NCBI GenBank assembly: GCA_027491195.1
Contig: JAIXWQ010000009.1
Coordinates: 1-64,000 of the forward strand
Source: Cytophagaceae bacterium
Lineage (GTDB): Bacteria > Bacteroidota > Bacteroidia > Cytophagales > Spirosomataceae
Reading direction: 5' to 3'
DNA: 64,000 nt
The notes beneath the pieces are model-generated. The model searched no databases, was not told the DNA's origin, and was given only the letters and a program-made list of their open reading frames with translations. Below, in pieces: positions 1-64,000 of the stretch. Made by a program: the position numbers and the translations under genes. The stretch's first letter is position 1, and the number at the start of each line of letters is the position of its first letter.

Positions 1-116
1 ACCTTAGAAGTGGGGTCAAAAGCCATAAAATGGTCAATTAACGCATCAGAAATTTGATCAGCTACTTTATCTGGGTGTCCTTCAGAAACCGACTCAGAGG
101 TGAATAGATATGCCAT
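1..116 (-). CDS. metK: S-adenosylmethionine synthetase, N-terminal part (cut by window edge)
   Basis: The minus strand from an ATG at 116 encodes [20 protein letters not shown] and continues with [10 protein letters not shown] to the window edge. This is the diagnostic MetK N-terminus; the His of GHPDKVAD is an ATP/methionine-site residue in this family. MetK condenses ATP and methionine to S-adenosylmethionine in the cytosol. Only about 38 residues are visible, so completeness cannot be judged. It faces away from the left edge of the polysaccharide locus and is separated from it by about 450 bases. Confidence 0.93.
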
Positions 117-562
117 GGGTGAATATAAGTTTAAAAATATTTTACTAAATGCTATGTATACGCTAAAATTAGATTTATTTCTGTTTGAATATTGGAAATG
201 GGGTACTTAGGCCAATCACCTCAAATTGAAAATAGTAGTCAGATTTATATCCCAAAAATACCATTTCACAAATAAATATATTTATTCATGTTAAGTAATT
301 CATCCAAACTCAAATTCAGCAACACCCTTCCTATTTGAGACGAATAGGACGCTGGGGGTTTTAATAAATGCGTCGCTACACTCGGTATATTAATCTTCAT
401 GCTTCAGAACACGAAAATCTTAAAGAACGTACAATTTATGTCTAAAAGTTTTTGTTCGAAAACATGGTAGATAGGTATTAAATGAATATAGCAAAAGCCG
501 CAGTTAGAAATGCTGGCGACAATACTAAAATAACAATAAGGGCGAATATACAATCAAGCATT
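117..562. other. 446-base intergenic region, no gene seen, two adjacent hairpins
   Basis: No convincing reading frame is present on either strand. Two small inverted repeats sit side by side: CCTATT (330-335) with AATAGG (343-348), and GACGC (348-352) with GCGTC (370-374). The region contains the metK promoter region and the 3' end of the polysaccharide locus. I do not recognise a riboswitch. A decayed gene is possible but cannot be shown. Confidence 0.4.
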
Positions 563-1765
563 CTATTTTAGATATTCCTCAAGTTTATTGTATACTAATT
601 TTCGATCAAAATTTTGGAGATAATAATTATATGCATTAACCCCTAGCTCCTCACGTTCTTTCAAATCCATATTATAAATAGATTCGACATTATAGGCTAA
701 AGAATTTTGATCTCCAGATGAAGAACAAAGACCAGAATTGGATTCTTTAATAATTGATGCAGCAATACCATCTAAATTTCCAATTATAGGTCTGCCACAT
801 GCTAGGTAGGATTGCAATTTGGATGGAATGGTTAAAGAAAATATCTCGCTAGATTTGAGGCTTACCAATAAAGCATCAGCGCATGCGAAAAAAGAGGGCA
901 TTTCATTACTCGCGAAAGACCCTAAAAAATGAAAGTTATTATTAAGATCAAATTTATTAATTTTTTCGATTATTCTAGATTTCTCTCTGCCATTACCAAT
1001 AATTACCCAGTTAATATTTAAATTCTTAGTTTTTAATAAAATGGCAGCATTTATAATTGTATCAAAATCTTGCGCAACGCCAATATTTCCTGCAAAAACA
1101 ACATTGAATCCCAAGGGAAAGTAAGCCTTATATTTTTCATGAATAATTTCAGGCTTATAATAGGGTTCAACAGTATTTGGCAAAAATTTTATCTTAGTTT
1201 TATCAACTCCTTTGTTCTGCAAGTACTTAACAAAGCCCGTTGATTGGACCCAAATTTGGGTTGATTTTTTATAAAATAAATTCATCATTGAATTTACAAT
1301 TCTAAGAATATATTTAGAATTTAATCCGCCAGCATCAACTAGGCTTTCAGGCCACAAATCTTGAATGTAAAAGTAAAGTCTAGATTTAAATTTCCATTTG
1401 GCTAATAGTCCTAAGAAACCTACAGTCGCAGGAGAAAGTTGATAAACAATAATTTTGTCAAAATTCCCCGAAATTGAAAATAATCTTAAACAAGCAAAAA
1501 AAACAAATGATAAATAATTTAAAATTAAATTCACACCACCTCCCTTTCCCCTAGGTATTAGGGGAGCCCTGTACACTGTTATGCCAAAAAAATCTTCTTT
1601 CTTTTTTCCAAAAAAATCATACCCTTTGAAAAATTGCCCATTAGGATAATTAGGCTTTCCTGTCAACACAGAAACTTCGTGGCCTCGATTCTGAAGTTCA
1701 ATACAAAGATCATTTACCCGAAAATTCTCTGGCCAAAAATATTGAGATATTACAAGAATCTTCAA
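563..1765 (-). CDS. wbuB: WbuB-like family 4 glycosyltransferase
   Basis: This 400-residue protein has the two-Rossmann (GT-B) layout of family 4 transferases. The N-terminus carries ISQYFWPENFRVNDLC (about residues 6-21), the opening motif of WbuB-type transferases. The C-terminal donor-site region contains IPSKLQSYLACGRPIIG. WbuB homologues are generally encoded beside UDP-L-FucNAc or UDP-L-QuiNAc synthesis genes and are thought to transfer that sugar to the lipid-linked acceptor on the cytosolic membrane face. Here it is the last gene of the locus, one base after the RmlD-like gene, which fits that role. Exact donor specificity is inferred from context. Confidence 0.8.
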   Translation of the reverse strand: MKILVISQYFWPENFRVNDLCIELQNRGHEVSVLTGKPNYPNGQFFKGYDFFGKKKEDFFGITVYRAPLIPRGKGGGVNLILNYLSFVFFACLRLFSISGNFDKIIVYQLSPATVGFLGLLAKWKFKSRLYFYIQDLWPESLVDAGGLNSKYILRIVNSMMNLFYKKSTQIWVQSTGFVKYLQNKGVDKTKIKFLPNTVEPYYKPEIIHEKYKAYFPLGFNVVFAGNIGVAQDFDTIINAAILLKTKNLNINWVIIGNGREKSRIIEKINKFDLNNNFHFLGSFASNEMPSFFACADALLVSLKSSEIFSLTIPSKLQSYLACGRPIIGNLDGIAASIIKESNSGLCSSSGDQNSLAYNVESIYNMDLKEREELGVNAYNYYLQNFDRKLVYNKLEEYLK

Positions 1766-1766
1766 A

Positions 1767-2636
1767 CTATCCTAAATTGTATTGTGGGTATAACTCATTA
1801 TTAATTCGAACCCACTTGTACATTTCTTCAATCATTATTTGATAAGATGGAACTATATAATCAATTGACTTATTTGAGTTAATCAATGACTTATCAACCT
1901 TATATTCATTTGATAATGAAATATTTAATTTCAAATTAAAAACTTCATTTATAATTTTTAACAAGTCAAACTTGCTTATTTTTTCACTATTAGTCAGATG
2001 ATAAATATTAACTCCAACTATATTTTGCACAATAAAAAATTCGATAGCTTTAGCTAATTCCAATGTAGTAACTCCTCCCCAAAATGCTTCGGAATACCCA
2101 ATTACGTTCCCTTTTTGTGATAAAATCCAATTTAGTAACCCAATCCCATTTCTTTTAATATCGGGTCCAATTATAGAGGTTCTAATTGTAATATGGTTAT
2201 GATAAATAACTTCGCCAAGTGCTTTAGACTGCGCATAAAACCCTATTCCATCTTTAAAATCATTTTCTATATAGGATCCTTTTTTACCGTTAAATACACA
2301 ATCAGTGCTAATGTGAAATAATCTAGATCCATATTTTTCACAAATTTTAGCAAGAAAATGAGGGAAATAAGAGTTTAATAACACAGCTCTATCTGGATTG
2401 TTCTCTGCATCAGCATTTAAAACTCCAATTGCATTTATTACATAATCAGGCTTTAAATTTGAAATTAATTCATCGACAGCATTAAAATCTGAAACATTAA
2501 TATGATAATCAGATTTTTTAAGTGAAGAATCTCTTGCAACTCGAACAATTTCAAATTGAGGATTCAAAGCAAAATAGTCAGAAATTAAATGGCCGGCCAT
2601 CCCATTCGAACCAATTATTACTACTTTGTGTTTCAT
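1767..2636 (-). CDS. RmlD-like NAD(P)-dependent sugar-nucleotide reductase (QnlA/WbvR type)
   Basis: A short-chain reductase with an N-terminal GSNGMAGHL Rossmann loop and HISTDCVFNG, typical of the dTDP-4-dehydrorhamnose reductase (RmlD) family. I place the start at 2636, because that ATG overlaps the stop of the epimerase by one base (TAATG); a longer version from 2648 is possible. At about 289 residues it lacks the C-terminal cupin domain of CapF/WbjC/FnlB, the roughly 370-residue reductase of the UDP-L-FucNAc pathway. It lies between the 2-epimerase and a WbuB-like transferase. I infer that it reduces the 4-keto sugar made by the dehydratase encoded two genes upstream. Confidence 0.78.
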   Translation of the reverse strand: MKHKVVIIGSNGMAGHLISDYFALNPQFEIVRVARDSSLKKSDYHINVSDFNAVDELISNLKPDYVINAIGVLNADAENNPDRAVLLNSYFPHFLAKICEKYGSRLFHISTDCVFNGKKGSYIENDFKDGIGFYAQSKALGEVIYHNHITIRTSIIGPDIKRNGIGLLNWILSQKGNVIGYSEAFWGGVTTLELAKAIEFFIVQNIVGVNIYHLTNSEKISKFDLLKIINEVFNLKLNISLSNEYKVDKSLINSNKSIDYIVPSYQIMIEEMYKWVRINNELYPQYNLG

Positions 2637-3757
2637 TACTTGTTCCAAATTACACGATTTACTATACTAGTATAACTTTGAATCACTTTTATAACTCGAT
2701 GTGAAACATCTTCAATTTTATATTCACTAGGTAATGTCAAAATCGAAGTATTAAATGTATTAATACTTATTTCAATTGAATTTAAAATATCTTTAGTATT
2801 AATCCCTCCCAATACAATTGATCCTGCATCAATCGCTTCAGGCCGCTCAGTACTTGTTCTAATACTAACGGCTTTAAATCCCATCATAGCAGCCTCTTCA
2901 CTAATTGTGCCACTATCAGAAAGTACACAAAATGCATTTTTTTGCAAATTGACGTAGTCAAAAAATCCCAATGGTTCCAAATTCTTTACTAATGGGTGAA
3001 ATTTAATATTATTGATATTAATTCGATTTTGTGTCCTAGGATGTGTAGAAAAGATAATTGGTAGAGAATATGTTTCTGCTACCTCATTAATTGAATTAGC
3101 TAAAACATTAAAATTATCCCCTAAATCTATATTTTCCTCTCGATGAGCACTAACAACAAAATATTTGCCTTTTTCTAAATCTAATGTTTTTACAATTTCA
3201 CTATTTTCAATCTTTGCTTTGTAATTATTCAAAACTTCAAAAAGTGGCGATCCAGTAACAAAAACATGATCTTTTCTAAACCCTTCACTTAATAAATATC
3301 TCCTTGAGTGCTCGGTATATGTTAGATTTACATCGCTAATATGATCGGAAATTTTACGGTTAATTTCTTCTGGCACATTTTGATCATAACATCTATTGCC
3401 TGCTTCCATATGGAAAATAGGTATTTTAAGTCTTTTTGCAGCAATGGTGCATAGAACACTATTTGTATCACCTAATACAAGTAATGCATCAGGACGTTCC
3501 TTTAACAACACATCAAAAGATTTGGCAATAACATTACCTATCGTTGCTCCTAGATTATTTCCAACCACATTTAAAAAATAATCAGGTTTTCTTAACTCTA
3601 GATTCTCAAAAAATATCTCATTTAAGCTGTAATCATAATTTTGACCTGTGTGAACTAATATATGATCAAACACGTTATCAGCTAATTTAATAATCTCAGC
3701 TAATCTTATAATTTCAGGTCTAGTCCCAATAACTGTCAACAATTTTAATTTTGCCAT
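2636..3757 (-). CDS. UDP-HexNAc 2-epimerase of the WbjD/FnlC/QnlB type
   Basis: A non-hydrolysing UDP-sugar 2-epimerase of 373 residues. Visible family motifs are VIGTRPEIIRLAE at the N-terminus, FHMEAGNRCYDQNVPEEINR, SAHREENID and LSDSGTISEEAAMMG with STERPEAIDAG near the C-terminus. The MEAGNRCYDQ version separates this subgroup from canonical WecB (VEAGLRT), a copy of which occurs elsewhere in the locus. The pathway role is C2 epimerisation of a UDP-2-acetamido-2,6-dideoxy-L-hexose, giving UDP-L-FucNAc or UDP-L-QuiNAc. It lies 13 bases after the dehydratase gene and shares a base with the reductase gene. Confidence 0.85.
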   Translation of the reverse strand: MAKLKLLTVIGTRPEIIRLAEIIKLADNVFDHILVHTGQNYDYSLNEIFFENLELRKPDYFLNVVGNNLGATIGNVIAKSFDVLLKERPDALLVLGDTNSVLCTIAAKRLKIPIFHMEAGNRCYDQNVPEEINRKISDHISDVNLTYTEHSRRYLLSEGFRKDHVFVTGSPLFEVLNNYKAKIENSEIVKTLDLEKGKYFVVSAHREENIDLGDNFNVLANSINEVAETYSLPIIFSTHPRTQNRININNIKFHPLVKNLEPLGFFDYVNLQKNAFCVLSDSGTISEEAAMMGFKAVSIRTSTERPEAIDAGSIVLGGINTKDILNSIEISINTFNTSILTLPSEYKIEDVSHRVIKVIQSYTSIVNRVIWNK

Positions 3758-3770
3758 AATACAAATGTCT

Positions 3771-4760
3771 TTAATTGGAATAACCTATACTTTTCAATAA
3801 ATAAATTAACTCAGATTCACTAAGTCTATTAGTATTATGAGAATGATAATCATCGATTTCAGAGATACTAAGTGAGCCCTCTGAAAAATATTTGTTATAA
3901 TTAAGGTCTCTATTATCTGCTGGCACTCTGTAATAGCGCCCCAAATCCACTGCATGCATCATTTCTTCTCTTGCAAGCAAAGTTTCATATAATTTTTCAG
4001 AATGACGAGTACCAATAATGTTTATATTTACTTTAGAGTTGTAAATTTTTTTCATTGCGTCTGCCAATTCTCTAATTGTAGAAGCTGGTGATTTTTGTAC
4101 AAAAATATCACCGGAATATCCATTTTCAAAAGCATACAAAACTAAATCAACTGCATCATCTAACGTCATCATAAATCTAGTCATATTGGGATCAGTAATT
4201 GTAATATCTTGATTATTTCTTATTTGCTCGTAAAAAAGAGGAATTACAGAACCTCTAGAAGCCATTACATTTCCATATCTAGTACCTACTAAAATCGTGT
4301 CTCCAGATATTCTAGATTTAGCAACCATAATTTTTTCCATCATTGCTTTTGAAATACCCATTGCATTAATTGGATAAACAGCCTTATCTGTACTCAAGCA
4401 AATCACTTTTTTAACATTTTGATTAATAGCTGCATTTAATACATTCTCTGTACCAAGTATATTAGTTTTAACAGCTTCAACTGGATAAAACTCACATGAT
4501 GGAACCTGCTTTAAAGCAGCTGCATGAAATACGAAATCAACACCACTTAAAGCAGTATAAATGCTATTATAATCTCTTACATCACCAATATAATATTTTA
4601 CCTTTGAGTTATTAATATCAGTACGCATGTCATGTTGCTTTTTTTCATCACGACTAAAAATTCTTATCTCTTTAATATTTGTATCTAAAAATTTTTTGAG
4701 AACAGCATTTCCAAAAGAACCTGTCCCACCAGTAATTAATAAAACTTTATTATTAAACAT
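3771..4760 (-). CDS. UDP-GlcNAc 4,6-dehydratase/5-epimerase (WbjB/FnlA/CapE family)
   Basis: A 329-residue short-chain dehydrogenase fold with the GGTGSFG nucleotide loop at residues 11-17 and STDKAVYP at 123-130. The usual catalytic YxxxK is replaced by MGISK (Met134, Lys138), the hallmark of the CapE/FnlA inverting dehydratases. The first step of UDP-L-FucNAc and UDP-L-QuiNAc synthesis is dehydration and C5 inversion of UDP-GlcNAc, in the cytosol. The start overlaps the upstream glycosyltransferase by eight bases, so the two are probably co-translated. Confidence 0.88.
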   Translation of the reverse strand: MFNNKVLLITGGTGSFGNAVLKKFLDTNIKEIRIFSRDEKKQHDMRTDINNSKVKYYIGDVRDYNSIYTALSGVDFVFHAAALKQVPSCEFYPVEAVKTNILGTENVLNAAINQNVKKVICLSTDKAVYPINAMGISKAMMEKIMVAKSRISGDTILVGTRYGNVMASRGSVIPLFYEQIRNNQDITITDPNMTRFMMTLDDAVDLVLYAFENGYSGDIFVQKSPASTIRELADAMKKIYNSKVNINIIGTRHSEKLYETLLAREEMMHAVDLGRYYRVPADNRDLNYNKYFSEGSLSISEIDDYHSHNTNRLSESELIYLLKSIGYSN

Positions 4761-5784
4761 TTTTTATATTTAAAAGGTTAATTAAATCGAATATTTTGTT
4801 TTTAATAATTAGCTTACTATCTGATAGTGTTATTTTTCTTTCTGAAATATCAAAAATAATATTAGCTAATTTTTCGGCGTTAAATGGATCAAACACAATA
4901 CTTGGTTCAACAATATCATAAACATAATCAAGATCAGCTGCAATTATTTTACATTTATTTTCACATCCTTCTATCAATGGTAATCCAAAACTTTCAATTA
5001 AAGAAGGAAAAATTAAAAATTCACATTCTTTGTATTTTTCTGATAATAAATCAGAAGGTAAAACTCCAATGTTTATAATCTTTACTCCACATTTATTTAA
5101 ATAACCAATTTTGTTAATTAATGGATTATCATATGATACATTAATAGTAACTAACAATTCGGGATAAATATTAAATTTTTGGGCTAATATTTCCCAAGTT
5201 TCTAATAGTAAATTGTGATTTTTTTGAGGAACGGCATCCGCAACATATATAAATTTATTAGACTTATTTGTAGATGGTGAAATTAGATTCGATTCAAAAA
5301 AAGGTAAGATAAATATATTTTGTTCAAATATTTTTATCGATCTATACAATGAATTTTTCATAGTATCTGTTTGTACCACCCACTTGTATGAACTATAGTT
5401 TAAATATTTTATGTATTCTCTTTTTAACTTAAATTTTATTTTATTGAAGAAAGAATAACACTTTAGACTATTTTTTAGTAAAAGCGCATTATGAAAAAAA
5501 ATTACAACATTGCAGTTTTTAATTTTGAAAGGTGGTGGTACATTAGAAAAGCATAATATAGTTTTTATACTATATAAATTAAATGCTTTTTTGTATGCCT
5601 GTATTCTTGATTTTTCACGAGGATTTATATAAAACTTATTTTTTAATGAAGCTGAGGAATCGATAGGCAATCTTACATCGATTAAGAAAATGTAATTTTC
5701 TGAATCTGATATTTTTTCAATAAAATATTCTAAAAGTCTTCTACCACCACTATTATTTATATAAACACTATCTATTAGAATCAT
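4753..5784 (-). CDS. family 4-type glycosyltransferase
   Basis: A 343-residue GT-B glycosyltransferase. The N-terminus carries a glycine-rich acceptor-side loop (NNSGGRRLLEYF, residues 10-21). The C-terminal domain starts at VADAVPQKNHNLLLETW and has a clear EX7E motif, Glu264 to Glu272, in ESFGLPLIE. The donor and linkage cannot be told from sequence. It is extremely A+T-rich, like its neighbours, and overlaps the dehydratase gene downstream. It presumably adds one residue of the repeat unit on the cytosolic face of the membrane. Confidence 0.72.
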   Translation of the reverse strand: MILIDSVYINNSGGRRLLEYFIEKISDSENYIFLIDVRLPIDSSASLKNKFYINPREKSRIQAYKKAFNLYSIKTILCFSNVPPPFKIKNCNVVIFFHNALLLKNSLKCYSFFNKIKFKLKREYIKYLNYSSYKWVVQTDTMKNSLYRSIKIFEQNIFILPFFESNLISPSTNKSNKFIYVADAVPQKNHNLLLETWEILAQKFNIYPELLVTINVSYDNPLINKIGYLNKCGVKIINIGVLPSDLLSEKYKECEFLIFPSLIESFGLPLIEGCENKCKIIAADLDYVYDIVEPSIVFDPFNAEKLANIIFDISERKITLSDSKLIIKNKIFDLINLLNIKNV

Positions 5785-5797
5785 GTCAGTTAAATTA

Positions 5798-6463
5798 TTA
5801 ACTTTTTTTTTCTAAAGTTAGAAATGTATGCGAGGCAAGAAATCCGGAAAATATTCCTAATGTTAAAAAATTAAAATAACTACTTTTCGATTTCTTCTGA
5901 ATCATTCTACTAGCACTTTTTACATAAATATTATTTCTTTGAAATAAATTTGTAATTGATTTTTTTGTAAAAAATCTTAAATGTGTAAAATCTAAAATTC
6001 CCCAAGTATCATATTCCCACAAATCAAAGAATAATAAGTTCTTAATTACACTCCAGTGTCTAACATTAGGGACAGTTATATAAATTGTACCACCTATTTT
6101 TAAAAAAGGCATGATTTTATTTATTGTGTCAACAGGTGAAATTAAATGCTCAACTACATCTCCCATTATAACAACATCAAAAAAATTATCAGGATATTTT
6201 AAATCTATAGATTCTACATTACCTTTTAAAACATTATCTAAGTTAATTATAGCAGCTTGATAAGCAGACTCATTAATTTCAACACCATAAACTTTACAAT
6301 TCTGGTTTTCTTTAAAGTACTTGCCTAGTATACCAGTTCCACATCCAATATCAAGTATATTTAAATTTTTACCTAAAACTGAATTCTTGAATATTTCTCT
6401 TTCAAGAGAGAAATACTCTGTATTTTTATTTAGATACATTTCTTCAACTAAATCTTTGTTCAT
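5798..6463 (-). CDS. class I SAM-dependent methyltransferase
   Basis: A 221-residue protein with methyltransferase motif I, ILDIGCGTGILG (residues 36-47), motif II acidic residue in YGVEINESAY, and a motif with VVIMGDVVEHL near residue 100. The FTHLRFFTKKSI segment is common in methyltransferases of polysaccharide loci. The substrate is unknown; O-methylation of a sugar or of a lipid-linked glycan is the reasonable guess from its place between glycosyltransferase genes. The C-terminus is hydrophobic but too short for a firm membrane claim. Confidence 0.75.
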   Translation of the reverse strand: MNKDLVEEMYLNKNTEYFSLEREIFKNSVLGKNLNILDIGCGTGILGKYFKENQNCKVYGVEINESAYQAAIINLDNVLKGNVESIDLKYPDNFFDVVIMGDVVEHLISPVDTINKIMPFLKIGGTIYITVPNVRHWSVIKNLLFFDLWEYDTWGILDFTHLRFFTKKSITNLFQRNNIYVKSASRMIQKKSKSSYFNFLTLGIFSGFLASHTFLTLEKKS

Positions 6464-6468
6464 ATAAT

Positions 6469-7449
6469 TTATTTTAAATTTGTGTAAGAATATTTGTCAC
6501 TAAAAATAGGCCCCCATTCTGGATCATTATTTGGGAACACTGTGGGCCATTGTTCATCATTAATTGTATATATTCTGGATTTAACCTTATCTGGATAAGC
6601 AATTTTATCAATAATAAAACCTGCATCTATTATGGGGCAACTCAAATCTCTTAATTGGTAAATAACATTTGCCGCACCTACACCTGCTCCAACGATACAT
6701 AAATCATAAACTTTATTATTATCAAATGTTAGTTCATCTTCCATTGATTTTCCCGGAGAAATACTAATAAAATCAACAACATTCGTACCCATTTTTTTTA
6801 AATTTTCAAGTAACGGTTGTGTTCGAGCAGGTTGATCGGAAGATACAACTAGCAATCTTCTACCTGTAAATATTCTTTGTTGATCTGAACCATTGAGTAA
6901 TGCATAAACAAAATATAAATGGCCATAATTTTCATTTGTAAGAAAAATATTATTTGAATTTAACCATTTAATATATTTTTTTTGTACTGATATTGGAAAT
7001 GCAGCTCTATCGGAAAAATACATACAGAGCATTCCATTTTCACTAATCCATTTTAATTGTTTTGCAAGTTTTTTTCTTAAAGAAGGCAATCTCCATTGTT
7101 TATATGTTTCATAGCCATGGCCAGGAACGCCACTACTGTAAAACGAAGATTGAAATAATAATATTCTATAAATTCTACTTAAATAAAAACGGATTTTATT
7201 TTTGAAGCCAAATGGAGAACCCATTTGGCCAGTAACAAAACAAAATTCACCATGACTCGATCTAAAAATTGGAAATTTCTTATTATTATCTAATGCTTCG
7301 AAAAAACGTAATCTAAAATTATTATACCATTCTTGAACTTCAATTCCTTGAGGCGGATAAACTATCATTTTATCTACATATTTCTCTTGAATACTAAAAT
7401 CTGGCAATGTTAGCCTATGACCATTTTCAAAAATTTGTGAATTATCCAT
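6469..7449 (-). CDS. unrecognised protein of the polysaccharide locus, possible GT-D-like glycosyltransferase
   Basis: A 326-residue protein that I do not recognise with certainty. It has FRSSHGEFCFV (about residue 62) and, near the C-terminus, DLCIVGAGVGAANVIYQL followed by IIDAGFIID. This resembles the C-terminal nucleotide-binding and DxG-type pattern of DUF1792/GT-D transferases, where a 'GPTA' helix is followed by a conserved Asp-x-Gly. No signal peptide or membrane segment is evident. It lies five bases upstream of the methyltransferase gene and three bases after the SGNH-like gene. A role in repeat-unit assembly is inferred from context. Confidence 0.5.
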   Translation of the reverse strand: MDNSQIFENGHRLTLPDFSIQEKYVDKMIVYPPQGIEVQEWYNNFRLRFFEALDNNKKFPIFRSSHGEFCFVTGQMGSPFGFKNKIRFYLSRIYRILLFQSSFYSSGVPGHGYETYKQWRLPSLRKKLAKQLKWISENGMLCMYFSDRAAFPISVQKKYIKWLNSNNIFLTNENYGHLYFVYALLNGSDQQRIFTGRRLLVVSSDQPARTQPLLENLKKMGTNVVDFISISPGKSMEDELTFDNNKVYDLCIVGAGVGAANVIYQLRDLSCPIIDAGFIIDKIAYPDKVKSRIYTINDEQWPTVFPNNDPEWGPIFSDKYSYTNLK

Positions 7450-7452
7450 TTT

Positions 7453-8379
7453 TTATTTTATCACTTTTTTTAAATCTATTATTAATTTATTTGTTCTTAT
7501 ATCAACACCATTTTTTATTAAATGATATGGTGAATCAAACATTAAACTATCAGGCATAACATAGTTTTCGTAATAACTAATTATTGGCAGATTTGATTTT
7601 TCAATTTGTGTATATAAATATCTTAATTTAATTCTATTATTATCAAATGATGATTTTTGAAATGGCGGGAAACTAATAAATAATTTAGAGTTTTTTGTTT
7701 TTAGGAAATTGTTAAATTGCATTAAAGTAGATATAATATCAGGATTAAAATCCTTACCTATAGATTTTGTTGATACAGGTTTTAATGAAGGTGAATACCA
7801 ATGAGTAACATGATCTCCATAATTATTAAAAGAATTTCTTTTATAATTTATTGATTTGTCTTCGTAACTATCTTTAAAATAGTTCCATATTTTTAATTTA
7901 GAAAAACAGAAAGATGGGGTTTGTTTCATTAAATTTATAAATTGATTATAATCTAATCTACTTAAATTACCCTTTGAAATTGAAAATTCAATTATTGGAT
8001 TTGGATATCCACCGTACATATTTTTATCATAAAATTGTTCATATTCTAAACTTATGACTACAACATCATTTCTTTTTATATATGGTATTGTATTTTTTAT
8101 CATATAGCTCAAGCCAATATTACAATCTAAACCAGTATTTATTGGATTAATATTAAGAGAATCTTTAATCATTTGGCTATTCAAACCTAATGCAAGATTT
8201 GAACCGCCAATTAAGATTAGTCTTTGTTCTTTAGTTATTTTTAATAAAGAATCTTTTTCAATTTTTGAATATAAAAAGGTATTCCGTTCACCTGAAAATG
8301 GAGGTAAACTTATTGCAACTAATAATACTATTATTGGAAATAATATAAAAATAAAAAAATGAATAATAAATTTTTTCAA
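7453..8379 (-). CDS. membrane-anchored SGNH/AlgJ-like protein, partner of the MBOAT gene
   Basis: A 308-residue protein with one N-terminal membrane segment (about residues 5-27) and an exported domain that opens with LIGGSNLALGLNS (residues 56-67). The GGSN turn sits where SGNH-fold esterases or acyltransferases have GDSN. It lies four bases after the MBOAT gene. In alginate and related acylation systems an MBOAT protein passes acyl groups to an exported SGNH partner that acylates the polysaccharide. I infer the same pairing here. The catalytic Asp-His pair was not confidently located. Confidence 0.6.
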   Translation of the reverse strand: MKKFIIHFFIFILFPIIVLLVAISLPPFSGERNTFLYSKIEKDSLLKITKEQRLILIGGSNLALGLNSQMIKDSLNINPINTGLDCNIGLSYMIKNTIPYIKRNDVVVISLEYEQFYDKNMYGGYPNPIIEFSISKGNLSRLDYNQFINLMKQTPSFCFSKLKIWNYFKDSYEDKSINYKRNSFNNYGDHVTHWYSPSLKPVSTKSIGKDFNPDIISTLMQFNNFLKTKNSKLFISFPPFQKSSFDNNRIKLRYLYTQIEKSNLPIISYYENYVMPDSLMFDSPYHLIKNGVDIRTNKLIIDLKKVIK

Positions 8380-8382
8380 AAT

Positions 8383-9816
8383 CTAAAAACTAAAGTATAT
8401 AAATGTTTGTTCCGTACCTCTAAAAAGATAGAGTCCAAGTATTAATATATAATATATTGACCATCTAATAAACTTAGGACTTCGTTTTACAAAAATTTGA
8501 AGTGGATGAATATGTTCTCTACCAAACCACTCAAGAACTAAAAAAATAAATATAGCAATAGAAAGTTTTAAATCAATATTAATAGGTTTTTCAAAAAATG
8601 TATTAGAAAATATTTTTGAAATATATTCAAAAGCGGAATGGATATTATTTGATCTAAAAAAAATCCATGCAAAAGTAGTTAAAACAAAAGTGCTAAGTAT
8701 TTGAAAAAATTCCTTAAAAGTTGGAAATACTCGACCAGTTGCAACTATGTCTGAGTAACTTCTATTTTTATTGAGTAGAAGCAATGGTAAAAAATAAATA
8801 GCATTAATTAAGCCCCAAAATATAAAAGTCCAGTTAGCACCATGCCAAAATCCAGATAATAAGAATATTATAAAAGTGTTTCTAATTTTTATAATTAACT
8901 CTGATTTACTGCCGCCTAATGGTATATAAACATAATCTCGAAACCAAGATGATAATGACATATGCCATTTTCGCCAAAACTCAGCTATATCTCTAGAAAA
9001 ATATGGATAAGAAAAATTTCTAAGTAGGTTGATTCCAAATAATTTAGCAGAACCAAGAGCTATATCTGAATATCCTGAAAAATCGCCATAAATTTGAATT
9101 GCAAATAATATTGCTCCTAAAAATAAAGAACTCCCATTATAATAAGAATAATTACCAAATATCATATTGACATAACTAGCACATGAATCAGCAATAATTA
9201 TTTTTTTTACAAGTCCCCAAAGAATTTGCCTAAGTCCATCTACAAATGAATTATAATCAATAACTCTTTTAGTAGATATTTGAGGTAAGAGATGAGTTGC
9301 TCTTTCAATAGGTCCAGCAACCAATAATGGAAAAAAACAAACAAAAACCGAGTAGCTTACAAAGTCATTAATTGGTTTAAATCTATTTTTATAAATATCT
9401 ATTACATAAGATAGTCCGTGAAATGTATAGAAAGATATGCCAACAGGCAAGATTAACTTTAAAGTAAAAGGATTAATTTTTATGCCAAAGTTTGAAAATA
9501 ATTCAGAGAATGACTCTGTAAAAAAATTAAAATATTTAAAAACACCTAGAAAGCCTAGATTAATAATCACACTAATTAAAAGCCATGATTTCTTCTCAAT
9601 TTGATTTTTTGATCTAAAAATAAGTTTACCAGATATGAAATCTAAGAATGTAGAAAAGACCAACAGAAAAAGAAATCTGTAATCCCAAAATGCATAAAAA
9701 AAATAACTTGCAAATAATAAAAATAGATTCTGAAGTTTTAAATTATTATTAATTGCCCAATAAATTATAAAAACTATTGGGAGGAATATTAAATATGAAA
9801 AAGAATTAAAGAGCAT
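8383..9816 (-). CDS. MBOAT family O-acyltransferase (AlgI-like)
   Basis: A 477-residue polytopic membrane protein. It contains the MBOAT signature FWRKWHMSLSSWFRDY (His285) followed by YIPLGGSK, and the catalytic-histidine motif SGFWHGANW (His325). AlgI-type proteins move an acyl group, often acetyl, from a cytosolic donor across the membrane for modification of an exported polysaccharide. The length and motif spacing match the family. It overlaps the upstream glycosyltransferase gene by 11 bases and is followed by an SGNH-like partner. The acyl group and acceptor are unknown. Confidence 0.9.
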   Translation of the reverse strand: MLFNSFSYLIFLPIVFIIYWAINNNLKLQNLFLLFASYFFYAFWDYRFLFLLVFSTFLDFISGKLIFRSKNQIEKKSWLLISVIINLGFLGVFKYFNFFTESFSELFSNFGIKINPFTLKLILPVGISFYTFHGLSYVIDIYKNRFKPINDFVSYSVFVCFFPLLVAGPIERATHLLPQISTKRVIDYNSFVDGLRQILWGLVKKIIIADSCASYVNMIFGNYSYYNGSSLFLGAILFAIQIYGDFSGYSDIALGSAKLFGINLLRNFSYPYFSRDIAEFWRKWHMSLSSWFRDYVYIPLGGSKSELIIKIRNTFIIFLLSGFWHGANWTFIFWGLINAIYFLPLLLLNKNRSYSDIVATGRVFPTFKEFFQILSTFVLTTFAWIFFRSNNIHSAFEYISKIFSNTFFEKPINIDLKLSIAIFIFLVLEWFGREHIHPLQIFVKRSPKFIRWSIYYILILGLYLFRGTEQTFIYFSF

Positions 9817-10690
9817 GTGTAAATTTCTTTTTAAGATAATATTTTAAATTCCATATTATACTTTTGAATAAAAAGAAATTATTATAAAAAAAACCGCTTC
9901 TTTTAATTCTTAATGTACTTGGATTTGTAATTTTATGAAATGGATTATAAATTTGATTTAATAAAGACAAAATTGTTTTATATACTCCTAAAAAACCGAG
10001 ATTCTTTTGAGCAAATAACAAAGCATTTCGATATGCATACCATGATGTTCTTTTATTATTACTCGAAGAGCCCTCTGAATGATGCATAACTGGTAATAAT
10101 GTATTGATTATTTTATAATTAGCTTTTTTTGTTCTTTCAAAATAATCATTATCCTCTCCATACATAAAATATTCTTCATCAAGATATCCAATAGTATCAA
10201 AAAGTTCTCTTGTTATAATAAAAAAGAAACCCGGAATATTTTCAACTAGTTTAATTTTTTCAAAAGAATATGATTGATTTGAAAATGAGTTGAAATAATT
10301 AATTTTATTTGCGTTGATTTCATCAAATCCAATCAAACCAACTTTTTTTATATTTTTTCTAATATAATCAATTGTGTCATTAAATATATTAGAGAAATCT
10401 TCCCTTATAGCAATATCATTATTTGCAATTATGTAATAATCAAAATCATCATGACAAGTAGCATATGTAATGCCATTATTTACATTGGAAGCAAAACCAC
10501 TTGTTTTTCTATTGTTTATGGTATAATTGTAATTATTAGATTTTAAATAATTTATAGATGAATCAGAAGATTTGTCGTCAGTAATTAATAAATAGATATT
10601 ATTTTCTTTACAAAAAATTGATATGCTATCAAGATACTTTTCTAAAAATTTTAATCCATTATAATTTATTATAATAAAACATAGTTTCAT
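9806..10690 (-). CDS. family 2 glycosyltransferase
   Basis: A 294-residue GT-A transferase. The nucleotide-binding strand ends in ITDDKSSDSS and is followed by YYIANNDIAI, the NND stretch used for metal and donor binding in rhamnosyltransferase-like GT2 enzymes. YFMYGEDNDYFERTKKANY supplies the acceptor-side ED motif seen in this subgroup. It lies in the middle of the polysaccharide locus, 13 bases after the FkbM gene. Sugar specificity is not predictable from sequence alone. Confidence 0.85.
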   Translation of the reverse strand: MKLCFIIINYNGLKFLEKYLDSISIFCKENNIYLLITDDKSSDSSINYLKSNNYNYTINNRKTSGFASNVNNGITYATCHDDFDYYIIANNDIAIREDFSNIFNDTIDYIRKNIKKVGLIGFDEINANKINYFNSFSNQSYSFEKIKLVENIPGFFFIITRELFDTIGYLDEEYFMYGEDNDYFERTKKANYKIINTLLPVMHHSEGSSSNNKRTSWYAYRNALLFAQKNLGFLGVYKTILSLLNQIYNPFHKITNPSTLRIKRSGFFYNNFFLFKSIIWNLKYYLKKKFTHAL

Positions 10691-10703
10691 AACTTATTTA
10701 AGT

Positions 10704-11366
10704 TTAATTTATTACCCATGTTTCCCAAACAAAGCGATATTTAAATAATGGTTTATGAGTTAAACTTAACTTTTCGTGAAGTTTTTCTAATTCTATTTCA
10801 GCATTCGGTATAAAATGATGAAACTGAACATGAATAATTGAAATATTTTTTATTAGGCCACTTTCAATAATTTTGTTTAATAAATCATATTCACCTCCTT
10901 CTATATTGATTTTCATTAAATCAACTTTATTAATTCCGTGCTGTTTAAAAAAATCTGTAACTGCAACTAATTTTATTGTCTCAATATTATTGTTTTTTAT
11001 ATAAATAGATGTCCCGTCATCATTAATTCCAATATCCATGCTACAATCAACAGATCCTAGTCCATAATTATATGAAATTATATTAGGGTTATTCATAAAT
11101 CTAGTTTCTATAAATTTATGGTAACTTAGTACTGGTTCAAATATTAAAACTTTACAATTATACTTTGAATAAATATCTGATGCCCATTGTCCTTTATAAC
11201 CTCCAAGATCAAATACAATTGAATTCATATTTATATCAAAATTATACCTAAATTTTTCATCACCACCATCATTAAAATATCGACTAACTTCTCTTTGATG
11301 ATTTGTTGGAATATATTTTGATAAAAATAATTCTAAATATTTTTTTGAGGTTTGTAAAATTGACAT
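10704..11366 (-). CDS. FkbM family methyltransferase
   Basis: A 220-residue methyltransferase with VFDLGGYKGQWASDIY (about residues 50-65) as the SAM-binding motif, FEPV as the second acidic position and LMKINIEGGEYDLL, the typical FkbM 'D.EG.E' block (here N-I-E-G-G-E). FkbM enzymes O-methylate sugars or polyketides; in this setting a sugar hydroxyl of the repeat unit is the likely target. The locus also carries a second, unrelated methyltransferase at 5798-6463. Confidence 0.82.
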   Translation of the reverse strand: MSILQTSKKYLELFLSKYIPTNHQREVSRYFNDGGDEKFRYNFDINMNSIVFDLGGYKGQWASDIYSKYNCKVLIFEPVLSYHKFIETRFMNNPNIISYNYGLGSVDCSMDIGINDDGTSIYIKNNNIETIKLVAVTDFFKQHGINKVDLMKINIEGGEYDLLNKIIESGLIKNISIIHVQFHHFIPNAEIELEKLHEKLSLTHKPLFKYRFVWETWVIN

Positions 11367-11410
11367 ATGGTTTACCTTTAAATATTGAATGATTAATTTT
11401 AATACAAAAA

Positions 11411-12568
11411 TTATTTAATAAAATTATTGTAAATCGTGTTAATTAGGTTATTGAGATATAAGAACCTGGATTTCCAACTTGTATAATTTATAGCTTTTTT
11501 TTGTCCGGCATTTCTAATTAGATTTGCCTTAATTGGATTAACTTTAACATATTTAATGATTTTAATGCAATCATCAATATCTTTATAAGAAAGGATTTCT
11601 GTACCAATTTCGAAGTATTTAGTTAACCCTTCTGAATATTGTGTTAAATACAGTCCCCCCCATAATGGTATTTCAAAATCTCGTCCTTTAATTGTTGTAA
11701 CATTTTTTGTATAACCCACATTGGCAAATCCGAGTGTTAAAGGAGCATCTTTAACATAATCTTGTAATTGATTATCATCTAACATTCCATTCGGCCAACC
11801 TCTTCCAAAACATTTTACTTTTATACCACTCGTCATAATTTTTTTTATGAAGCTTTCCCTCCAGCCATATTTAGTTCCTACAAATAAAACATAAAAATCA
11901 TCATTATTAAGGAGATATTTGTTAATAACTACGTTTTGTTCATATTTAATTGATTCCCAAAAAAAACAAGCTGTTTTATTAAAATTATACCTAGGTATAA
12001 TCTCTGGAGAAAATGTTAAATTAAAATCAACTAATTTAGAAATATTATTTATTCCAACAGGTTGACCCTTAACATTTGACTTATAATATAAAATGTCATC
12101 CCAACAAAAACTTATTAATAACACATTTTTTCGTCTCAAATAATTAATAGATTCTGGAGAGATAGAAAAATCAGAAGCATAAAAGAAAACTATAATGTTA
12201 TACTTTGGATCATAAAAATTAGAAAACTCATTAATTAAATTTTGATTTAAATTAGAATAATATTTCAACCATTCAGTATAATTATCAAAGAAATTTTCTA
12301 CGTTAGGCCAAGAAAAATGATAAACTTCTCCAAAAAGAGATATTTCATCAATAAGAACTTTTTCCCAATTACTAATTGACAAAACAACGAAAACTTTAGT
12401 TTTCTTTTTAGGATCCCACTCGAAATTTCTTTTTAATAACTTTTCATAGATCAAATCAAATTGATTAGTTACATTATTGAGTTTTTTATATAACTGAATG
12501 TTGTATCTCGTTATGACAGTTTGATAAAACGATTTAATTAAAAGTTCGATATTTTTTAACAAAAGCAA
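11411..12568 (-). CDS. CgeB-like glycosyltransferase
   Basis: A 385-residue protein of the CgeB/Glyco_trans_1_2 type. The C-terminal part has GWRESFIKKI, GRGWPNG, and KGRDFEIPLWGGLYLTQYSE followed by LTKYFEIGTEI, which is the characteristic donor-domain block of that family (normally KxRxFEIPxxGGFxLT). No export signal is visible. Donor and acceptor are unknown. The gene lies 14 bases downstream of a family 4 glycosyltransferase gene. Confidence 0.78.
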   Translation of the reverse strand: MLLLKNIELLIKSFYQTVITRYNIQLYKKLNNVTNQFDLIYEKLLKRNFEWDPKKKTKVFVVLSISNWEKVLIDEISLFGEVYHFSWPNVENFFDNYTEWLKYYSNLNQNLINEFSNFYDPKYNIIVFFYASDFSISPESINYLRRKNVLLISFCWDDILYYKSNVKGQPVGINNISKLVDFNLTFSPEIIPRYNFNKTACFFWESIKYEQNVVINKYLLNNDDFYVLFVGTKYGWRESFIKKIMTSGIKVKCFGRGWPNGMLDDNQLQDYVKDAPLTLGFANVGYTKNVTTIKGRDFEIPLWGGLYLTQYSEGLTKYFEIGTEILSYKDIDDCIKIIKYVKVNPIKANLIRNAGQKKAINYTSWKSRFLYLNNLINTIYNNFIK

Positions 12569-12582
12569 ATTTTTTTGTGAAT

Positions 12583-13836
12583 TTAAGATTGTAAAATTTG
12601 GATCATTTTATGAACTGCTTGACTGGGAGTAATATTACTTTTTTTTATATTTTTACTAATTTCCAGATGATTGTCAATAATATATTCAAGTTTATTGGAT
12701 ATATCTTCAATATTATCAGCTTGACAAGAAATATGGCCATGATTTTCTAACATCTCCCTTAATTCATCATTTTTATAAATTATTCCAAATATAATTTTTC
12801 CAGAGTTTAGATAATCATAAGTTTTAAAAGGGATAGTAACAATACTTCTATCATCAGTGTTTTGAACCAATATTAATACATCTGATTTGTTAGCACATGA
12901 AATAGCGATTTCCCTTGACACTAAACCATGCATTTTAATATAATTAGACCCATTTAAAATTATTCTCTCTTTAATATCATTATCCATATTTCCATAAATA
13001 TTAATCTCAAATAAATTTGTGAAATCATATTTAGTTTGTGAAATATGTTTAATTGAACTCATCAGATTATCGAAATTTCTAGTTTGATATAATGATCCTA
13101 AGTATGTAAAATTGATGAGATTATTTTTATTTAAATGAGATTTTTCATTTAATGGATTTGATCCTGGATAAACAAAATCAATTTTATGTTTTAACATTTT
13201 ATATTTTTCTTTTGCTACAATCATTGCATTCTCAGTACAAAAAATTGTTTTAGTAGAAAATTTAATTAATATCTTTTCTACATAATTAAATGCTAATTTT
13301 GAAAATCTATTCCTTCCAATATCTTTTCCAGTTAATGGGTCCTGTAATTCTGTAATATTTTTGATTCTAACTAACTTGCTTAATACAATTCCACTAAAAT
13401 GTGCACTTGGGGGACCGCCAGTAGTATAAATGTAATCGATTTGTTTAAAATCCTTAATAAAATAGAATGAAGCAATAAAAGAAGAGAAAAACCAGCCCCA
13501 TCGACCTTCGCCTGATTTTAAATACAACTTATCTAAAATTGAAGAAATACATCTACATATGTAATAATATATTTTAAAAAAGAATTTCATACGACTTGAA
13601 AATTGAATTCCTTTTTTCTTAATTTGATCCTGTTCAAAAATAAATCCATTTGGTGTAAAACTTGGCACTCGTATATGTCTAATAGTTGGATTTTTAAAAG
13701 AGCATATACTACTAATTAACAAGATATCATACCCATTATTTAAAAAAGCATTGATTCGATCATCTACCCATTCTGCCTGACACACACCGGTCATATTTGA
13801 GTAATACGAAAAAACTAAAATTGTTTTTTTTTTCAT
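12583..13836 (-). CDS. family 4-type glycosyltransferase
   Basis: A 417-residue GT-B protein. Visible elements are VFSYYSNMTGVCQAEWVDDR at the N-terminus, YIYTTGGPPSAHFSGIVLS around residue 136, and a donor domain starting at NFTYLGSLYQTRNFDNL. The second half contains VLILVQNTDDRSIVTIPFKTYDYLNSGK, where the usual EX7E motif is degenerate (IPFKTYDYL). This TGGPP-type enzyme group occurs in exopolysaccharide loci. It starts ten bases after the wecB stop codon. Confidence 0.72.
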   Translation of the reverse strand: MKKKTILVFSYYSNMTGVCQAEWVDDRINAFLNNGYDILLISSICSFKNPTIRHIRVPSFTPNGFIFEQDQIKKKGIQFSSRMKFFFKIYYYICRCISSILDKLYLKSGEGRWGWFFSSFIASFYFIKDFKQIDYIYTTGGPPSAHFSGIVLSKLVRIKNITELQDPLTGKDIGRNRFSKLAFNYVEKILIKFSTKTIFCTENAMIVAKEKYKMLKHKIDFVYPGSNPLNEKSHLNKNNLINFTYLGSLYQTRNFDNLMSSIKHISQTKYDFTNLFEINIYGNMDNDIKERIILNGSNYIKMHGLVSREIAISCANKSDVLILVQNTDDRSIVTIPFKTYDYLNSGKIIFGIIYKNDELREMLENHGHISCQADNIEDISNKLEYIIDNHLEISKNIKKSNITPSQAVHKMIQILQS

Positions 13837-13846
13837 TATAAACTAA

Positions 13847-14956
13847 TTACTTTAATGTCACTAAAATATCAATTATACGCTCTGAAGCTAAACCATCACC
13901 ATAAGGATTAATAATAGATGACATTTGATTATAAAATCGTATATCGTCCAAAAGCAAATTTGCATTGTACAATAAATCAATTTTATTAGAACCTACTAAA
14001 ATAACTGTACCCGCTTCTACAGCTTCTGGTCGTTCAGTTGTATCTCTTATCACTAAAACAGGTTTTCCAAGTGATGGCGCTTCTTCTTGTATACCTCCAC
14101 TATCAGTAATCACTAGATAAGATTTATTTAATAACCATATAAATGTACTATAATCTAACGGTTCAATTAATATTACATTTTTATTGTCTTTAAAATAATT
14201 TTGAGCTACAGATTTTACATTTGGATTAGGGTGAACTGGATATATAAGCTGAATATCATCTCTAGATAAAGTTAAATTTTTAATTGATTCGAAAATATTA
14301 TCAAATCCATCACCAAAATTTTCTCTTCTATGGCCTGTAAATAAAATTATTTTTTTTGATTCGTCGATTTTTGATTTAAGATTTTTAATTTCAATTGAAT
14401 GTTCATCAATTAATTTAAGCGCATCGTATAGCGCATCTATTACTGTGTTTCCTGTTACATAAACATTATCTTTTTTACCTTCCGAGATTAAATTATTTTT
14501 AGCAGTTTCAGTAGGGGCAAAATGTAGGTCAGCTAGTGATCCGGTTAATGTTCTATTTATTTCTTCCGGAAAAGGAGATTTTTTATTAAAAGTTCTTAAA
14601 CCTGCTTCAACATGAATTATTTTAATACCTGCATAAAAAGAGGCTAATGCTGATGCAAACGAAGTTGTAGTATCCCCATGGACTATAATATAATCCGGTT
14701 TATAATTAGTGAAAAGCAAATCTAATTGTGTAATTATTTTACATGTTAATCCAGTTAATCCTTGATTATTTTCCATGCAATTAAAATCATAATCTATCGT
14801 CAGTTTAAATAAATCAAGAATAGGTAATATTAAATCTTTATGTTGTCCAGTATTACAAACAGTTACTTCAAATAAACTATTAGCACGTAGTCGATTTATT
14901 AAAGGTGCTAATTTGATTGCTTCAGGACGAGTGCCAAAAATTACTAAAATTCTCAT
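13847..14956 (-). CDS. wecB: UDP-N-acetylglucosamine 2-epimerase (non-hydrolysing)
   Basis: A 369-residue enzyme carrying the full WecB motif set: VIFGTRPEAIKLAP at the N-terminus, VHGDTTTSFA, IHVEAGLRT, FPEEINR, TGHRRENFGD, and TDSGGIQEEAPSLGKPVL with TTERPEAVEAG. It interconverts UDP-GlcNAc and UDP-ManNAc in the cytosol, supplying ManNAc for the repeat unit. Its start overlaps the stop of the polymerase gene by four bases (ATGA). No dedicated UDP-ManNAc dehydrogenase is seen; the Ugd-family protein encoded in the locus is a UDP-glucose-type enzyme by sequence. Confidence 0.93.
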   Translation of the reverse strand: MRILVIFGTRPEAIKLAPLINRLRANSLFEVTVCNTGQHKDLILPILDLFKLTIDYDFNCMENNQGLTGLTCKIITQLDLLFTNYKPDYIIVHGDTTTSFASALASFYAGIKIIHVEAGLRTFNKKSPFPEEINRTLTGSLADLHFAPTETAKNNLISEGKKDNVYVTGNTVIDALYDALKLIDEHSIEIKNLKSKIDESKKIILFTGHRRENFGDGFDNIFESIKNLTLSRDDIQLIYPVHPNPNVKSVAQNYFKDNKNVILIEPLDYSTFIWLLNKSYLVITDSGGIQEEAPSLGKPVLVIRDTTERPEAVEAGTVILVGSNKIDLLYNANLLLDDIRFYNQMSSIINPYGDGLASERIIDILVTLK

Positions 14957-16311
14957 TGAACGATTATTTTTGTTTTCTTGTGTGTAATTGTAAAAAAATT
15001 AAAGCATTTCAAAATTCCCAATAAAAAGAAAAGTGGTAATATAATTTGATAAGATTGTAAAGCAATATCTGAAACCCATATTTTTGGTTCCACAAAACCC
15101 CAAGGTTTAAAAATGGATATTGTTAATGGAACTGCAGCTATTCCTAATTTAGCAAAAAAATTAGTAGTAACTGATACATATATCCCAGAAATTAAACTCA
15201 AAAAGATCACACCCAAATATCCAAACTCCCAATAAAAATGTGCACCTGTTGGAAACTCACTCATTGAAGAGGTATTATACCCATTTATTTCTCTATAAAT
15301 GATATACATACCTTGAGAATATATATCATCTTTATCCAGTGAACTAGGGATTGGCTTTTCAGGATTGATGGATCTAGGCAAAAATCCCGCTAATGAATTT
15401 CTAATTGGACTTATTCCAGCAGACTGCCCTCTTTCATATAAACTAATAAACGCAGTTCCATACCTTGTTTGAGCACCAAATCGCCACTCAATTTCATCTA
15501 AAGAACTTCTTTCTCCCTTTTTTTCTAAATCAACTCCTGAATCAATTTTTAAACTACCTGCCTCATCTAAAAATATTCTTGTTGTAAATAATCCACCAAA
15601 AATAAAATACCCTACGATAATTATAGACGAAAATAATATCAGATTATTTTTTGCTTTTTTACTTTCTAAAATATAAAAAACTATAAAGTAAATAAATAAT
15701 AGTGTATAAATTAAAGCACCGCGAGTTGAAATAAATAATAAAGAAGTTAGTGTTGTTATTAGGCCTAAAAATAAGTACATATTATTAAAATATTTTTTTG
15801 AATAGATTAATAAAAATGGCCCTGAAGCTAATCCTACGTAAAAAAAAAGAGATTTAAATAATTCGAAATAAAAAGGTAAATCAATTTTAAAAACAACCAA
15901 GATATTCCAAAAAATAAACCCAATAGAAGTAATAAAAAGTATTTGTTTAGAAACCCTATCGTTTTGTTTTTTATTATTTATGTTTTCGCTAATTAATGCT
16001 CTTTTGTTTAAAATAGTTGTAATTAAATAGAACGCCGTTAGCCAAATGAACCATGAAAATAATTCAATTACATAAACCTTAAATAAATTACCAATTTCAA
16101 CTTTATCTTCAATCTCAAATTGATACTCACTAAAAATTCTTAAAATAGCCGGCATTACATAGTATAATAACAATTTAATTGAAATGAAATAAAATATTAG
16201 ATCTACTAGTAACTTATTGCGGCACTTTTTTTTTGTAAAGTACCAAAATAATGTTGATTGAATAATTAATAAAAAAGAAATTATCAAAAACAGAATTGAA
16301 TATATAATCAT
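14953..16311 (-). CDS. Wzy-type oligosaccharide repeat-unit polymerase
   Basis: A 452-residue hydrophobic protein with about ten predicted membrane segments and one large polar loop (about residues 250-335), the usual topology of Wzy polymerases. Sequence conservation in Wzy proteins is low, so the call rests on topology, length and position directly after the flippase gene (four-base ATGA overlap). It would polymerise lipid-linked repeat units at the periplasmic face of the inner membrane. O-antigen ligase is the main alternative. Confidence 0.72.
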   Translation of the reverse strand: MIIYSILFLIISFLLIIQSTLFWYFTKKKCRNKLLVDLIFYFISIKLLLYYVMPAILRIFSEYQFEIEDKVEIGNLFKVYVIELFSWFIWLTAFYLITTILNKRALISENINNKKQNDRVSKQILFITSIGFIFWNILVVFKIDLPFYFELFKSLFFYVGLASGPFLLIYSKKYFNNMYLFLGLITTLTSLLFISTRGALIYTLLFIYFIVFYILESKKAKNNLILFSSIIIVGYFIFGGLFTTRIFLDEAGSLKIDSGVDLEKKGERSSLDEIEWRFGAQTRYGTAFISLYERGQSAGISPIRNSLAGFLPRSINPEKPIPSSLDKDDIYSQGMYIIYREINGYNTSSMSEFPTGAHFYWEFGYLGVIFLSLISGIYVSVTTNFFAKLGIAAVPLTISIFKPWGFVEPKIWVSDIALQSYQIILPLFFLLGILKCFNFFTITHKKTKIIVQ

Positions 16312-17609
16312 TTAAGTTTACTGATTTTTATTTTATGTCTAATCCAAAAAAAATACAAAATTGAAAAAAATAAACTTGAAAAAACAACACCCTTTATTTG
16401 AAACAAGTAAGCGAAAACAATGTTCATAAATATTCCCACTAATGCAGTTGTAATCTTAATTACAGCAAGATTAGAAGTTTGCATTTTGCTCATCATTTCT
16501 AATGATAATGCTTGTGCACAAGCAAAAATACCACCAGATAAAATAAGCCATGGCAATAAATATGAAATTTCTATATAATCATTATTATGGAAAAACAGAC
16601 CGAATAGTTGTTTGTGGAACAATAATGATAATAAAAAAGTTGCAGCTGTAATAATTAATCCAATCGTATTAATTTTGGATGCCATTGTATTTACTACTTT
16701 ATTTTTTTCTACATCAAACCCATCTCCCGCCCTCTGAAAAAAAATAGGGGTTAATAATTGAATGCCGAACCCTGTAATGACAGAAATAGGAAAATAACCA
16801 ATTTGATATAAAGCAGTGTACAATCCGACATTTTTGGATGTAGAAAAAAAGGCAAGAGACCATTTATCAGATGATATTTGTGCCCAAGTAAATAAACCCC
16901 AAGATATAAATGGCCAAATGTAATCCCAAATTTTATTTTCCCAATCCTTATCTCTTTTTTCACCGCTAAAGGAAATAATATTTTTTAAAAAATAAAATTG
17001 AATAAAAAACAATAAAAATGATGAGACTAAATACCCACTAATTACAGAAGTTGTAAATGCTCCAAAAAGAAATATAGTAAAAATTGCAATCAAATATCTA
17101 GACCAAGAATCCACTCCTTGTAAAATAGCAACCAGTGATCTTTGTCTAGCAGCGATTTGAATAGATGTAAAGATCAAATTAATTCCGCTAATAATAGAAA
17201 ATACTAATGCAAATGCTAAAATATAATTTAAATTTGATTTACTTGTAAAAAACAATAAAAATCCAATTACTACAGTTACTATTAAAGATATTAATGAAAA
17301 AACTGTGATAAAAAATTTTAGTGTTCTTGCATACTTTGATAATTCATTTTTTTCTTTTGCTATGATATAAAACCTAGTTGAACCAGCACTTAAAGGAGCA
17401 AATAAAACTTGTGAAAGTAGTGCTACATATGTTAGCGATAGCGACAATATTCCATACTCTTCTGGTAACATCTTGCGAGTTAAAATTTTAACTCCATATA
17501 AAGAAGCTAAAAATGATAATATTTGTCCAAATATTACCCATGCTCCCTCCTTAAAGTAACCTGAATAACTATTAAAAATATTTAAAAAATAAATGCGAAG
17601 TTTTTGCAA
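16308..17609 (-). CDS. Wzx-type polysaccharide flippase (MOP superfamily), TTG start
   Basis: A 433-residue polytopic protein with the N-terminal pattern GAWVIFGQILSFLASLYGVK followed by LPEEYG, typical of Wzx/RfbX flippases. It would move lipid-linked repeat units across the inner membrane. The only initiator that keeps this first membrane segment is a TTG at 17609: the in-frame codons upstream are ACG, ATA and then a TAA stop. The first in-frame ATG, at the Met of KMLPEEY, would delete the first helix. It is the first very A+T-rich gene after ugd and is translationally coupled to the polymerase gene. Confidence 0.8.
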   Translation of the reverse strand: MQKLRIYFLNIFNSYSGYFKEGAWVIFGQILSFLASLYGVKILTRKMLPEEYGILSLSLTYVALLSQVLFAPLSAGSTRFYIIAKEKNELSKYARTLKFFITVFSLISLIVTVVIGFLLFFTSKSNLNYILAFALVFSIISGINLIFTSIQIAARQRSLVAILQGVDSWSRYLIAIFTIFLFGAFTTSVISGYLVSSFLLFFIQFYFLKNIISFSGEKRDKDWENKIWDYIWPFISWGLFTWAQISSDKWSLAFFSTSKNVGLYTALYQIGYFPISVITGFGIQLLTPIFFQRAGDGFDVEKNKVVNTMASKINTIGLIITAATFLLSLLFHKQLFGLFFHNNDYIEISYLLPWLILSGGIFACAQALSLEMMSKMQTSNLAVIKITTALVGIFMNIVFAYLFQIKGVVFSSLFFSILYFFWIRHKIKISKLK

Positions 17610-17736
17610 CGTTATTTATGATATTCCATTTAATTAATTAAAAACTAATTAGATTTAAATTCTTTAGGCAATTTTGTCCACTCACTTGAAGGCAATGCTT
17701 TAAAGCAATTCTAGGTTCTTTATTTAACTAGAGGGT

Positions 17737-19050
17737 TTATTTTTCTATACCGGATCTTCCAATACTCTCGTAATAATAGCCAAGCTCAATCATTTTTTGT
17801 ACATCAAATAAGTTCCTTCCGTCAAAGACAATCTTATTTTTAATTTTTCGTTCCATTAAATCAAAGTCTGGTGTTCTAAACTCACTCCACTCGGTAGCAA
17901 TAATCAAAGCAGCTGCCCCTTCTAAAGCCACGTATTGGTTTTCAGCAAACTTGATTTTATCTTTTATCTGCGCTATTACATTAGGCATAGCTTCAGGGTC
18001 ATAAGCTGTAACAGTTGCCCCTGCTTGAGTTAATGCATCAATGATTATCAATGCTGGTGCTTCTCTTATATCATCAGTATTGGGTTTAAATGCCAATCCC
18101 CATAATGCAAAATGTTTGCCTTGTAAATCGTTTTTATAATATGTCTTTATCTTTTGAACCAAGTGTAATTTTTGTAGAGCGTTTACTTTTTCAACTGCTT
18201 TTAAAATAACAAACTCATATTTTACCTCATCGGACGACATGATTAATGCTTGTACATCTTTAGGAAAACAAGAACCGCCATAACCAATGCCTGGGAATAA
18301 AAAACGTTTCCCAATTCTGTCGTCTGATCCTATGCCTCTTCTTACCATATCCACATCTGCTCCCATGCGCTCACATAGTTGTGCGATCTCGTTCATAAAA
18401 GAAATCTTAGTTGCAAGGAAAGAGTTGGCTGCGTACTTCGTTAACTCCGAACTACGCTCATCCATGAAAATCAATGGGTTACCTTGTCTTACAAATGGCG
18501 CATACAAGTCGCTCATTAATTTTTTAGCACGCTCAGATTTTGTTCCAATAACGACACGGTCTGGTTTCATAAAATCATCGACCGCAACGCCCTCTCTTAA
18601 AAACTCAGGGTTGCTAACCACATCATACTCTCCGTTATAGCTAGCGGCAATCGCTGCACTTACTTTATCTGCGGTTCCAACTGGCACTGTGCTCTTATTG
18701 ACAATTACTTTATAACCCTTTAATATTTTTCCTAAATGATTCGCAACACCCAATACATATTTTAAATCCGCACTACCATCTGCCCCGGGAGGAGTTGGCA
18801 ATGCTAAAAATATAATTTCCGCATCCTCAACTGCTTCTTCTAATTGATTTGTGAATTTTAAACGACTCTCTTTAATATTTCTTAAAAATATTTTCTCTAA
18901 TCCTGGTTCGTAAATAGTAATTTGACCAGCACTTAATTTATCTACTTTAGCTTTATCAATATCCACGCAAGTAACTTTGTTACCTGTTTCCGCAAAGCAC
19001 GTTCCTGTTACTAACCCAACATAGCCCGTGCCTACAACTGCTATTTTCAT
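17737..19050 (-). CDS. ugd: UDP-glucose 6-dehydrogenase
   Basis: A 437-residue enzyme with the N-terminal NAD loop GTGYVGLVTG (residues 7-16), VNKSTVPVGT (118-126), NPEFLREG (147-154) and the catalytic cysteine in GYGGSCFPKD (Cys261). The C-terminal UDP-binding domain includes WGLAFKPNTDDIREAP. It oxidises UDP-glucose to UDP-glucuronate, a precursor for acidic polysaccharides. It follows gmd by ten bases and precedes the flippase gene by 127 bases. Its base composition is less A+T-rich than the genes after it, so it may belong to the older chromosomal side of the locus. Confidence 0.95.
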   Translation of the reverse strand: MKIAVVGTGYVGLVTGTCFAETGNKVTCVDIDKAKVDKLSAGQITIYEPGLEKIFLRNIKESRLKFTNQLEEAVEDAEIIFLALPTPPGADGSADLKYVLGVANHLGKILKGYKVIVNKSTVPVGTADKVSAAIAASYNGEYDVVSNPEFLREGVAVDDFMKPDRVVIGTKSERAKKLMSDLYAPFVRQGNPLIFMDERSSELTKYAANSFLATKISFMNEIAQLCERMGADVDMVRRGIGSDDRIGKRFLFPGIGYGGSCFPKDVQALIMSSDEVKYEFVILKAVEKVNALQKLHLVQKIKTYYKNDLQGKHFALWGLAFKPNTDDIREAPALIIIDALTQAGATVTAYDPEAMPNVIAQIKDKIKFAENQYVALEGAAALIIATEWSEFRTPDFDLMERKIKNKIVFDGRNLFDVQKMIELGYYYESIGRSGIEK

Positions 19051-19060
19051 TTAGTTATAG

Positions 19061-20122
19061 TTAATTTTTAAATAAATTAATATCACTTTTTACCATTTCA
19101 GAAACCAAAGAGTTTAAATCATATTTAGGTTTCCATCCCAACTTAGATTTTGCTTTTATTGGGTCACCCAACAACAAATCGACTTCAGTAGGCCTAAAAT
19201 ATTTTTTATCTACTTTGACTACAGTTCTTCCTAATTCAAGTTTGTAATCACCTGAACAATTTACCACAAAACCTTGTTCGTTCTTTCCTTCCCCTTTAAA
19301 TCCTAATTCAATCCCTAATTCTGCAAAAGCTAGCCTAACAAATTCTCGAATCGTTGTTGTGACTCCCGTAGCTAAGACAAAATCCTCTGGTTTTTCTTGC
19401 TGTAAAATCAACCACATACCTTCGATATAGTCTTTTGCGTGCCCCCAATCTCTTTCTGAATTAAGATTACCTAAATATAAACACTCTTCTTGACCCAGTA
19501 CTATTTTAGCTGTTGCTCGAGTAATTTTACGTGTTACAAATGTCTCTCCTCTTTGAGGAGATTCGTGGTTAAACAAAATCCCATTGCAAGCAAACATATC
19601 ATATGCTTCCCTGTAATTAACCGTGATCCAATAAGCATAAAGTTTCGCGACTGCGTAAGGAGAACGAGGGTAAAAAGGCGTTGTCTCTGATTGAGGCACA
19701 GCTTGAACTAATCCATATAACTCAGAGGTAGATGCCTGATATATTTTAGTTTTTTTTGTCAGACCCAGTAAACGAACCGCTTCTAAAATACGCAAGGTTC
19801 CTATTCCATCAGCATTAGCAGTATACTCCGGCTCTTCAAAACTAACAGCCACATGACTCATTGCTGCCAAGTTATAGATTTCATCAGGTTGAACTTCCTG
19901 AATTATACGAATAAGGTTTGTACTATCTGTTAAATCTCCATAATGAAGGTGTAAATTCCTATCAGGAACGTGCGGATCCTGGTACAAATGATCAATACGT
20001 TGTGTATTTATTAAGGACGATCTTCGTTTAATACCGTGGACCTCATATCCTTTTTTCAATAAAAATTCAGCAAGATAGGCTCCATCTTGACCTGTAATTC
20101 CTGTAATTAATGCTTTTTTCAA
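19061..20122 (-). CDS. gmd: GDP-mannose 4,6-dehydratase
   Basis: A 353-residue short-chain dehydrogenase with [10 protein letters not shown] (residues 8-17), GIKRRSS (30-36), catalytic STSELYG (131-137) and YxxxK as Tyr156/Lys160 in SPYAVAK. It converts GDP-D-mannose to GDP-4-keto-6-deoxymannose, the precursor of GDP-L-fucose, GDP-D-rhamnose or GDP-perosamine. No reductase or aminotransferase to finish any of these pathways (Fcl, Rmd, Per) is present in the window, so the second step must be encoded elsewhere. It is the first gene of the minus-strand locus and has a good promoter upstream. Confidence 0.96.
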
Positions 20123-20206
20123 GTTATTAAACTATTTTAACTTCATCACGGCTTCGCCATCCTGAGTCACACAAAAAGGGTGTTCAGTAAAACAAAATCA
20201 CGGTAA

Positions 20207-20238
20207 CAAAGATACCCCCAAATTGGTTTCGTGCCAAA
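20207..20238 (-). promoter_or_regulatory. Bacteroidota-type promoter of gmd and the polysaccharide locus
   Basis: On the minus strand a -33 TTTG (20235-20238) is followed after exactly 20 bases by a -7 TATCTTTG (20207-20214). Both match the Bacteroidota primary sigma consensus TTTG-N19/20-TAnnTTTG. Transcription would start near 20200, leaving an untranslated leader of roughly 78 bases before gmd. Confidence 0.7.
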
Positions 20239-20251
20239 CGATATTTATTTA

Positions 20252-20277
20252 ATGGACACATTTGGATTTATGTCCAT
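20252..20277. repeat. inverted repeat ATGGACA-N12-TGTCCAT
   Basis: Arms ATGGACA (20252-20258) and TGTCCAT (20271-20277) flank a 12-base loop, between the end of the MFS gene and the gmd promoter. It lies about 14 bases upstream of the -33 element. It could be an operator for the polysaccharide locus or a weak terminator for the MFS gene; there is no clear T tract. Confidence 0.45.
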
Positions 20278-20300
20278 CCAAGTAAAGAAATAATCCTATT

Positions 20301-21671
20301 TTAATCACTAAGCGCTTTCCCCTTCGTTTCTGGTAAATAAATCGCGCCAACGATGACCGTTAAGGCCGCTAGGGCGATTGGATAGAACAATCCGGCGAAA
20401 TTCGAGTGGGTAATCGATCCCAGCCAGGTGGCTACGAAAGGGGCACAACCGCCGAACACCCCATTAGCAAAGTGATACGGGATGGAAAGGGAGGTGTAGC
20501 GGATTTTGGTGGGAAAAAGTTCGACTAGGAAGGCGGCGATCGGGCCGTAGGCCATCGCCGCAAAACTCACCAATAAGCTGCAAATGAACGCTAATTCGAG
20601 CTTGCCCGTCCACGTTAGGAAGATGGAGCCGTTGATTAAAGTGCCCTCTTCAGAGACGATGGTGGCCATCCAGGAGAATAAAGGGTAGTACCCGAGCGCA
20701 GCGAGGGCCATCCCGCCCAGCATCACTTTCTTGCGACCCACGCGGTCAGAAAAGCTGCCGAAATAGACGAAGAGAGGCGTCCCCACCACTAAGCTGGCGG
20801 CGATGATGAGGTTCGTAGTGATGAAATCGACCTGCAGGATTTTGTTGATGAATATTTGGGCATAAAATTGCCCTGTGTGCCAGACCACTCCTTGGCCTAC
20901 GATAGCACCAAACATCGCAATGAGCATTAAGCGGCGGTTTTCCTTGCTCGCGAAAGCTTCTTTTAAGGGATTTTCGGAGAGTCGCCCTTCGGCTTTGAGT
21001 TTTGAGAAGAGTGGCGACTCATCCATGTTTCTGCGGATGAAATAGGAAACGACGACGAGGATGCCGGATAGAGCGAAGGGCACGCGCCAGCCCCAGTCTC
21101 TGAAGGCCGAATCGCCCATTACCTGCTGCGTCACTAAAATGACTAAGATGGAGACGAAGAATCCGAGGGTGGCGGTGGTTTGGATGTAGGACGTGTACTT
21201 CCCGCGTTCTGCGTCCGGTGCATATTCCGCGACGTAGGTGGCGGCGCCCCCATATTCGCCTCCTAAGGCTAATCCCTGTATGATTCTTAATGCCAAAAGC
21301 AAAGCCGGAGCTACCAACCCAATCTTCTCATAACTCGGTATAAACGCAATCGCAAACGTTGAACCACCCATCAACAACAACGTCAACAAAAACGTATACT
21401 TCCTCCCGATCAAATCCCCCAACCTCCCAAAAATCACCCCACCAAAAGGCCTCGCCACAAACCCCGCCCCAAAAGCCGCCAGCGTCGAAATAAACGCCGC
21501 CGTCGGATCCTCCTTCGGAAAGAAGCTAACCGAAATAATCGCACTCAAACTCCCAAAAATATAAAAGTCATACCACTCAATCACCGTCCCCACACTCGAC
21601 GCCATAATCACCTGCCACAACTTCTTTACCGGCACCTTATTATTATCAAAAATAGTATCCATTCCTTGCAT
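20301..21671 (-). CDS. MFS transporter, metabolite:H+ symporter (MHS) type
   Basis: A 456-residue protein with about twelve membrane segments. SSVGTVIEWYDFYIFGSL near residues 24-41, GRLGDLIGRKYTF and a second-half SDRVGRKKVMLGG are hallmarks of the MHS family (ProP, KgtP, ShiA). It would carry an organic acid or compatible solute with protons across the inner membrane. The start at 21671 is chosen; an ATG three codons later is also possible. The first third of the gene differs visibly in base use from the rest: its coding strand is G/T-rich. Confidence 0.85.
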   Translation of the reverse strand: MQGMDTIFDNNKVPVKKLWQVIMASSVGTVIEWYDFYIFGSLSAIISVSFFPKEDPTAAFISTLAAFGAGFVARPFGGVIFGRLGDLIGRKYTFLLTLLLMGGSTFAIAFIPSYEKIGLVAPALLLALRIIQGLALGGEYGGAATYVAEYAPDAERGKYTSYIQTTATLGFFVSILVILVTQQVMGDSAFRDWGWRVPFALSGILVVVSYFIRRNMDESPLFSKLKAEGRLSENPLKEAFASKENRRLMLIAMFGAIVGQGVVWHTGQFYAQIFINKILQVDFITTNLIIAASLVVGTPLFVYFGSFSDRVGRKKVMLGGMALAALGYYPLFSWMATIVSEEGTLINGSIFLTWTGKLELAFICSLLVSFAAMAYGPIAAFLVELFPTKIRYTSLSIPYHFANGVFGGCAPFVATWLGSITHSNFAGLFYPIALAALTVIVGAIYLPETKGKALSD

Positions 21672-21799
21672 AAGCTCTTATTGAATTATTCCTAAAAATA
21701 CAGAAAATATCACAATGGTTGACATTGCCTTGTGCATTATTACATTGAAGGCTTTATAGGCCGTTTTTGGTACTATAGCTCGCAATTAGTAAAACGGCT

Positions 21800-21836
21800 T
21801 TTTCAGGTATTGACAGAAATTGTCAATACCCGAAAA
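21800..21836. repeat. palindrome P1 of a four-member intergenic family
   Basis: GGTATTGACA (21806-21815), loop GAAAT, TGTCAATACC (21821-21830) gives a perfect ten-base stem. An outer TTTTC/GAAAA stem (21800-21804 and 21832-21836) lies beyond an A/C mismatch. It sits between the divergent MFS and XRE genes. It shares core and loop start (GA) with the palindromes P2 to P4 described elsewhere in this list. Confidence 0.85.
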
Positions 21837-21895
21837 TCGTTTATACAGCTCAGCGAAGATTATCACACACCCTTTTTTAGATTATCAATAAGCTG

Positions 21896-21927
21896 TTAGG
21901 ATGGGAGAAATAGTGGGAATACATTTG
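21896..21927 (+). promoter_or_regulatory. probable promoter of the XRE gene
   Basis: A -7 element TACATTTG (21920-21927) matches TAnnTTTG exactly. TTAG at 21896-21899 lies 20 bases upstream and differs from TTTG at one position. The predicted start near 21934 would give a leader of about 16 bases. The -33 element overlaps a 16-base sequence (21882-21897) that is repeated at 49475-49490. Confidence 0.55.
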
Positions 21928-21949
21928 GAACACCAAACCACTAATCAAT

Positions 21950-22369
21950 ATGTTTAACCACTTCTCTAGATACCTGAAGCTCATCCGTGCGGTTCCGCTG
22001 CACGTGATGGCGCAGGATCTCGGGATCGATGCCGGACTTTTGAGCAAATACGAAAACGGCAACCGCATCCCAGACATCGACCTCGTCATCATTTTTGCCC
22101 ATTACCACCAGGTAGACGCGCGCGAACTTTGTGTGTTTTGGATGCGGGAGCGCATCAAAAGATCCTTTGTAGGCTTTGAAAATTTAGTGGAGGACGCTTT
22201 ACCTGATGCAGAAAAAGACGTCAAATACTACCTCAAATTCCACAAAGTAAAACTGGAAAGGAAATTCAGCTTCAAGCTCATCCTCAAAAACGCCATCGTC
22301 TACGACCACACCCAGGCCGTCACCCTACGTCATTTTCAATTCCGCCGCCACGGTGTCACTAACCACTAA
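21950..22369 (+). CDS. XRE-type helix-turn-helix protein
   Basis: A 139-residue protein whose first 65 residues form a Cro/C1-type HTH. MAQDLGIDAGLLSKYENGNR (from about residue 19) contains helices 2 and 3 with the typical SKYENG turn, followed by PDIDLVIIFAHYHQVD. The C-terminal part is unclassified. It probably binds DNA as a small regulator. Palindromes P1 and P2 lie on either side of it and its downstream small gene, which makes them candidate operators. There is no sign of phage genes nearby. Confidence 0.75.
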   Translation: MFNHFSRYLKLIRAVPLHVMAQDLGIDAGLLSKYENGNRIPDIDLVIIFAHYHQVDARELCVFWMRERIKRSFVGFENLVEDALPDAEKDVKYYLKFHKVKLERKFSFKLILKNAIVYDHTQAVTLRHFQFRRHGVTNH

Positions 22370-22381
22370 ACCCTTGAAAAC

Positions 22382-22582
22382 ATGTTTAACTTCTTTAACC
22401 CCAAAGAGCCCTTGCTCTTCTACAACGGCCACATGGGTCCCTACAAGTTCACCAAAGTGACGATTACCATCATCGAAAAAGACAAAGAAGTATTCAGCGA
22501 ATCCGTGATTGTGGCTCCTGTAACGACGAAGACATTGATTTTTGACTCGCGGAAGTTCTTGAATGAATTAAGGAATAGATGA
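22382..22582 (+). CDS. small hypothetical protein downstream of the XRE gene
   Basis: A 66-residue frame that starts 12 bases after the XRE stop codon. It has no recognised domain, signal peptide or membrane segment; the middle looks like beta strands (FTKVTITIIEKDKEVFSESVIVAP). Its position suggests co-transcription with the XRE gene. It could be spurious, but the amino-acid composition is protein-like. Confidence 0.45.
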   Translation: MFNFFNPKEPLLFYNGHMGPYKFTKVTITIIEKDKEVFSESVIVAPVTTKTLIFDSRKFLNELRNR

Positions 22583-22606
22583 AATGTCGCGCTGGTGTAG
22601 AAAGTA

Positions 22607-22643
22607 TTTTGGCGAATTGACAGAATCTGTCAATACCTGAAAA
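22607..22643. repeat. palindrome P2 of the intergenic family
   Basis: ATTGACA (22616-22622), loop GAATC, TGTCAAT (22628-22634) form the core. Outer bases TTTTGG and CC..GAAAA pair imperfectly. A GACTAA (22662-22667), the reverse of the TTAGTC spacer of the mini-hairpin array at 29320-29461, lies 20 bases to the right. It sits between the small plus-strand gene and the convergent membrane-protein gene. Confidence 0.75.
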
Positions 22644-22671
22644 GTCGCTACAAGAGATCTCGACTAATTAT

Positions 22672-22693
22672 AACAAAAACTGCCTCCAGAGGC
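22672..22693 (-). terminator. rho-independent terminator of the his block
   Basis: Directly after the stop codon at 22694, the minus strand forms GCCTC-TG-GAGGC (22682-22693) followed by AGTTTTTG. This is a compact terminator for the hisH-hisA-hisF-hisIE-membrane protein unit. Confidence 0.65.
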
Positions 22694-23032
22694 TTATTTC
22701 GTAAATAGCCCTACAAAAGAGGTCGAAAGAGACACGATAAAACTAAAAATCAATGGAGCAATAAAGCCGGTAACCACAAACCCGGGTACATAGGCAGCGA
22801 CTAAATAGACAAGACCCACTGAGATCACTAAAGAGAATAACCCTAGAGTCATAAACGTGATAGGTAAGCTGATGATCTTTAACACGGGTTTAATAAACGA
22901 ATTCACGAAACCCATGGCTAGAGCGACTAAAAGGGCAGTCGTAAAACCATCCACAGTTATTCCCTTTAAATAGCGGGGAATGACTAAAACGACGCAGGCG
23001 ATGATGATGTAACGAATGATGAAACCGATCAT
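22694..23032 (-). CDS. phage holin family / DUF360-like small membrane protein
   Basis: A 112-residue integral membrane protein with four predicted helices: MIGFIIRYIIIACVVLVIPR, TTALLVALAMGFVNSFIKPV, a segment from LPITFMTLGLFSLVISVG, and a C-terminal segment. GFVNSFIKPVLKIISLPITF is the conserved block of the Phage_holin_4_2 (YvlD-like) family, which is widespread in non-phage chromosomes and of unknown function. It begins eight bases after the hisIE stop codon and appears to be the last gene of the his transcript. No phage context exists. Confidence 0.8.
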   Translation of the reverse strand: MIGFIIRYIIIACVVLVIPRYLKGITVDGFTTALLVALAMGFVNSFIKPVLKIISLPITFMTLGLFSLVISVGLVYLVAAYVPGFVVTGFIAPLIFSFIVSLSTSFVGLFTK

Positions 23033-23040
23033 AAGATAGA

Positions 23041-23640
23041 TTATTTAGATGCGTGACGAGATTGAAGAACGGCGATGATTTCGCTTAAATCGATGCCGCG
23101 GTCTTCTAATAAGACGAGTAAATGGAAAATTAAGTCGGCCGCTTCGCCTTTGAAAAGGTCATCGTTTTGCATTAAAGCTTCGATAACGAGTTCGACGGCT
23201 TCTTCGCCTACTTTTTGGGCGACTTTGTGGGTGCCTAATTGGAAAAGGGAGGCGGTGTAAGACGATGAAGCGGGAGCAGTTTTGCGGCTTCTTATGACAT
23301 GTTTTAGTTGATCAAGCCAGGCAGCGTTGTCTGCGTTTGACTCGTTGAAACAGGTGTCTGCTCCGGTGTGGCAGGTGGGGCCGGCTGGTTTGGCCTGAAT
23401 TAAAATGGTGTCAGCATCGCAATCAATCGAAAGGCTGATGACGTCGAGGAAGTTGCCTGATTCTTCGCCTTTGGTCCAAAGACGGTTCTTCGAACGGCTG
23501 AAAAAGGTCACGCGCTGCTCAGAAACGGTCTTCGCATACGCCTCTTCGTTCATGTAGCCTAACATGAGAACCGCGCGCGTGGACGCATCTTGGATGATGG
23601 CAGGCACGAGGCCTTTGGAAAAATCAGGTTGCTTTGACAT
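23041..23640 (-). CDS. hisIE: bifunctional phosphoribosyl-AMP cyclohydrolase / phosphoribosyl-ATP diphosphatase
   Basis: The start is set at the ATG at 23640 (MSKQPDFSKG), seven bases after the hisF stop; a longer frame to 23679 would overlap hisF without homology. The HisI half shows FFSRSKNRLWTKGEESGN, the metal ligands in DCDAD and the zinc-binding CHTGADTC. The HisE half shows KVGEEAVELVIEAL and EAADLIFHLLVLL, the MazG-like helical motif. Together they hydrolyse PR-ATP to PR-AMP and open the purine ring, the second and third steps of histidine synthesis. Confidence 0.95.
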   Translation of the reverse strand: MSKQPDFSKGLVPAIIQDASTRAVLMLGYMNEEAYAKTVSEQRVTFFSRSKNRLWTKGEESGNFLDVISLSIDCDADTILIQAKPAGPTCHTGADTCFNESNADNAAWLDQLKHVIRSRKTAPASSSYTASLFQLGTHKVAQKVGEEAVELVIEALMQNDDLFKGEAADLIFHLLVLLEDRGIDLSEIIAVLQSRHASK

Positions 23641-23647
23641 ATTTCTA

Positions 23648-24409
23648 TTAAATGCGCATCGGGATGCCTTGGCTTGCAAGGTAATTCTTCAATGCCAAAA
23701 TTTCAATTTCTTTAAAGTGAAATATACTTGCGGCGAGACCGGCGTCGGCTTTGCCACTGGTAAATACTTCAGTAAAATGTTCCATTGTTCCCGCTCCGCC
23801 GGAGGCAATGATTGGAATGGAGGCTGCTGAGGATACTTTGGCGGTTAAATCACAGGCGAAGCCTGCTTTCGTGCCGTCGGCGTCCATCGAGGTTAATAAG
23901 ATTTCCCCGGCGCCGCGGTTTTCTACTTCACGTGCCCATTCGAGGGTTTTAAGTTCGGTGATGCGTCTGCCGCCGTGGGTGTGGACGAAGTCCAGGCCCG
24001 CGGCGGGTTCAAAGCGTGTGTCGATCGCGACGATGATGCATTGGGAGCCAAAAGCTAAAGCCAATTCATCCACCAGCTCCGGCCGGCGCACGGCAGAGGA
24101 ATTAATAGAAACTTTGTCCGCGCCGGCGTTCAGCAAAGCTGAAACATCCGCAATGGACGAAATTCCACCTCCCACAGTAAAAGGAATATTCACGTGCCGC
24201 GCGACTTCGCGCACTAGATTCACTAAGGTTTTGCGGTCATCGACCGTCGCTGTAATATCAAGAAAAACAAGTTCATCTGCTCCCTGCTGTGCATATAGGG
24301 CACCCAGTTCGCCCGGATCGCCGGCATCGCGGAGGTCAACGAAGTTCGTCCCTTTCACGGTCCGCCCATCTTTAATGTCTAGACAAGGTATTATGCGCTT
24401 GGTTAACAT
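23648..24409 (-). CDS. hisF: imidazole glycerol phosphate synthase, cyclase subunit
   Basis: A 253-residue (beta/alpha)8 barrel with [15 protein letters not shown] (catalytic Asp11), FTVGGGISS (phosphate site), SINSSAV and VAIDTR (catalytic Asp130). It pairs with HisH, which supplies ammonia, and converts PRFAR to IGP and AICAR. It overlaps the hisA stop by seven bases. The complement of hisF contains a long chance frame that is not a gene. Confidence 0.97.
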
Positions 24410-25131
24410 GCTGCTGAGAATTTGGCCAAATCCGCTAAACTAATCCGACCTTCGTAAAACGCCTTCCCTACTATCACCCCAAATAAGTTCATGTCTCGCA
24501 GGCGAACGAGATCCTCCATACAAGCCACGCCACCACTCGCAATCACGCTCAGCGATGGGCTCGAAGCTTGAATCTTTTCGTATAAATCAAAGCTAGGACC
24601 TTGTAATAAGCCGTCTTTGGCGACGTCTGTGGAAATCACATATTTCGCGCCTTTCGCTGTATAATCTTGCAAAAAATCAAATATCGAAATATTCGAATTC
24701 TCCTGCCAACCAGACACGGTGATCATTTCGTTTTGTGCGTCAGCCCCCAAAATAATCTTCTCCGATCCGTACTTCTGTAGCCATTCGCAGACTAATTCCG
24801 GATTGCGAACGGCAATGCTGCCGGCAGTGATTTGAGCTGCACCGGCCGAAAAAGCGGTATCAATCATTTCGTCGGACTGAACTCCTCCGCCAAAATCAAT
24901 GTGCAGTGATGTGTTCGATGCGATTCGCTCTAATACGTGCGCATTGACGATCTTTTTTGCCTTTGCTCCGTCCAAATCCACCAAGTGCAATCGCTGAATT
25001 CCAGCTCCCTCGAAGGCTTTGGCAATCTCCAAAGGATCCTCGGAATAGACCTTTTTTTGGCCATAATCCCCCTGAGTCAAGCGTACGCATTGCCCATTTA
25101 TCAGATCGATCGCCGGAATTAATTGAAACAT
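24403..25131 (-). CDS. hisA: phosphoribosylformimino-AICAR ribotide isomerase
   Basis: A 242-residue (beta/alpha)8 barrel related to His[16 protein letters not shown] supplies Asp9, [10 protein letters not shown] is the first phosphate site, and ILGADAQ supplies Asp131. It catalyses the Amadori isomerisation of ProFAR to PRFAR. It sits between hisH (one-base gap) and hisF (seven-base overlap), the normal late-his order. Confidence 0.96.
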
Positions 25132-25132
25132 A

Positions 25133-25720
25133 TTAAAGTGCTAAGAAATTTTTCAAGATTTGTTCGCCAGCCTTGCCGCTGATCTCCGCGTGAAACTGCG
25201 CGGCATAAAAATTATCCTTGTGTAACATCGCCGAAAACGGCTGCACATACTCACAAACCGCTGTCGTGTACGCATTTACAGGCGCATAAAACGAGTGCAC
25301 GAAATAGACGAATTCTTCAGCTTTCAGCCCTTTCATTAAGGGATTTTCGCCTTTTTCCGTGATCGAATTCCACCCGACGTGCGGGATTTTCAAGTCTTTA
25401 CTGATGAATTTTTTCACTTCCACATCAAACACCCCGATGCAATTTGTGTTTCCCTCTTCCGAGTGCTTGCACAACAATTGCATACCGATGCAAGTGGCCA
25501 AAACTGGTTGCGTTAAGCCTTTAATCAAGGTATCTAGGCCCTTTTCTTTCAAATAGGCCATCGCCGTACTCGCCTCACCTACGCCTGGAAAAATCACTTT
25601 GTCGGCTTTTTTAATCTCCTCCGGATCATCCGTCCACTTGTAATTTTGCCCAATACGGTCCAACGCGTACATCACCGACGCCACATTTCCCGCATTGTAT
25701 TTTATGATTGCAATTTCCAT
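25133..25720 (-). CDS. hisH: imidazole glycerol phosphate synthase, glutaminase subunit
   Basis: A 195-residue class I glutamine amidotransferase. The nucleophile is Cys77 in LATCIGMQLL, and the rest of the triad is His177 and Glu179 in QFHAEISGKAG, where most HisH proteins have HPEKS. It releases ammonia for HisF. It is the first his gene of this transcript; hisG, hisD, hisC and hisB are not in the window. A -7 box lies only eight bases upstream of the start, suggesting a nearly leaderless message. Confidence 0.95.
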   Translation of the reverse strand: MEIAIIKYNAGNVASVMYALDRIGQNYKWTDDPEEIKKADKVIFPGVGEASTAMAYLKEKGLDTLIKGLTQPVLATCIGMQLLCKHSEEGNTNCIGVFDVEVKKFISKDLKIPHVGWNSITEKGENPLMKGLKAEEFVYFVHSFYAPVNAYTTAVCEYVQPFSAMLHKDNFYAAQFHAEISGKAGEQILKNFLAL

Positions 25721-25744
25721 AAGCGTACAAAGGTATTAACTTTG
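25714..25744 (+). promoter_or_regulatory. promoter of the VTT-family gene, overlapping the hisH promoter
   Basis: TTTC (25714-25717), 19 bases, then TAACTTTG (25737-25744) fits the Bacteroidota consensus with one mismatch in the -33 box. The predicted leader is about 26 bases, ending at the ATG at 25777. Confidence 0.5.
25728..25735 (-). promoter_or_regulatory. -7 element for hisH
   Basis: The minus strand reads TACCTTTG, an exact TAnnTTTG match, ending eight bases before the hisH ATG. A start of transcription at or next to the initiation codon would follow. No good TTTG is found 19-20 bases upstream. The element is one base away from the oppositely directed -7 element of the VTT gene. Confidence 0.5.
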
Positions 25745-25776
25745 GGGGATAATTGCCTCCTTCGCGCGGCCCTTTT

Positions 25777-26424
25777 ATGAACAAAAAACTCGTTTACGAA
25801 TCGCTTTACCTTGTTTGGATGGGGCTTTTACCGCTGCTGGCGTCTGGCTTTTTGGGCTATTATGCGCTGGCAAATCCTTCGTTTTTTACGTCATTTTCTT
25901 TGCTGGGGTCGGTGGTTTTTTGGATTTGCGCTGCGTTCATTATGGGCCTGGCGCTTTGTCCTACCACGTTTTTTGCCTTGTTTACGGGCTATGTATATGG
26001 TTTTTCGGGGCTGTTGCCTTTGATTTTGGCTTACTCAGCGGCTTCGGCTTTGGGTTATTTTCTCGCCAAACAATTCGGCGCGACAGCTCTGCTGTCGCGC
26101 GTTCCTTCTAGCTTCCTAACGAACGTGCGGTCATCCTCCTTTTCGTGGGTATTCCTCGCGCGGCTTTCTCCTATTTTCCCCTTTGCGATCACCAACGCGA
26201 TCATGGCCTTTGTGGGTGTGCCCTTTCGTTGGTTTATAACGGCTGGAACTTTGGGGATGCTCCCTCGTACATTTTTAGCCGTGTTTACTGGAATTTCTGC
26301 GTCTTCATGGGGGCTGTTGTTTGCCCGACCAGAGCTTTTACGCTGGCAAGATGTGGTTTCTTTGCTGTTGTTGATCGTTTCCGCAGTGGGGATGTATATT
26401 TTAGGACGCCGTTCTTTTAAGTAA
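25777..26424 (+). CDS. TVP38/TMEM64 (VTT domain) family membrane protein
   Basis: About 215 residues from the ATG at 25777 (MNKKLVYESLYLVW); a TTG 24 bases earlier is less likely. It has five or six hydrophobic segments. The central part contains FFALFTGYVYGFSGLLPLIL, ASALGYFLAKQFG, FLARLSPIFPFAITNAIMAF and GMLPRTFLAVFTG, the pattern of VTT/DedA-related proteins (family motif 'G..F....G......A...G....F...R'). The Bacteroidota members are of unknown function; the wider family contains lipid scramblases and transport proteins. It is divergent from the his genes. Confidence 0.8.
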   Translation: MNKKLVYESLYLVWMGLLPLLASGFLGYYALANPSFFTSFSLLGSVVFWICAAFIMGLALCPTTFFALFTGYVYGFSGLLPLILAYSAASALGYFLAKQFGATALLSRVPSSFLTNVRSSSFSWVFLARLSPIFPFAITNAIMAFVGVPFRWFITAGTLGMLPRTFLAVFTGISASSWGLLFARPELLRWQDVVSLLLLIVSAVGMYILGRRSFK

Positions 26425-26480
26425 TGGCGTTTCTTGGCTTCTTTGGCACTATTGATGAAATAAGCGTGAAGTAGGGGAGC

Positions 26481-26523
26481 GACTTTTGGCATATTGACAG
26501 AATGTGTCAATATGCCAAAAGTC
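26481..26523. repeat. palindrome P3, perfect 19-base arms
   Basis: GACTTTTGGCATATTGACA (26481-26499), loop GAATG (26500-26504), then the exact reverse complement (26505-26523). The core TATTGACA/TGTCAATA is shared with P1, P2 and P4, while the outer stem bases are specific to this copy. It lies between the convergent VTT and Dabb genes and may also terminate transcription, though no T tract follows. Confidence 0.92.
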
Positions 26524-26551
26524 CTCTCAATGCCTCGAACTTATTTTAACA

Positions 26552-26655
26552 TTTCTCCTTCGGACTCATTCCCTTCGGACTATATCACCGACTACTGACT
26601 ACCGGATACTGACCACTGGCTATTGCCTACTGACGACTAAGCCGCTACGCGGCGC
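26552..26655. repeat. second mini-hairpin and heptad repeat cluster
   Basis: Two TCC-TTC-GGA mini-hairpins (26556-26564 and about 26571-26579) are followed by seven degenerate 7-base units with consensus CTGACTA (26588-26636). Then GACTAA and GCCGC-TAC-GCGGC (26641-26653) follow. GACTAA is the reverse complement of the TTAGTC spacer of the array at 29320-29461. The cluster runs up to the stop codon of the Dabb gene. Confidence 0.7.
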
Positions 26656-27045
26656 CTACAACGCCTCTGAGTCTATCACCTGAACTTTTCCCCATAAGTG
26701 CATGTTATCTTGAATGAACTTTTTGTGGAGGGGGTGGTAAAGGTATTCCTTTTCTTTTTCGGCGCTGTCGAAAACGAGGACCACTGAAAAAGTGTAACTT
26801 GCTTCTGTTACGGATTTGTCAAAATCAGTGACGATTGGCTTGCCTACATGGGCTGAGGCGATCATTGGGAGGGATCCTAAGGATTTTAGGGCGCGGAAGA
26901 GTTGATCGGTTTCGGTGGTGGAGGTGGGGTTTTTGGCCCAAAACAAAACATGATGTATAAAGGTCATTTTCGTAGACGGTTCTGCTGATGCCGCAAAGGG
27001 CAAAGTGGAGGCAAGGGCGATAAAGTCGCGGCGAGTAGTTGACAT
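26656..27045 (-). CDS. Dabb (stress-responsive alpha/beta-barrel) protein with Tat-like signal
   Basis: A 129-residue protein. The N-terminus MSTTRRDFIALAS has a twin-arginine motif (RRDF) followed by a short hydrophobic stretch ending at AASA, so export by the Tat system is likely. The mature part is a single Dabb domain (FIHHVLFWAKNP to KVQVIDSEAL), a ferredoxin-like fold that usually dimerises. A paralogue with RRHF lies at 58867-59253 and a cytosolic relative at 54042-54338. Substrate and function are unknown. It is divergent from the NAD(P)-binding gene. Confidence 0.82.
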   Translation of the reverse strand: MSTTRRDFIALASTLPFAASAEPSTKMTFIHHVLFWAKNPTSTTETDQLFRALKSLGSLPMIASAHVGKPIVTDFDKSVTEASYTFSVVLVFDSAEKEKEYLYHPLHKKFIQDNMHLWGKVQVIDSEAL

Positions 27046-27071
27046 AGGTTTAATATTTTTTCAATTCTACA

Positions 27072-27749
27072 ATGGAAATTCCACAAATCAAAGTGATTGT
27101 GACCGGTGTGACCGGAATGGTGGGCGAGGGCGTGATGCTGGAGGCGTTGCGATCGCCATTTGTGAGTGAGGTTTTGGCGATTAGTCGCAAGCCGTCTGGT
27201 CACTCGCATCCGAAGTTAAAAGAGTATTTTTTGGCCGATTTTTATCAGCCAGAAGAGATCAAAGAGGTCGTAAAAGACTATGATGCGTGTCTTTTTTGCC
27301 TAGGGGTTTCGTCTGTGGGGATGAAAGAGGAGGAATTTAGACGCAAGACCTACGACTTGACCTTGGGTTTTGCGGCGCAAATGCCTAAAAATATCAGCTT
27401 CAGTTATATTTCTGGGATGTCCACGGATAGCACGGAGAAGGGTTCAATCATGTGGGCTAGGGTGAAGGGGAAGACGGAAAACGACCTTAAGAAAATGGGG
27501 TTTCGGGATTCGTATTCGTTTAGACCGGGGTATTTGCAGCCAATGAAAGGGAATAAATTCACCTTGAAATACTATAAATATATTGATTGGATGTATCCGC
27601 TGCTTTTATTGTTGGCGGGGAAAACGGCGTCGACTTTGGAAGAATTAGCCAAAGCGATGGTCGAGGTTTCTGCTTTTCCAGTGGAGAAGAAGACGATCGA
27701 GGTGGTGGATATTAAGGTTTTGGCAGAACAAATGAAAAACAGAATCTAG
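27072..27749 (+). CDS. NAD(P)-binding Rossmann-fold protein (atypical SDR)
   Basis: A 225-residue protein with the N-terminal loop VTGVTGMVGEGVM (TGxxGxxG) and SYISGMSTDS and a later PGYLQP, as in small atypical SDRs related to YwnB/HTATIP2 or NAD(P)H-binding epimerases. The catalytic YxxxK is not evident: the equivalent stretch reads WARVKGKTE, which retains Lys. Its substrate is unknown. It lies 52 bases upstream of gpmI on the same strand. Confidence 0.72.
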   Translation: MEIPQIKVIVTGVTGMVGEGVMLEALRSPFVSEVLAISRKPSGHSHPKLKEYFLADFYQPEEIKEVVKDYDACLFCLGVSSVGMKEEEFRRKTYDLTLGFAAQMPKNISFSYISGMSTDSTEKGSIMWARVKGKTENDLKKMGFRDSYSFRPGYLQPMKGNKFTLKYYKYIDWMYPLLLLLAGKTASTLEELAKAMVEVSAFPVEKKTIEVVDIKVLAEQMKNRI

Positions 27750-27769
27750 GGGAAGTCCCGGGAAATGGG

Positions 27770-27777
27770 TATTTTTG
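27770..27777 (+). promoter_or_regulatory. -7 element upstream of gpmI
   Basis: TATTTTTG is an exact TAnnTTTG match 24 bases before the gpmI ATG. No clear TTTG is found 19-20 bases upstream. It predicts a leader of about 18 bases and gpmI transcription that does not depend on the upstream gene. Confidence 0.45.
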
Positions 27778-27801
27778 CCCTGAAATGTAATACAATTAAG
27801 A

Positions 27802-29322
27802 ATGGATAAGAAAGTAGTTTTAATGATTTTAGATGGCTGGGGCATAGCAACAAACCCCAAAGTTTCCGCTATCGACGCGGCGAAAACGCCATTTATCTCC
27901 TCGCTTTACGGCAAATATGCGCACTCAAAATTAGAGGCGTCCGGCTTAGCGGTGGGTTTACCAGAGGGCCAAATGGGTAACTCCGAAGTGGGCCACATGA
28001 ACTTAGGGGCAGGCCGCGTGGTCTACCAAAACCTCGTTCGCATTAACAAAGCAGTCACTGAAAATACCTTGGGCCAGGAGCCTGAATTAGCGAAAGCGTT
28101 CGACTACGCGAAAGCGAATAACAAGTCCGTTCACTTCATGGGTCTTGTGTCCGACGGTGGCGTTCACGCGCACATCGAGCACTTGAAATCCTTGCTTTCG
28201 ACGGCGTCAGAGGCAGGTTTGGGCAAAGTTTTTGTTCACGCTTTCACAGATGGTCGTGATACGGATCCCAAATCAGGTCTGAAATTCATGACTGATTTAT
28301 ATCAACATACGTTAAAAACAAACACGCAAATCGCATCAGTAACGGGTCGTTACTACGCGATGGATCGCGATAATCGCTGGGAGCGCGTGGCTTTGGCCTA
28401 CAAAGCGATGGTAAACGGCGAAGGAAATCCTTCTACCGATGTCTTAAAATCGATCGAAGAAAGCTACGCGGCTGGTGTAACGGACGAATTCATCCACCCA
28501 ATTATTATGACGGATGCGTCAGGTGGTCCAGTAGGAAATATCCAAGAGGGCGACGTGGTGATCTGCTTCAACTTCCGTACCGACCGCGGACGCGAAATCA
28601 CGCAAGCTTTGACACAACGTGATTTTCCTGAAGAGGGCATGCAGAAATTGAATTTGTACTACTTGACGATGACGGAATACGATAAAGAATTCCAAAACGT
28701 CCACGTTATTTTCAACGACTCTAACTTGCCTATGACCATGGGTGAAGTTTTAGAGGGCGCTGGTAAAAAACAAATTCGCATCGCCGAAACCGAAAAATAT
28801 CCACACGTTACGTTCTTCTTCTCAGGTGGCCGCGAGGCGCTTTTTGAAGGACAACAAAACATCTTACGCAACTCCCCAAAAGTCGCGACCTACGATCTTC
28901 AACCCGAAATGTCTGCGGCAGATCTTCGCGATGCATTGATTCCGGAATTAGAAAAAGAAGAGGTAGACTTCGTTTGCTTAAACTTCGCTAATCCTGATAT
29001 GGTGGGGCACACGGGCGTTTTCTCTGCGGTAGTTAAGGCAGTAGAAACGGTTGATGCTTGTGCTGAGGCAGTGGTAACAGCGGGTTTAGCTCACGGTTAT
29101 TCCTTCATTATCATCGCTGACCACGGTAATGCGGATGTGATGATGAACGAAGATGGTTCGCCTAATACGGCGCACTCGACAAATTTGGTTCCTTGTATTT
29201 TGGTAGACAACGACTTCAAACCTGAGCTTCGCGATGGAAAATTAGGGGACGTTTCACCTACTATCTTGAAACTGATGGGTGTGGCTCAACCGAAAGAGAT
29301 GACGGGGGTAGCGTTGTTCTAG
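27802..29322 (+). CDS. gpmI: 2,3-bisphosphoglycerate-independent phosphoglycerate mutase
   Basis: A 506-residue alkaline-phosphatase-superfamily enzyme of normal length. The first metal ligand is Asp11 in MILDGWG, and the phosphoserine nucleophile is Ser61 in QMGNSEVGHMN. FTDGRDTDP and GRYYAMDRD give the substrate-binding insert, and FVCLNFANPDMVGHTG and ADHGNADVM give the remaining metal ligands. It interconverts 3- and 2-phosphoglycerate in glycolysis. Codon use is regular and looks like that of a well-expressed housekeeping gene. It is followed directly by a mini-hairpin array. Confidence 0.97.
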   Translation: MDKKVVLMILDGWGIATNPKVSAIDAAKTPFISSLYGKYAHSKLEASGLAVGLPEGQMGNSEVGHMNLGAGRVVYQNLVRINKAVTENTLGQEPELAKAFDYAKANNKSVHFMGLVSDGGVHAHIEHLKSLLSTASEAGLGKVFVHAFTDGRDTDPKSGLKFMTDLYQHTLKTNTQIASVTGRYYAMDRDNRWERVALAYKAMVNGEGNPSTDVLKSIEESYAAGVTDEFIHPIIMTDASGGPVGNIQEGDVVICFNFRTDRGREITQALTQRDFPEEGMQKLNLYYLTMTEYDKEFQNVHVIFNDSNLPMTMGEVLEGAGKKQIRIAETEKYPHVTFFFSGGREALFEGQQNILRNSPKVATYDLQPEMSAADLRDALIPELEKEEVDFVCLNFANPDMVGHTGVFSAVVKAVETVDACAEAVVTAGLAHGYSFIIIADHGNADVMMNEDGSPNTAHSTNLVPCILVDNDFKPELRDGKLGDVSPTILKLMGVAQPKEMTGVALF

Positions 29323-29461
29323 TCGCCCTGCGGGCTTAGTCATCGCTGCGCGATTTAGTCGCGACTGCGTCGGAGTCATCGCTTCGCGATTTAGTCGCCT
29401 TCGGCTTAGTCGTCCCTACGGGACTAAGTTGCGACTGTGTCGCTTAGTCCGAAGCCGCTTC
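29320..29461. repeat. tandem array of eight mini-hairpins with TTAGTC spacers
   Basis: Eight units, mostly 19 bases apart, begin at the gpmI stop codon. Each has a spacer close to TTAGTC and a self-complementary stem with a three-base loop. The stems are GCCC-TGC-GGGC, ATCGC-TGC-GCGAT, CGAC-TGC-GTCG, ATCGC-TTC-GCGAT, GCC-TTC-GGC, GTCCC-TAC-GGGAC, GCGAC-TGT-GTCGC and GAAG-CCG-CTTC. Stem sequences differ but each pairs with itself. There is no CRISPR-like constant repeat with unique spacers and no reading frame worth calling. Confidence 0.88.
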
Positions 29462-29504
29462 AGTGGCTGCAATGGCACGAGTGTTAAAATACCTCGAATA
29501 ATAC

Positions 29505-29557
29505 AAAAGGCATTTTCGCGTATTGACAGATTTTGTCAATATCTGAAAATGCCTTTT
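29505..29557. repeat. palindrome P4 of the intergenic family
   Basis: AAAAGGCATTTTC (29505-29517), a three-base interruption, TATTGACA (29521-29528), loop GATTT, TGTCAATA (29534-29541), another three-base interruption and GAAAATGCCTTTT (29545-29557). The total is 21 base pairs with one symmetric internal loop. It lies between the convergent gpmI and fucosidase genes, 43 bases right of the mini-hairpin array, and could act as a bidirectional terminator. Confidence 0.9.
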
Positions 29558-29616
29558 ATGCTTTACGACTTTATTTCACCCTTTATTGGGTATGGAGCCC
29601 ACAGAGGCACTATGCT

Positions 29617-31011
29617 TTACAACGAAGCCCCTGCTAACTTGAAAGCCCAAGCATATTGACTCGGGTTGTTCCCTGGTGTGATAGCTGGGGGTGAAATGGT
29701 TAAAACACCGTTCTTAAATGTGCTGCGAACCGCCACATCTGAGCCTAAAAGGGAGACAGAAACGGGTTTTTTCAAACCGGAAATCTGTAGTGGGATTTTA
29801 GGAAATTCTGTTGTTATGAGATACAAGTCATTGCCTTTTTGGGTGAAGTATTGTTTGGTGGTAGGGGTGACTTTAGGGGCTTTGGCCCACTTACGAGTAG
29901 AGTAAATCGCCTCGCCATTCACTTTCAACCAAGAGCCGATGTCCGTCAAACGCTGCTGCATAATCACCGGAATGCGGCCATCCGCCGTGGGTCCGATGTT
30001 CAACAACAAATTTCCGCCGCGCGCTACTTTGTTAATCAACATGTGCACGAGCTGCTCAGAGCTGGAATAATCTTCTAAATTTTCGTTTCGATTATAGCCA
30101 AAAGAGCCGGCGATGCCTCTGCATTCTTCCCATGGGCGGGCGAAATCCAAGCCATTCGCATCGCCGTTATGCACTAAATCATATTCCGTGGTGTAAAATC
30201 CGCCATGTTTACTGCGCGTTTCTTTGCCCCAACGGTCATTCACCACCACACTTTCGCGAACGGGAGATTGGTTATATAACCAGGACAAAAATTCCGTGCT
30301 GCGCAATTTATCCGAGGTATAATCCCACTCGCCGTCCGTCCAAACCAAATCCGGATGGTAGGTATTCACTAAATCTTTCATCTGCGGGAACATGTGCTGA
30401 TCGATATATTCGTTCAGCGTTTCCTTCTTATAAAGGGGGTTGTACCACTCTAAAAGGGAGTAATAGTAGCCCATTTTGATGTTTTTGTTTTTGACCGCTT
30501 TTGTCAAATCGCCTAGTAAATCGCGGTGCGGGCCTACGTCCATGGCGTTCCAATTCCAGGATTGTTTGGATGGCCAGAGGGTGAAACCTTCGTGGTGTTT
30601 GGAGGTCAAAACGACGTATTTTGCGCCTGCATTTTCAAAAAGGCGAGCCCATTCGTCTGGCTGAAAAAGTTCTGCTTTGAAGTGCTGGGTGAAATCTTGG
30701 TATTTCACATTTGGACCAAAAGCTTTGTTGTGGAAATCCGTAAAAAAGTGCTGCGTTTTACTTGGATCCTGCCAACGTTTCCAATACCATTCCGCATACC
30801 GCTCATAAACTCCAACTTTGTCGCGGGCCGTGGGCGAATAAGCGGGAACGGAATACAAACCCCAGTGGATAAATATGCCAAACTTCGCATCTTCAAACCA
30901 AGTCGGAACGGGGCGGCTGTCGATGGATTCCCAGGTGGATTCGTAGGTTTTTTGGGCGAAAAGAGGGGCCGAAACAAAGCAAAAAGCCAGAATTAAGAAC
31001 TTGATTTTCAT
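29617..31011 (-). CDS. alpha-L-fucosidase (GH29), exported
   Basis: A 464-residue glycosidase with signal peptide MKIKFLILAFCFVSAPLFAQ. The catalytic barrel contains FGIFIHWGLYSVPAY (44-58), TSKHHEGF (136-143) and the nucleophile Asp226 in LVWTDGEWDY. NIGPTADGRIP near residue 335 is the conserved end of the barrel, followed by a beta-sandwich C-terminal domain. It would release L-fucose from oligosaccharides or glycans in the periplasm or outside the cell. The gene is divergent from a zinc dehydrogenase gene, 53 bases apart. Confidence 0.93.
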   Translation of the reverse strand: MKIKFLILAFCFVSAPLFAQKTYESTWESIDSRPVPTWFEDAKFGIFIHWGLYSVPAYSPTARDKVGVYERYAEWYWKRWQDPSKTQHFFTDFHNKAFGPNVKYQDFTQHFKAELFQPDEWARLFENAGAKYVVLTSKHHEGFTLWPSKQSWNWNAMDVGPHRDLLGDLTKAVKNKNIKMGYYYSLLEWYNPLYKKETLNEYIDQHMFPQMKDLVNTYHPDLVWTDGEWDYTSDKLRSTEFLSWLYNQSPVRESVVVNDRWGKETRSKHGGFYTTEYDLVHNGDANGLDFARPWEECRGIAGSFGYNRNENLEDYSSSEQLVHMLINKVARGGNLLLNIGPTADGRIPVIMQQRLTDIGSWLKVNGEAIYSTRKWAKAPKVTPTTKQYFTQKGNDLYLITTEFPKIPLQISGLKKPVSVSLLGSDVAVRSTFKNGVLTISPPAITPGNNPSQYAWAFKLAGASL

Positions 31012-31064
31012 AAGGTTTAGATTTTATCGAGCCTAATTTAATTAAAATTGTTAATTTCAACCTT

Positions 31065-32027
31065 ATGCAACAATGGATATGTAATCAGCCGGGAACGATG
31101 AGCCTACAAGAGGTCGAAATGCCTCAGCGCCTGGCGGGATTTTCTCTTCTACGTGTTCTCAGAATTGGTATCTGCGGAACGGATATTCATGCCTTCGCGG
31201 GCAACCAGCCCTTCTTTCAATACCCCCGCATTTTAGGCCACGAGCTGGCGGTGGAAATCGTGGAATCTGATACCTACGAAAAGGGCGAATTAGCGACGAT
31301 TATCCCCTATTTTAATTGCGCCACTTGTGGAGCTTGCGAGGCTGGAAAGTCGAATTGCTGTGAGAATATCAAGGTTTTTGGGGTGCATATAGATGGGGGA
31401 ATGCGGGAATATATCGTCGTCGAGGATCGTTATATTTTACCTGGGAATGACCTTTCTGCGGAGGAACTAGCGCTGGTCGAGCCTTTGGCGATTGCGGCGC
31501 ATGGACTTCGTAGGGCTGCGTTAAATCCTGGCGAAAAGGTCCTTGTGATGGGTGCCGGGCCGATCGGTTTGTTTACTAGTTTACTTGCCAAAATTCAGGG
31601 GGCTAGCGTCGAGGTTTTGGAACCCAATCCTTCTCGCTTGCAATTTTGCCTGGATAATATAGGCGTTTCTGAGGCCTCCGCGGCTTCTTATACGATCGTC
31701 ATCGATGCGACCGGAAATCTACAAGCCATCGAATCAGGTTTCGCTCAACTAGCTCATGGGGGAAAATACGTATTGATAGGTTTGCAAAAACAGGCGATCT
31801 CTTTTTCACATCCTGAATTTCACAAACGAGAGGCGACCTTGATGAGTAGTCGCAATGCAACTGTTGAAGATTTCGACTATGTGATGGATTTATTCCGTTC
31901 TGGGAAGATGGAGGCGGGGATGTTTATCAGCCACCGTTTTGGCAAAAATCAAGTACTTGATATTTTTACAAATAGTAGCGCTCCGGGCTCACAGGTAATC
32001 AAATCGATGATTACTTTAGCAGAATGA
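31065..32027 (+). CDS. zinc-dependent medium-chain alcohol/polyol dehydrogenase
   Basis: A 320-residue MDR enzyme. Catalytic zinc ligands are Cys37 in GICGTD and His59-Glu60 in LGHE. The structural zinc site is Cys85, Cys88, Cys91 and Cys99. The cofactor loop is VMGAGPIGLF. Family members include sorbitol, L-idonate and L-gulonate dehydrogenases. Being divergent from a fucosidase gene, it may oxidise L-fucose or a related sugar acid, but no other fucose catabolic genes are present. Its stop codon overlaps the start of the next gene by four bases. Confidence 0.85.
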   Translation: MQQWICNQPGTMSLQEVEMPQRLAGFSLLRVLRIGICGTDIHAFAGNQPFFQYPRILGHELAVEIVESDTYEKGELATIIPYFNCATCGACEAGKSNCCENIKVFGVHIDGGMREYIVVEDRYILPGNDLSAEELALVEPLAIAAHGLRRAALNPGEKVLVMGAGPIGLFTSLLAKIQGASVEVLEPNPSRLQFCLDNIGVSEASAASYTIVIDATGNLQAIESGFAQLAHGGKYVLIGLQKQAISFSHPEFHKREATLMSSRNATVEDFDYVMDLFRSGKMEAGMFISHRFGKNQVLDIFTNSSAPGSQVIKSMITLAE

Positions 32028-32389
32028 AACCACTACTACTTTTATTTTGCTTAAGCCTGTTCGCTTGCAAATCGCAAGAGGTCTTGCCAGAAAACTGCTA
32101 TAAAGGCCGGCTAGCTCTCAAAGGAATTTGCAATAATTACGTGATCGAATTAGTCGAAGGCACAATAGACACGTCGCGGCTCGAAGCCCAATGGAAAAAT
32201 CCAGATACGGGGAAATTCTATACAAATGCCTTTGCGCTATCAAATCCCTGCGCGTTGCCTGTGAGTCTTAAAGAAGGCGATGAATTCTTTTTCAAACTTG
32301 ATTCTACACAACTGACCGCTGATTGCATTACTTGCAAAGCCTATTCTCCCACTCCAAGGAAGTCGCTTCCTGTCTCGGTTTGCCCTTAA
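32024..32389 (+). CDS. small cysteine-rich lipoprotein of unknown function
   Basis: A 121-residue protein with a lipoprotein signal: MKPLLLLFCLSLFACKS, where Cys15 would be lipidated. The mature part has several further cysteines and no recognised domain. It overlaps the dehydrogenase stop by four bases (ATGA), implying translational coupling. Its 3' end overlaps the convergent DUF6174 gene by four bases. Confidence 0.7.
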   Translation: MKPLLLLFCLSLFACKSQEVLPENCYKGRLALKGICNNYVIELVEGTIDTSRLEAQWKNPDTGKFYTNAFALSNPCALPVSLKEGDEFFFKLDSTQLTADCITCKAYSPTPRKSLPVSVCP

Positions 32390-32811
32390 TTGACCTTGAA
32401 ATTTGTGATTTCATAGCCTATTTCCTCGTCTGCCATTTGCTGGGAGAAATCGAAAAATACGCTCGTCGGGTAGCCGTAAGTGGGATTGAAATTAAGCGTT
32501 TTTTGGTAAGGTTTTCTGTCTAAATTTGCCTTAATCACCTGCAGTAATTCCGGAATGGTGTAGATCTCCCCATACCGCTCCGCTTTATTATAAGGTGCGC
32601 CATTCACTGTGGTAATTTTACCATTTTGAACCACTACCTGGTGCGGGCCCACATATTCCAAAGGACAGAAACAAACCCTTTTGAAGGAAAAAGAATAATT
32701 CACAATTTTCTTTTCGTTCCAAAGATTCAGGTTCGTCGACGCGTCATCCAGTGGCTCCACGGTTTTGCAACCCGCTAAAATCAAACAAAATAGAACGAGA
32801 AATTTCTTCAT
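32386..32811 (-). CDS. DUF6174 family lipoprotein
   Basis: A 141-residue lipoprotein (LVLFCLILAGCKT, lipidated Cys15). The mature part shows the DUF6174 pattern: a NYSFSFKRVCFCP block, then VVVQNGKITTVNG and PELLQVI, ending with NPTYGYPTSVFFD. Its function is unknown. It is the last gene of the ApbE/PepSY operon; its ATG shares a base with the stop codon of the upstream gene (TAATG). Confidence 0.78.
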   Translation of the reverse strand: MKKFLVLFCLILAGCKTVEPLDDASTNLNLWNEKKIVNYSFSFKRVCFCPLEYVGPHQVVVQNGKITTVNGAPYNKAERYGEIYTIPELLQVIKANLDRKPYQKTLNFNPTYGYPTSVFFDFSQQMADEEIGYEITNFKVN

Positions 32812-33482
32812 TATAGTGCTAATCGAGTGAATAGACCCACATTATCTTTTTCTATCTTCAAAGGACCGTAATAGTCAAAATTTGCCCCTAGACCTACCGT
32901 GAATTTGCCTTTCGTAATTCCGGCACGAAGCATTAAGGCACTGCGTGCGTGAGTTCCTTCGCTTAAACTAGCGACATGCAAAATTTGGGCTTTGGAATAA
33001 AAGGCAAGATCCTTCGAAATAGCGGGTTTAAATTCCACAATTCCAATCGTTGAAATGGCTTTCGAAGGCTGGAGATTGATATTGGGATTTAACAAAAACA
33101 ACCAGGTGCGATTCGCCTTAAAATACTGCAAGCCTACCTGAGGGACTAAGCCTAATTTATAATGCCATTCCGCACCTGCCGTCGCTCGAATATTCCCAAA
33201 AAGCGCGTAGGTCAAGTTATTCACAATCACCAATTCCGTCTCCGAAGCGGTATTCGAATAATCCACCATCCCCGTACTCAAATTGAAATAACTCAACTTC
33301 CCATCCGCAGACACCGGGCGATTTAACACCCCAATAAACTGAACGCGGTTATTCCCAAAAGTCGCTTCCACAGGAATGGGCGGAGCGGGCATGGCGGGAG
33401 CATGATCCTGACCAAAAACAACTATTGAGCAGAAAAGTAAAATGGTGAATGGTAAATGGTGAATGGTAGCTGAAGGTTTCAT
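32811..33482 (-). CDS. exported hypothetical protein, probably outer-membrane beta-barrel-like
   Basis: I set the start at 33482 (MKPSATIHHLPFTILL), because this ATG overlaps the PepSY-gene stop by four bases and begins a signal peptide ending at VFGQ. A longer frame runs into the upstream gene. The mature 200 residues alternate polar and hydrophobic positions and end in LFTRLAL, as in outer-membrane barrels. No named family was recognised. The operon context suggests that it acts with the ApbE/PepSY redox proteins, but this is inference. Confidence 0.65.
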   Translation of the reverse strand: MKPSATIHHLPFTILLFCSIVVFGQDHAPAMPAPPIPVEATFGNNRVQFIGVLNRPVSADGKLSYFNLSTGMVDYSNTASETELVIVNNLTYALFGNIRATAGAEWHYKLGLVPQVGLQYFKANRTWLFLLNPNINLQPSKAISTIGIVEFKPAISKDLAFYSKAQILHVASLSEGTHARSALMLRAGITKGKFTVGLGANFDYYGPLKIEKDNVGLFTRLAL

Positions 33483-34057
33483 AAAAAATAATAAAATGCC
33501 CACGCAATTACCCCGCCTATCGCTAACCAAAGCAATCCGTTCGTGCGCTTTTTCTTTAAAAATACTAACAAAATTAAGCCCGTTGCCGAGATAACAATCA
33601 TAAAAATGGCAGAAAAATCGATGACCCAAGACCAGGCTTTGCCGGTATCGCGGCCTTTGTGCAAGTCATTGATCACAGCAATGATGCCCATCTTTGTTTC
33701 TGTTACCTCATACGAGCCATCGGCGCGGTTTACGAAGAAGTCTGCGGTATAACCGGGGCCTTGAAAAGAAATGGAAATTTCTTCTTCATCGATTCGGAAA
33801 TCGTTCAATTGTCCTTTAATACTGTGATTTGCGCGGAGTTGTTCGACGATTTCGAGTTTGGGGATTTTGGCCGTATCCGAAACAGACACCCATTTCGCAT
33901 TGACTGCTCCTTTTAACTCAGAAACTACCGTGCTCTCCGGAAACCAATCTACGTGATTTAAAGTTAAACCCGTCACCGAAAAAAACAACACAATGATGAA
34001 ACTGAACATCGATAAATAGATGTGCAGCCATCTCGACCAGGTGGCTAAATCCCTCAT
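33479..34057 (-). CDS. PepSY-associated membrane protein
   Basis: A 192-residue inner-membrane protein. The first helix is in RWLHIYLSMFSFIIVLFFSV followed by TGLTLNH, a periplasmic PepSY-like segment follows, then NDLHKGRDTGKAWSWVID and two more helices. These are the signature blocks of PepSY_TM proteins, which often sit beside ApbE and are thought to carry electrons across the membrane, in part through haem-binding histidines (His13 and the His of TLNH and LHKG are candidates). It starts one base after the ApbE stop codon. Confidence 0.83.
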   Translation of the reverse strand: MRDLATWSRWLHIYLSMFSFIIVLFFSVTGLTLNHVDWFPESTVVSELKGAVNAKWVSVSDTAKIPKLEIVEQLRANHSIKGQLNDFRIDEEEISISFQGPGYTADFFVNRADGSYEVTETKMGIIAVINDLHKGRDTGKAWSWVIDFSAIFMIVISATGLILLVFLKKKRTNGLLWLAIGGVIAWAFYYFL

Positions 34058-34058
34058 A

Positions 34059-35492
34059 TTACTTTGTTTTATAGCTTAATGAAGCGGCAGTCATCTCTTC
34101 TCCTCCTGGCAATACTTGGTTTTTCGCCTTGCCATCAAACTTCATCTCCTGCTTAATTAATTGATAGGTTCCGTGCTCGCGAGCTGCCTCAATAAACACG
34201 GTGTATTTGCCCAAAGGTACATATTCCCCCGCATCATTCTTCCCATCCCACACCAAAGTATACTCTCCAGACGGACGCGTCGCACCCGTCACCGAGGCCA
34301 CATCAAACTCCGCTTCTCTCTTCGCCGCAAACCAAGAACGCAAATCCGGCAACCATCGAGGCTTATTATACCATACCGCAATACGTCTCACCGGCTTGTG
34401 CTTTTCATCCTCAATCCAAACAGCCACAAAAGGACGTCTTGCCCTGCCTTCAAAGCGAGCTAACTCGAACTTAATGTCAAGCGACTGACCCGCCGTCCAC
34501 GTTTTTTCCTTCACATTCACTAAACTGATGGCAGACTTCTCAGTAGAGGTCGCTGGCCAGTTTTCGCTTCTATATTCCGCCCCCTCTTTGTCCACGATTA
34601 AATACGATGCCTCTGGATACTGGGCCGCTAAATCAATCGAAGCCGCTACTCCTAACACATTAAACGCCGTCGCCAAAGCACCCGCCGTCACCGCATCTTC
34701 ATGAGCAACCGTCGCCGAAATGACTTCCGAAGCCGGTTCTGCCGTCCGCGGATCCATGATGTGCGAATAAGATACCCCATCGATTTCGGTTCCTCTGCGG
34801 TAATCGCCGGATGTCGCCACCGCCTTATTATTCACTTGTAAATAGGCTAAGGCCTCCGCGTTCTCCCCCGAATTTCTCGGATTCGACACCCCAATTTTTT
34901 CCGTCCAATCTCCTTTCACCACAAAATCACCCCCTATATTCACCACCACTCCAGCTACGCCCTCCTCTTTGATGGCCTCTGAGGCCGCTTTCTCCATCAC
35001 ATAGGATTTCGTGAAACTATGCAATTTCAATTCCGTATCAGTTAGACGGGTTGCTCCACTTTCATCTAAAGACCAGTGTGGCTGGTTTACCTCTGCCATC
35101 GCATTTGCGCGCGCTTCCACAGAAGGAACCTCAGATCTCCATAATTGTGAAATATGTTCCGATGCCGCATTTAATGCACCATCTGTTTTTGCATTCCACT
35201 CATCAAAATGCTGCAAGACTTCGCGTAGTTCGGAAGAGATTTCAACGGATTCGCCGCGTGTACTAAGCCAGTTAGAAAATTCGGAAGAGCCATGAGCCGA
35301 GAGAATTTCGTTCAAGCGGTTAATCTCCGCTAACACTTTCGCTTCAGCTAGGCAAGCAGATACCTCTGAATTTGCGATAATTTTCAAATCCAATGAAGTA
35401 CCTAATACGTTATCAAAATGGGAGCTTAATAAGCCGTTAGAAGACGCCGAAGGCGATAGGCTTAAAAGACTTAAGGCGATTGAATTGATCAT
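34059..35492 (-). CDS. ApbE-like FAD:protein FMN transferase fused to DUF2271
   Basis: A 477-residue exported fusion. Residues about 25-320 are ApbE-like: FTKSYVMEKAA, VVVNIGGDF (183-190), AVATSGDYRRG and YSHIMDPRT (242-250). Residues about 340-470 are DUF2271 (FVAVWIEDEKHKPVRRIAVW, PSGEYTLVWDGKND). ApbE attaches FMN to Thr or Ser of partner proteins in the periplasm. Oddly, the Mg-binding Asp of the family motif DAxxT reads GALAT here, with Gly271 in place of Asp and Thr275 kept. It heads an operon with a PepSY-type gene. Confidence 0.85.
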   Translation of the reverse strand: MINSIALSLLSLSPSASSNGLLSSHFDNVLGTSLDLKIIANSEVSACLAEAKVLAEINRLNEILSAHGSSEFSNWLSTRGESVEISSELREVLQHFDEWNAKTDGALNAASEHISQLWRSEVPSVEARANAMAEVNQPHWSLDESGATRLTDTELKLHSFTKSYVMEKAASEAIKEEGVAGVVVNIGGDFVVKGDWTEKIGVSNPRNSGENAEALAYLQVNNKAVATSGDYRRGTEIDGVSYSHIMDPRTAEPASEVISATVAHEDAVTAGALATAFNVLGVAASIDLAAQYPEASYLIVDKEGAEYRSENWPATSTEKSAISLVNVKEKTWTAGQSLDIKFELARFEGRARRPFVAVWIEDEKHKPVRRIAVWYNKPRWLPDLRSWFAAKREAEFDVASVTGATRPSGEYTLVWDGKNDAGEYVPLGKYTVFIEAAREHGTYQLIKQEMKFDGKAKNQVLPGGEEMTAASLSYKTK

Positions 35493-35590
35493 AGGGTTGT
35501 TATTTAGTTCACAATATTGAAAAATAAACCGTTTAATCGCGTGAATTTTGAGATAAAGCGTTGAGATTTGTAGATAAATCAGGGAATAAA

Positions 35591-36229
35591 ATGAAAATCG
35601 AAATCTGGAGTGATATCATGTGTCCGTTTTGCTACATAGGTAAAAGGCATTTGGAAAAAGCATTAGAAACCTTCCCTGGAAAGGACGACGTAGAAATCGA
35701 ATGGAAGAGTTTCCAATTAGATCCCACTATCCCAATGGATTTAGGAGAGGAAACAAGTGTATATGACTATTTAGCGGCGCGCAAAGGTATTTCTCTTGAG
35801 CAAGTCAAAGGTATGCACGACCGCGTTTCTGAAATGGCGGAAGCAGTGGGTTTACACTACGATTTTGATCAGGCCAAAGTCGCTAATTCCCTGAAATCTC
35901 ATCTCCTAATTCAGTATGCAAAAGACCAAGGCAAAGGCGATGCTATCGAAGAGCGTTTGTTTCAAGCCTATTTTATGGAAGGCAAAAACCTGGCTCAAGA
36001 TGACGCATTGGTGGAATGTGGTGAAGCTGTAGGACTAGAACGCAAGGGAATTCTGAATGCCTTGCAAGACGAGAATTATGCTTACCGGGTTAAACAAGAT
36101 ATTCAAGAAGGAGAAAATCTGGGCGTCCGAGGAGTTCCCTTCTTTGTTTTTGACAGAAAATACGGCATCTCCGGTGCTGAACCGATTGAAGTGTTTACGA
36201 AAACCTTAATGCAAACGGCAGCAGAATGA
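35591..36229 (+). CDS. DsbA family oxidoreductase (FrnE-like)
   Basis: The start is set at 35591 (MKIEIWSDIMCPFCYIGK); a longer frame from 35561 adds ten residues without a family match. The thioredoxin-fold active site is CPFC near residue 11, followed by a helical insertion, and the cis-Pro loop is GVRGVPFFVFD. There is no signal peptide, so this is a cytosolic DsbA-like protein of the FrnE or 2-hydroxychromene-isomerase-like branch, with a probable disulfide or glutathione-linked role. It overlaps the next gene by four bases. Confidence 0.87.
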   Translation: MKIEIWSDIMCPFCYIGKRHLEKALETFPGKDDVEIEWKSFQLDPTIPMDLGEETSVYDYLAARKGISLEQVKGMHDRVSEMAEAVGLHYDFDQAKVANSLKSHLLIQYAKDQGKGDAIEERLFQAYFMEGKNLAQDDALVECGEAVGLERKGILNALQDENYAYRVKQDIQEGENLGVRGVPFFVFDRKYGISGAEPIEVFTKTLMQTAAE

Positions 36230-37113
36230 AAAACCTCCTCCTACTCTTTTTAATACTGGCCAGCCTACTGGCAAAAGCCCAGGACTCCACCACCTACGTG
36301 AACGTAGCGTTGAAAAATGGAAATTCGGTGTCTGGTCAGCTGCTACATAAGTCCGATGCGGAAGTATCTGTTTTAACCGCCGATTTAGGAACGGTGATGT
36401 TACCTTGGTCCGCCATCGAGTCAGTAAACGTCATTTCAAAGCAAGAGATCCATCAATTTGCGAACCCGCAACCGACGCGCTATTTCTTCGCTCCTTCTGC
36501 CATCCCGTTGAAGAAAGGGGATAAATATTACCAGAATGCCTACTTCTTGTTGAATTCAATACAAGCTGGGTTGAGCGATCATTTTTCTATCGGAGGTGGA
36601 GTGTTTGTTCCATTTGCCTTATTTATCACGCCTAAAATAGGGTACCAAGTGGCTCCTAAAGTCCACGTAGGGGGTGGCGTTTTGTTTGCGACGTCACTGA
36701 TTCGGGACTTTAATTTTGGGGTGGGTACGCTATATGGTTCGTTTACTTACGGAACGAATGAGCACAATTTTACGGTGAATGCAGGCTTAGGTGCGGTGAA
36801 TGAGAATACCGGATTAGGAAGTAATGACTACCAATGGAAGTTCGCGAGCAAGCCCATGTTTACGATTTCTGGGATGACACGTATTTCTAAAAGAGTGCTT
36901 TTGATGACTGAAAACTGGATTTTTTCCACAAAAACCGTGAATTATGACAGTGGAACAGGCCAATACGTGAACACCGTATCAGCATACAATAGTTTGCTTT
37001 CGGCCGGTGCTCGTATTGTAGGTCGTCGGTATGCATTCGATGTAGGTTTGCTGAGCCCGACTAGTTCGGAATTCTCGGCCATCCCCTACATCGCCTGCAA
37101 CATTAAATTCTAA
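36226..37113 (+). CDS. exported hypothetical protein with beta-rich, outer-membrane-like C-terminus
   Basis: A 295-residue protein with signal peptide MKNLLLLFLILASLLAKAQ. Residues about 25-70 form a small beta domain (NVALKNGNSVSGQLLHKS to LPWSAIESVNVIS) resembling an LSm-like segment. The remainder is glycine-rich and alternates like a beta-barrel, ending in YIACNIKF with a C-terminal aromatic residue, as in outer-membrane proteins. Function is unknown. It is coupled to the DsbA-like gene (ATGA), and its end overlaps the convergent isomerase gene by four bases. Confidence 0.65.
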   Translation: MKNLLLLFLILASLLAKAQDSTTYVNVALKNGNSVSGQLLHKSDAEVSVLTADLGTVMLPWSAIESVNVISKQEIHQFANPQPTRYFFAPSAIPLKKGDKYYQNAYFLLNSIQAGLSDHFSIGGGVFVPFALFITPKIGYQVAPKVHVGGGVLFATSLIRDFNFGVGTLYGSFTYGTNEHNFTVNAGLGAVNENTGLGSNDYQWKFASKPMFTISGMTRISKRVLLMTENWIFSTKTVNYDSGTGQYVNTVSAYNSLLSAGARIVGRRYAFDVGLLSPTSSEFSAIPYIACNIKF

Positions 37114-37958
37114 AGGCTCTTTAAGTACGCAATACTGATAGGCACAAATTGCTCTTCTTGGTTACTTTCGTCTTCGATGAAGCAATGCTCGATGCCGTTC
37201 TTCTTCGCTAGTTTGATGATGGCTTTCCAATTGCCTTGACCCGTTCCCACTGGGACGTCATTTTCAGCTGGAGTTCCGCCGGTTAAGTCGCCCGCCACGC
37301 CTTTGCGCAGATCTTTCACGTGCATCAGCTTAAAGCGAGTTGGGTATTTCTTCAACAATTTTTCCGGCATATCAGCGCCTCCGCCGTGCATCGTCCACAA
37401 AACATCCATTTCGAAAGAAACGTATTCCGGATTGGTGTTTTGAATGATGTAATCTAAAAGGGTTTCATTTTTGCCAAACGGCTGGAACTCATAGCCATGG
37501 TCATGGTAACACAGGGTTAACCCGTTTTCCTTGAACTTTTTACCAGCTTCATTGAATAAGGCTACTGCTTTCTCCGCTTCTTCCAAAGTAAAGCCTCCGC
37601 GTACTTTGTGAGGAATCCAAGCGCACATCACGAATTTCGCGCCTAAGATTTTTGCCTTTGCGATGGCTTCCGCAGGATTTGCAAGTTCATCATAACCTAC
37701 GCCTGTGGAGGGAACGCTGATGCCGCGGTCTGCGCACATTTGCTTGAATTGTTCTGGGGTTTGGCCTTTTTGAGCCCCCCCTTCGATTTCCGTGATCCCC
37801 ATAGATTGAATGAGATCGAGAGTTTTCGCTACGTCTTTGGGAAACTGATTACGGAAGGTATACGCTTGAACACCAATCGGATAGGTGTATAATTTCTGGG
37901 CTTGTACAAAAGCAGGCAAAGCTAGCAAGCCAATCATTAACAATTGTTTAATTTTCAT
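37110..37958 (-). CDS. exported sugar phosphate isomerase/epimerase-like TIM-barrel protein
   Basis: A 282-residue xylose-isomerase-like barrel with signal peptide MKIKQLLMIGLLALPAFVQA. Visible elements are GVQAYTFRNQFP, GITEIEGGAQKGQ, CYHDHGYEFQPF (metal-binding His region), SFEMDVLWTMHGGGAD and LMHVKDLRKG. The family isomerises or epimerises sugars and inositols using a divalent metal. Exported members are frequent in Bacteroidota and usually have unknown substrates. It is divergent from the GNAT gene. Confidence 0.85.
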   Translation of the reverse strand: MKIKQLLMIGLLALPAFVQAQKLYTYPIGVQAYTFRNQFPKDVAKTLDLIQSMGITEIEGGAQKGQTPEQFKQMCADRGISVPSTGVGYDELANPAEAIAKAKILGAKFVMCAWIPHKVRGGFTLEEAEKAVALFNEAGKKFKENGLTLCYHDHGYEFQPFGKNETLLDYIIQNTNPEYVSFEMDVLWTMHGGGADMPEKLLKKYPTRFKLMHVKDLRKGVAGDLTGGTPAENDVPVGTGQGNWKAIIKLAKKNGIEHCFIEDESNQEEQFVPISIAYLKSL

Positions 37959-38027
37959 AAGTTTAGGTTTTGTGTAAAAATGACTTTTTTTTGTGAATTA
38001 TTTAAGAATCGTAAAAAATATTTTCAG

Positions 38028-38438
38028 ATGGCCATCTCCTACATCCCGCAACCAAAAATCACTTGCCAGGATTTCATCAATATCTTGGACAGGTCTACTT
38101 TGGGCCTTCGCCGTCCATTAGCTGATGTAGAGGCGATGGAACTAATGTTTCAGCACGGCAACGTGTATGTGGGCGCCTATGATGGAGATAAATTAGTGGG
38201 TTTAGCGCGCGTAATGACCGATTTTGTGTTTACAAGCTACCTTTCTGACCTCGCGATTGATGAGGCCTACCAGCACCAAGGTATAGGTAAACAGCTGATA
38301 AAAGAGGTGAAGCATTTTATTCCCAGAGCAAAAATCATCCTATTAGCAGCTCCCGCTGCAGAACAATATTATCCGAAAATCGGGATGCAAAATCACGCCC
38401 ATTGCTATGTCTTAGACCAGGTGGATGAATTGAAATAG
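38028..38438 (+). CDS. GNAT family N-acetyltransferase
   Basis: The start is set at 38028 (MAISYIPQPKITCQDF); the frame extends 84 bases upstream but that part is the divergent-promoter region. The 136-residue protein shows LVGLARVMTDF, SDLAIDEAYQHQGIGKQLI (acetyl-CoA loop QHQGIG) and ILLAAPAAEQYYPKIGM, the normal GNAT order. The acyl acceptor is unknown. It lies 135 bases upstream of the SusC gene and may or may not be co-transcribed with it. Confidence 0.83.
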   Translation: MAISYIPQPKITCQDFINILDRSTLGLRRPLADVEAMELMFQHGNVYVGAYDGDKLVGLARVMTDFVFTSYLSDLAIDEAYQHQGIGKQLIKEVKHFIPRAKIILLAAPAAEQYYPKIGMQNHAHCYVLDQVDELK

Positions 38439-38573
38439 TTTGGAATTTTCTTTGATTTTCAAACATTCTGTGCTTTTTTTCGGTTTGAAAACCAAATAAA
38501 GATTTGGCAATCAACAAATAACCCAAATTAATTCTATCATTTTTTAACCCAATTTTTGCAAAATTCATCGCTT

Positions 38574-41500
38574 ATGAAAACAAAAATTACTAGCCTTTTG
38601 ACACTAGTTTTAGTGTTCATGATGCAGGTATCGTTCGCCCAGAAAGCAACGAAAACTGTAACAGGTACAGTAGCAGATGAGAATGGCCAACCTTTAGTGG
38701 GCGCATCTGTTATTGTAAATGGAACAAAAACGGGAACTAACACAGACAAATCTGGAAAGTTCTCTATTGCGGCCGCTGATGGCCAAAGTTTAACATTCAG
38801 CTTCGTAGGTTACAACAAATCTACGGTTGCTGTAACCAGTGCCACTTCATCTGTTCAAGTAGCATTAACATCTGACAACACGTTAGATGAGGTTATCGTA
38901 ACGTCCTACAGCACGTCTACAAAACAATCTTTTACAGGTACGGCGAAGGTCGTAGATGCAAAAAACATCGAGCGTAAAAACTTCTCGAACATCTCTAAGG
39001 GATTAGCGGGTGAGGCTGCCGGTGTGACTGTCATCAACTCCTCAGGTCAACCAGGTACTTCTGCTGCGATTCGTATTCGTGGTATCGGTACTGTTAATGG
39101 TAGCCGTGGCCCACTTTACGTATTAGACGGTGTGCCTTTTGAAGGAAACATTAACTCGATTAACCCAGGTGATATCGAAAACACAACGATCTTAAAAGAT
39201 GCGGCTGCAACAGCGATCTACGGTTCTCGTGGAGCGAATGGTGTAGTGGTAATCAACACTAAGAAAGGTAGCAAGACAGGTGACGCAGTGATTGAACTAG
39301 AATTAAAGTCTGGTCAAAACATGAGCTTACTACCTCGTTATTCTACGATCCGTAACCCTGAGCAATACATCGGTTTGACTTGGGAAGGTTGGTATAATAG
39401 AGGCGTTGCTTTAGCTAACGCAAACCCTACGGCTTATGCAAACACCAACTTGTTTGCTAACATGCCTAACTACAACATGTGGACAGTTCCTGCGGCTCAA
39501 TTAATTAACCCAGCAACGAGAGAAGTAAATCCAGGTGTACAACGTCGTTATATCCCAGAAAATTGGGCTGATTTTGCTTTCCAAAACTCTAATCGTAACG
39601 AAGCTAACTTGAAAATCTCAGGTGGTAACAGCAAAACACGTTACTTCGCATCTTACGGTGCATTAGAAGATGTGGGTTACTCAATCAACACAGATTACAA
39701 GCGTTATTCAACTCGTTTGAACTTAACACACAATCCGAAGTCTTGGTTAAGCTCAACTACAAACATCGGTTACTCATACGGTGTAACAAACAACCCAGGT
39801 CAATCATCTGATTCAGGTTCTGTATTCTGGTTTGTGGATAACTTGCCACCGATCTATCCTTTATTCTTACATGATAATACGACATCACAATACGTACGCG
39901 ATCCATATTACAATGGATACCAATACGATTATGGTGTAGGTCGTGGTTTCGGTGCATTAACGAACTCAATTGCGGATGCGAAATTAGGTATTCGTAATAC
40001 GAAGTCACATGATGTAAACGCGTCTACTTCCTTAAATATCCAAATCACGGAAGGCTTGTCATTAGAGAACAAATTAGGTTTACAATACTCTAACTCTTCT
40101 TTAGATAACCAAAACAACCCATTCTATGGTCCTAACGCAGGTCAAGGCGGTTATATCTACAAGCAGAAGACAGAAAACTTAAACTACAACTTGTTAAATT
40201 TATTACGTTACAAGAAGTCGTTTAACTTACACAACATGGAAGCATTCGTAGCACACGAAAGCTATGCAACAGAGACCAAGTTCATGTGGGCTTCGATGTA
40301 CAAGTTAGTCATGCCAGATGGTGTTGAATTTAACAACGCAGTTATTTCAAACCCTCCAGGATCTTATACGAACAACTACTCTTTAGAGTCGTATTTCGGT
40401 CAGTTAAGCTATGACTACGATGGAAAATACTTCTTATCAGCAACGGTAAGACGTGACGGATCGTCTCGTTTCTTGAAAAACAAATGGGGTGATTTCGGTT
40501 CAGTGGGTGCTGCTTGGTTAGTATCTAAGGAAGCATTTATGGAAAATGTTCCAGTGGTGAAAGATTTGAAATTAAAGGCTTCTTACGGTTTAATCGGAGA
40601 GCAAGGTGGTATCGGTCTTTATCCTGGATATGACTTATTCCAAGTTCAAAACTTGAACTCTAACATCTCTTTATCATTCGTTTCAAAGGGTAATCCAGAT
40701 TTAACATGGGAGATTTCGAAGCAAATGCAGGTAGGTGCTGAATTCAAATTAGGCAAATTCGCAGATGTTGCGATTGATTACTATACTAAGACAACAGATA
40801 ACCTAATCTTTGATCGCCGTGTAGGACCTTCTGTAGGTTATGCTTCACTTCGTGTAAACGATGGTGCATTACGTAATACTGGTCTAGAATTTGATATCAC
40901 AGCACACTTATTGCAAACGAAGAAGAACTACTTAGACTTGACTATCAATGGTGAGATGATCGAAAACAGAATGCTTCGTTTACCGATCGATCCAGCAACG
41001 GGTAAAGAGAAAATCATCGATATCGATGGTATCTATGGTAGAGCAGTAGGTCACTCAATCTTCGATTTCTACACACGTGAATTCGCAGGTGTTAACCCAG
41101 AGACAGGTGTTTCTGAGTGGAATGTATACTGGGCAGACGCCAATGGCGACAACGTTCGCCAAGCGTCAGAGAACATCAAATCGATGGCTGATTTCGAAGC
41201 AACGGCTACGGCAGAAACATTGAAAACAGTGAAGGTTTCTCGTACAGCAACTTATGCTGACGGTACAACGAAGTTTATCAACAAATCTCCATTCCCTAAA
41301 GTAAGAGGTGCATTTACTTTAAATGGTGGATTAGGTAATTTTGATATTAGCGCTCAATTCCTTTACAGCTTAGGCGGATACGCTTATGATGGTGCTTATG
41401 CTAACTTGATGAACTCAGGTGGTGCTGCAGGTGGTAATAACTACCACACTGACATCTTAGCTAGATGGACACAAAAAGGTCAAGCAACTGACGTACCTCG

Positions 41501-41786
41501 TTTATCTGCAGGACAAGATGCAAACGTTAACTCTGCATCAACTCGTTTCATCACGAAATCGGATTTCTTAACGTTAAACAACATTCAAATCGGATACAAA
41601 GTTCCTAGCAAATTCTTTACGAATAGCCCTATCACTGGTGTGTATATTTGGGTGTCAGGTGATAACTTATTCTTAGCTTCGGCTAGAAATGGTTTCAATC
41701 CAAGTTCTGCTGAAACAGGAAGCTCCGATCAATATCGTTACTCTCCATTGTCTACCTTGACTGCAGGCTTACGAGTTAAGTTTTAA
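38574..41786 (+). CDS. SusC/RagA-type TonB-linked outer-membrane transporter
   Basis: From the ATG at 38574 (MKTKITSLLTLVLVFMMQVSFAQ, a signal peptide) the protein has about 1070 residues. An N-terminal carboxypeptidase-like domain (VTGTVADENGQPLVGASVIV) is followed by the TonB box region (LDEVIVTSYS) and a plug domain with IRIRGIGTV, PLYVLDGVPF and AIYGSRGANGVVVINTKKG, then a 22-strand barrel ending in GLRVKF. It forms the pore under a SusD lid and imports large nutrients using TonB energy. Codon choice is strongly biased to CGT, GGT and AAC, suggesting high expression. The substrate is unknown. Confidence 0.96.
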   Translation: MKTKITSLLTLVLVFMMQVSFAQKATKTVTGTVADENGQPLVGASVIVNGTKTGTNTDKSGKFSIAAADGQSLTFSFVGYNKSTVAVTSATSSVQVALTSDNTLDEVIVTSYSTSTKQSFTGTAKVVDAKNIERKNFSNISKGLAGEAAGVTVINSSGQPGTSAAIRIRGIGTVNGSRGPLYVLDGVPFEGNINSINPGDIENTTILKDAAATAIYGSRGANGVVVINTKKGSKTGDAVIELELKSGQNMSLLPRYSTIRNPEQYIGLTWEGWYNRGVALANANPTAYANTNLFANMPNYNMWTVPAAQLINPATREVNPGVQRRYIPENWADFAFQNSNRNEANLKISGGNSKTRYFASYGALEDVGYSINTDYKRYSTRLNLTHNPKSWLSSTTNIGYSYGVTNNPGQSSDSGSVFWFVDNLPPIYPLFLHDNTTSQYVRDPYYNGYQYDYGVGRGFGALTNSIADAKLGIRNTKSHDVNASTSLNIQITEGLSLENKLGLQYSNSSLDNQNNPFYGPNAGQGGYIYKQKTENLNYNLLNLLRYKKSFNLHNMEAFVAHESYATETKFMWASMYKLVMPDGVEFNNAVISNPPGSYTNNYSLESYFGQLSYDYDGKYFLSATVRRDGSSRFLKNKWGDFGSVGAAWLVSKEAFMENVPVVKDLKLKASYGLIGEQGGIGLYPGYDLFQVQNLNSNISLSFVSKGNPDLTWEISKQMQVGAEFKLGKFADVAIDYYTKTTDNLIFDRRVGPSVGYASLRVNDGALRNTGLEFDITAHLLQTKKNYLDLTINGEMIENRMLRLPIDPATGKEKIIDIDGIYGRAVGHSIFDFYTREFAGVNPETGVSEWNVYWADANGDNVRQASENIKSMADFEATATAETLKTVKVSRTATYADGTTKFINKSPFPKVRGAFTLNGGLGNFDISAQFLYSLGGYAYDGAYANLMNSGGAAGGNNYHTDILARWTQKGQATDVPRLSAGQDANVNSASTRFITKSDFLTLNNIQIGYKVPSKFFTNSPITGVYIWVSGDNLFLASARNGFNPSSAETGSSDQYRYSPLSTLTAGLRVKF

Positions 41787-41807
41787 TTTTTTAAACGAAA
41801 TAGAAAG

Positions 41808-43262
41808 ATGAAAACAGTATATAAATTTTTATTTGCGGCTGTCCTAATGGGAACAGTTAGTTGTAAAGAAGAATTTTTGCAGACAGAACCGACGGAATTG
41901 ATTTCAGCAAATCAAATCGCCGAGGCGTCTGCTTTAAATCCAAGTTTGCAATCTGCGAACGTAGCAGGTATTTACGCAACAATGTATGGTGCGGGTACGG
42001 GCGGTACGACGGGTCACGATGACTTTGGTCATAAATCTTACGATATGTACGGAGATTTATTATCAGGTGACATGGCCTTAACTTCGGTTATTTACGGCTG
42101 GTTCAGAACGATTACGGAATTCCAAACAACGGTAGATTATACGTTCCAAGATAACTACCAAGTGTGGCGTTTCTACTACCGCCTGATCTTTGCTGCTAAC
42201 ACAGTTATCGATGGTTTAGGTGGTAGCGATGCGATCCCAGCAACAGCCGCAGGTCGTTGGTATATGGGACAAGCGAAAGCAATGCGTGCCTTCTCTTATT
42301 TCTACTTAGCTCAGTATTTCCAAAACGAATACAACCCTTCGGAGAAAATTTTACCATTGTACAAAAACACCGTAGATCCAAACTTGCCTAAGAGCACTGC
42401 AGCGGATGTATATGCATTAATGGTAAAAGACTTAACAGATGCGCAAACTTTATTAGCTGACTTTAACCGCGCTAATAAGTCTGAAGTAAACGCTGCTGTA
42501 GCGAAAGGTATGTTAGCGTATGTTCACGGTGCGATGGGTAACAACGCAGCGATGAAAACAGTTACGGCTGATGTCATCTCTACGGGTGGTTTCAAAATCA
42601 TGACAGCTGCTGAAGTTACAGGTGGTTTTAACAACCTAGGTACTAGCCAGTGGATGTGGGGTGTAGATATCACAGTAGATTCAAAGCTTAACTTGATCTC
42701 ATGGTGGGGACAAATGGACCTTTATACGTATTCTTACGCTTGGGCAGGCGATATCAAGGGTATGGATAAGGCCCTTTATGATGCCATCCCAGCAACTGAC
42801 GTTAGAAAGGCGCAATTCTCTGCTGCTAATAAGTTAGCTCCTATCGGTAAGTTCTACCACCCGAACAAAGTGATCGGTGGTCAAAGAACAATCGACGCGG
42901 ATTATATCTACATGCGTGTGGAAGAGATGTACTTGTTAAATGCAGAAGCTTGTGCTAAAACAGGTGACGAGGCAGGTGCAAGAAAGTCTTTAAAAGCGAT
43001 CATGGCGCTACGTGTTCCTGATGCATCTTACATCGATGCATTAACAGGTAAAGCCTTGTTAGATGAGATTTACTTACAGACACGTATTGAGCTTTGGGGC
43101 GAAGGAAAGTCGTACTTATCATTGAAGAGAAACAAGGGAACTACAAACCGTGGATCTAACCACTTGAAGTTTGTAGGAACTCCAGTTCTTCACAACGATA
43201 CACGTTTAACTTTCAAGATTCCAATCGAAGAAGTTCAAAACAACCCGAACTTGAATAAGTAA
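41808..43262 (+). CDS. SusD/RagB-like nutrient-binding lipoprotein
   Basis: A 484-residue lipoprotein starting 21 bases after SusC, with lipidation at Cys19 (LMGTVSCKEEFLQTEP). The N-terminal half has TPR-like helices, including WYMGQAKAMRAFSYFYLAQY, a core SusD motif. The C-terminal part has VEEMYLLNAEACAKTGDEAG and RIELWGEGKSYLSLKR, both typical of the family. It caps the SusC channel on the cell surface and binds the ligand. Codon use matches SusC. A strong hairpin terminator follows. Confidence 0.95.
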   Translation: MKTVYKFLFAAVLMGTVSCKEEFLQTEPTELISANQIAEASALNPSLQSANVAGIYATMYGAGTGGTTGHDDFGHKSYDMYGDLLSGDMALTSVIYGWFRTITEFQTTVDYTFQDNYQVWRFYYRLIFAANTVIDGLGGSDAIPATAAGRWYMGQAKAMRAFSYFYLAQYFQNEYNPSEKILPLYKNTVDPNLPKSTAADVYALMVKDLTDAQTLLADFNRANKSEVNAAVAKGMLAYVHGAMGNNAAMKTVTADVISTGGFKIMTAAEVTGGFNNLGTSQWMWGVDITVDSKLNLISWWGQMDLYTYSYAWAGDIKGMDKALYDAIPATDVRKAQFSAANKLAPIGKFYHPNKVIGGQRTIDADYIYMRVEEMYLLNAEACAKTGDEAGARKSLKAIMALRVPDASYIDALTGKALLDEIYLQTRIELWGEGKSYLSLKRNKGTTNRGSNHLKFVGTPVLHNDTRLTFKIPIEEVQNNPNLNK

Positions 43263-43276
43263 TCAGGTTAATCAGT

Positions 43277-43314
43277 AAAAAGCCGCTCCTTCTTTCGAGG
43301 GAGCGGCTTTTTTT
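43277..43314. terminator. bidirectional rho-independent terminator
   Basis: AAAAAGCCGCTCC and GGAGCGGCTTTTTTT pair around a short loop between the convergent SusD and M28 peptidase genes. A-tract and T-tract on the two sides allow use in both directions. Confidence 0.9.
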
Positions 43315-43315
43315 A

Positions 43316-44581
43316 TTACTTCAGTTTAGTCGTGTCGACTCGGCTTGGGGTATCCTTGCCCGAAATAATACTTCTGGCGCTCTTCGCGATGGCCTTGATG
43401 ATTTCGGTCATATTATCTAGGTCCAAAGTTTGAACCTCATCACTCGCCTTGTGGTAATTAGGTTCGCTGTCCATCTTTGACGTTGAAATCGTATGGGCCG
43501 GAACACCTAACTTAGCCAATGTAGCATTATCCGAGCGGTAAAATAAGTTTTGCTCGGTATAAGGATCGGGGTAAAAAGTAAACGGAGATCCAACTAAATT
43601 TTGCTTCAGGATTTCGCCCATCGACGACTTCTCATAGCCCGTAATGTAGGCGCTGTTTTTGCCCCACTTACTTTCTGTCCCGATCATCTCCAGATTGAAC
43701 ATAGCCATTACCTGATCCGGATTAAATTGCTTCGAGAAATAATAACCTCCGTGTCCTCCACTTTCCTCTGCGGTAAAAGCCGCAAAGATTAACGTGCGTT
43801 CGTTATCTCGCTTCTTCGCATAATACTTTGCGAGCATCATCACGGCGGTTGTACCAGCGGCATCATCGTTTGCTCCGTTATAGATGGAATCCCCTTCTAC
43901 CGGTTTACCGATGCCTAGGTGGTCATAGTGGCCAGAGAAGATCACGTATTCATTCGGGCGGGATTTACCAGGCAGGATACCTACGACGTTTGATAAAGAC
44001 AGCTTCTCTACTTGTTGTGTTGCGCTTATTTTAAAGGTAGCGGGAATCGAATTCGCCACCACAAAAATAACCGTGGACTGACTTTCCTTTAAAGGTCCTC
44101 GGCTCGATAGACGGGAGATGTATTTTCCAAAGCTTTCATGTAGAAAGACGATGGTCGGTTGCTTCACATTTAGGAAGCGGGAGGCGCTAGGTCCAAAATT
44201 CTCTCCTTCCTTGATGCTCGCCACTTCAAAACCCGATTTTTCATCGATCTGAATGGAGGCCTCTTTCGAAATGATGGCCACTTGCTTGTCTGCTAAGACC
44301 TTCTCTTCTAGGGTACCGGATGCACTCAGGAGTTTAGATTGATACATCGAAAACGATTGCAAATAGGTGCCATTCGTCTTTTGTAAACCTGCTTTTTCGA
44401 ATTCTTCCGCGATAAATTTGGCGGCTTTTTCGATGCCCGGCGTGAAGGGTTTTCTGCCCGCCAGTTCGTTCGAGGCTAAATAGGTTTCGATGCGCTCAGT
44501 TTCTGCGCGCGTAATGATTTTGTCAATTTTCTGCGCTTGAGCTAGCAAGGGCAGCGCTAAGAGTAGTAAGATTTTTTTCAT
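43316..44581 (-). CDS. M28 family zinc aminopeptidase, exported
   Basis: A 421-residue protein with signal peptide MKKILLLLALPLLAQA. Zinc ligands of the M28 family are visible as HYDH (218-221), GANDDAAG (Asp239/240), AEESGG (catalytic Glu272 and ligand Glu273), NLEMIG and a late His in PAHTISTSKMDSEPNYH. A PA-like insertion occupies about residues 90-190. It would trim peptides or amino-acyl groups in the periplasm. Confidence 0.9.
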   Translation of the reverse strand: MKKILLLLALPLLAQAQKIDKIITRAETERIETYLASNELAGRKPFTPGIEKAAKFIAEEFEKAGLQKTNGTYLQSFSMYQSKLLSASGTLEEKVLADKQVAIISKEASIQIDEKSGFEVASIKEGENFGPSASRFLNVKQPTIVFLHESFGKYISRLSSRGPLKESQSTVIFVVANSIPATFKISATQQVEKLSLSNVVGILPGKSRPNEYVIFSGHYDHLGIGKPVEGDSIYNGANDDAAGTTAVMMLAKYYAKKRDNERTLIFAAFTAEESGGHGGYYFSKQFNPDQVMAMFNLEMIGTESKWGKNSAYITGYEKSSMGEILKQNLVGSPFTFYPDPYTEQNLFYRSDNATLAKLGVPAHTISTSKMDSEPNYHKASDEVQTLDLDNMTEIIKAIAKSARSIISGKDTPSRVDTTKLK

Positions 44582-44617
44582 CGGAAGAATTTAATTCCGA
44601 CAATATTACACAATTAT

Positions 44618-45787
44618 CTACAGAAAGGGATTCCCCCATTTCTTATTCGTGTACACATCCTTTCCGGTTAAGGTCCGTAAAAAGGCGACCATGGCGTTGA
44701 TTTCATCAGGGGTCATTTGGAGGTTTTGGCCTATATTATTCGGTCTCAAACGCGGATCTAAATTCGTATTCCTCGGTCCTGCCGCAATCGTATTATAGTG
44801 ATTTAATACCTGGCGAATGGTCTGGGAGGCTGCGGTGTGCATAAAAGGAGTATTCGCCACACCCGATGCATTCAAAATATCGCGTAAAGAAGGGGAACGC
44901 GTATTGTCCAGATCGATTTGCGTGCTTCCAATCACGCCGATGAAACCATTGTTTCGGGAGTTCGGATCAATGTCAAACTCCGGCGCTTGGTGGCAACCTT
45001 GACAGCCAAAACCACCCCCAATTCGTTCGCTATTTCCGTTGAAAATAGGCGGCGCTAAAAACAGGTTTTTACCCGCATTTTCTTGTGCCGTAAAGTTAGG
45101 GAAAGGGGCACCGTCATTTGGCACTTGTGCGCGGCCTACATCGTATTTCGAATCGAAGGATTGAATACTGCGAATGAATTGAGCTAAAGCCGTCTGCATC
45201 CGCGCTTCTGTAATCGTGGCATCGCCATAAGCGAGTTTAAATAATTCCTTGTAATAACCTATTCCTCCTAGTTTTGTGATGAGGGAGGTCATGTTGCCGC
45301 GTCCGGTTTGGCCACTAAAACCTAATTCCAAATGATCCTGAATGGGCATCGTCGTCTGGGCCTCTAAACTAGTCGCCCGTTCATTCCAAAAAAACTTCGC
45401 CTCATTCGCAAAACGCGAATTAATCAAGCGCATCGAATGGCGAATCGTGCGGCCGTTATCCACCCCTAAACTAGACACCGCAGTATCCCCAAATGCAAAT
45501 TCCTGCTTGTGACAACTCGCACACGAAAACCCGTTATTAACACTGAGATTCTTATCATAAAACAAGACCCGACCCAAGGTGGCGACTTTATCTGTAATCG
45601 GATTCGCTGCGGTATTATCCTTGTTCACATAAGTCGGCTTGCCTTGCGCCGCGTAATTTTCTAAGGCAGCAGGATCAATCGATAAGGCTTTTTTAATCTC
45701 GGTATAGGGATCCGCCGTTACGGCCGTGTCGAGCGCGTCTTTACAGCTGAAAAGAAGAAGAGATAGAAGCAGTGAATAATAGCGCAT
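44618..45787 (-). CDS. diheme cytochrome c peroxidase-family lipoprotein
   Basis: A 389-residue lipoprotein (Cys15 in LLLLFSCKD). Two c-type haem motifs are present: CASCH (89-93) and CQGCH (262-266). Between them lie GRTIRHSMRLINSRF and DHLELGFSGQ, and the C-terminal part has TRSPSLRDI and TPFMHTAAS. This is the order of CcpA/MauG-type diheme proteins, which reduce hydrogen peroxide or oxidise partner proteins in the periplasm. The C-terminal MNAMVAFLRTL-like helix is also typical. Specificity is not clear. Confidence 0.92.
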   Translation of the reverse strand: MRYYSLLLSLLLFSCKDALDTAVTADPYTEIKKALSIDPAALENYAAQGKPTYVNKDNTAANPITDKVATLGRVLFYDKNLSVNNGFSCASCHKQEFAFGDTAVSSLGVDNGRTIRHSMRLINSRFANEAKFFWNERATSLEAQTTMPIQDHLELGFSGQTGRGNMTSLITKLGGIGYYKELFKLAYGDATITEARMQTALAQFIRSIQSFDSKYDVGRAQVPNDGAPFPNFTAQENAGKNLFLAPPIFNGNSERIGGGFGCQGCHQAPEFDIDPNSRNNGFIGVIGSTQIDLDNTRSPSLRDILNASGVANTPFMHTAASQTIRQVLNHYNTIAAGPRNTNLDPRLRPNNIGQNLQMTPDEINAMVAFLRTLTGKDVYTNKKWGNPFL

Positions 45788-45880
45788 AGGATTGAATTTT
45801 TACCTAAACGTAAAGGTAAGAGATTAGTATGCTTACAGGCAGTCTAGTAGACGTTTCTTAAGATCCCGGCGATGAATAGA

Positions 45881-46954
45881 CTAGGGTTGACTAATATCAA
45901 AATCCAAAGGCAATAAATCCGCCATCCCAATTTTTCCCATTTCGCCTCGCATTTCGATTGAATAGGGATTCATTAAGTCTCCTGCGCTCGTAATTTGAAT
46001 AGGACCTCTCGGGATCAAAATAGTGTAGGGGTAAGGCGCATCCATGAAAATGGGGCGTGTGACCCGCTTTCGATTATATACGATCTCCATGGGGATTTTC
46101 CAGTTAAGCATCGTTAATCCATCCGGCGTGGTTATCCCAATTAATTCCATAGTTTTAAAAGCCACATGTCGTTCATTATTTCGGTCAAAAAACAGGCCCC
46201 TCCGCAAATTATTCAAGTATTCCGGCTTCAATAAATAGGCATTAAAGCCTTCCTCCTCGATTCGATTATCTCCCAAAGCCTTCAGAAAATGCTTTAAAGA
46301 ACCCTCATAAGCCTCCTCCCGATTTCGCTTCCATTTGCGTTCTTGCTTCGCATCTTCAGGCACTAATTTCTCAAAACTCGCGAGGCCTTTGAACGAAGTC
46401 AAGCTATTCGTTTTTTCAAAATTGTCCATAAAATACGTCACCTTATAGCCTAAAGACTTGTTGATGATCTGCAAAGGTTGCGAGGCTTTCGCACTGAAAG
46501 CGTCGGACGACTCCGTAAAATCGACCACTTCCTTATTCGTGATGAGGACCTCCTTCCGATGATAACTTTCCCCTAAAAATCCTTTCTCGAATTCCCGAAA
46601 TTGCTTCTCCCATAGCTTGTCTTGGGACCCTACCACGCGGACCTCGTCTAGTGTTTTGTTGTCTTCTTCTAAATTGATGTTCAGCTCTGTGATTTTTCCA
46701 GGAAAATCCATGAGCACTAATTTAGGTACATAACCCACCATCGAAGCGACCAAACGGTGACGGCCCGGAGGAATATTTTTTAGCACATAGTGGCCTGTAG
46801 CATCCGACTGCGTTCCCATCGTGGTTCCCTCAATGAAAATGCTGGCCCCCGGGATGATAGTCGTCCCTTTTTCCGTCACGGACCCAGTTAGTTGAAATTT
46901 CTGCTGAGCAAAAATGAAAAAGGGGGCAAGAAAAAGTAAGGTTAGAAGGCGCAT
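45881..46954 (-). CDS. exported carboxypeptidase-like regulatory-domain protein
   Basis: A 357-residue protein with a signal peptide ending near AQQ. Residues about 22-105 form a CarboxypepD_reg-like beta sandwich (GSVTEKGTTIIPGASIFIEG, TGHYVLKNIPPGRHRLVAS) of the kind found before TonB plugs. LDEVRVVG follows, resembling a TonB box, but no barrel follows. The remaining 240 residues belong to no family I can name. It may be a periplasmic or surface sensor-like protein; the function is unknown. Confidence 0.7.
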   Translation of the reverse strand: MRLLTLLFLAPFFIFAQQKFQLTGSVTEKGTTIIPGASIFIEGTTMGTQSDATGHYVLKNIPPGRHRLVASMVGYVPKLVLMDFPGKITELNINLEEDNKTLDEVRVVGSQDKLWEKQFREFEKGFLGESYHRKEVLITNKEVVDFTESSDAFSAKASQPLQIINKSLGYKVTYFMDNFEKTNSLTSFKGLASFEKLVPEDAKQERKWKRNREEAYEGSLKHFLKALGDNRIEEEGFNAYLLKPEYLNNLRRGLFFDRNNERHVAFKTMELIGITTPDGLTMLNWKIPMEIVYNRKRVTRPIFMDAPYPYTILIPRGPIQITSAGDLMNPYSIEMRGEMGKIGMADLLPLDFDISQP

Positions 46955-46993
46955 TATTTATCTTTGATTAAATTTAAGCAAATAAATTCAAGA

Positions 46994-47620
46994 ATGACTC
47001 ATCGCCTGTTTTCTGAGCCCCTTACGTCCTCGAATAGCCTTGCGCTAGATCTCAGTGCTTCGAATCAGGAGTTGAATTCAGCTATCTTCGGGGATATCTC
47101 GTCTTTTTGCGCGTATATTAATCAGAAATTAGGGGCCAAAATCGGTGTAGGCGGCTACCTCGAACACCGCGTCATCTATGAGGCACACGATAATTTCGCC
47201 ACGGCCTCCGCGGATTTTAGGAACATCCATTTAGGCATTGATTTTTGGACGGCTGCAGGAACACCTGTTTTCGCTGTGGCGGATGGCGTGGTACACAGTT
47301 TTCAGGTCAACCCGGGTTCTGGGAATTATGGACCTACCATCATTTTACACCACCCCGCTCTGGGAATTTATAGTTTATATGGGCACTTGGCTACTACAGA
47401 TCTGGAAGGTCTGTACGAGGGAATGCCTATAGCTGAGGGACAGGTTATTTGCCATCTGGGAGAGCCGCACGAAAATGGTGGCTGGCCTCCGCATTTACAT
47501 TTTCAATTGATCCGCGATATGCAGGGTTTTCACGGGGATTATCCAGGTGTTTGTTCTCAGCGGGATCTCGACTTTTATGCGGGGAACTGCCCAGATCCCG
47601 CTAGTTTTTACCGCCCCTAA
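46994..47620 (+). CDS. M23 family metallopeptidase (LytM-like)
   Basis: From the ATG at 46994 (MTHRLFSEPLTS) the protein has 208 residues; 30 bases more are open upstream. The M23 motif set is visible: HLGIDFWTAAGTPVFAVADG (His and Asp zinc ligands), LYGHLAT and HLHFQL. There is no obvious signal peptide, which is unusual for a peptidoglycan endopeptidase and suggests either non-classical export or a non-wall role. It is divergent from the carboxypeptidase-like gene. Confidence 0.85.
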   Translation: MTHRLFSEPLTSSNSLALDLSASNQELNSAIFGDISSFCAYINQKLGAKIGVGGYLEHRVIYEAHDNFATASADFRNIHLGIDFWTAAGTPVFAVADGVVHSFQVNPGSGNYGPTIILHHPALGIYSLYGHLATTDLEGLYEGMPIAEGQVICHLGEPHENGGWPPHLHFQLIRDMQGFHGDYPGVCSQRDLDFYAGNCPDPASFYRP

Positions 47621-47623
47621 ACG

Positions 47624-47655
47624 GTAATAGGCTGGTGAAAATCACCGCCTATTAC
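47624..47655. terminator. hairpin between convergent M23 and M56 genes
   Basis: GTAATAGGC-T-GGTGA, loop AAA, TCACC-GCCTATTAC forms a 14-pair stem with one bulged T. It follows the M23 stop by three bases and lies 33 bases from the M56 stop. There is no long T tract, so termination is inferred from position and stability. Confidence 0.6.
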
Positions 47656-47688
47656 ATATTATTCTATCATTTTTTAAACTCGTCGTCG

Positions 47689-49029
47689 CTAGGGCTTCTT
47701 GGTGGTGATTTCGATCACACCATTCGCTCCTTTTTCAGCATATTTAGTTGTCGCTTTTTCGCCTTTCAACACATTCATCGATGCGATATTGTTCGGGTTG
47801 ATTTTGTTCATATCAAGATCTGAAGTGATGACGCCATCGATGACGATGAGCGGTTTTTCTTTAGGAGAAGTAGCGGTATTACCCACTTTCTCTGCCCGAA
47901 ATACCACTTGTTTTCCCTCACTATTTCGACCTTTGAATTCTACCGTGGTTGAATCGATAGTAATCAATTTGACTTCAGAACCTGAGCCGTGTAAAGTGAG
48001 AACCGGCGGAGTCGGCGGCGCTGGCGCACCTGCTGGTGGCGGCGGAGGTGGCATGTCACGCGTGGCTACCGTGAATACTTTTTTCCCTGTTTTAGGATCA
48101 GAAAAAGTAGTGGAATCTGAACGCATAGTAACTGTGAATTGAGCAGCTTCTTCTTTCTTTGATTTGGGCTTTTGTGCGCTTAGCTGAAACGAGATCAAAA
48201 TCAAAGAAATGGCAAATAGAGGCAATACAGCTACCTTTCTGAGGTAGGCGTATTTCGGGGTTTTGGAGGTTGTTAACATAATAATTCTTCGTTTAATGGA
48301 TGAATAATAAAAGGAATGACTCGGGTTTAAAAAATGATTACCGTAATAGGTTTGTAAAAGCATTTTGGCAAAAGCATCCACTTCACCTGTGCCCACCGCA
48401 TCCCGGTCAGCAATGAATTCATGAATATTTTGCAGTTCTTTTTGCATGATCCAATTGAAAGGATTCATCCAGAAAATCGCACAAATAAATTGAGAAAATA
48501 AGCGATCCCAGGTGTGTTTTTGGCGAATGTGTACGAGCTCATGATGCAGCATTTTTTGGCCATTCTCTTCTTCTATGGAGATGGATTTTTTCCAAAAAAG
48601 GTTCGAGAAAAACGAGAACGGCGCCTCCTCTAAATCCGTTTCAATGAAGGTGAATTCGCCCATCTGGGTTTTACTATGTATCGCTTTCAATCGGAAAATT
48701 CGAAGGACAGAATAGGCTAAATAAGAGAGCAATAAAACACTGATTACACCCATAGCTATTAGATCCCAAGGAATGTGCGTTTCTTGAACTGGAGCGGTGG
48801 AACCATACATCAAGTATTTCAATGCAGGATTTGCCGCCACTTGTTCTTTGGAGATAGGACTATAGGTTATTGTGACGCATGGAAAAACGACACTCAAAGC
48901 CATCGACGCTAATAAATAATAGCGATTGTAGGAATGGTATATCGTGTTCTTTAAGAATAGTGAATAGTACCCAAAGAAAATTCCTGCATAAATCACCGAT
49001 TTCAACAGGTAAATAAATGTATCATTCAT
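47689..49029 (-). CDS. M56 (BlaR1-like) membrane metallopeptidase with TonB-plug-like tail
   Basis: A 446-residue protein with membrane segments near residues 5-26, 37-55, 88-110 and 265-285. The zinc motif HELVH (163-167) faces the cytosol in BlaR1-type proteins. The extracytoplasmic C-terminus (about 290-446) ends with a segment like a TonB plug (LIVIDGVITSDLDMNKINPN, EKGANGVIEITTKKP), a combination common in Bacteroidota. It probably senses an envelope signal and inactivates the co-encoded BlaI-type repressor by proteolysis. Its start overlaps the blaI-like stop by eight bases. Confidence 0.88.
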   Translation of the reverse strand: MNDTFIYLLKSVIYAGIFFGYYSLFLKNTIYHSYNRYYLLASMALSVVFPCVTITYSPISKEQVAANPALKYLMYGSTAPVQETHIPWDLIAMGVISVLLLSYLAYSVLRIFRLKAIHSKTQMGEFTFIETDLEEAPFSFFSNLFWKKSISIEEENGQKMLHHELVHIRQKHTWDRLFSQFICAIFWMNPFNWIMQKELQNIHEFIADRDAVGTGEVDAFAKMLLQTYYGNHFLNPSHSFYYSSIKRRIIMLTTSKTPKYAYLRKVAVLPLFAISLILISFQLSAQKPKSKKEEAAQFTVTMRSDSTTFSDPKTGKKVFTVATRDMPPPPPPAGAPAPPTPPVLTLHGSGSEVKLITIDSTTVEFKGRNSEGKQVVFRAEKVGNTATSPKEKPLIVIDGVITSDLDMNKINPNNIASMNVLKGEKATTKYAEKGANGVIEITTKKP

Positions 49030-49390
49030 CGCCTTTCGATTTAAGGTTTTGCAATAACAATTCTAAATCTTCGATGGACATCTGCTTTTTGTCGACTAAA
49101 TAAGAAACGACATTCGCATAAGATCCATCGAAAAAAGATTCGGTTAGACCGGCCATTCTTTGGCCTGAATAATCCCGCTTCGAGACCTTCGCAGAATACA
49201 AGTTGTTGCGATTCGGATTCGTGATTTGCACAAAGTCCTTCTCCACTAAAATCTTCAACAAAGTCGCGACCGTATTCGAATGCGGTTTAGGTTCTGGCAA
49301 TAGCTCGATGATGTCTTTTAAGAATCCGCCGTCTGACAAATTCCAAATCACTTGCATCACCTGCTCTTCTGCCTGTGTTAGTTTTTTCAT
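49022..49390 (-). CDS. BlaI/MecI/CopY family repressor
   Basis: A 122-residue winged-helix repressor. LTQAEEQVMQVIWNLSDGGF at the N-terminus and PHSNTVATLLKILVEKDFV (recognition helix and wing) are the family signatures. The C-terminal part forms the dimerisation domain and cleavage region. It probably represses its own operon with the M56 gene: an 18-base palindrome occupies the whole spacer of its promoter. Confidence 0.92.
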   Translation of the reverse strand: MKKLTQAEEQVMQVIWNLSDGGFLKDIIELLPEPKPHSNTVATLLKILVEKDFVQITNPNRNNLYSAKVSKRDYSGQRMAGLTESFFDGSYANVVSYLVDKKQMSIEDLELLLQNLKSKGDE

Positions 49391-49410
49391 CTTTTCGTAT
49401 TTCGTTGAGG

Positions 49411-49440
49411 CAAATGTATAACTAAATTTTTAGTTACAAA
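49411..49440 (-). promoter_or_regulatory. promoter of the blaI-M56 operon
   Basis: On the minus strand, -33 TTTG (49437-49440) and -7 TACATTTG (49411-49418) are separated by 18 bases. The spacer is exactly the palindrome at 49419-49436. The predicted leader is about 13 bases. Confidence 0.7.
49419..49436. promoter_or_regulatory. BlaI-type operator 1
   Basis: TAACTAAATTTTTAGTTA has eight paired positions on each side of the centre. It lies between the -33 and -7 elements of the blaI promoter, so bound repressor would block polymerase. Confidence 0.75.
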
Positions 49441-49447
49441 ATATTTC

Positions 49448-49465
49448 TAACTATTTTTTTAGTTA
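49448..49465. promoter_or_regulatory. BlaI-type operator 2
   Basis: TAACTATTTTTTTAGTTA repeats the outer half-sites TAACTA/TAGTTA of operator 1, 29 bases away centre to centre. It may allow cooperative binding, or control of the divergent VOC gene at 49537. Confidence 0.7.
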
Positions 49466-49536
49466 TTTTTTATTTTATCAATAAGCTGTTCAGATGGAAT
49501 GGAAAAGTCAAAATTTCTATCGAAATTTAATCCGAT

Positions 49537-50376
49537 ATGATACACGAAATCGCTACTTGCCTCTGGTTTGATAAGAATGCAAAAGAGGCTGCTGACTTCT
49601 ACAAGAGCACATTTTCAGGTTTTGAACCTATTTCAGAAAATCCAATGGCGGTTAACTATCGCTTATTAGGTCGTCGTTTTATGCACCTGAATGGGGGACC
49701 AGGTTATCCGATAAATCCATCTATTTCGTTTTTTATCAACCTAGAAGAGGAGAATGAAATCCGAGAGACTTGGGAAAAATTAACCAAAAATGGCACCGTT
49801 TTGATGGATCTAAACTCCTATCCTTGGAGTCCGCTCTATGGCTGGTGCGCAGATCAATTTGGCGTGAATTGGCAGATCATGAAAAATCATGAGTCGCACG
49901 AAAAGCTGGCACCTAACTTGATGTTCAATGGAGCGAACAACGGCCAGGCCTCAGAAGCAATTGATTTCTACACCTCACTTTTCCCCAATTCAAAGATTCT
50001 ATTTAAAGCACTTTACGAAAAAGGTGAACACGATACAGAAGGGAATGTAAAATATTCTCAGTTTACGTTAAATGGGAAACCCTTCCATTTAATGGAGAGT
50101 TCGATGGATCATCAGCATAACTTTAACGAGGGTGTTTCGATGATGGTAACGGTGGATACGCAAGAGGAAATTGATCAGCTGTGGGATAACTTAGTCGAGG
50201 GAGGAGCACCAGGAAGATGCGGTTGGTTGAAAGACAAGTATGGGGTTTCTTGGCAGATTGTCCCATCTATTTTGGGCAAATTAATGACGAATCCAGAAAC
50301 CGCTCCCAAGGCAACTTATGCGTTTTTGCAGATGTCTAAGTTTGTCATCGCGGATTTAGAGAATGCGGTAAAATAA
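49537..50376 (+). CDS. two-domain VOC family protein (PhnB-like)
   Basis: A 279-residue protein made of two homologous PhnB/3-dmu-9_3-mt-type domains. The first starts with IATCLWFDKNAKEAADFYKS, the second with NLMFNGANNGQASEAIDFYT. Each ends in a WGVNWQI- or YGVSWQIV-type motif (FGVNWQIM and YGVSWQIVP). The vicinal-oxygen-chelate fold binds metals in other families; PhnB-like members have no established activity. A 16-base sequence shared with the XRE promoter region lies upstream at 49475-49490. Confidence 0.87.
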   Translation: MIHEIATCLWFDKNAKEAADFYKSTFSGFEPISENPMAVNYRLLGRRFMHLNGGPGYPINPSISFFINLEEENEIRETWEKLTKNGTVLMDLNSYPWSPLYGWCADQFGVNWQIMKNHESHEKLAPNLMFNGANNGQASEAIDFYTSLFPNSKILFKALYEKGEHDTEGNVKYSQFTLNGKPFHLMESSMDHQHNFNEGVSMMVTVDTQEEIDQLWDNLVEGGAPGRCGWLKDKYGVSWQIVPSILGKLMTNPETAPKATYAFLQMSKFVIADLENAVK

Positions 50377-50406
50377 AAAAGGGGGCACTAAAAGCGCTCC
50401 CTTTTT
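50376..50406. terminator. bidirectional terminator between VOC and SnoaL-like genes
   Basis: AAAAAGGGGGC and GCTCCCTTTTT pair with a small internal mismatch around a short A-rich loop, between convergent genes. Confidence 0.75.
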
Positions 50407-50432
50407 CCATACCCTTTTCAACAAAAATTCTA

Positions 50433-50972
50433 CTATTTTTTTTCAGCGGCTTGTTTAGCAGCCATTTCATCTACGACAAATTTTGTATCAAAGAAATTAA
50501 TCTCTTGCGTCTCTTTGTCATTCTCCCATTTTAATGCCTGGTGAATATTCGTAGTAATATCTTTACCTGAATAACGGCCTTTTGCATGCCAAGTTCCCCA
50601 CACATTTGTCCAGGTTTCACCGTTATTAATCTTCAAAGTGACTACGCGTAAGAACGTAAAATGCGGATTCTCCCAAAAAGACTTATTAGCCGCAAAGTCT
50701 GCCAAATACGCTTTTTTACCTTTGATGTCTGGAATCGTATCACTTGGATAAAACACCGCAATATCATCCGCTAATTCATCCCACTTATAGGTCGTGTCAC
50801 CAGACATCGCCGCTTTAATCTGGTTTTGAATAATTTGCGATTTTTCATCAGTAGAAGAGAAGGTGCCTCCTAATGAATCTGCGCTTGCTTCTGTAGAAGC
50901 GGCGGAATCTTGCTTCTGTCCGCAAGAGAATAAAGCTGTTGCAACAGCCATGATCATGATTATTTTTTTCAT
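50433..50972 (-). CDS. SnoaL/NTF2-like lipoprotein
   Basis: A 179-residue lipoprotein (MAVATALFSCGQKQ, lipidated Cys17). The mature part has an NTF2/SnoaL-like pattern: a helix with IQNQIKAAMSGDTTYKWDEL, AVFYPSDTIPDIKGKKAYLA, then beta strands with TNVWGTWHAKGRYSGK and IHQALKWENDK. It is similar in layout to the lipoprotein at 59982-60506 and shares with it an upstream 25-base inverted repeat. It lies eight bases downstream of the gene at 50981. Function is unknown. Confidence 0.72.
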   Translation of the reverse strand: MKKIIMIMAVATALFSCGQKQDSAASTEASADSLGGTFSSTDEKSQIIQNQIKAAMSGDTTYKWDELADDIAVFYPSDTIPDIKGKKAYLADFAANKSFWENPHFTFLRVVTLKINNGETWTNVWGTWHAKGRYSGKDITTNIHQALKWENDKETQEINFFDTKFVVDEMAAKQAAEKK

Positions 50973-50980
50973 CGGTATGT

Positions 50981-51754
50981 TTATTTAGTAGATAAGGCAA
51001 TTTTAGTAATCATCGTAGCAGTCATCGTTCTTTTAACCGTTACTTGCTTCATGAATTCTTCTGGAGAAATGCCTAAAGCTTTTGGAATAGCTTTGTAATA
51101 GCTGTCTGAGAATTGATCTAGGTTAGATAATTTTTCCACACTTTGAACTGTAGTATAATTAAACTTCACCTCATCGGAAGAGGGATAAAGATTTTTATAC
51201 AAAGACCAGCCAGAAATATTTCCAGCAGCTACTCTTTCCTCGTGTACTTTTTGAACTTTTGTTTCAAATGCTTCGTAAGCAGCAGCATCTGATACTTTCA
51301 TCATATCAAAAATGATATAATGATCTTTGTTCGTGCCGGGGTTTGTACCCGTAATTTTCTTACCTATGGAATGGCGAAGAATGGTTTGTGTACTTATAGT
51401 AGCGGCTGCTAACTTCTTAAGACCTGGATCTGTTTTTAACAAACTTCCAAATAATTCCATCGGATAAAGGTGGATTTTATCTAAATCGGAACCCCAGTTT
51501 ACGGTCATGTAATCGAAATCAATTCCTTCTGATTTGATGTTGTTATAAGGAACATACATGGCCCATCCACCGATAAGACCGGCCGCTTTACGTGCCTCGT
51601 GAATGGGAAGATATTGCTTCTCGATTGCGATGGCATCATCCATCGTTTTGCCAGGTTGTAATTTGTGATACGCTACCATGGTGTAACGCGTTTGTGCGAA
51701 AGTCGCTGCAGATACGAGCAGGACAAGGGCTAATGAGGTGAGTAGTTTTTTCAT
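50981..51754 (-). CDS. exported protein of unknown function
   Basis: The start is set at 51754 (MKKLLTSLALVLLVSAATFAQ, a clean signal peptide); an open extension to 51850 crosses the inverted repeat and is unlikely. The 257-residue product contains two similar halves: RYTMVAYHKLQPGKTMDDAI with GLIGGWAMYVP, and HYIIFDMMKVSDAAAYEAFE with GNISGWSLYKN. This suggests a duplicated ferredoxin-like (Dabb/NIPSNAP-type) domain. Function is unknown. It is followed closely by a SnoaL-like lipoprotein gene. Confidence 0.72.
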   Translation of the reverse strand: MKKLLTSLALVLLVSAATFAQTRYTMVAYHKLQPGKTMDDAIAIEKQYLPIHEARKAAGLIGGWAMYVPYNNIKSEGIDFDYMTVNWGSDLDKIHLYPMELFGSLLKTDPGLKKLAAATISTQTILRHSIGKKITGTNPGTNKDHYIIFDMMKVSDAAAYEAFETKVQKVHEERVAAGNISGWSLYKNLYPSSDEVKFNYTTVQSVEKLSNLDQFSDSYYKAIPKALGISPEEFMKQVTVKRTMTATMITKIALSTK

Positions 51755-51824
51755 TTTTTTAGGTGTTTGATTTCTCGAACCTAAAAATATTCCGCTCCAA
51801 AGAAAAAAATAGATGATTCTAAGA

Positions 51825-51849
51825 TGTTCCAAAATCCGAAAAGGGAACA
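51825..51849. repeat. 25-base inverted repeat, copy 1
   Basis: Half-sites TGTTCC (51825-51830) and GGAACA (51844-51849) flank a 13-base centre containing AATCCGAAAA. It matches the copy at 59876-59900 at 24 of 25 positions. It lies eight bases after the cytochrome-gene stop and 70 bases upstream of the ATG at 51754. Confidence 0.88.
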
Positions 51850-51856
51850 AATCTGC

Positions 51857-52849
51857 TTAGTGCGGCAAAGATGAAATCCAATTCCGGACTAGTTCAACTC
51901 CCTCGTGATGAATGAGTTGTCTTCCTAACTCTGGCATCATCACGCCTGGATCGCGGGAGGCCATTCGATAGGGTAAAATACTCTGATCAGGCTTGCCTGG
52001 AACGATGTCATAACTCAGATTTCCGGAACCACGACCCGCTGCCACTGGCGGTTTTAAGAACCCGTAGGCCGTCCGATCTTTTGAATTCCAATCCAAATAA
52101 AGGCCAGAAGATCTGGCCGGACCCGTCGCATTATGGCAGTGCGCACAGTTAATATCGAGGTAGGCTTTCACACGATCATCGAGTGATGCAGATGCGTCCG
52201 AATAATTGACGAGGGCGGGAATGTGGTCTTTAGGCAAGCCCTTTAATAGCCCCGCTGTTTCCCATTTTTGTAATTGATGTCCATCGTTTAATTGTCTAAC
52301 GGACGGACCAATGGGAGTCATTTCGCCGGAGCGCTCGTGGCAACCTTTGCACTGGTTCATATTGGGGACTTGGTACACAAAGGATTGCTTTTTACCGGAG
52401 CCATCTATCCAGGCCACTTCATCACTTCCGCCGGCCACTTCGAGTACGGCCTCAGTTTGTTCTTTGTTCCAAATGTAGGGTAGGGCCACCCAACCTTTAG
52501 CCTCGTGCAATAAAACACGAGTCTCCATTAATCGACGACCCTTCTTCGGATTACGTTCATCGATAGGATAATAAAAAGTTTTAACGATGGCCGTGCCCAC
52601 GGGAAATTGTAGAACTGAATCGGGATTGTAGGCTACTGATTGCCCTGAAGGAAGGCGAACGAAACGTAATTTAGATGCATAATCAGAGAAAAGAGGGGAA
52701 TTCAACGCATAGGGCATGACGCCATCGACGGGGATTTGGTCCTTCAAAAGACCTTTGAAAAAGCCATAATCAGAGAGGTTTTCTCTGTAATTTGACTCCG
52801 CCGAAACTAGGCCAAAAAAAGCTAAAAATAATAGGCAGAATATCCGCAT
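51857..52849 (-). CDS. SO2930-type diheme c-type cytochrome, exported
   Basis: A 330-residue protein with signal peptide MRIFCLLFLAFFGLVSA and two haem-binding motifs, CKGCH (167-171) and CAHCH (235-239). The N-terminal 160 residues (SDYGFFKGLLKDQIPVDGVM, YALNSPLFSDYASK, FPVGTAIVKTFYYP) match the SO_2930 family, in which a beta-rich domain precedes two haems. In that family the gene is usually next to a parallel beta-helix protein, as here (one-base TAATG overlap). It is likely a periplasmic redox protein with an unknown partner. Confidence 0.88.
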   Translation of the reverse strand: MRIFCLLFLAFFGLVSAESNYRENLSDYGFFKGLLKDQIPVDGVMPYALNSPLFSDYASKLRFVRLPSGQSVAYNPDSVLQFPVGTAIVKTFYYPIDERNPKKGRRLMETRVLLHEAKGWVALPYIWNKEQTEAVLEVAGGSDEVAWIDGSGKKQSFVYQVPNMNQCKGCHERSGEMTPIGPSVRQLNDGHQLQKWETAGLLKGLPKDHIPALVNYSDASASLDDRVKAYLDINCAHCHNATGPARSSGLYLDWNSKDRTAYGFLKPPVAAGRGSGNLSYDIVPGKPDQSILPYRMASRDPGVMMPELGRQLIHHEGVELVRNWISSLPH

Positions 52850-54036
52850 TAGAATTTCACCGATTTAACGTTTTCTAAATCACAGTCGAAGAGATCTTTG
52901 CCTTGCTTCAAACCTTTGAAATTATTTTCTGCATCGAGGAAAGCCGTACTTTGGTTGACATTATCTTTCACACAAATCGAATAATGTAAGGGGTATTTTC
53001 CGTCGGTTCCGACCTTTGCTGGATTCAAAATACCATCATAAACCACCGCTGGAACTTGGCGTCCGAAGCGTAAAACGAAGCGGTACATTTTACCAAAACG
53101 GCTGTCCATAGGCACGCGTCTCGGATTACGTTCAAAGGTATTGTGGTGGATCGAAACGGCCGTCGGATAAGGATCGTATTCCTTGTCCTTAATCGCATTT
53201 TCGGTCATGTAATAGGAGATAATCGCGACACCAATCGTCGCGTGATTGATGATTTGGTTTTCGAAAAACTCGACATTACTCGTCGCTAAAACCATCATCC
53301 CCGTACCCTTCGGCACGTTGCCTACGATGTTTCCTTTCGGTGCGAAATTCGCTAGATTATTTTCTTTCACTAAGTTGTGATGGACGCGAACGTGACCGCC
53401 CTTTTTTTGAACTAAATCAGGCAAGTCAAACACCAAAATTCCGCCCGTATTTCCGATCGCCTTGTTATTGTACACATCTGCATACAGGGAATTTTCGATC
53501 TCGATGCCGGCGACGTTTTGGTAAGCTTCTGAATTGCGAACGATAATATGTTTCGATTGCCCCACGTAAATACCTGCATCCGATGCCCCGATGGCGATGC
53601 AAGAATCAATCAACACATTCTCGCATAAAACAGGATAGAGCGCGTAAGAGCCATTCGTCGCCTTCGGTTTTCCCGTCCAAGCGGCTTTTATTTTTCGAAA
53701 CGTAATGCCTTTCACATTCATCGTTTTGATCAAATCCCCCTTCGAATCCTCCGTCGTCATGTTTTCGATGACGATGTTTTCGCAGTTTGAAACTTTAATC
53801 CCCTCGGCTCCCTGGGTTTGACCTTTGAAACTAAGGATGGTTTGATCGATCCCTTTCCCCCGTAAGGTAATGTTCTTTTTACCTTCCAAAGACAAGCTTT
53901 TCGTCAGCTGAAAACGTCCCGCCTCGATCTCAATCGTAGAGCCATCCTCGGCTAAAATCAGACGTTTCTGTAGGTTTTTTTCGAAGTCCGCTTGGCCTAA
54001 GGCGGTGAAGCAGAGTAAAAATAAAAGGTATTTCAT
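52849..54036 (-). CDS. exported parallel beta-helix protein
   Basis: A 395-residue protein with signal peptide MKYLLFLLCFTALGQA. The body has repeating beta-helix turns rich in NI.I.N and G.Y: LRGKGIDQTILSF, NCENIVIENMTTED, YVGQSKHIIVRNSEAYQNVA, IEIENSLYADVYNNKAIGNT. This is the right-handed beta-helix (NosD/pectate-lyase-like) fold, which may bind or cleave a polysaccharide or cap a cytochrome partner. The following cytochrome gene overlaps by one base, supporting joint function. Confidence 0.85.
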   Translation of the reverse strand: MKYLLFLLCFTALGQADFEKNLQKRLILAEDGSTIEIEAGRFQLTKSLSLEGKKNITLRGKGIDQTILSFKGQTQGAEGIKVSNCENIVIENMTTEDSKGDLIKTMNVKGITFRKIKAAWTGKPKATNGSYALYPVLCENVLIDSCIAIGASDAGIYVGQSKHIIVRNSEAYQNVAGIEIENSLYADVYNNKAIGNTGGILVFDLPDLVQKKGGHVRVHHNLVKENNLANFAPKGNIVGNVPKGTGMMVLATSNVEFFENQIINHATIGVAIISYYMTENAIKDKEYDPYPTAVSIHHNTFERNPRRVPMDSRFGKMYRFVLRFGRQVPAVVYDGILNPAKVGTDGKYPLHYSICVKDNVNQSTAFLDAENNFKGLKQGKDLFDCDLENVKSVKF

Positions 54037-54041
54037 CCGGG

Positions 54042-54338
54042 TTACATTAATTGTTCGGTATCGATCTCCATAAAATCCTCCACTAAAGGTATAAAAAAGT
54101 CTTTCACGAAGGCATCATGCTGAGGATGAATCGAATAGGCCTGGTAAATTTCGTTCGAAGCAAACTCCATGGAAAAGCCGTATTTAAACTTGTTTTTTGT
54201 GCTGGTTTGGCGAGAAACTTCCATTTTTTCTACCCCATTTATGTCTTCCAAAGCCTTTAAGGCAACGAAGAATTCGTGTTTCTGCGATTCTGAAACCGTG
54301 GGTTTGAAATTAAAAATGCCTGCGTGTCTGATGCTCAT
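54042..54338 (-). CDS. Dabb domain protein, cytosolic
   Basis: A 98-residue single-domain Dabb protein (SIRHAGIFNFKPTVSESQKH, FSMEFASNEIYQAYSIHPQH, FVKDFFIPLVEDFMEID). There is no signal peptide, in contrast with the two Tat-type paralogues at 26656-27045 and 58867-59253. Its start overlaps the DinB-like gene by four bases and it precedes the beta-helix gene by five bases. Function is unknown. Confidence 0.83.
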   Translation of the reverse strand: MSIRHAGIFNFKPTVSESQKHEFFVALKALEDINGVEKMEVSRQTSTKNKFKYGFSMEFASNEIYQAYSIHPQHDAFVKDFFIPLVEDFMEIDTEQLM

Positions 54339-54790
54339 ATTTTACCGTATTTAATTAGTAATGCCATTTGTCCAGCATGATAAGCCGTGTGAGAAACAAT
54401 TCTACCCAAAGCCTCTGCCTTTGTTTTTGTCCCAAACTCCTTCGTTGTAATCACCTCCGACCAAACCGAATCCGCTTGTATGGCTAATGTGTTTTGCAAG
54501 GTATTAAAAGACTCCGAAACATAGGCTAACAAAGCGGGTAAATCCGTCCACTCTCCCGTATCTTGACCTGAAATGACCGTTTTAGCGGTAACATGAACGG
54601 ATGAATTAGCGAACACATTCTTCGAAAATAATAACTCCACATCCCCAATGTGTCGAATTAAAAAACCCACCGAATTAGGCGAATCTCCTAACTTCTTTTT
54701 TAGATCCTCCGATTGCAAAGTTTTCAACTGGTTCGAAAATCGCGTACGAGCCTCGATCCATTGTGCGACAAAATGAGCTGTTGTTTCCAT
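54335..54790 (-). CDS. DinB superfamily protein
   Basis: From the ATG at 54790 (METTAHFVAQWIEAR) the protein has 151 residues; in-frame ATGs at 54811 and 54844 would lengthen it. It is a four-helix bundle with putative metal-binding histidines in SVGFLIRHIGDVE and in SHTAYHAGQMALLI. DinB/YfiT proteins in Firmicutes act as metal-dependent thiol transferases or hydrolases; the substrate here is unknown. The ATGA overlap places it at the head of a minus-strand operon. Confidence 0.8.
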   Translation of the reverse strand: METTAHFVAQWIEARTRFSNQLKTLQSEDLKKKLGDSPNSVGFLIRHIGDVELLFSKNVFANSSVHVTAKTVISGQDTGEWTDLPALLAYVSESFNTLQNTLAIQADSVWSEVITTKEFGTKTKAEALGRIVSHTAYHAGQMALLIKYGKI

Positions 54791-54878
54791 ATGGTAATAT
54801 AGTAATTTCATAGACTTCTTGAGTAGTTTATTAGCAAAAAGCACCTTTATCTAGTAAATTGAGGCAAAATCTAAACCT

Positions 54879-55388
54879 ATGAAAAAAATTCTCCTCCTTA
54901 TCCTTATGAGCATTTCCATATCCCAGGCCCAAACCGCGCCTGCACTCGAGTATTTCTGCGACTTAAAAGTGAAGCTTGATCCAGCACTCATTGTGGGTGA
55001 AACACCACACGGAACGCGCCGCATTATTCCCATCATAGGTGGTACTGTAGAGGGCCCTAAAATTAAAGGCGAAGTGTTGAATGGAGGAGCCGATTGGCAA
55101 GTGTTGCGTACCGATGGGGTGACCGAGTTAGAGGCGCATTACCAATTTAGAACGGATGACGGGACCTTGATTTATGTGAAAAATACGGGAATTCGTGCGG
55201 CTACACCCGAGATTGCAGCGAGAATAGCGAAGGGCGAAAAGGTAAATGCGAACGAATATTATTTCCGAGCAACGCCTAAATTCGAGGCGCCTAAAGGCAA
55301 ATACGATTGGGTCAATAATAGCCTATTTGTTTGCACGGGAGAGCGTTTGCCGGATTACGTGTTGATTCGTGTTTGGAAAGTCATGTAA
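54879..55388 (+). CDS. exported DUF3237 family protein
   Basis: A 169-residue protein with signal peptide MKKILLLILMSISISQAQ. The DUF3237 pattern is clear: EYFCDLKVKLDPALIVGETP, RRIIPIIGGTVEGPKIKGEV, GADWQVLRTDGVTELEAHYQ, and FRATPKFEAPKGKYDWVNNS. The family has no assigned activity. It is the first gene of a run of six genes with gaps of five bases or less, and it is divergent from the DinB gene. Confidence 0.85.
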   Translation: MKKILLLILMSISISQAQTAPALEYFCDLKVKLDPALIVGETPHGTRRIIPIIGGTVEGPKIKGEVLNGGADWQVLRTDGVTELEAHYQFRTDDGTLIYVKNTGIRAATPEIAARIAKGEKVNANEYYFRATPKFEAPKGKYDWVNNSLFVCTGERLPDYVLIRVWKVM

Positions 55389-55393
55389 TTCTT

Positions 55394-56566
55394 ATGAGAG
55401 CGATACAAGTCCTGATTATTCTGATCTGTTTTCTGTGCAATATGCTGGATGGCATGGATGTACTCATTATTTCCTATACCGCTCCGGCGATTGCGAAGGC
55501 TTGGAGTATTTCCCCGGCGAACTTGGGAATTGTTTTTAGTTCTGGCTTGGTCGGAATGACGGTGGGAGCGATCTTTTTAGCGCCTTTGGCGGATCGTTTT
55601 GGGCGTAAGCCATTGATGATTTTAGCCGCGCTGATTATGGGGTCTTGTATTTATTTGACCTCTTTTGCGACCGACATTAATGTGTTAATGATCTACCGAT
55701 TTATTAGTGGACTTGGTATCGGAACGATGATGGCGAGTACGGCGGCGATTACCGCGGAATATGCGCCTGTTTCGACACGGGATTTTTGGGTGAGTACGGT
55801 GGTGGCGGGCTATCCGGTGGGTGCTGTTTTAACGGGAATTTCATCGGCTAAAATTATCGCAGAAAGTGGTTGGGAGCACCTGTTTCAACTAGCTGGAATT
55901 GCGACGTTTTTAGTCGTGCCTATCTTATTATTTTTATTGAAAGAGTCGGATGAATTTAAGGCCAAAGCAAAGCCAGAAGATGCGAAGCTCAGTGCCCTTT
56001 TTACGGCTGAATATAAGTGGAGCACCTGGCAGCTTTGGGGTGCTTTATTTTTGTCATTTACCACGCTTTATTTTTTGATGAACTGGATTCCAAAACTAGC
56101 CACTAATGCAGGCCTATCGATGGAATTAGCCATTTATTCAGGGACGATTTTTAATCTAGGTGCCATCGTCGGTATTCCGGTTCAGGGCTATTTTTCGAGT
56201 CGTTTTGGATTGAAAAAATCAATTGGGACCTTGCTTTTGATAACTGCCATTTTGCTAGGAATTTTTGGTCTATTTTCTGGGTCCAATTTAATCCTAGTTG
56301 TCTTGTTTTTCCTCGGGTTCGGGGTGCAAGGAAGCTTCGTCGGTTTGTATGCCGTAGCGGCTCGCATGTATCCCACTGCTTTCCGTTCTACCGGTGTAGG
56401 TTGGGCCATTGGTATGGGACGTTTAGGCGGAATTATTGGGCCTGTTTTGGGTGGATTATTAGTGGGCTTAGGTTTTGGGATGGCACAAAGTTTTATCTTC
56501 TTTGCTCTTCCTTCCTTTATCGCTGGACTTATTACTTTAAAAATTAGCGCCAAAACCATATCCTAA
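55394..56566 (+). CDS. MFS transporter of the aromatic acid:H+ symporter type
   Basis: The start is set at 55394 (MRAIQVLIILICFLCNMLDG), five bases after the DUF3237 stop; the frame is open further upstream inside that gene. About 390 residues form twelve membrane segments. CNMLDGMDVLIISYTAPAIA and LADRFGRKPLMI are characteristic of AAHS transporters (BenK, PcaK), in which the DG(x)D motif in helix 1 is essential. Substrates of relatives are aromatic or other organic acids. Its stop codon and the serC ATG overlap (TAATG). Confidence 0.85.
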   Translation: MRAIQVLIILICFLCNMLDGMDVLIISYTAPAIAKAWSISPANLGIVFSSGLVGMTVGAIFLAPLADRFGRKPLMILAALIMGSCIYLTSFATDINVLMIYRFISGLGIGTMMASTAAITAEYAPVSTRDFWVSTVVAGYPVGAVLTGISSAKIIAESGWEHLFQLAGIATFLVVPILLFLLKESDEFKAKAKPEDAKLSALFTAEYKWSTWQLWGALFLSFTTLYFLMNWIPKLATNAGLSMELAIYSGTIFNLGAIVGIPVQGYFSSRFGLKKSIGTLLLITAILLGIFGLFSGSNLILVVLFFLGFGVQGSFVGLYAVAARMYPTAFRSTGVGWAIGMGRLGGIIGPVLGGLLVGLGFGMAQSFIFFALPSFIAGLITLKISAKTIS

Positions 56567-57627
56567 TGCGCAAACACAATTTCTTTCCCGGACCTGCTAC
56601 CTTACCTTTTGAAGTCATCCAAGAGGCCGCTGCTGGTTTAGTTGATTACCATGGAATGGGCGTTTCGATTGCGGAAATCAGCCATCGCTCCCCCATTTTC
56701 ACAGATTTATTAGACGAGGCAAATGCCCTTGTGAAAAAATTATACGGCCTATCGGATGAGTGGGCGGTGCTTTGGCTACCAGGTGGCGCTTCAAGTCAGC
56801 TAACCGTGGCGCCGATGAACTTAACAGAACCATCAGATAAGATCGCTTTTGTGGACACGGGCTTTTGGGCAGATCGCGCCATCGAAGCAGCAGCTAACGA
56901 AGCAAATGCTTTTTATTTAGCTTCCTCTAAAGACACAAATCACGATCGAATTCCGAAGATTACAGATGTCCAAGGTGCGCGTTATTTACACGTAGTTTCG
57001 AACGAAACCATCGACGGAACTCAGTACCATCAATTCCCTGAAGTGGATGTTCCCTTAGTGGCAGACATGACATCCGATTTTCTTTCTAGGCCTTTGCCGA
57101 TGGAGAAGTTTGGGGTAATTTTTGCATCTGCCCAAAAGAACTTTGGGATAGCGGGAATTACCTGTGTTTTGGTCAATAAAAACGTATTGCCAGATAAAAG
57201 CAGTCGGAAGATTCCGAAGATATTTGATTACCATACACACATCGCAGAGAACTCGTTGTACCATACGATACCAACCTACCCCGTGTATGTGGCGCTATTA
57301 ATGTTGCGCTATATCGATAAGCAAGGTGGCTTAGCAGAAATGCAACGACTAAGTCAGGTGAAGTCTTCGCTAATTTATAGCGAAATTGATCGCAATCCGC
57401 TGTTACAAGGAATCGTGGTGACCGAAGATCGCTCCGTAATGAACGCTTGCTTTAAAAGTCAATCGCTCGAAATGGATCAGCAAATCCTGCGCTTTTTAGA
57501 GCAAAACGATATCGTAGGAATTAAAGGATTTCCTACCAAAGGAGGGTTTAGAGCCTCCATTTACAATGGCCAGTCAGTGGAAAGCGTGGCACATTTAGTT
57601 GAATTATTACAAAATTTGCCGCTATGA
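56566..57627 (+). CDS. serC: phosphoserine aminotransferase
   Basis: A 353-residue class V aminotransferase. The N-terminus NFFPGPATLPFEV, GMGVSIAEISHRS, WLPGGASSQL, and the PLP lysine Lys191 in ASAQKNFG identify SerC. GFRASIYN at the C-terminus is the conserved end. It converts 3-phosphohydroxypyruvate to phosphoserine, and also acts in pyridoxal phosphate synthesis in some bacteria. No serA is nearby; instead it lies in an operon with a transporter and an FAD monooxygenase, which is unusual. Confidence 0.93.
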   Translation: MRKHNFFPGPATLPFEVIQEAAAGLVDYHGMGVSIAEISHRSPIFTDLLDEANALVKKLYGLSDEWAVLWLPGGASSQLTVAPMNLTEPSDKIAFVDTGFWADRAIEAAANEANAFYLASSKDTNHDRIPKITDVQGARYLHVVSNETIDGTQYHQFPEVDVPLVADMTSDFLSRPLPMEKFGVIFASAQKNFGIAGITCVLVNKNVLPDKSSRKIPKIFDYHTHIAENSLYHTIPTYPVYVALLMLRYIDKQGGLAEMQRLSQVKSSLIYSEIDRNPLLQGIVVTEDRSVMNACFKSQSLEMDQQILRFLEQNDIVGIKGFPTKGGFRASIYNGQSVESVAHLVELLQNLPL

Positions 57628-58862
57628 AAATATTGATTGCTGGAGGTGGAATTGGGGGGTTAGTGACGGCGATGCGCTTGCATCAAGCTGGTTTTGAGGT
57701 GAAGGTTTTTGAGTCGGTGGAAGAAGTAAAACCACTGGGTGTAGGGATTAATTTATTGCCTCATGCGGTGCGCGTTTTAACAAATATCGGTCTATTAGAT
57801 AAGGTTGCCGCCATCGCTGTGGAGACGAAAGAGCTGGTTTATGCGAATCGTTTTGGGCAATTTTTTTGGTCTGAGCCTCGGGGTAAATTTGCTGGATATC
57901 GCTGGCCACAATTCTCGATTCATAGAGGGAGGTTTCAAGTGATGCTTTGGGAAGAAACGCTAAAAACAATAGGCACAGAAAACCTGAAAACGAATTGTCA
58001 CTTACAGTCATTTGAAGAAAAAGGGGACAAAATCACAGCCACTTTTATCAACAAAGAAACGGGAGAAATCATCGCAAAAGAAGAAGGCGATATTTTGATA
58101 GGTGCGGATGGAATCAACTCCGTTTTGCGTCAAACCTTGTATCCAAACGAAGGCGACGTCGTCTTTTCAGGCAACATTTTATACCGCGGAACTGCGCTAA
58201 TGAAACCTTATAAAACGGGTTCTTCGATGGCCATGATCGGTTCCATGAAACAGAAAATGGTCATCTATCCGATAGGCGAGCCCGATGCAGAAGGGAACCA
58301 AGTCATCAATTGGGTGGCGAACGTTCGAGAGCCAGAAGGCGCGAAAATTACGGTAAGAGATTGGAATCGAAAAGTCGAAAAAGGTCCCTTGCTAGCGCTT
58401 TACAAGGACTGGAAATTCGACTGGATTAATGTGCCAGAAATGATTGAAAAAACAGATGGAGGGATCTTCGAATTCCCCATGTCAGATCGCAATCCATTAG
58501 ACAAATGGTCCTTCTCTCGCGTCACACTTTTAGGAGATGCAGCACATCCGATGTATCCAATCGGATCGAATGGGGCATCGCAAGCGATATTAGATGCAGA
58601 TGCTTTGGCATTAGCTTTACTAGCTGAAAAAGATGTCATGAAAGCGCTGCAAAATTACGATGCGGAACGTGTTCCTGCGACCGCAAAAGTGGTGTTACAA
58701 AACCGCCAAAAAGGTCCCGACTTTATTATGGACTTAATGGAGGAACGCTTCCCAGCTGGGTTTAGCGAGGAAGAAATTCCACACGAGGAACTGCAACAAA
58801 TTATGAATCAATATAAACAAGTGGCAGGTTTTGATATTCAAAGCCTGAACGCAAAATCGTAA
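57624..58862 (+). CDS. FAD-dependent monooxygenase (salicylate hydroxylase-like)
   Basis: A 412-residue group A flavoprotein monooxygenase. The FAD loop is AGGGIGGLVTAMRLHQAGF (residues 6-24), the DG motif is LIGADGINSVLR, and the GD motif is LLGDAAHPMYPIGSNGASQA. Relatives hydroxylate aromatic acids or similar ring compounds with NAD(P)H and oxygen. The substrate-binding region is not diagnostic. Its ATG overlaps the serC stop by four bases, and the Dabb gene follows after four bases. Confidence 0.9.
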   Translation: MKILIAGGGIGGLVTAMRLHQAGFEVKVFESVEEVKPLGVGINLLPHAVRVLTNIGLLDKVAAIAVETKELVYANRFGQFFWSEPRGKFAGYRWPQFSIHRGRFQVMLWEETLKTIGTENLKTNCHLQSFEEKGDKITATFINKETGEIIAKEEGDILIGADGINSVLRQTLYPNEGDVVFSGNILYRGTALMKPYKTGSSMAMIGSMKQKMVIYPIGEPDAEGNQVINWVANVREPEGAKITVRDWNRKVEKGPLLALYKDWKFDWINVPEMIEKTDGGIFEFPMSDRNPLDKWSFSRVTLLGDAAHPMYPIGSNGASQAILDADALALALLAEKDVMKALQNYDAERVPATAKVVLQNRQKGPDFIMDLMEERFPAGFSEEEIPHEELQQIMNQYKQVAGFDIQSLNAKS

Positions 58863-58866
58863 AACT

Positions 58867-59253
58867 ATGAAAAGACGTCATTTTATTGTCTCAGCTGGCT
58901 TATTAGCAAGCACAGGAACTGTTAGTGCAGCCGCAGCCGCTAAAAAACCTTTATTGCACCACGTGTTTTTTTGGTTAAATAATCCGGCTTCAGAAGAAGA
59001 CAAGCAGCAATTAATCAAAGGACTGAAAGCCTTAAAAGGAATTCCGACGATTAAAGAAATCCACATCGGAACTTTGGCTTCGACAGAAAAACGCGAAGTG
59101 GTTGACACGAGCTGGGACGTTTCTGAATTGATGTTTTTCGATGACGAGGCTGGCCAAAAAGTCTACCAAGATCACCCTATCCACGTCGATTTCGTAAAGA
59201 ATTATGCGCACTTGTGGAAGAAGGTAATCGTGTACGATTCAGTAGATGCCTAA
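58867..59253 (+). CDS. Dabb domain protein with Tat-like signal, second copy
   Basis: A 128-residue protein. MKRRHFIVSAGLLAS has a twin-arginine motif (RRHF) and a hydrophobic stretch up to VSAAAAA. The mature Dabb domain (LLHHVFFWLNNPASEEDK to WKKVIVYDSVDA) is clearly paralogous to that at 26656-27045, which shares HHV.FW..NP and HLW.KV.V.DS. It lies in the DUF3237-MFS-SerC-monooxygenase operon. A role in handling a reactive product in the periplasm is only a guess. Confidence 0.83.
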   Translation: MKRRHFIVSAGLLASTGTVSAAAAAKKPLLHHVFFWLNNPASEEDKQQLIKGLKALKGIPTIKEIHIGTLASTEKREVVDTSWDVSELMFFDDEAGQKVYQDHPIHVDFVKNYAHLWKKVIVYDSVDA

Positions 59254-59871
59254 GTGAAAGTACACATTCTAAATGGGGATTGTTTGCAGTATGTCTTGCA
59301 AGCAGAAAATGCGCTCGTCGTTCGAGAAATGCTGGTGGAAGGCCCATTAAAGGCTGATTCTGAGGAGAGCTTTTTTCATTTGCGTGCAGACTATTTAGAA
59401 AAAACATACGGTATTCCTGCATCAGAATACCAGCAAAAAACGGTGTCAGAATTCAAAAAAATGCACCACATTCCGAAGCATTCGGAGGTATATCTGTGGT
59501 TCGATTTTGACCTTTATTGCTTCGTACATTTATTGTTCATCATTGAATTATTACAAGCGGATAAAACGCTACAATTGTATGTAGTTCGTCCGCTCCGAAA
59601 AAGAAAATTCCGGATTTGGCGCGGATTTGATCTGCATACAAAAGATGATTTGATGCAGGCATTCTCACAAAAGACACCGCTTTCTAGAAAGGATATTCAA
59701 GCTTTTAGACACGTTTGGAAGCGACTAGGCAAAAAGGGTTCTGGACTAGATCATCGCTTAGTCCCTTTCCTTCAGAAACACCTACAGGACTATCCTCAAC
59801 TTGAAAAAGCAACGAAAATCGAGGCTCGCTGGGGCTTAACGGAAGGGCAAATTACCCGCATTCTTTCCTAA
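59254..59871 (+). CDS. DUF1835 family protein, GTG start
   Basis: A 205-residue protein starting with GTG directly after the TAA stop of the Dabb gene (59251-59253), with no gap. The N-terminus KVHILNGDCLQYVLQAENAL and ALVVREMLVEGPLKADS are the DUF1835 hallmarks, and YLWFDFDLYCFVHLLFIIEL is also typical. The family has no known activity. The direct juxtaposition argues for translation by re-initiation. It is the last gene of the operon. Confidence 0.82.
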   Translation: MKVHILNGDCLQYVLQAENALVVREMLVEGPLKADSEESFFHLRADYLEKTYGIPASEYQQKTVSEFKKMHHIPKHSEVYLWFDFDLYCFVHLLFIIELLQADKTLQLYVVRPLRKRKFRIWRGFDLHTKDDLMQAFSQKTPLSRKDIQAFRHVWKRLGKKGSGLDHRLVPFLQKHLQDYPQLEKATKIEARWGLTEGQITRILS

Positions 59872-59875
59872 AATT

Positions 59876-59900
59876 TGTTCCCAAATCCGAAAAGGGAACA
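59876..59900. repeat. 25-base inverted repeat, copy 2
   Basis: Arms TGTTCCC (59876-59882) and GGGAACA (59894-59900) flank an 11-base centre AAATCCGAAAA. It differs from copy 1 (51825-51849) at one position only, which makes this copy the more symmetric one. It starts four bases after the DUF1835 stop and ends 81 bases before the ATG at 59982. There is no T tract. Confidence 0.88.
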
Positions 59901-59981
59901 TATGCGTGTTTCAATTACAGTTAATAGCGATTAATTGTACGTTCTTTGGTCATATTTTAACTCTTTTAAATAACCAAAGAA

Positions 59982-60506
59982 ATGAAAAAAATTGTTCTAT
60001 TATTCGTCCTTGCGGGAAGCATTTTCGCTTGTACTAAAAAGGAAGACGGTGCAGCAGCAGCAACTACTTCAACTGACCCATCTGTAGTTTTAGCTGGAGT
60101 TGTAATCGATACATCTGCTAACGTAGGCTTAGTTATGAAAGCGATAACGGCGATCGAAGCGGGTGACTCAGCTACCTACCGTTCAACTTATTCTCCAGAT
60201 GTCGTTTTCCATGATAACCTAGATTCGATGGGAATCAATGAGAACATGCAAATGTTTAAAATAATGGCAGAAAAAGGCATTAAATTAAAAATTGAAATGG
60301 GGCCAGTTTGGGAAAATCAATTTGATAAGCCTTCCAAGAAAAAGGGTTACACAAACTATGTGATGAGTAAGTGTAAATTCATTTTTACAAGGGGAGAAAA
60401 GAAATCGGAAATGGTCGTTTTCGCAGTAGATGCGATCAGAGATGGTAAGCAAGTAGAAGAGTGGTTACACTATGACAGAAGTGCTTTTGTTGAAATCTCT
60501 AAGTAA
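59982..60506 (+). CDS. SnoaL/NTF2-like lipoprotein, second copy
   Basis: A 174-residue lipoprotein with a cleavage site at FACTKK (Cys17). The mature domain has an NTF2-like start (VGLVMKAITAIEAGDSATYR) and VVFHDNLDSMGI, then GYTNYVMSKCKF and QVEEWLHYDRSAF. It resembles the lipoprotein at 50433-50972 in signal, length and fold pattern, and both have the same inverted repeat 70-80 bases upstream of the first gene of their unit. Function is unknown. A strong terminator follows. Confidence 0.75.
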   Translation: MKKIVLLFVLAGSIFACTKKEDGAAAATTSTDPSVVLAGVVIDTSANVGLVMKAITAIEAGDSATYRSTYSPDVVFHDNLDSMGINENMQMFKIMAEKGIKLKIEMGPVWENQFDKPSKKKGYTNYVMSKCKFIFTRGEKKSEMVVFAVDAIRDGKQVEEWLHYDRSAFVEISK

Positions 60507-60513
60507 TTGAGTT

Positions 60514-60545
60514 AATGCAGCGCCCTGCGGGCGCTGCATTTTTTT
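60514..60545 (+). terminator. rho-independent terminator
   Basis: AATGCAGCGCCC, loop TGC, GGGCGCTGCATT followed by TTTTT; a perfect 12-base stem eight bases after the lipoprotein stop. Confidence 0.92.
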
Positions 60546-60546
60546 C

Positions 60547-60568
60547 TGTCCTATCTCCCCCTAGGACA
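60547..60568. repeat. inverted repeat TGTCCTA-N8-TAGGACA upstream of the rhamnosidase
   Basis: Seven-base arms at 60547-60553 and 60562-60568 around a C-rich loop, 46 bases before the rhamnosidase ATG. It is too far from a T tract to be the terminator at 60514-60545 and could be an operator. Confidence 0.5.
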
Positions 60569-60614
60569 CCCACTTCGTTTTCTTTTTGTACTTTAGTTGC
60601 AAACCTATTGAAAC

Positions 60615-63600
60615 ATGAAAAAACGAATCCTCGCAGGACTACTGATTGCGTTCTCATTTATCGCGCAAGCACAAGTAAAAATCAACAAACTACAGGTAGA
60701 ATACCAGACTGCTCCACTTGGTTTAGATGAGGCTCATCCGCGTTTTTCATGGCAAATGGAATCCCCTGTTCGCGGAGAAAAACAAAGTGCCTATCGCATT
60801 GTGGTGCAAGACGAAACGGGGCGGACAGTTTGGGATTCAAAAAAACAAAACACCTCCAGTTCTTTAGGAATTACGTATTCGGGCGAAGCACTGAAAGCTA
60901 AGACGGCTTATCGCTGGACACTGGAGGTTTGGAATGGGAAAAATGTGAAAACATCACAAAAGGCAAATTTCGAAACAGGACTAATGAACCCTTCAATCGA
61001 TGCCTGGAAAGGGGCAGAATGGATCGGATCAAATGACCTGAATTTTTACAGTCATTACTTGTCGGTTTACAAATTCCAATACGGTGTTCAGATCGATAAG
61101 GGGACGAAGGCTAGCTTTATTTTTGGTGCAAATGATCCCCGTTTACAAAACCGAAATCTGAATATTCAGGAGGTGGCAAGTGGTCAGAATCAATCCTATG
61201 TCAGACTAGAATTAGATATTTCTGAGTTAGCTAAATCAGATTCAGGACAAGCCTATTTGCAAATTTACCGCGTAGGATACGATAAAAAAGACCGCGCAGA
61301 TCAGGCATTTAAAAGCTTTAAAATCCCAGCAAACATCCTTAATCAGTCGAATAAATCCGAAAAACATACCGTGTATGCAGAGTGTAATTTCGGGGTGTTT
61401 GATTTCTATATCAACGCCGTGGACAAGGAACACAAGATTAATCCTACCGATAAAAACGCGAATATTTTTGCGCCCTCTGGCGTGAATCTTAACCCGATCG
61501 GTGCTGGGAATAATTTCATCAGTTTTCCGATGCTTTCGGATATTGGATTTGCGACTCCCGAAGGAGAATCGGCCCGTTTTTCAGAGGTCATTATCCGTAA
61601 TTTTAGGTTGCCGAGTAATCCCTTATTTCAAGCTTCAGAGAATCCTGGTTTGTGGAAAGAGCTGAGCTACGATGGTAAAGCCTTCACGGTTTCCGGGAAA
61701 TTTAGCGTAGCTAATCCAAGTCGCCACGCTGCACCGATGTTGCGTACTAAATTCGCAGCAACAGAAGGAAAAACGATTAAAAGTGCGCGCATTTATGCGA
61801 CGGCGAGAGGAATTTATGAATTGTATTTGAATGGGAAACGCGTGGGGGATGAGTTTTTTAACCCAGGATTAACGCAGTACAATAAGACACATACCTACCA
61901 GGTTTTTGACGTGACATCGCTGTTGAACAAAGGCGTGAACGCCTGGGGAGCTTGGTTGAGCGAGGGCTGGTGGAGTGGAAATATTACGTTTAGCGGGGAC
62001 AATTGGAACTATTTTGGCGATCGCCAATCGCTCTTAGCTACGCTCGAAATTCGTTACACGGACGGAACGGAACAAGTCATTCAGACGAATCCTGGTAACT
62101 GGAAAACCTTCACAGATGGTCCCATTCGTGTGGGAAGTTTCTTCCAAGGAGAGGTTTTCGATGCGCGAAAAAAAGCGGCTATCGAAGGTTGGGCTACGAC
62201 AAATTTCAATGATAAAAATTGGGCACCAGCTGCAAAAATCGACTTGGCTGGAACGAGCTTTGCCTTGGATTATAAGGGCATGAAACTCGTTAATCACCTG
62301 GATGATCGCGTAAGCGTTCAGCAGGTATTACAAGCAAAATCAATAGCGGAGCCTAGAAAAGGAGTTTATGTGTATGATATGGGCCAAAACATGGTCGGAT
62401 TTCCTAAGATTTTTATCAAAAATGGAAAGCCGGGACAAGTCATCACGATGCGTTTTGCCGAAGTTTTATACCCTGATTTAGCCGAATACGCTGGCCAAAA
62501 AGGAATGATCATGCTCGAAAATATCCGAGCAGCACTTGCTCAAGACATCCACATCCTGCAAGGAGGCGATGAATATATTCAACCACGCTTCACCTTCCAC
62601 GGTTATCGCTACCTCGAAATAACCGGCGTAGACCAAGCTCCGGCATTAGCTCAAGTAGCCGGAATCGTACTTTCATCCGTGAAAAATATCAGCTCTTCTT
62701 ATGAGACTTCGGACCCAATGGTGAACAAACTTTGGTCGAACATTACCTGGTCGATGCGCTCGAATTTCTTATCGATTCCGACCGATACCCCTGCTAGAAA
62801 TGAGCGTATGGGATGGAGCGGCGACATCAACGTTTTCTCGAAAACTGCGACCATGATGGCTCCGGTAAATAACTTCATGCGCCGCCACTTGTTAGGCATG
62901 CGCGATGTGCAACGAGTGGATGGCCGTTTCACGGACGTGGCTCCGATGGGCGGTGGTTTTGGCGGAACATTGTGGGGAAGCGCAGGCATTGTGATACCAT
63001 GGGAAACGTATTTGCAATACGGCGACAAGGCGATGCTGGCGGAACATTATGATGCCATGAAACGCTACATGACATTCTTGGATTCGAAAGTAAAAGACGG
63101 TATTCTGAACGAGGGCCCATTAGGGGACTGGCTCAGTCCGGAGGGAAATAAAAATGACAATACCTTGTTTTGGATGGCCTACCAAGCGGCTGATTTAGCT
63201 ATCGTTTCGAAGGTCGCACGCGTGCTAGGTTTTACGGCAGAGGCTGATAATTATTTAGCCCAAAGCGAAGCTAAAAAAATCGCCTTCAACGAAATTTATG
63301 TAGACAAGACCAACTTCAAAACTATTAAATCTGGAGTTAAGACAGGGTTCATGGGAGCGCCAAATGACCGTGTCAGCACCGAATCAACCGACAAAGGACA
63401 GCTCATGGATACGCAGGCGTCTTATGCGATTCCTTTGGCCTTAGGAACATTCAACGCAACTAATGCCCCTCGTGCTTTAGCCCATTTAGTCTCTGCGGTC
63501 ACTCGTTCGAATACAGATGATCAAGGGGTAGCTCGTCCTCCTTATTCGTTAATGACCGGATTCATCGGTACCGCATCCATTTCCGAGGCGCTTTCAGCGA

Positions 63601-64000
63601 ACGGAAAACATGACATCGCCTATGGATTATTGACGAATAAAACCTATCCTTCTTGGTTGTATTCGGTGGCGAATGGGGCGACCAGTATTTGGGAAAGATT
63701 AAACTCCTACACCATCGAAAATGGATTCGGTGGAAACAATAGTATGAACTCGTTTAACCACTATTCTTTCGGGGCTGTGGCGGCCTGGATGTACACACAC
63801 TCACTAGGTATTCAACGCGATGAAGCATCACCGGGATATCAGCATTTCATCTTACAGCCTACGCCGGATCCGACGGGCAAAATTACCTTTGCAAAAGGGC
63901 ATGTAGAAACGATGTACGGCGCCATCAAAAGTGAATGGAGAAAGAACGGAAATCAGACAACGTACCGATTCTTAATTCCTGCTAATACCTCAGCACAGGT
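60615..64000 (+). CDS. alpha-L-rhamnosidase (GH78), exported, cut by right window edge
   Basis: The frame is open from ATG 60615 (signal peptide MKKRILAGLLIAFSFIAQAQ) to the window end, 1128 codons with no stop or frameshift. PLGLDEAHPRFSW and AYRIVVQDE begin the N-terminal fibronectin-like domain. An extra beta-rich domain of about 200 residues precedes the rhamnosidase N-domain (ARGIYELYLNGKRVGDE). The (alpha/alpha)6 catalytic domain shows IPTDTPARNERMGWSGD (721-737) and TSIWERLNSY, and the C-terminal beta domain is nearly complete. It would remove terminal L-rhamnose from glycans or plant glycosides. Confidence 0.93.
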   Translation, partial: MKKRILAGLLIAFSFIAQAQVKINKLQVEYQTAPLGLDEAHPRFSWQMESPVRGEKQSAYRIVVQDETGRTVWDSKKQNTSSSLGITYSGEALKAKTAYRWTLEVWNGKNVKTSQKANFETGLMNPSIDAWKGAEWIGSNDLNFYSHYLSVYKFQYGVQIDKGTKASFIFGANDPRLQNRNLNIQEVASGQNQSYVRLELDISELAKSDSGQAYLQIYRVGYDKKDRADQAFKSFKIPANILNQSNKSEKHTVYAECNFGVFDFYINAVDKEHKINPTDKNANIFAPSGVNLNPIGAGNNFISFPMLSDIGFATPEGESARFSEVIIRNFRLPSNPLFQASENPGLWKELSYDGKAFTVSGKFSVANPSRHAAPMLRTKFAATEGKTIKSARIYATARGIYELYLNGKRVGDEFFNPGLTQYNKTHTYQVFDVTSLLNKGVNAWGAWLSEGWWSGNITFSGDNWNYFGDRQSLLATLEIRYTDGTEQVIQTNPGNWKTFTDGPIRVGSFFQGEVFDARKKAAIEGWATTNFNDKNWAPAAKIDLAGTSFALDYKGMKLVNHLDDRVSVQQVLQAKSIAEPRKGVYVYDMGQNMVGFPKIFIKNGKPGQVITMRFAEVLYPDLAEYAGQKGMIMLENIRAALAQDIHILQGGDEYIQPRFTFHGYRYLEITGVDQAPALAQVAGIVLSSVKNISSSYETSDPMVNKLWSNITWSMRSNFLSIPTDTPARNERMGWSGDINVFSKTATMMAPVNNFMRRHLLGMRDVQRVDGRFTDVAPMGGGFGGTLWGSAGIVIPWETYLQYGDKAMLAEHYDAMKRYMTFLDSKVKDGILNEGPLGDWLSPEGNKNDNTLFWMAYQAADLAIVSKVARVLGFTAEADNYLAQSEAKKIAFNEIYVDKTNFKTIKSGVKTGFMGAPNDRVSTESTDKGQLMDTQASYAIPLALGTFNATNAPRALAHLVSAVTRSNTDDQGVARPPYSLMTGFIGTASISEALSANGKHDIAYGLLTNKTYPSWLYSVANGATSIWERLNSYTIENGFGGNNSMNSFNHYSFGAVAAWMYTHSLGIQRDEASPGYQHFILQPTPDPTGKITFAKGHVETMYGAIKSEWRKNGNQTTYRFLIPANTSAQ

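Follow-up and report, generated by a model that had tools for sequence, protein, structure and literature searches.

The window, the whole stretch of DNA analysed here, comprises 64,000 nucleotides (C3:1-64000) of a 2.49 Mb genome, 98% complete, belonging to a freshwater bacterium of the genus Aquirufa (Bacteroidota). Two palindromes built from TGTTCC and GGAACA arms, separated by 13 bases (N13), lie in it upstream of genes for exported proteins, and the features concerned are as follows.

50433..50972, minus strand: SnoaL/NTF2-like lipoprotein gene, 179 aa, the second gene behind copy 1
50981..51754, minus strand: gene for an exported 257-aa protein, predicted tandem alpha/beta-barrel (chlorite-dismutase/ABM-like; low-confidence model)
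51776..51783, minus strand: inferred -7 element TAGGTTCG, 5/6 to TAnnTTTG, 41 bp after copy 1; TAGRTTTR in orthologs
51825..51849, minus strand: putative operator copy 1 (N13), gene-strand TGTTCCCTTTTCGGATTTTGGAACA, kept genus-wide before close orthologs of the gene it precedes
59876..59900, plus strand: putative operator copy 2 (N13), TGTTCCCAAATCCGAAAAGGGAACA, kept in orthologs
59941..59948, plus strand: inferred -7 element GTTCTTTG, 4/6, 40 bp after copy 2
59982..60506, plus strand: SnoaL/NTF2-like lipoprotein gene, 174 aa, the putative target of copy 2

An earlier note on this DNA had placed the two copies at these coordinates, which are correct; the copies are identical at 24 of 25 positions and differ at position 7. 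Its distances to the next start codon, 70 bases for copy 1 and 81 for copy 2, were reproduced, as was its gap of 4 bases between the preceding stop codon and copy 2, while the gap at copy 1 is 7 bases and not 8. The asymmetric centre is indeed flipped between the copies relative to the downstream gene, and orthologs keep the orientation proper to each locus. The description of the 59982 product as SnoaL-like appears to hold for its fold: a low-confidence model has NTF2/SnoaL polyketide cyclases as its nearest structural neighbours; the protein itself scored 16 bits against PF07366, below the Pfam cut-off of 28.4, and all seven aligned sequences (59982 and six orthologs) matched that family, with a best E value of 9.3e-7. 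Between the two copies, positions 54879-59253 hold a compact run of genes, namely DUF3237, MFS transporter-like, aminotransferase-like, FAD monooxygenase-like and Dabb, of which Pfam confirms DUF3237 and Dabb only; the run looks like a small-molecule catabolic cluster.

Scanning of the window returned the exact pattern at copies 1 and 2 only. The whole genome contains three exact TGTTCC-N13-GGAACA sites (C3:51825, C3:59876 and C11:261741) and three with a spacing of 14 (N14; C13:5529, C13:9701 and C13:18659), so that the N14 form and the other four sites lie outside the window. The chance expectation from base composition is about 0.11 per spacing (about 0.2 for N13 and N14 together; probability of six or more, about 1.4e-7). 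The backward-read control pattern had no match in the whole genome, and neither did the exact pattern at the neighbouring spacings N10-12 and N15-17. Sites with one mismatch showed no excess in this genome (8 against 7 in the control for N13, 6 against 4 for N14) and were left out of the site count; one of them, C6:113281, is found where another AraC gene ends and probably arose by chance. Across 38 genomes of the genus there were 57 N13 and 30 N14 matches, against about 6.5 at each other spacing. Several exact matches in other species are intragenic and were set aside; TGTTCCAACAAGAAATTTGGGAACA, present in four species with large genomes, is an example. In a search of 84,980 species genomes, matches to the TCCG-core form came only from Cytophagaceae/Bacteroidetes-type assemblies, that of the cultured Aquirufa antheringensis 30S-ANTBAC among them.

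All six genomic sites lie upstream of genes for exported proteins of SnoaL/NTF2-like, alpha/beta-barrel or hydrolase type. Site C11:261741 is located between an exported SnoaL-like gene and a gene for a seven-transmembrane protein with a C-terminal AraC-type domain (7TM-AraC), and C13:18659 between divergent exported and lipoprotein SnoaL-like genes, adjoining a second 7TM-AraC gene. The gene behind C13:9701 encodes an exported SnoaL-like protein; C13:5529 precedes a gene for an exported alpha/beta hydrolase, with an exported 285-aa protein encoded in the opposite direction. Two more sites (L253:1237-1262 and L044:693-717) stand before genes of a related family of exported proteins, and the former adjoins a histidine kinase and response regulator.

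Conservation was assessed in genes with readable upstream sequence, the window genes included, using orthologs at least 57% identical. A site was present 70-84 bp before the start codon in every gene of both families (eight for copy 2, seven for copy 1), and it was exact in 14 of these 15 promoters; in the exception (G018) the centre is degenerate and one base of the arms is mismatched. The sequence flanking the conserved sites has diverged among orthologs.

The -7 element recognised by the primary sigma factor of Bacteroidota has the consensus TAnnTTTG (PMC7366714). Over 30 target families, matches to this consensus peaked at an offset of 41 bp from GGAACA, with a family mean of 2.82 of 6 matches, whereas the best value over all offsets in 300 shuffles was 2.52. 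In families 1 and 10, 15 of 16 promoters have a 6/6 match at 40-42 bp, and in the copy 2 family TTTCTTTG occurs at offset 41-42 in most orthologs. The distance from site to element is equal for N13 and N14 sites, and the promoter-proximal half-site is therefore the fixed reference. Transcription is expected to start a few bases past the -7 element, which would place the centre of the site near -65, a position typical of activators, and the site itself upstream of the inferred start, outside its own transcript. A -7 element 41 bp (±1) downstream fits a dimeric activator centred near -65. Promoters of the copy 2 family carry TTTCTTTGG at the -7 element (59942-59949) and its mirror, CCAAAGAAA, directly over the start codon (59974-59982); the latter form is preserved in several copy 2 orthologs and replaced by CCAAAAAA in others. 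In some promoters of hydrolase and exported-protein genes (L231:5529-5554 and L188:3533-3557) a -7-like element at offset 40-41 ends about 3-5 bases before the ATG, and this short gap suggests leaderless mRNAs.

The gene that recurs beside the sites encodes the 7TM-AraC protein. Hydropathy analysis predicted seven transmembrane segments in the proteins of L155, L165 and L125, and the clade A candidate matched PF12833 (E 9.3e-15) and PF00165 (1e-9), in a genome with 15 HTH_18 copies over the cut-off. Clades A to C form one clade in the tree, and their second HTH helix, the recognition helix SRSKFIDAFK, is nearly invariant. Taking a linked site to be one with at most one arm mismatch, a site lies beside 24 of 30 clade A/B/C loci, exact in 19 cases, and beside only 1 of 37 other loci with an AraC domain, where none is exact (Fisher 1.3e-11); some clade B and C loci were taken as longer stretches, which biases the count slightly in their favour, but the counted sites lie beside the AraC genes. 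Among genomes carrying genes of clades A-D, 21 of 24 have exact sites, and among those that lack them 3 of 14 do, all three being incomplete assemblies; this co-occurrence and the linkage above are both inflated by shared ancestry, the genus having two branches. Spacing follows the paralog, as sites linked to clade A are N13 (7/7) and those linked to clades B and C are N14 (17/17). At clade A loci the site is 55-58 bp upstream of the start of the AraC gene itself. In clade B, and at most loci of clade C, the AraC gene and the lipoprotein gene beside it converge; here the AraC gene does not lie behind the site and is therefore linked to it without obviously being a target. At a divergent clade A site (L187:9741-9765, L037:1501-1525) a -7-like TATCTTG lies 21-23 bp off on the 7TM-AraC side, which could reflect autorepression. 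Clade E 7TM-AraC proteins (C13:62274 type) were rejected as the regulator because their recognition helix differs and no more than 4 of 12 loci have a site; these four sites may mean that other paralogs are involved too.

The palindromes are very probably the operator of a dimeric activator. In the mechanism we propose, a homodimeric activator would dock, centred near -65, on the palindrome of 25 or 26 bp and bring RNA polymerase to the TAnnTTTG element 41 bp downstream. This activator would be a membrane-embedded one-component regulator of AraC type, with seven predicted transmembrane helices and a C-terminal DNA-binding domain (clades A and B), and the exported SnoaL/NTF2-like, alpha/beta-barrel and hydrolase proteins, a set presumed to bind small molecules, would be switched on by a signal that is probably membrane-soluble or extracytoplasmic. 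A clade A/B 7TM-AraC protein is, in our judgement, the probable activator. Against this scheme, no AraC gene adjoins the window copies, and the -7 element of copy 2 is weak (4/6, at offset 40). The proposal of the earlier note that one regulator controls both copies is likely rather than proven, as the sites could be shared by two close paralogs of this genome, the only clade A gene (C11:261821) and the only clade B gene (C13:19284). The spacing of the window sites suggests clade A; co-occurrence across genomes fits clade B slightly better.

A dimeric operator had been preferred to a terminator in the earlier note, and this view was supported by the conserved footprints, a dyad without covariation, the fixed 41 bp to the -7 element and the use of sites between divergent genes. 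The position of both window copies, 4-7 bases past a stop codon, would suit a terminator or attenuator hairpin ending the upstream gene, and the RNA of copy 2 does fold at -9.4 kcal/mol (z -2.7), but copy 1 folds no better than its shuffles (z -0.7), and the combination that marks an intrinsic terminator, a stable G+C hairpin with a T tract behind it, was not found at the window copies, which lack a T tract. Inner-base pairs numbered 85 in N13 sites (44.8 ± 5.2 in within-site shuffles, 93.5 predicted from column frequencies) and 72 in N14 sites (33.1 ± 4.6 and 77.0, respectively). Pairing above composition but not above column frequencies indicates a fixed dyad without compensatory changes, and one-sided changes in the arms persist. 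Because compensatory covariation is absent and the palindrome serves divergent promoters at several sites, it is neither a terminator nor a hairpin, and an RNA element, rejected on folding and on the lack of compensatory changes, is very improbable. A dispersed mobile repeat of REP or MITE type might account for a near-identical pair of copies 8 kb apart, and the earlier note had named a genome scan as the check; the scan found six diverged sites only, with other spacings empty, each near a start codon before exported-protein genes and kept at orthologous positions, and we give such a repeat almost no credence.

Within the operator reading, the regulator could be another, unlinked dimeric protein (LysR-, LuxR- or TetR-like), the 7TM-AraC genes being merely co-regulated neighbours. 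A centre near -65 and half-sites about two turns apart are compatible with several regulator families, the window sites have no adjoining regulator gene, and the clade A AraC genes, with a site 55-58 bp before their start, resemble targets themselves. Against this, the N13/N14 spacing tracks the AraC paralog, the clade B and most clade C genes are linked to sites yet convergent and not obviously targets, and no second regulator family recurs beside the sites; an unlinked regulator appears unlikely. A palindrome at any promoter can serve repression, which is plausible at the clade A AraC gene, where the site is 21-23 bp from a -7-like element; at the target genes, however, the sites precede the core promoter and keep a constant 41 bp to the -7 element, an arrangement typical of activators and poor for simple steric repression, and a repressor operator is decidedly improbable.

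The activator proposed here shares with AraC/XylS activators (PF12833), RhaR/RhaS included, the two-HTH AraC-type domain and activation from upstream of the core promoter. The operators of the AraC family are as a rule direct repeats, contacted twice by each monomer. A palindrome of 25 bp without a gap is unusual for this family and counts against the candidate; the present sites are dyads, without the direct-repeat half-sites of AraC/XylS-type operators. We do not hold direct repeats to be defining, because inverted AraC-family sites exist, RhaR/RhaS being AraC-family activators with inverted half-sites. In that system two 17-bp half-sites are separated by a spacer, whereas here the half-sites abut in a 25/26-bp palindrome and the candidate sensor consists of seven predicted membrane helices. 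Regulators of ToxR/CadC type carry a membrane part and a DNA-binding domain on one chain, as does the candidate, which differs in having an AraC HTH in place of a winged helix and a multi-span membrane part. The -7 element at the target promoters agrees with the published consensus for primary-sigma promoters of Bacteroidota (PMC7366714), to which an operator at a fixed upstream distance is added here. The open-access papers searched contained no known TGTTCC/GGAACA motif in Bacteroidetes, no membrane AraC protein with such a site and no operator described for membrane-bound AraC-type regulators.

The palindromes very probably mark a regulon that is new but of a familiar kind, and the membrane-bound candidate for its regulator is unusual. 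We see about an even chance that a family of 7TM AraC-type activators reads a gapless 25/26-bp palindrome through a paralog-specific N13/N14 code and controls exported SnoaL/NTF2-like proteins, a set that has expanded and whose members may bind or process the hydrophobic signal that the membrane domain senses. For membrane-bound AraC-type regulators, this analysis provides a concrete operator, a promoter geometry, a target list and named regulator candidates. It also places a large number of exported SnoaL-like proteins from widespread freshwater bacteria under one proposed control circuit, and their function can thereby be tested jointly with the signal in cultured species such as Aquirufa antheringensis.
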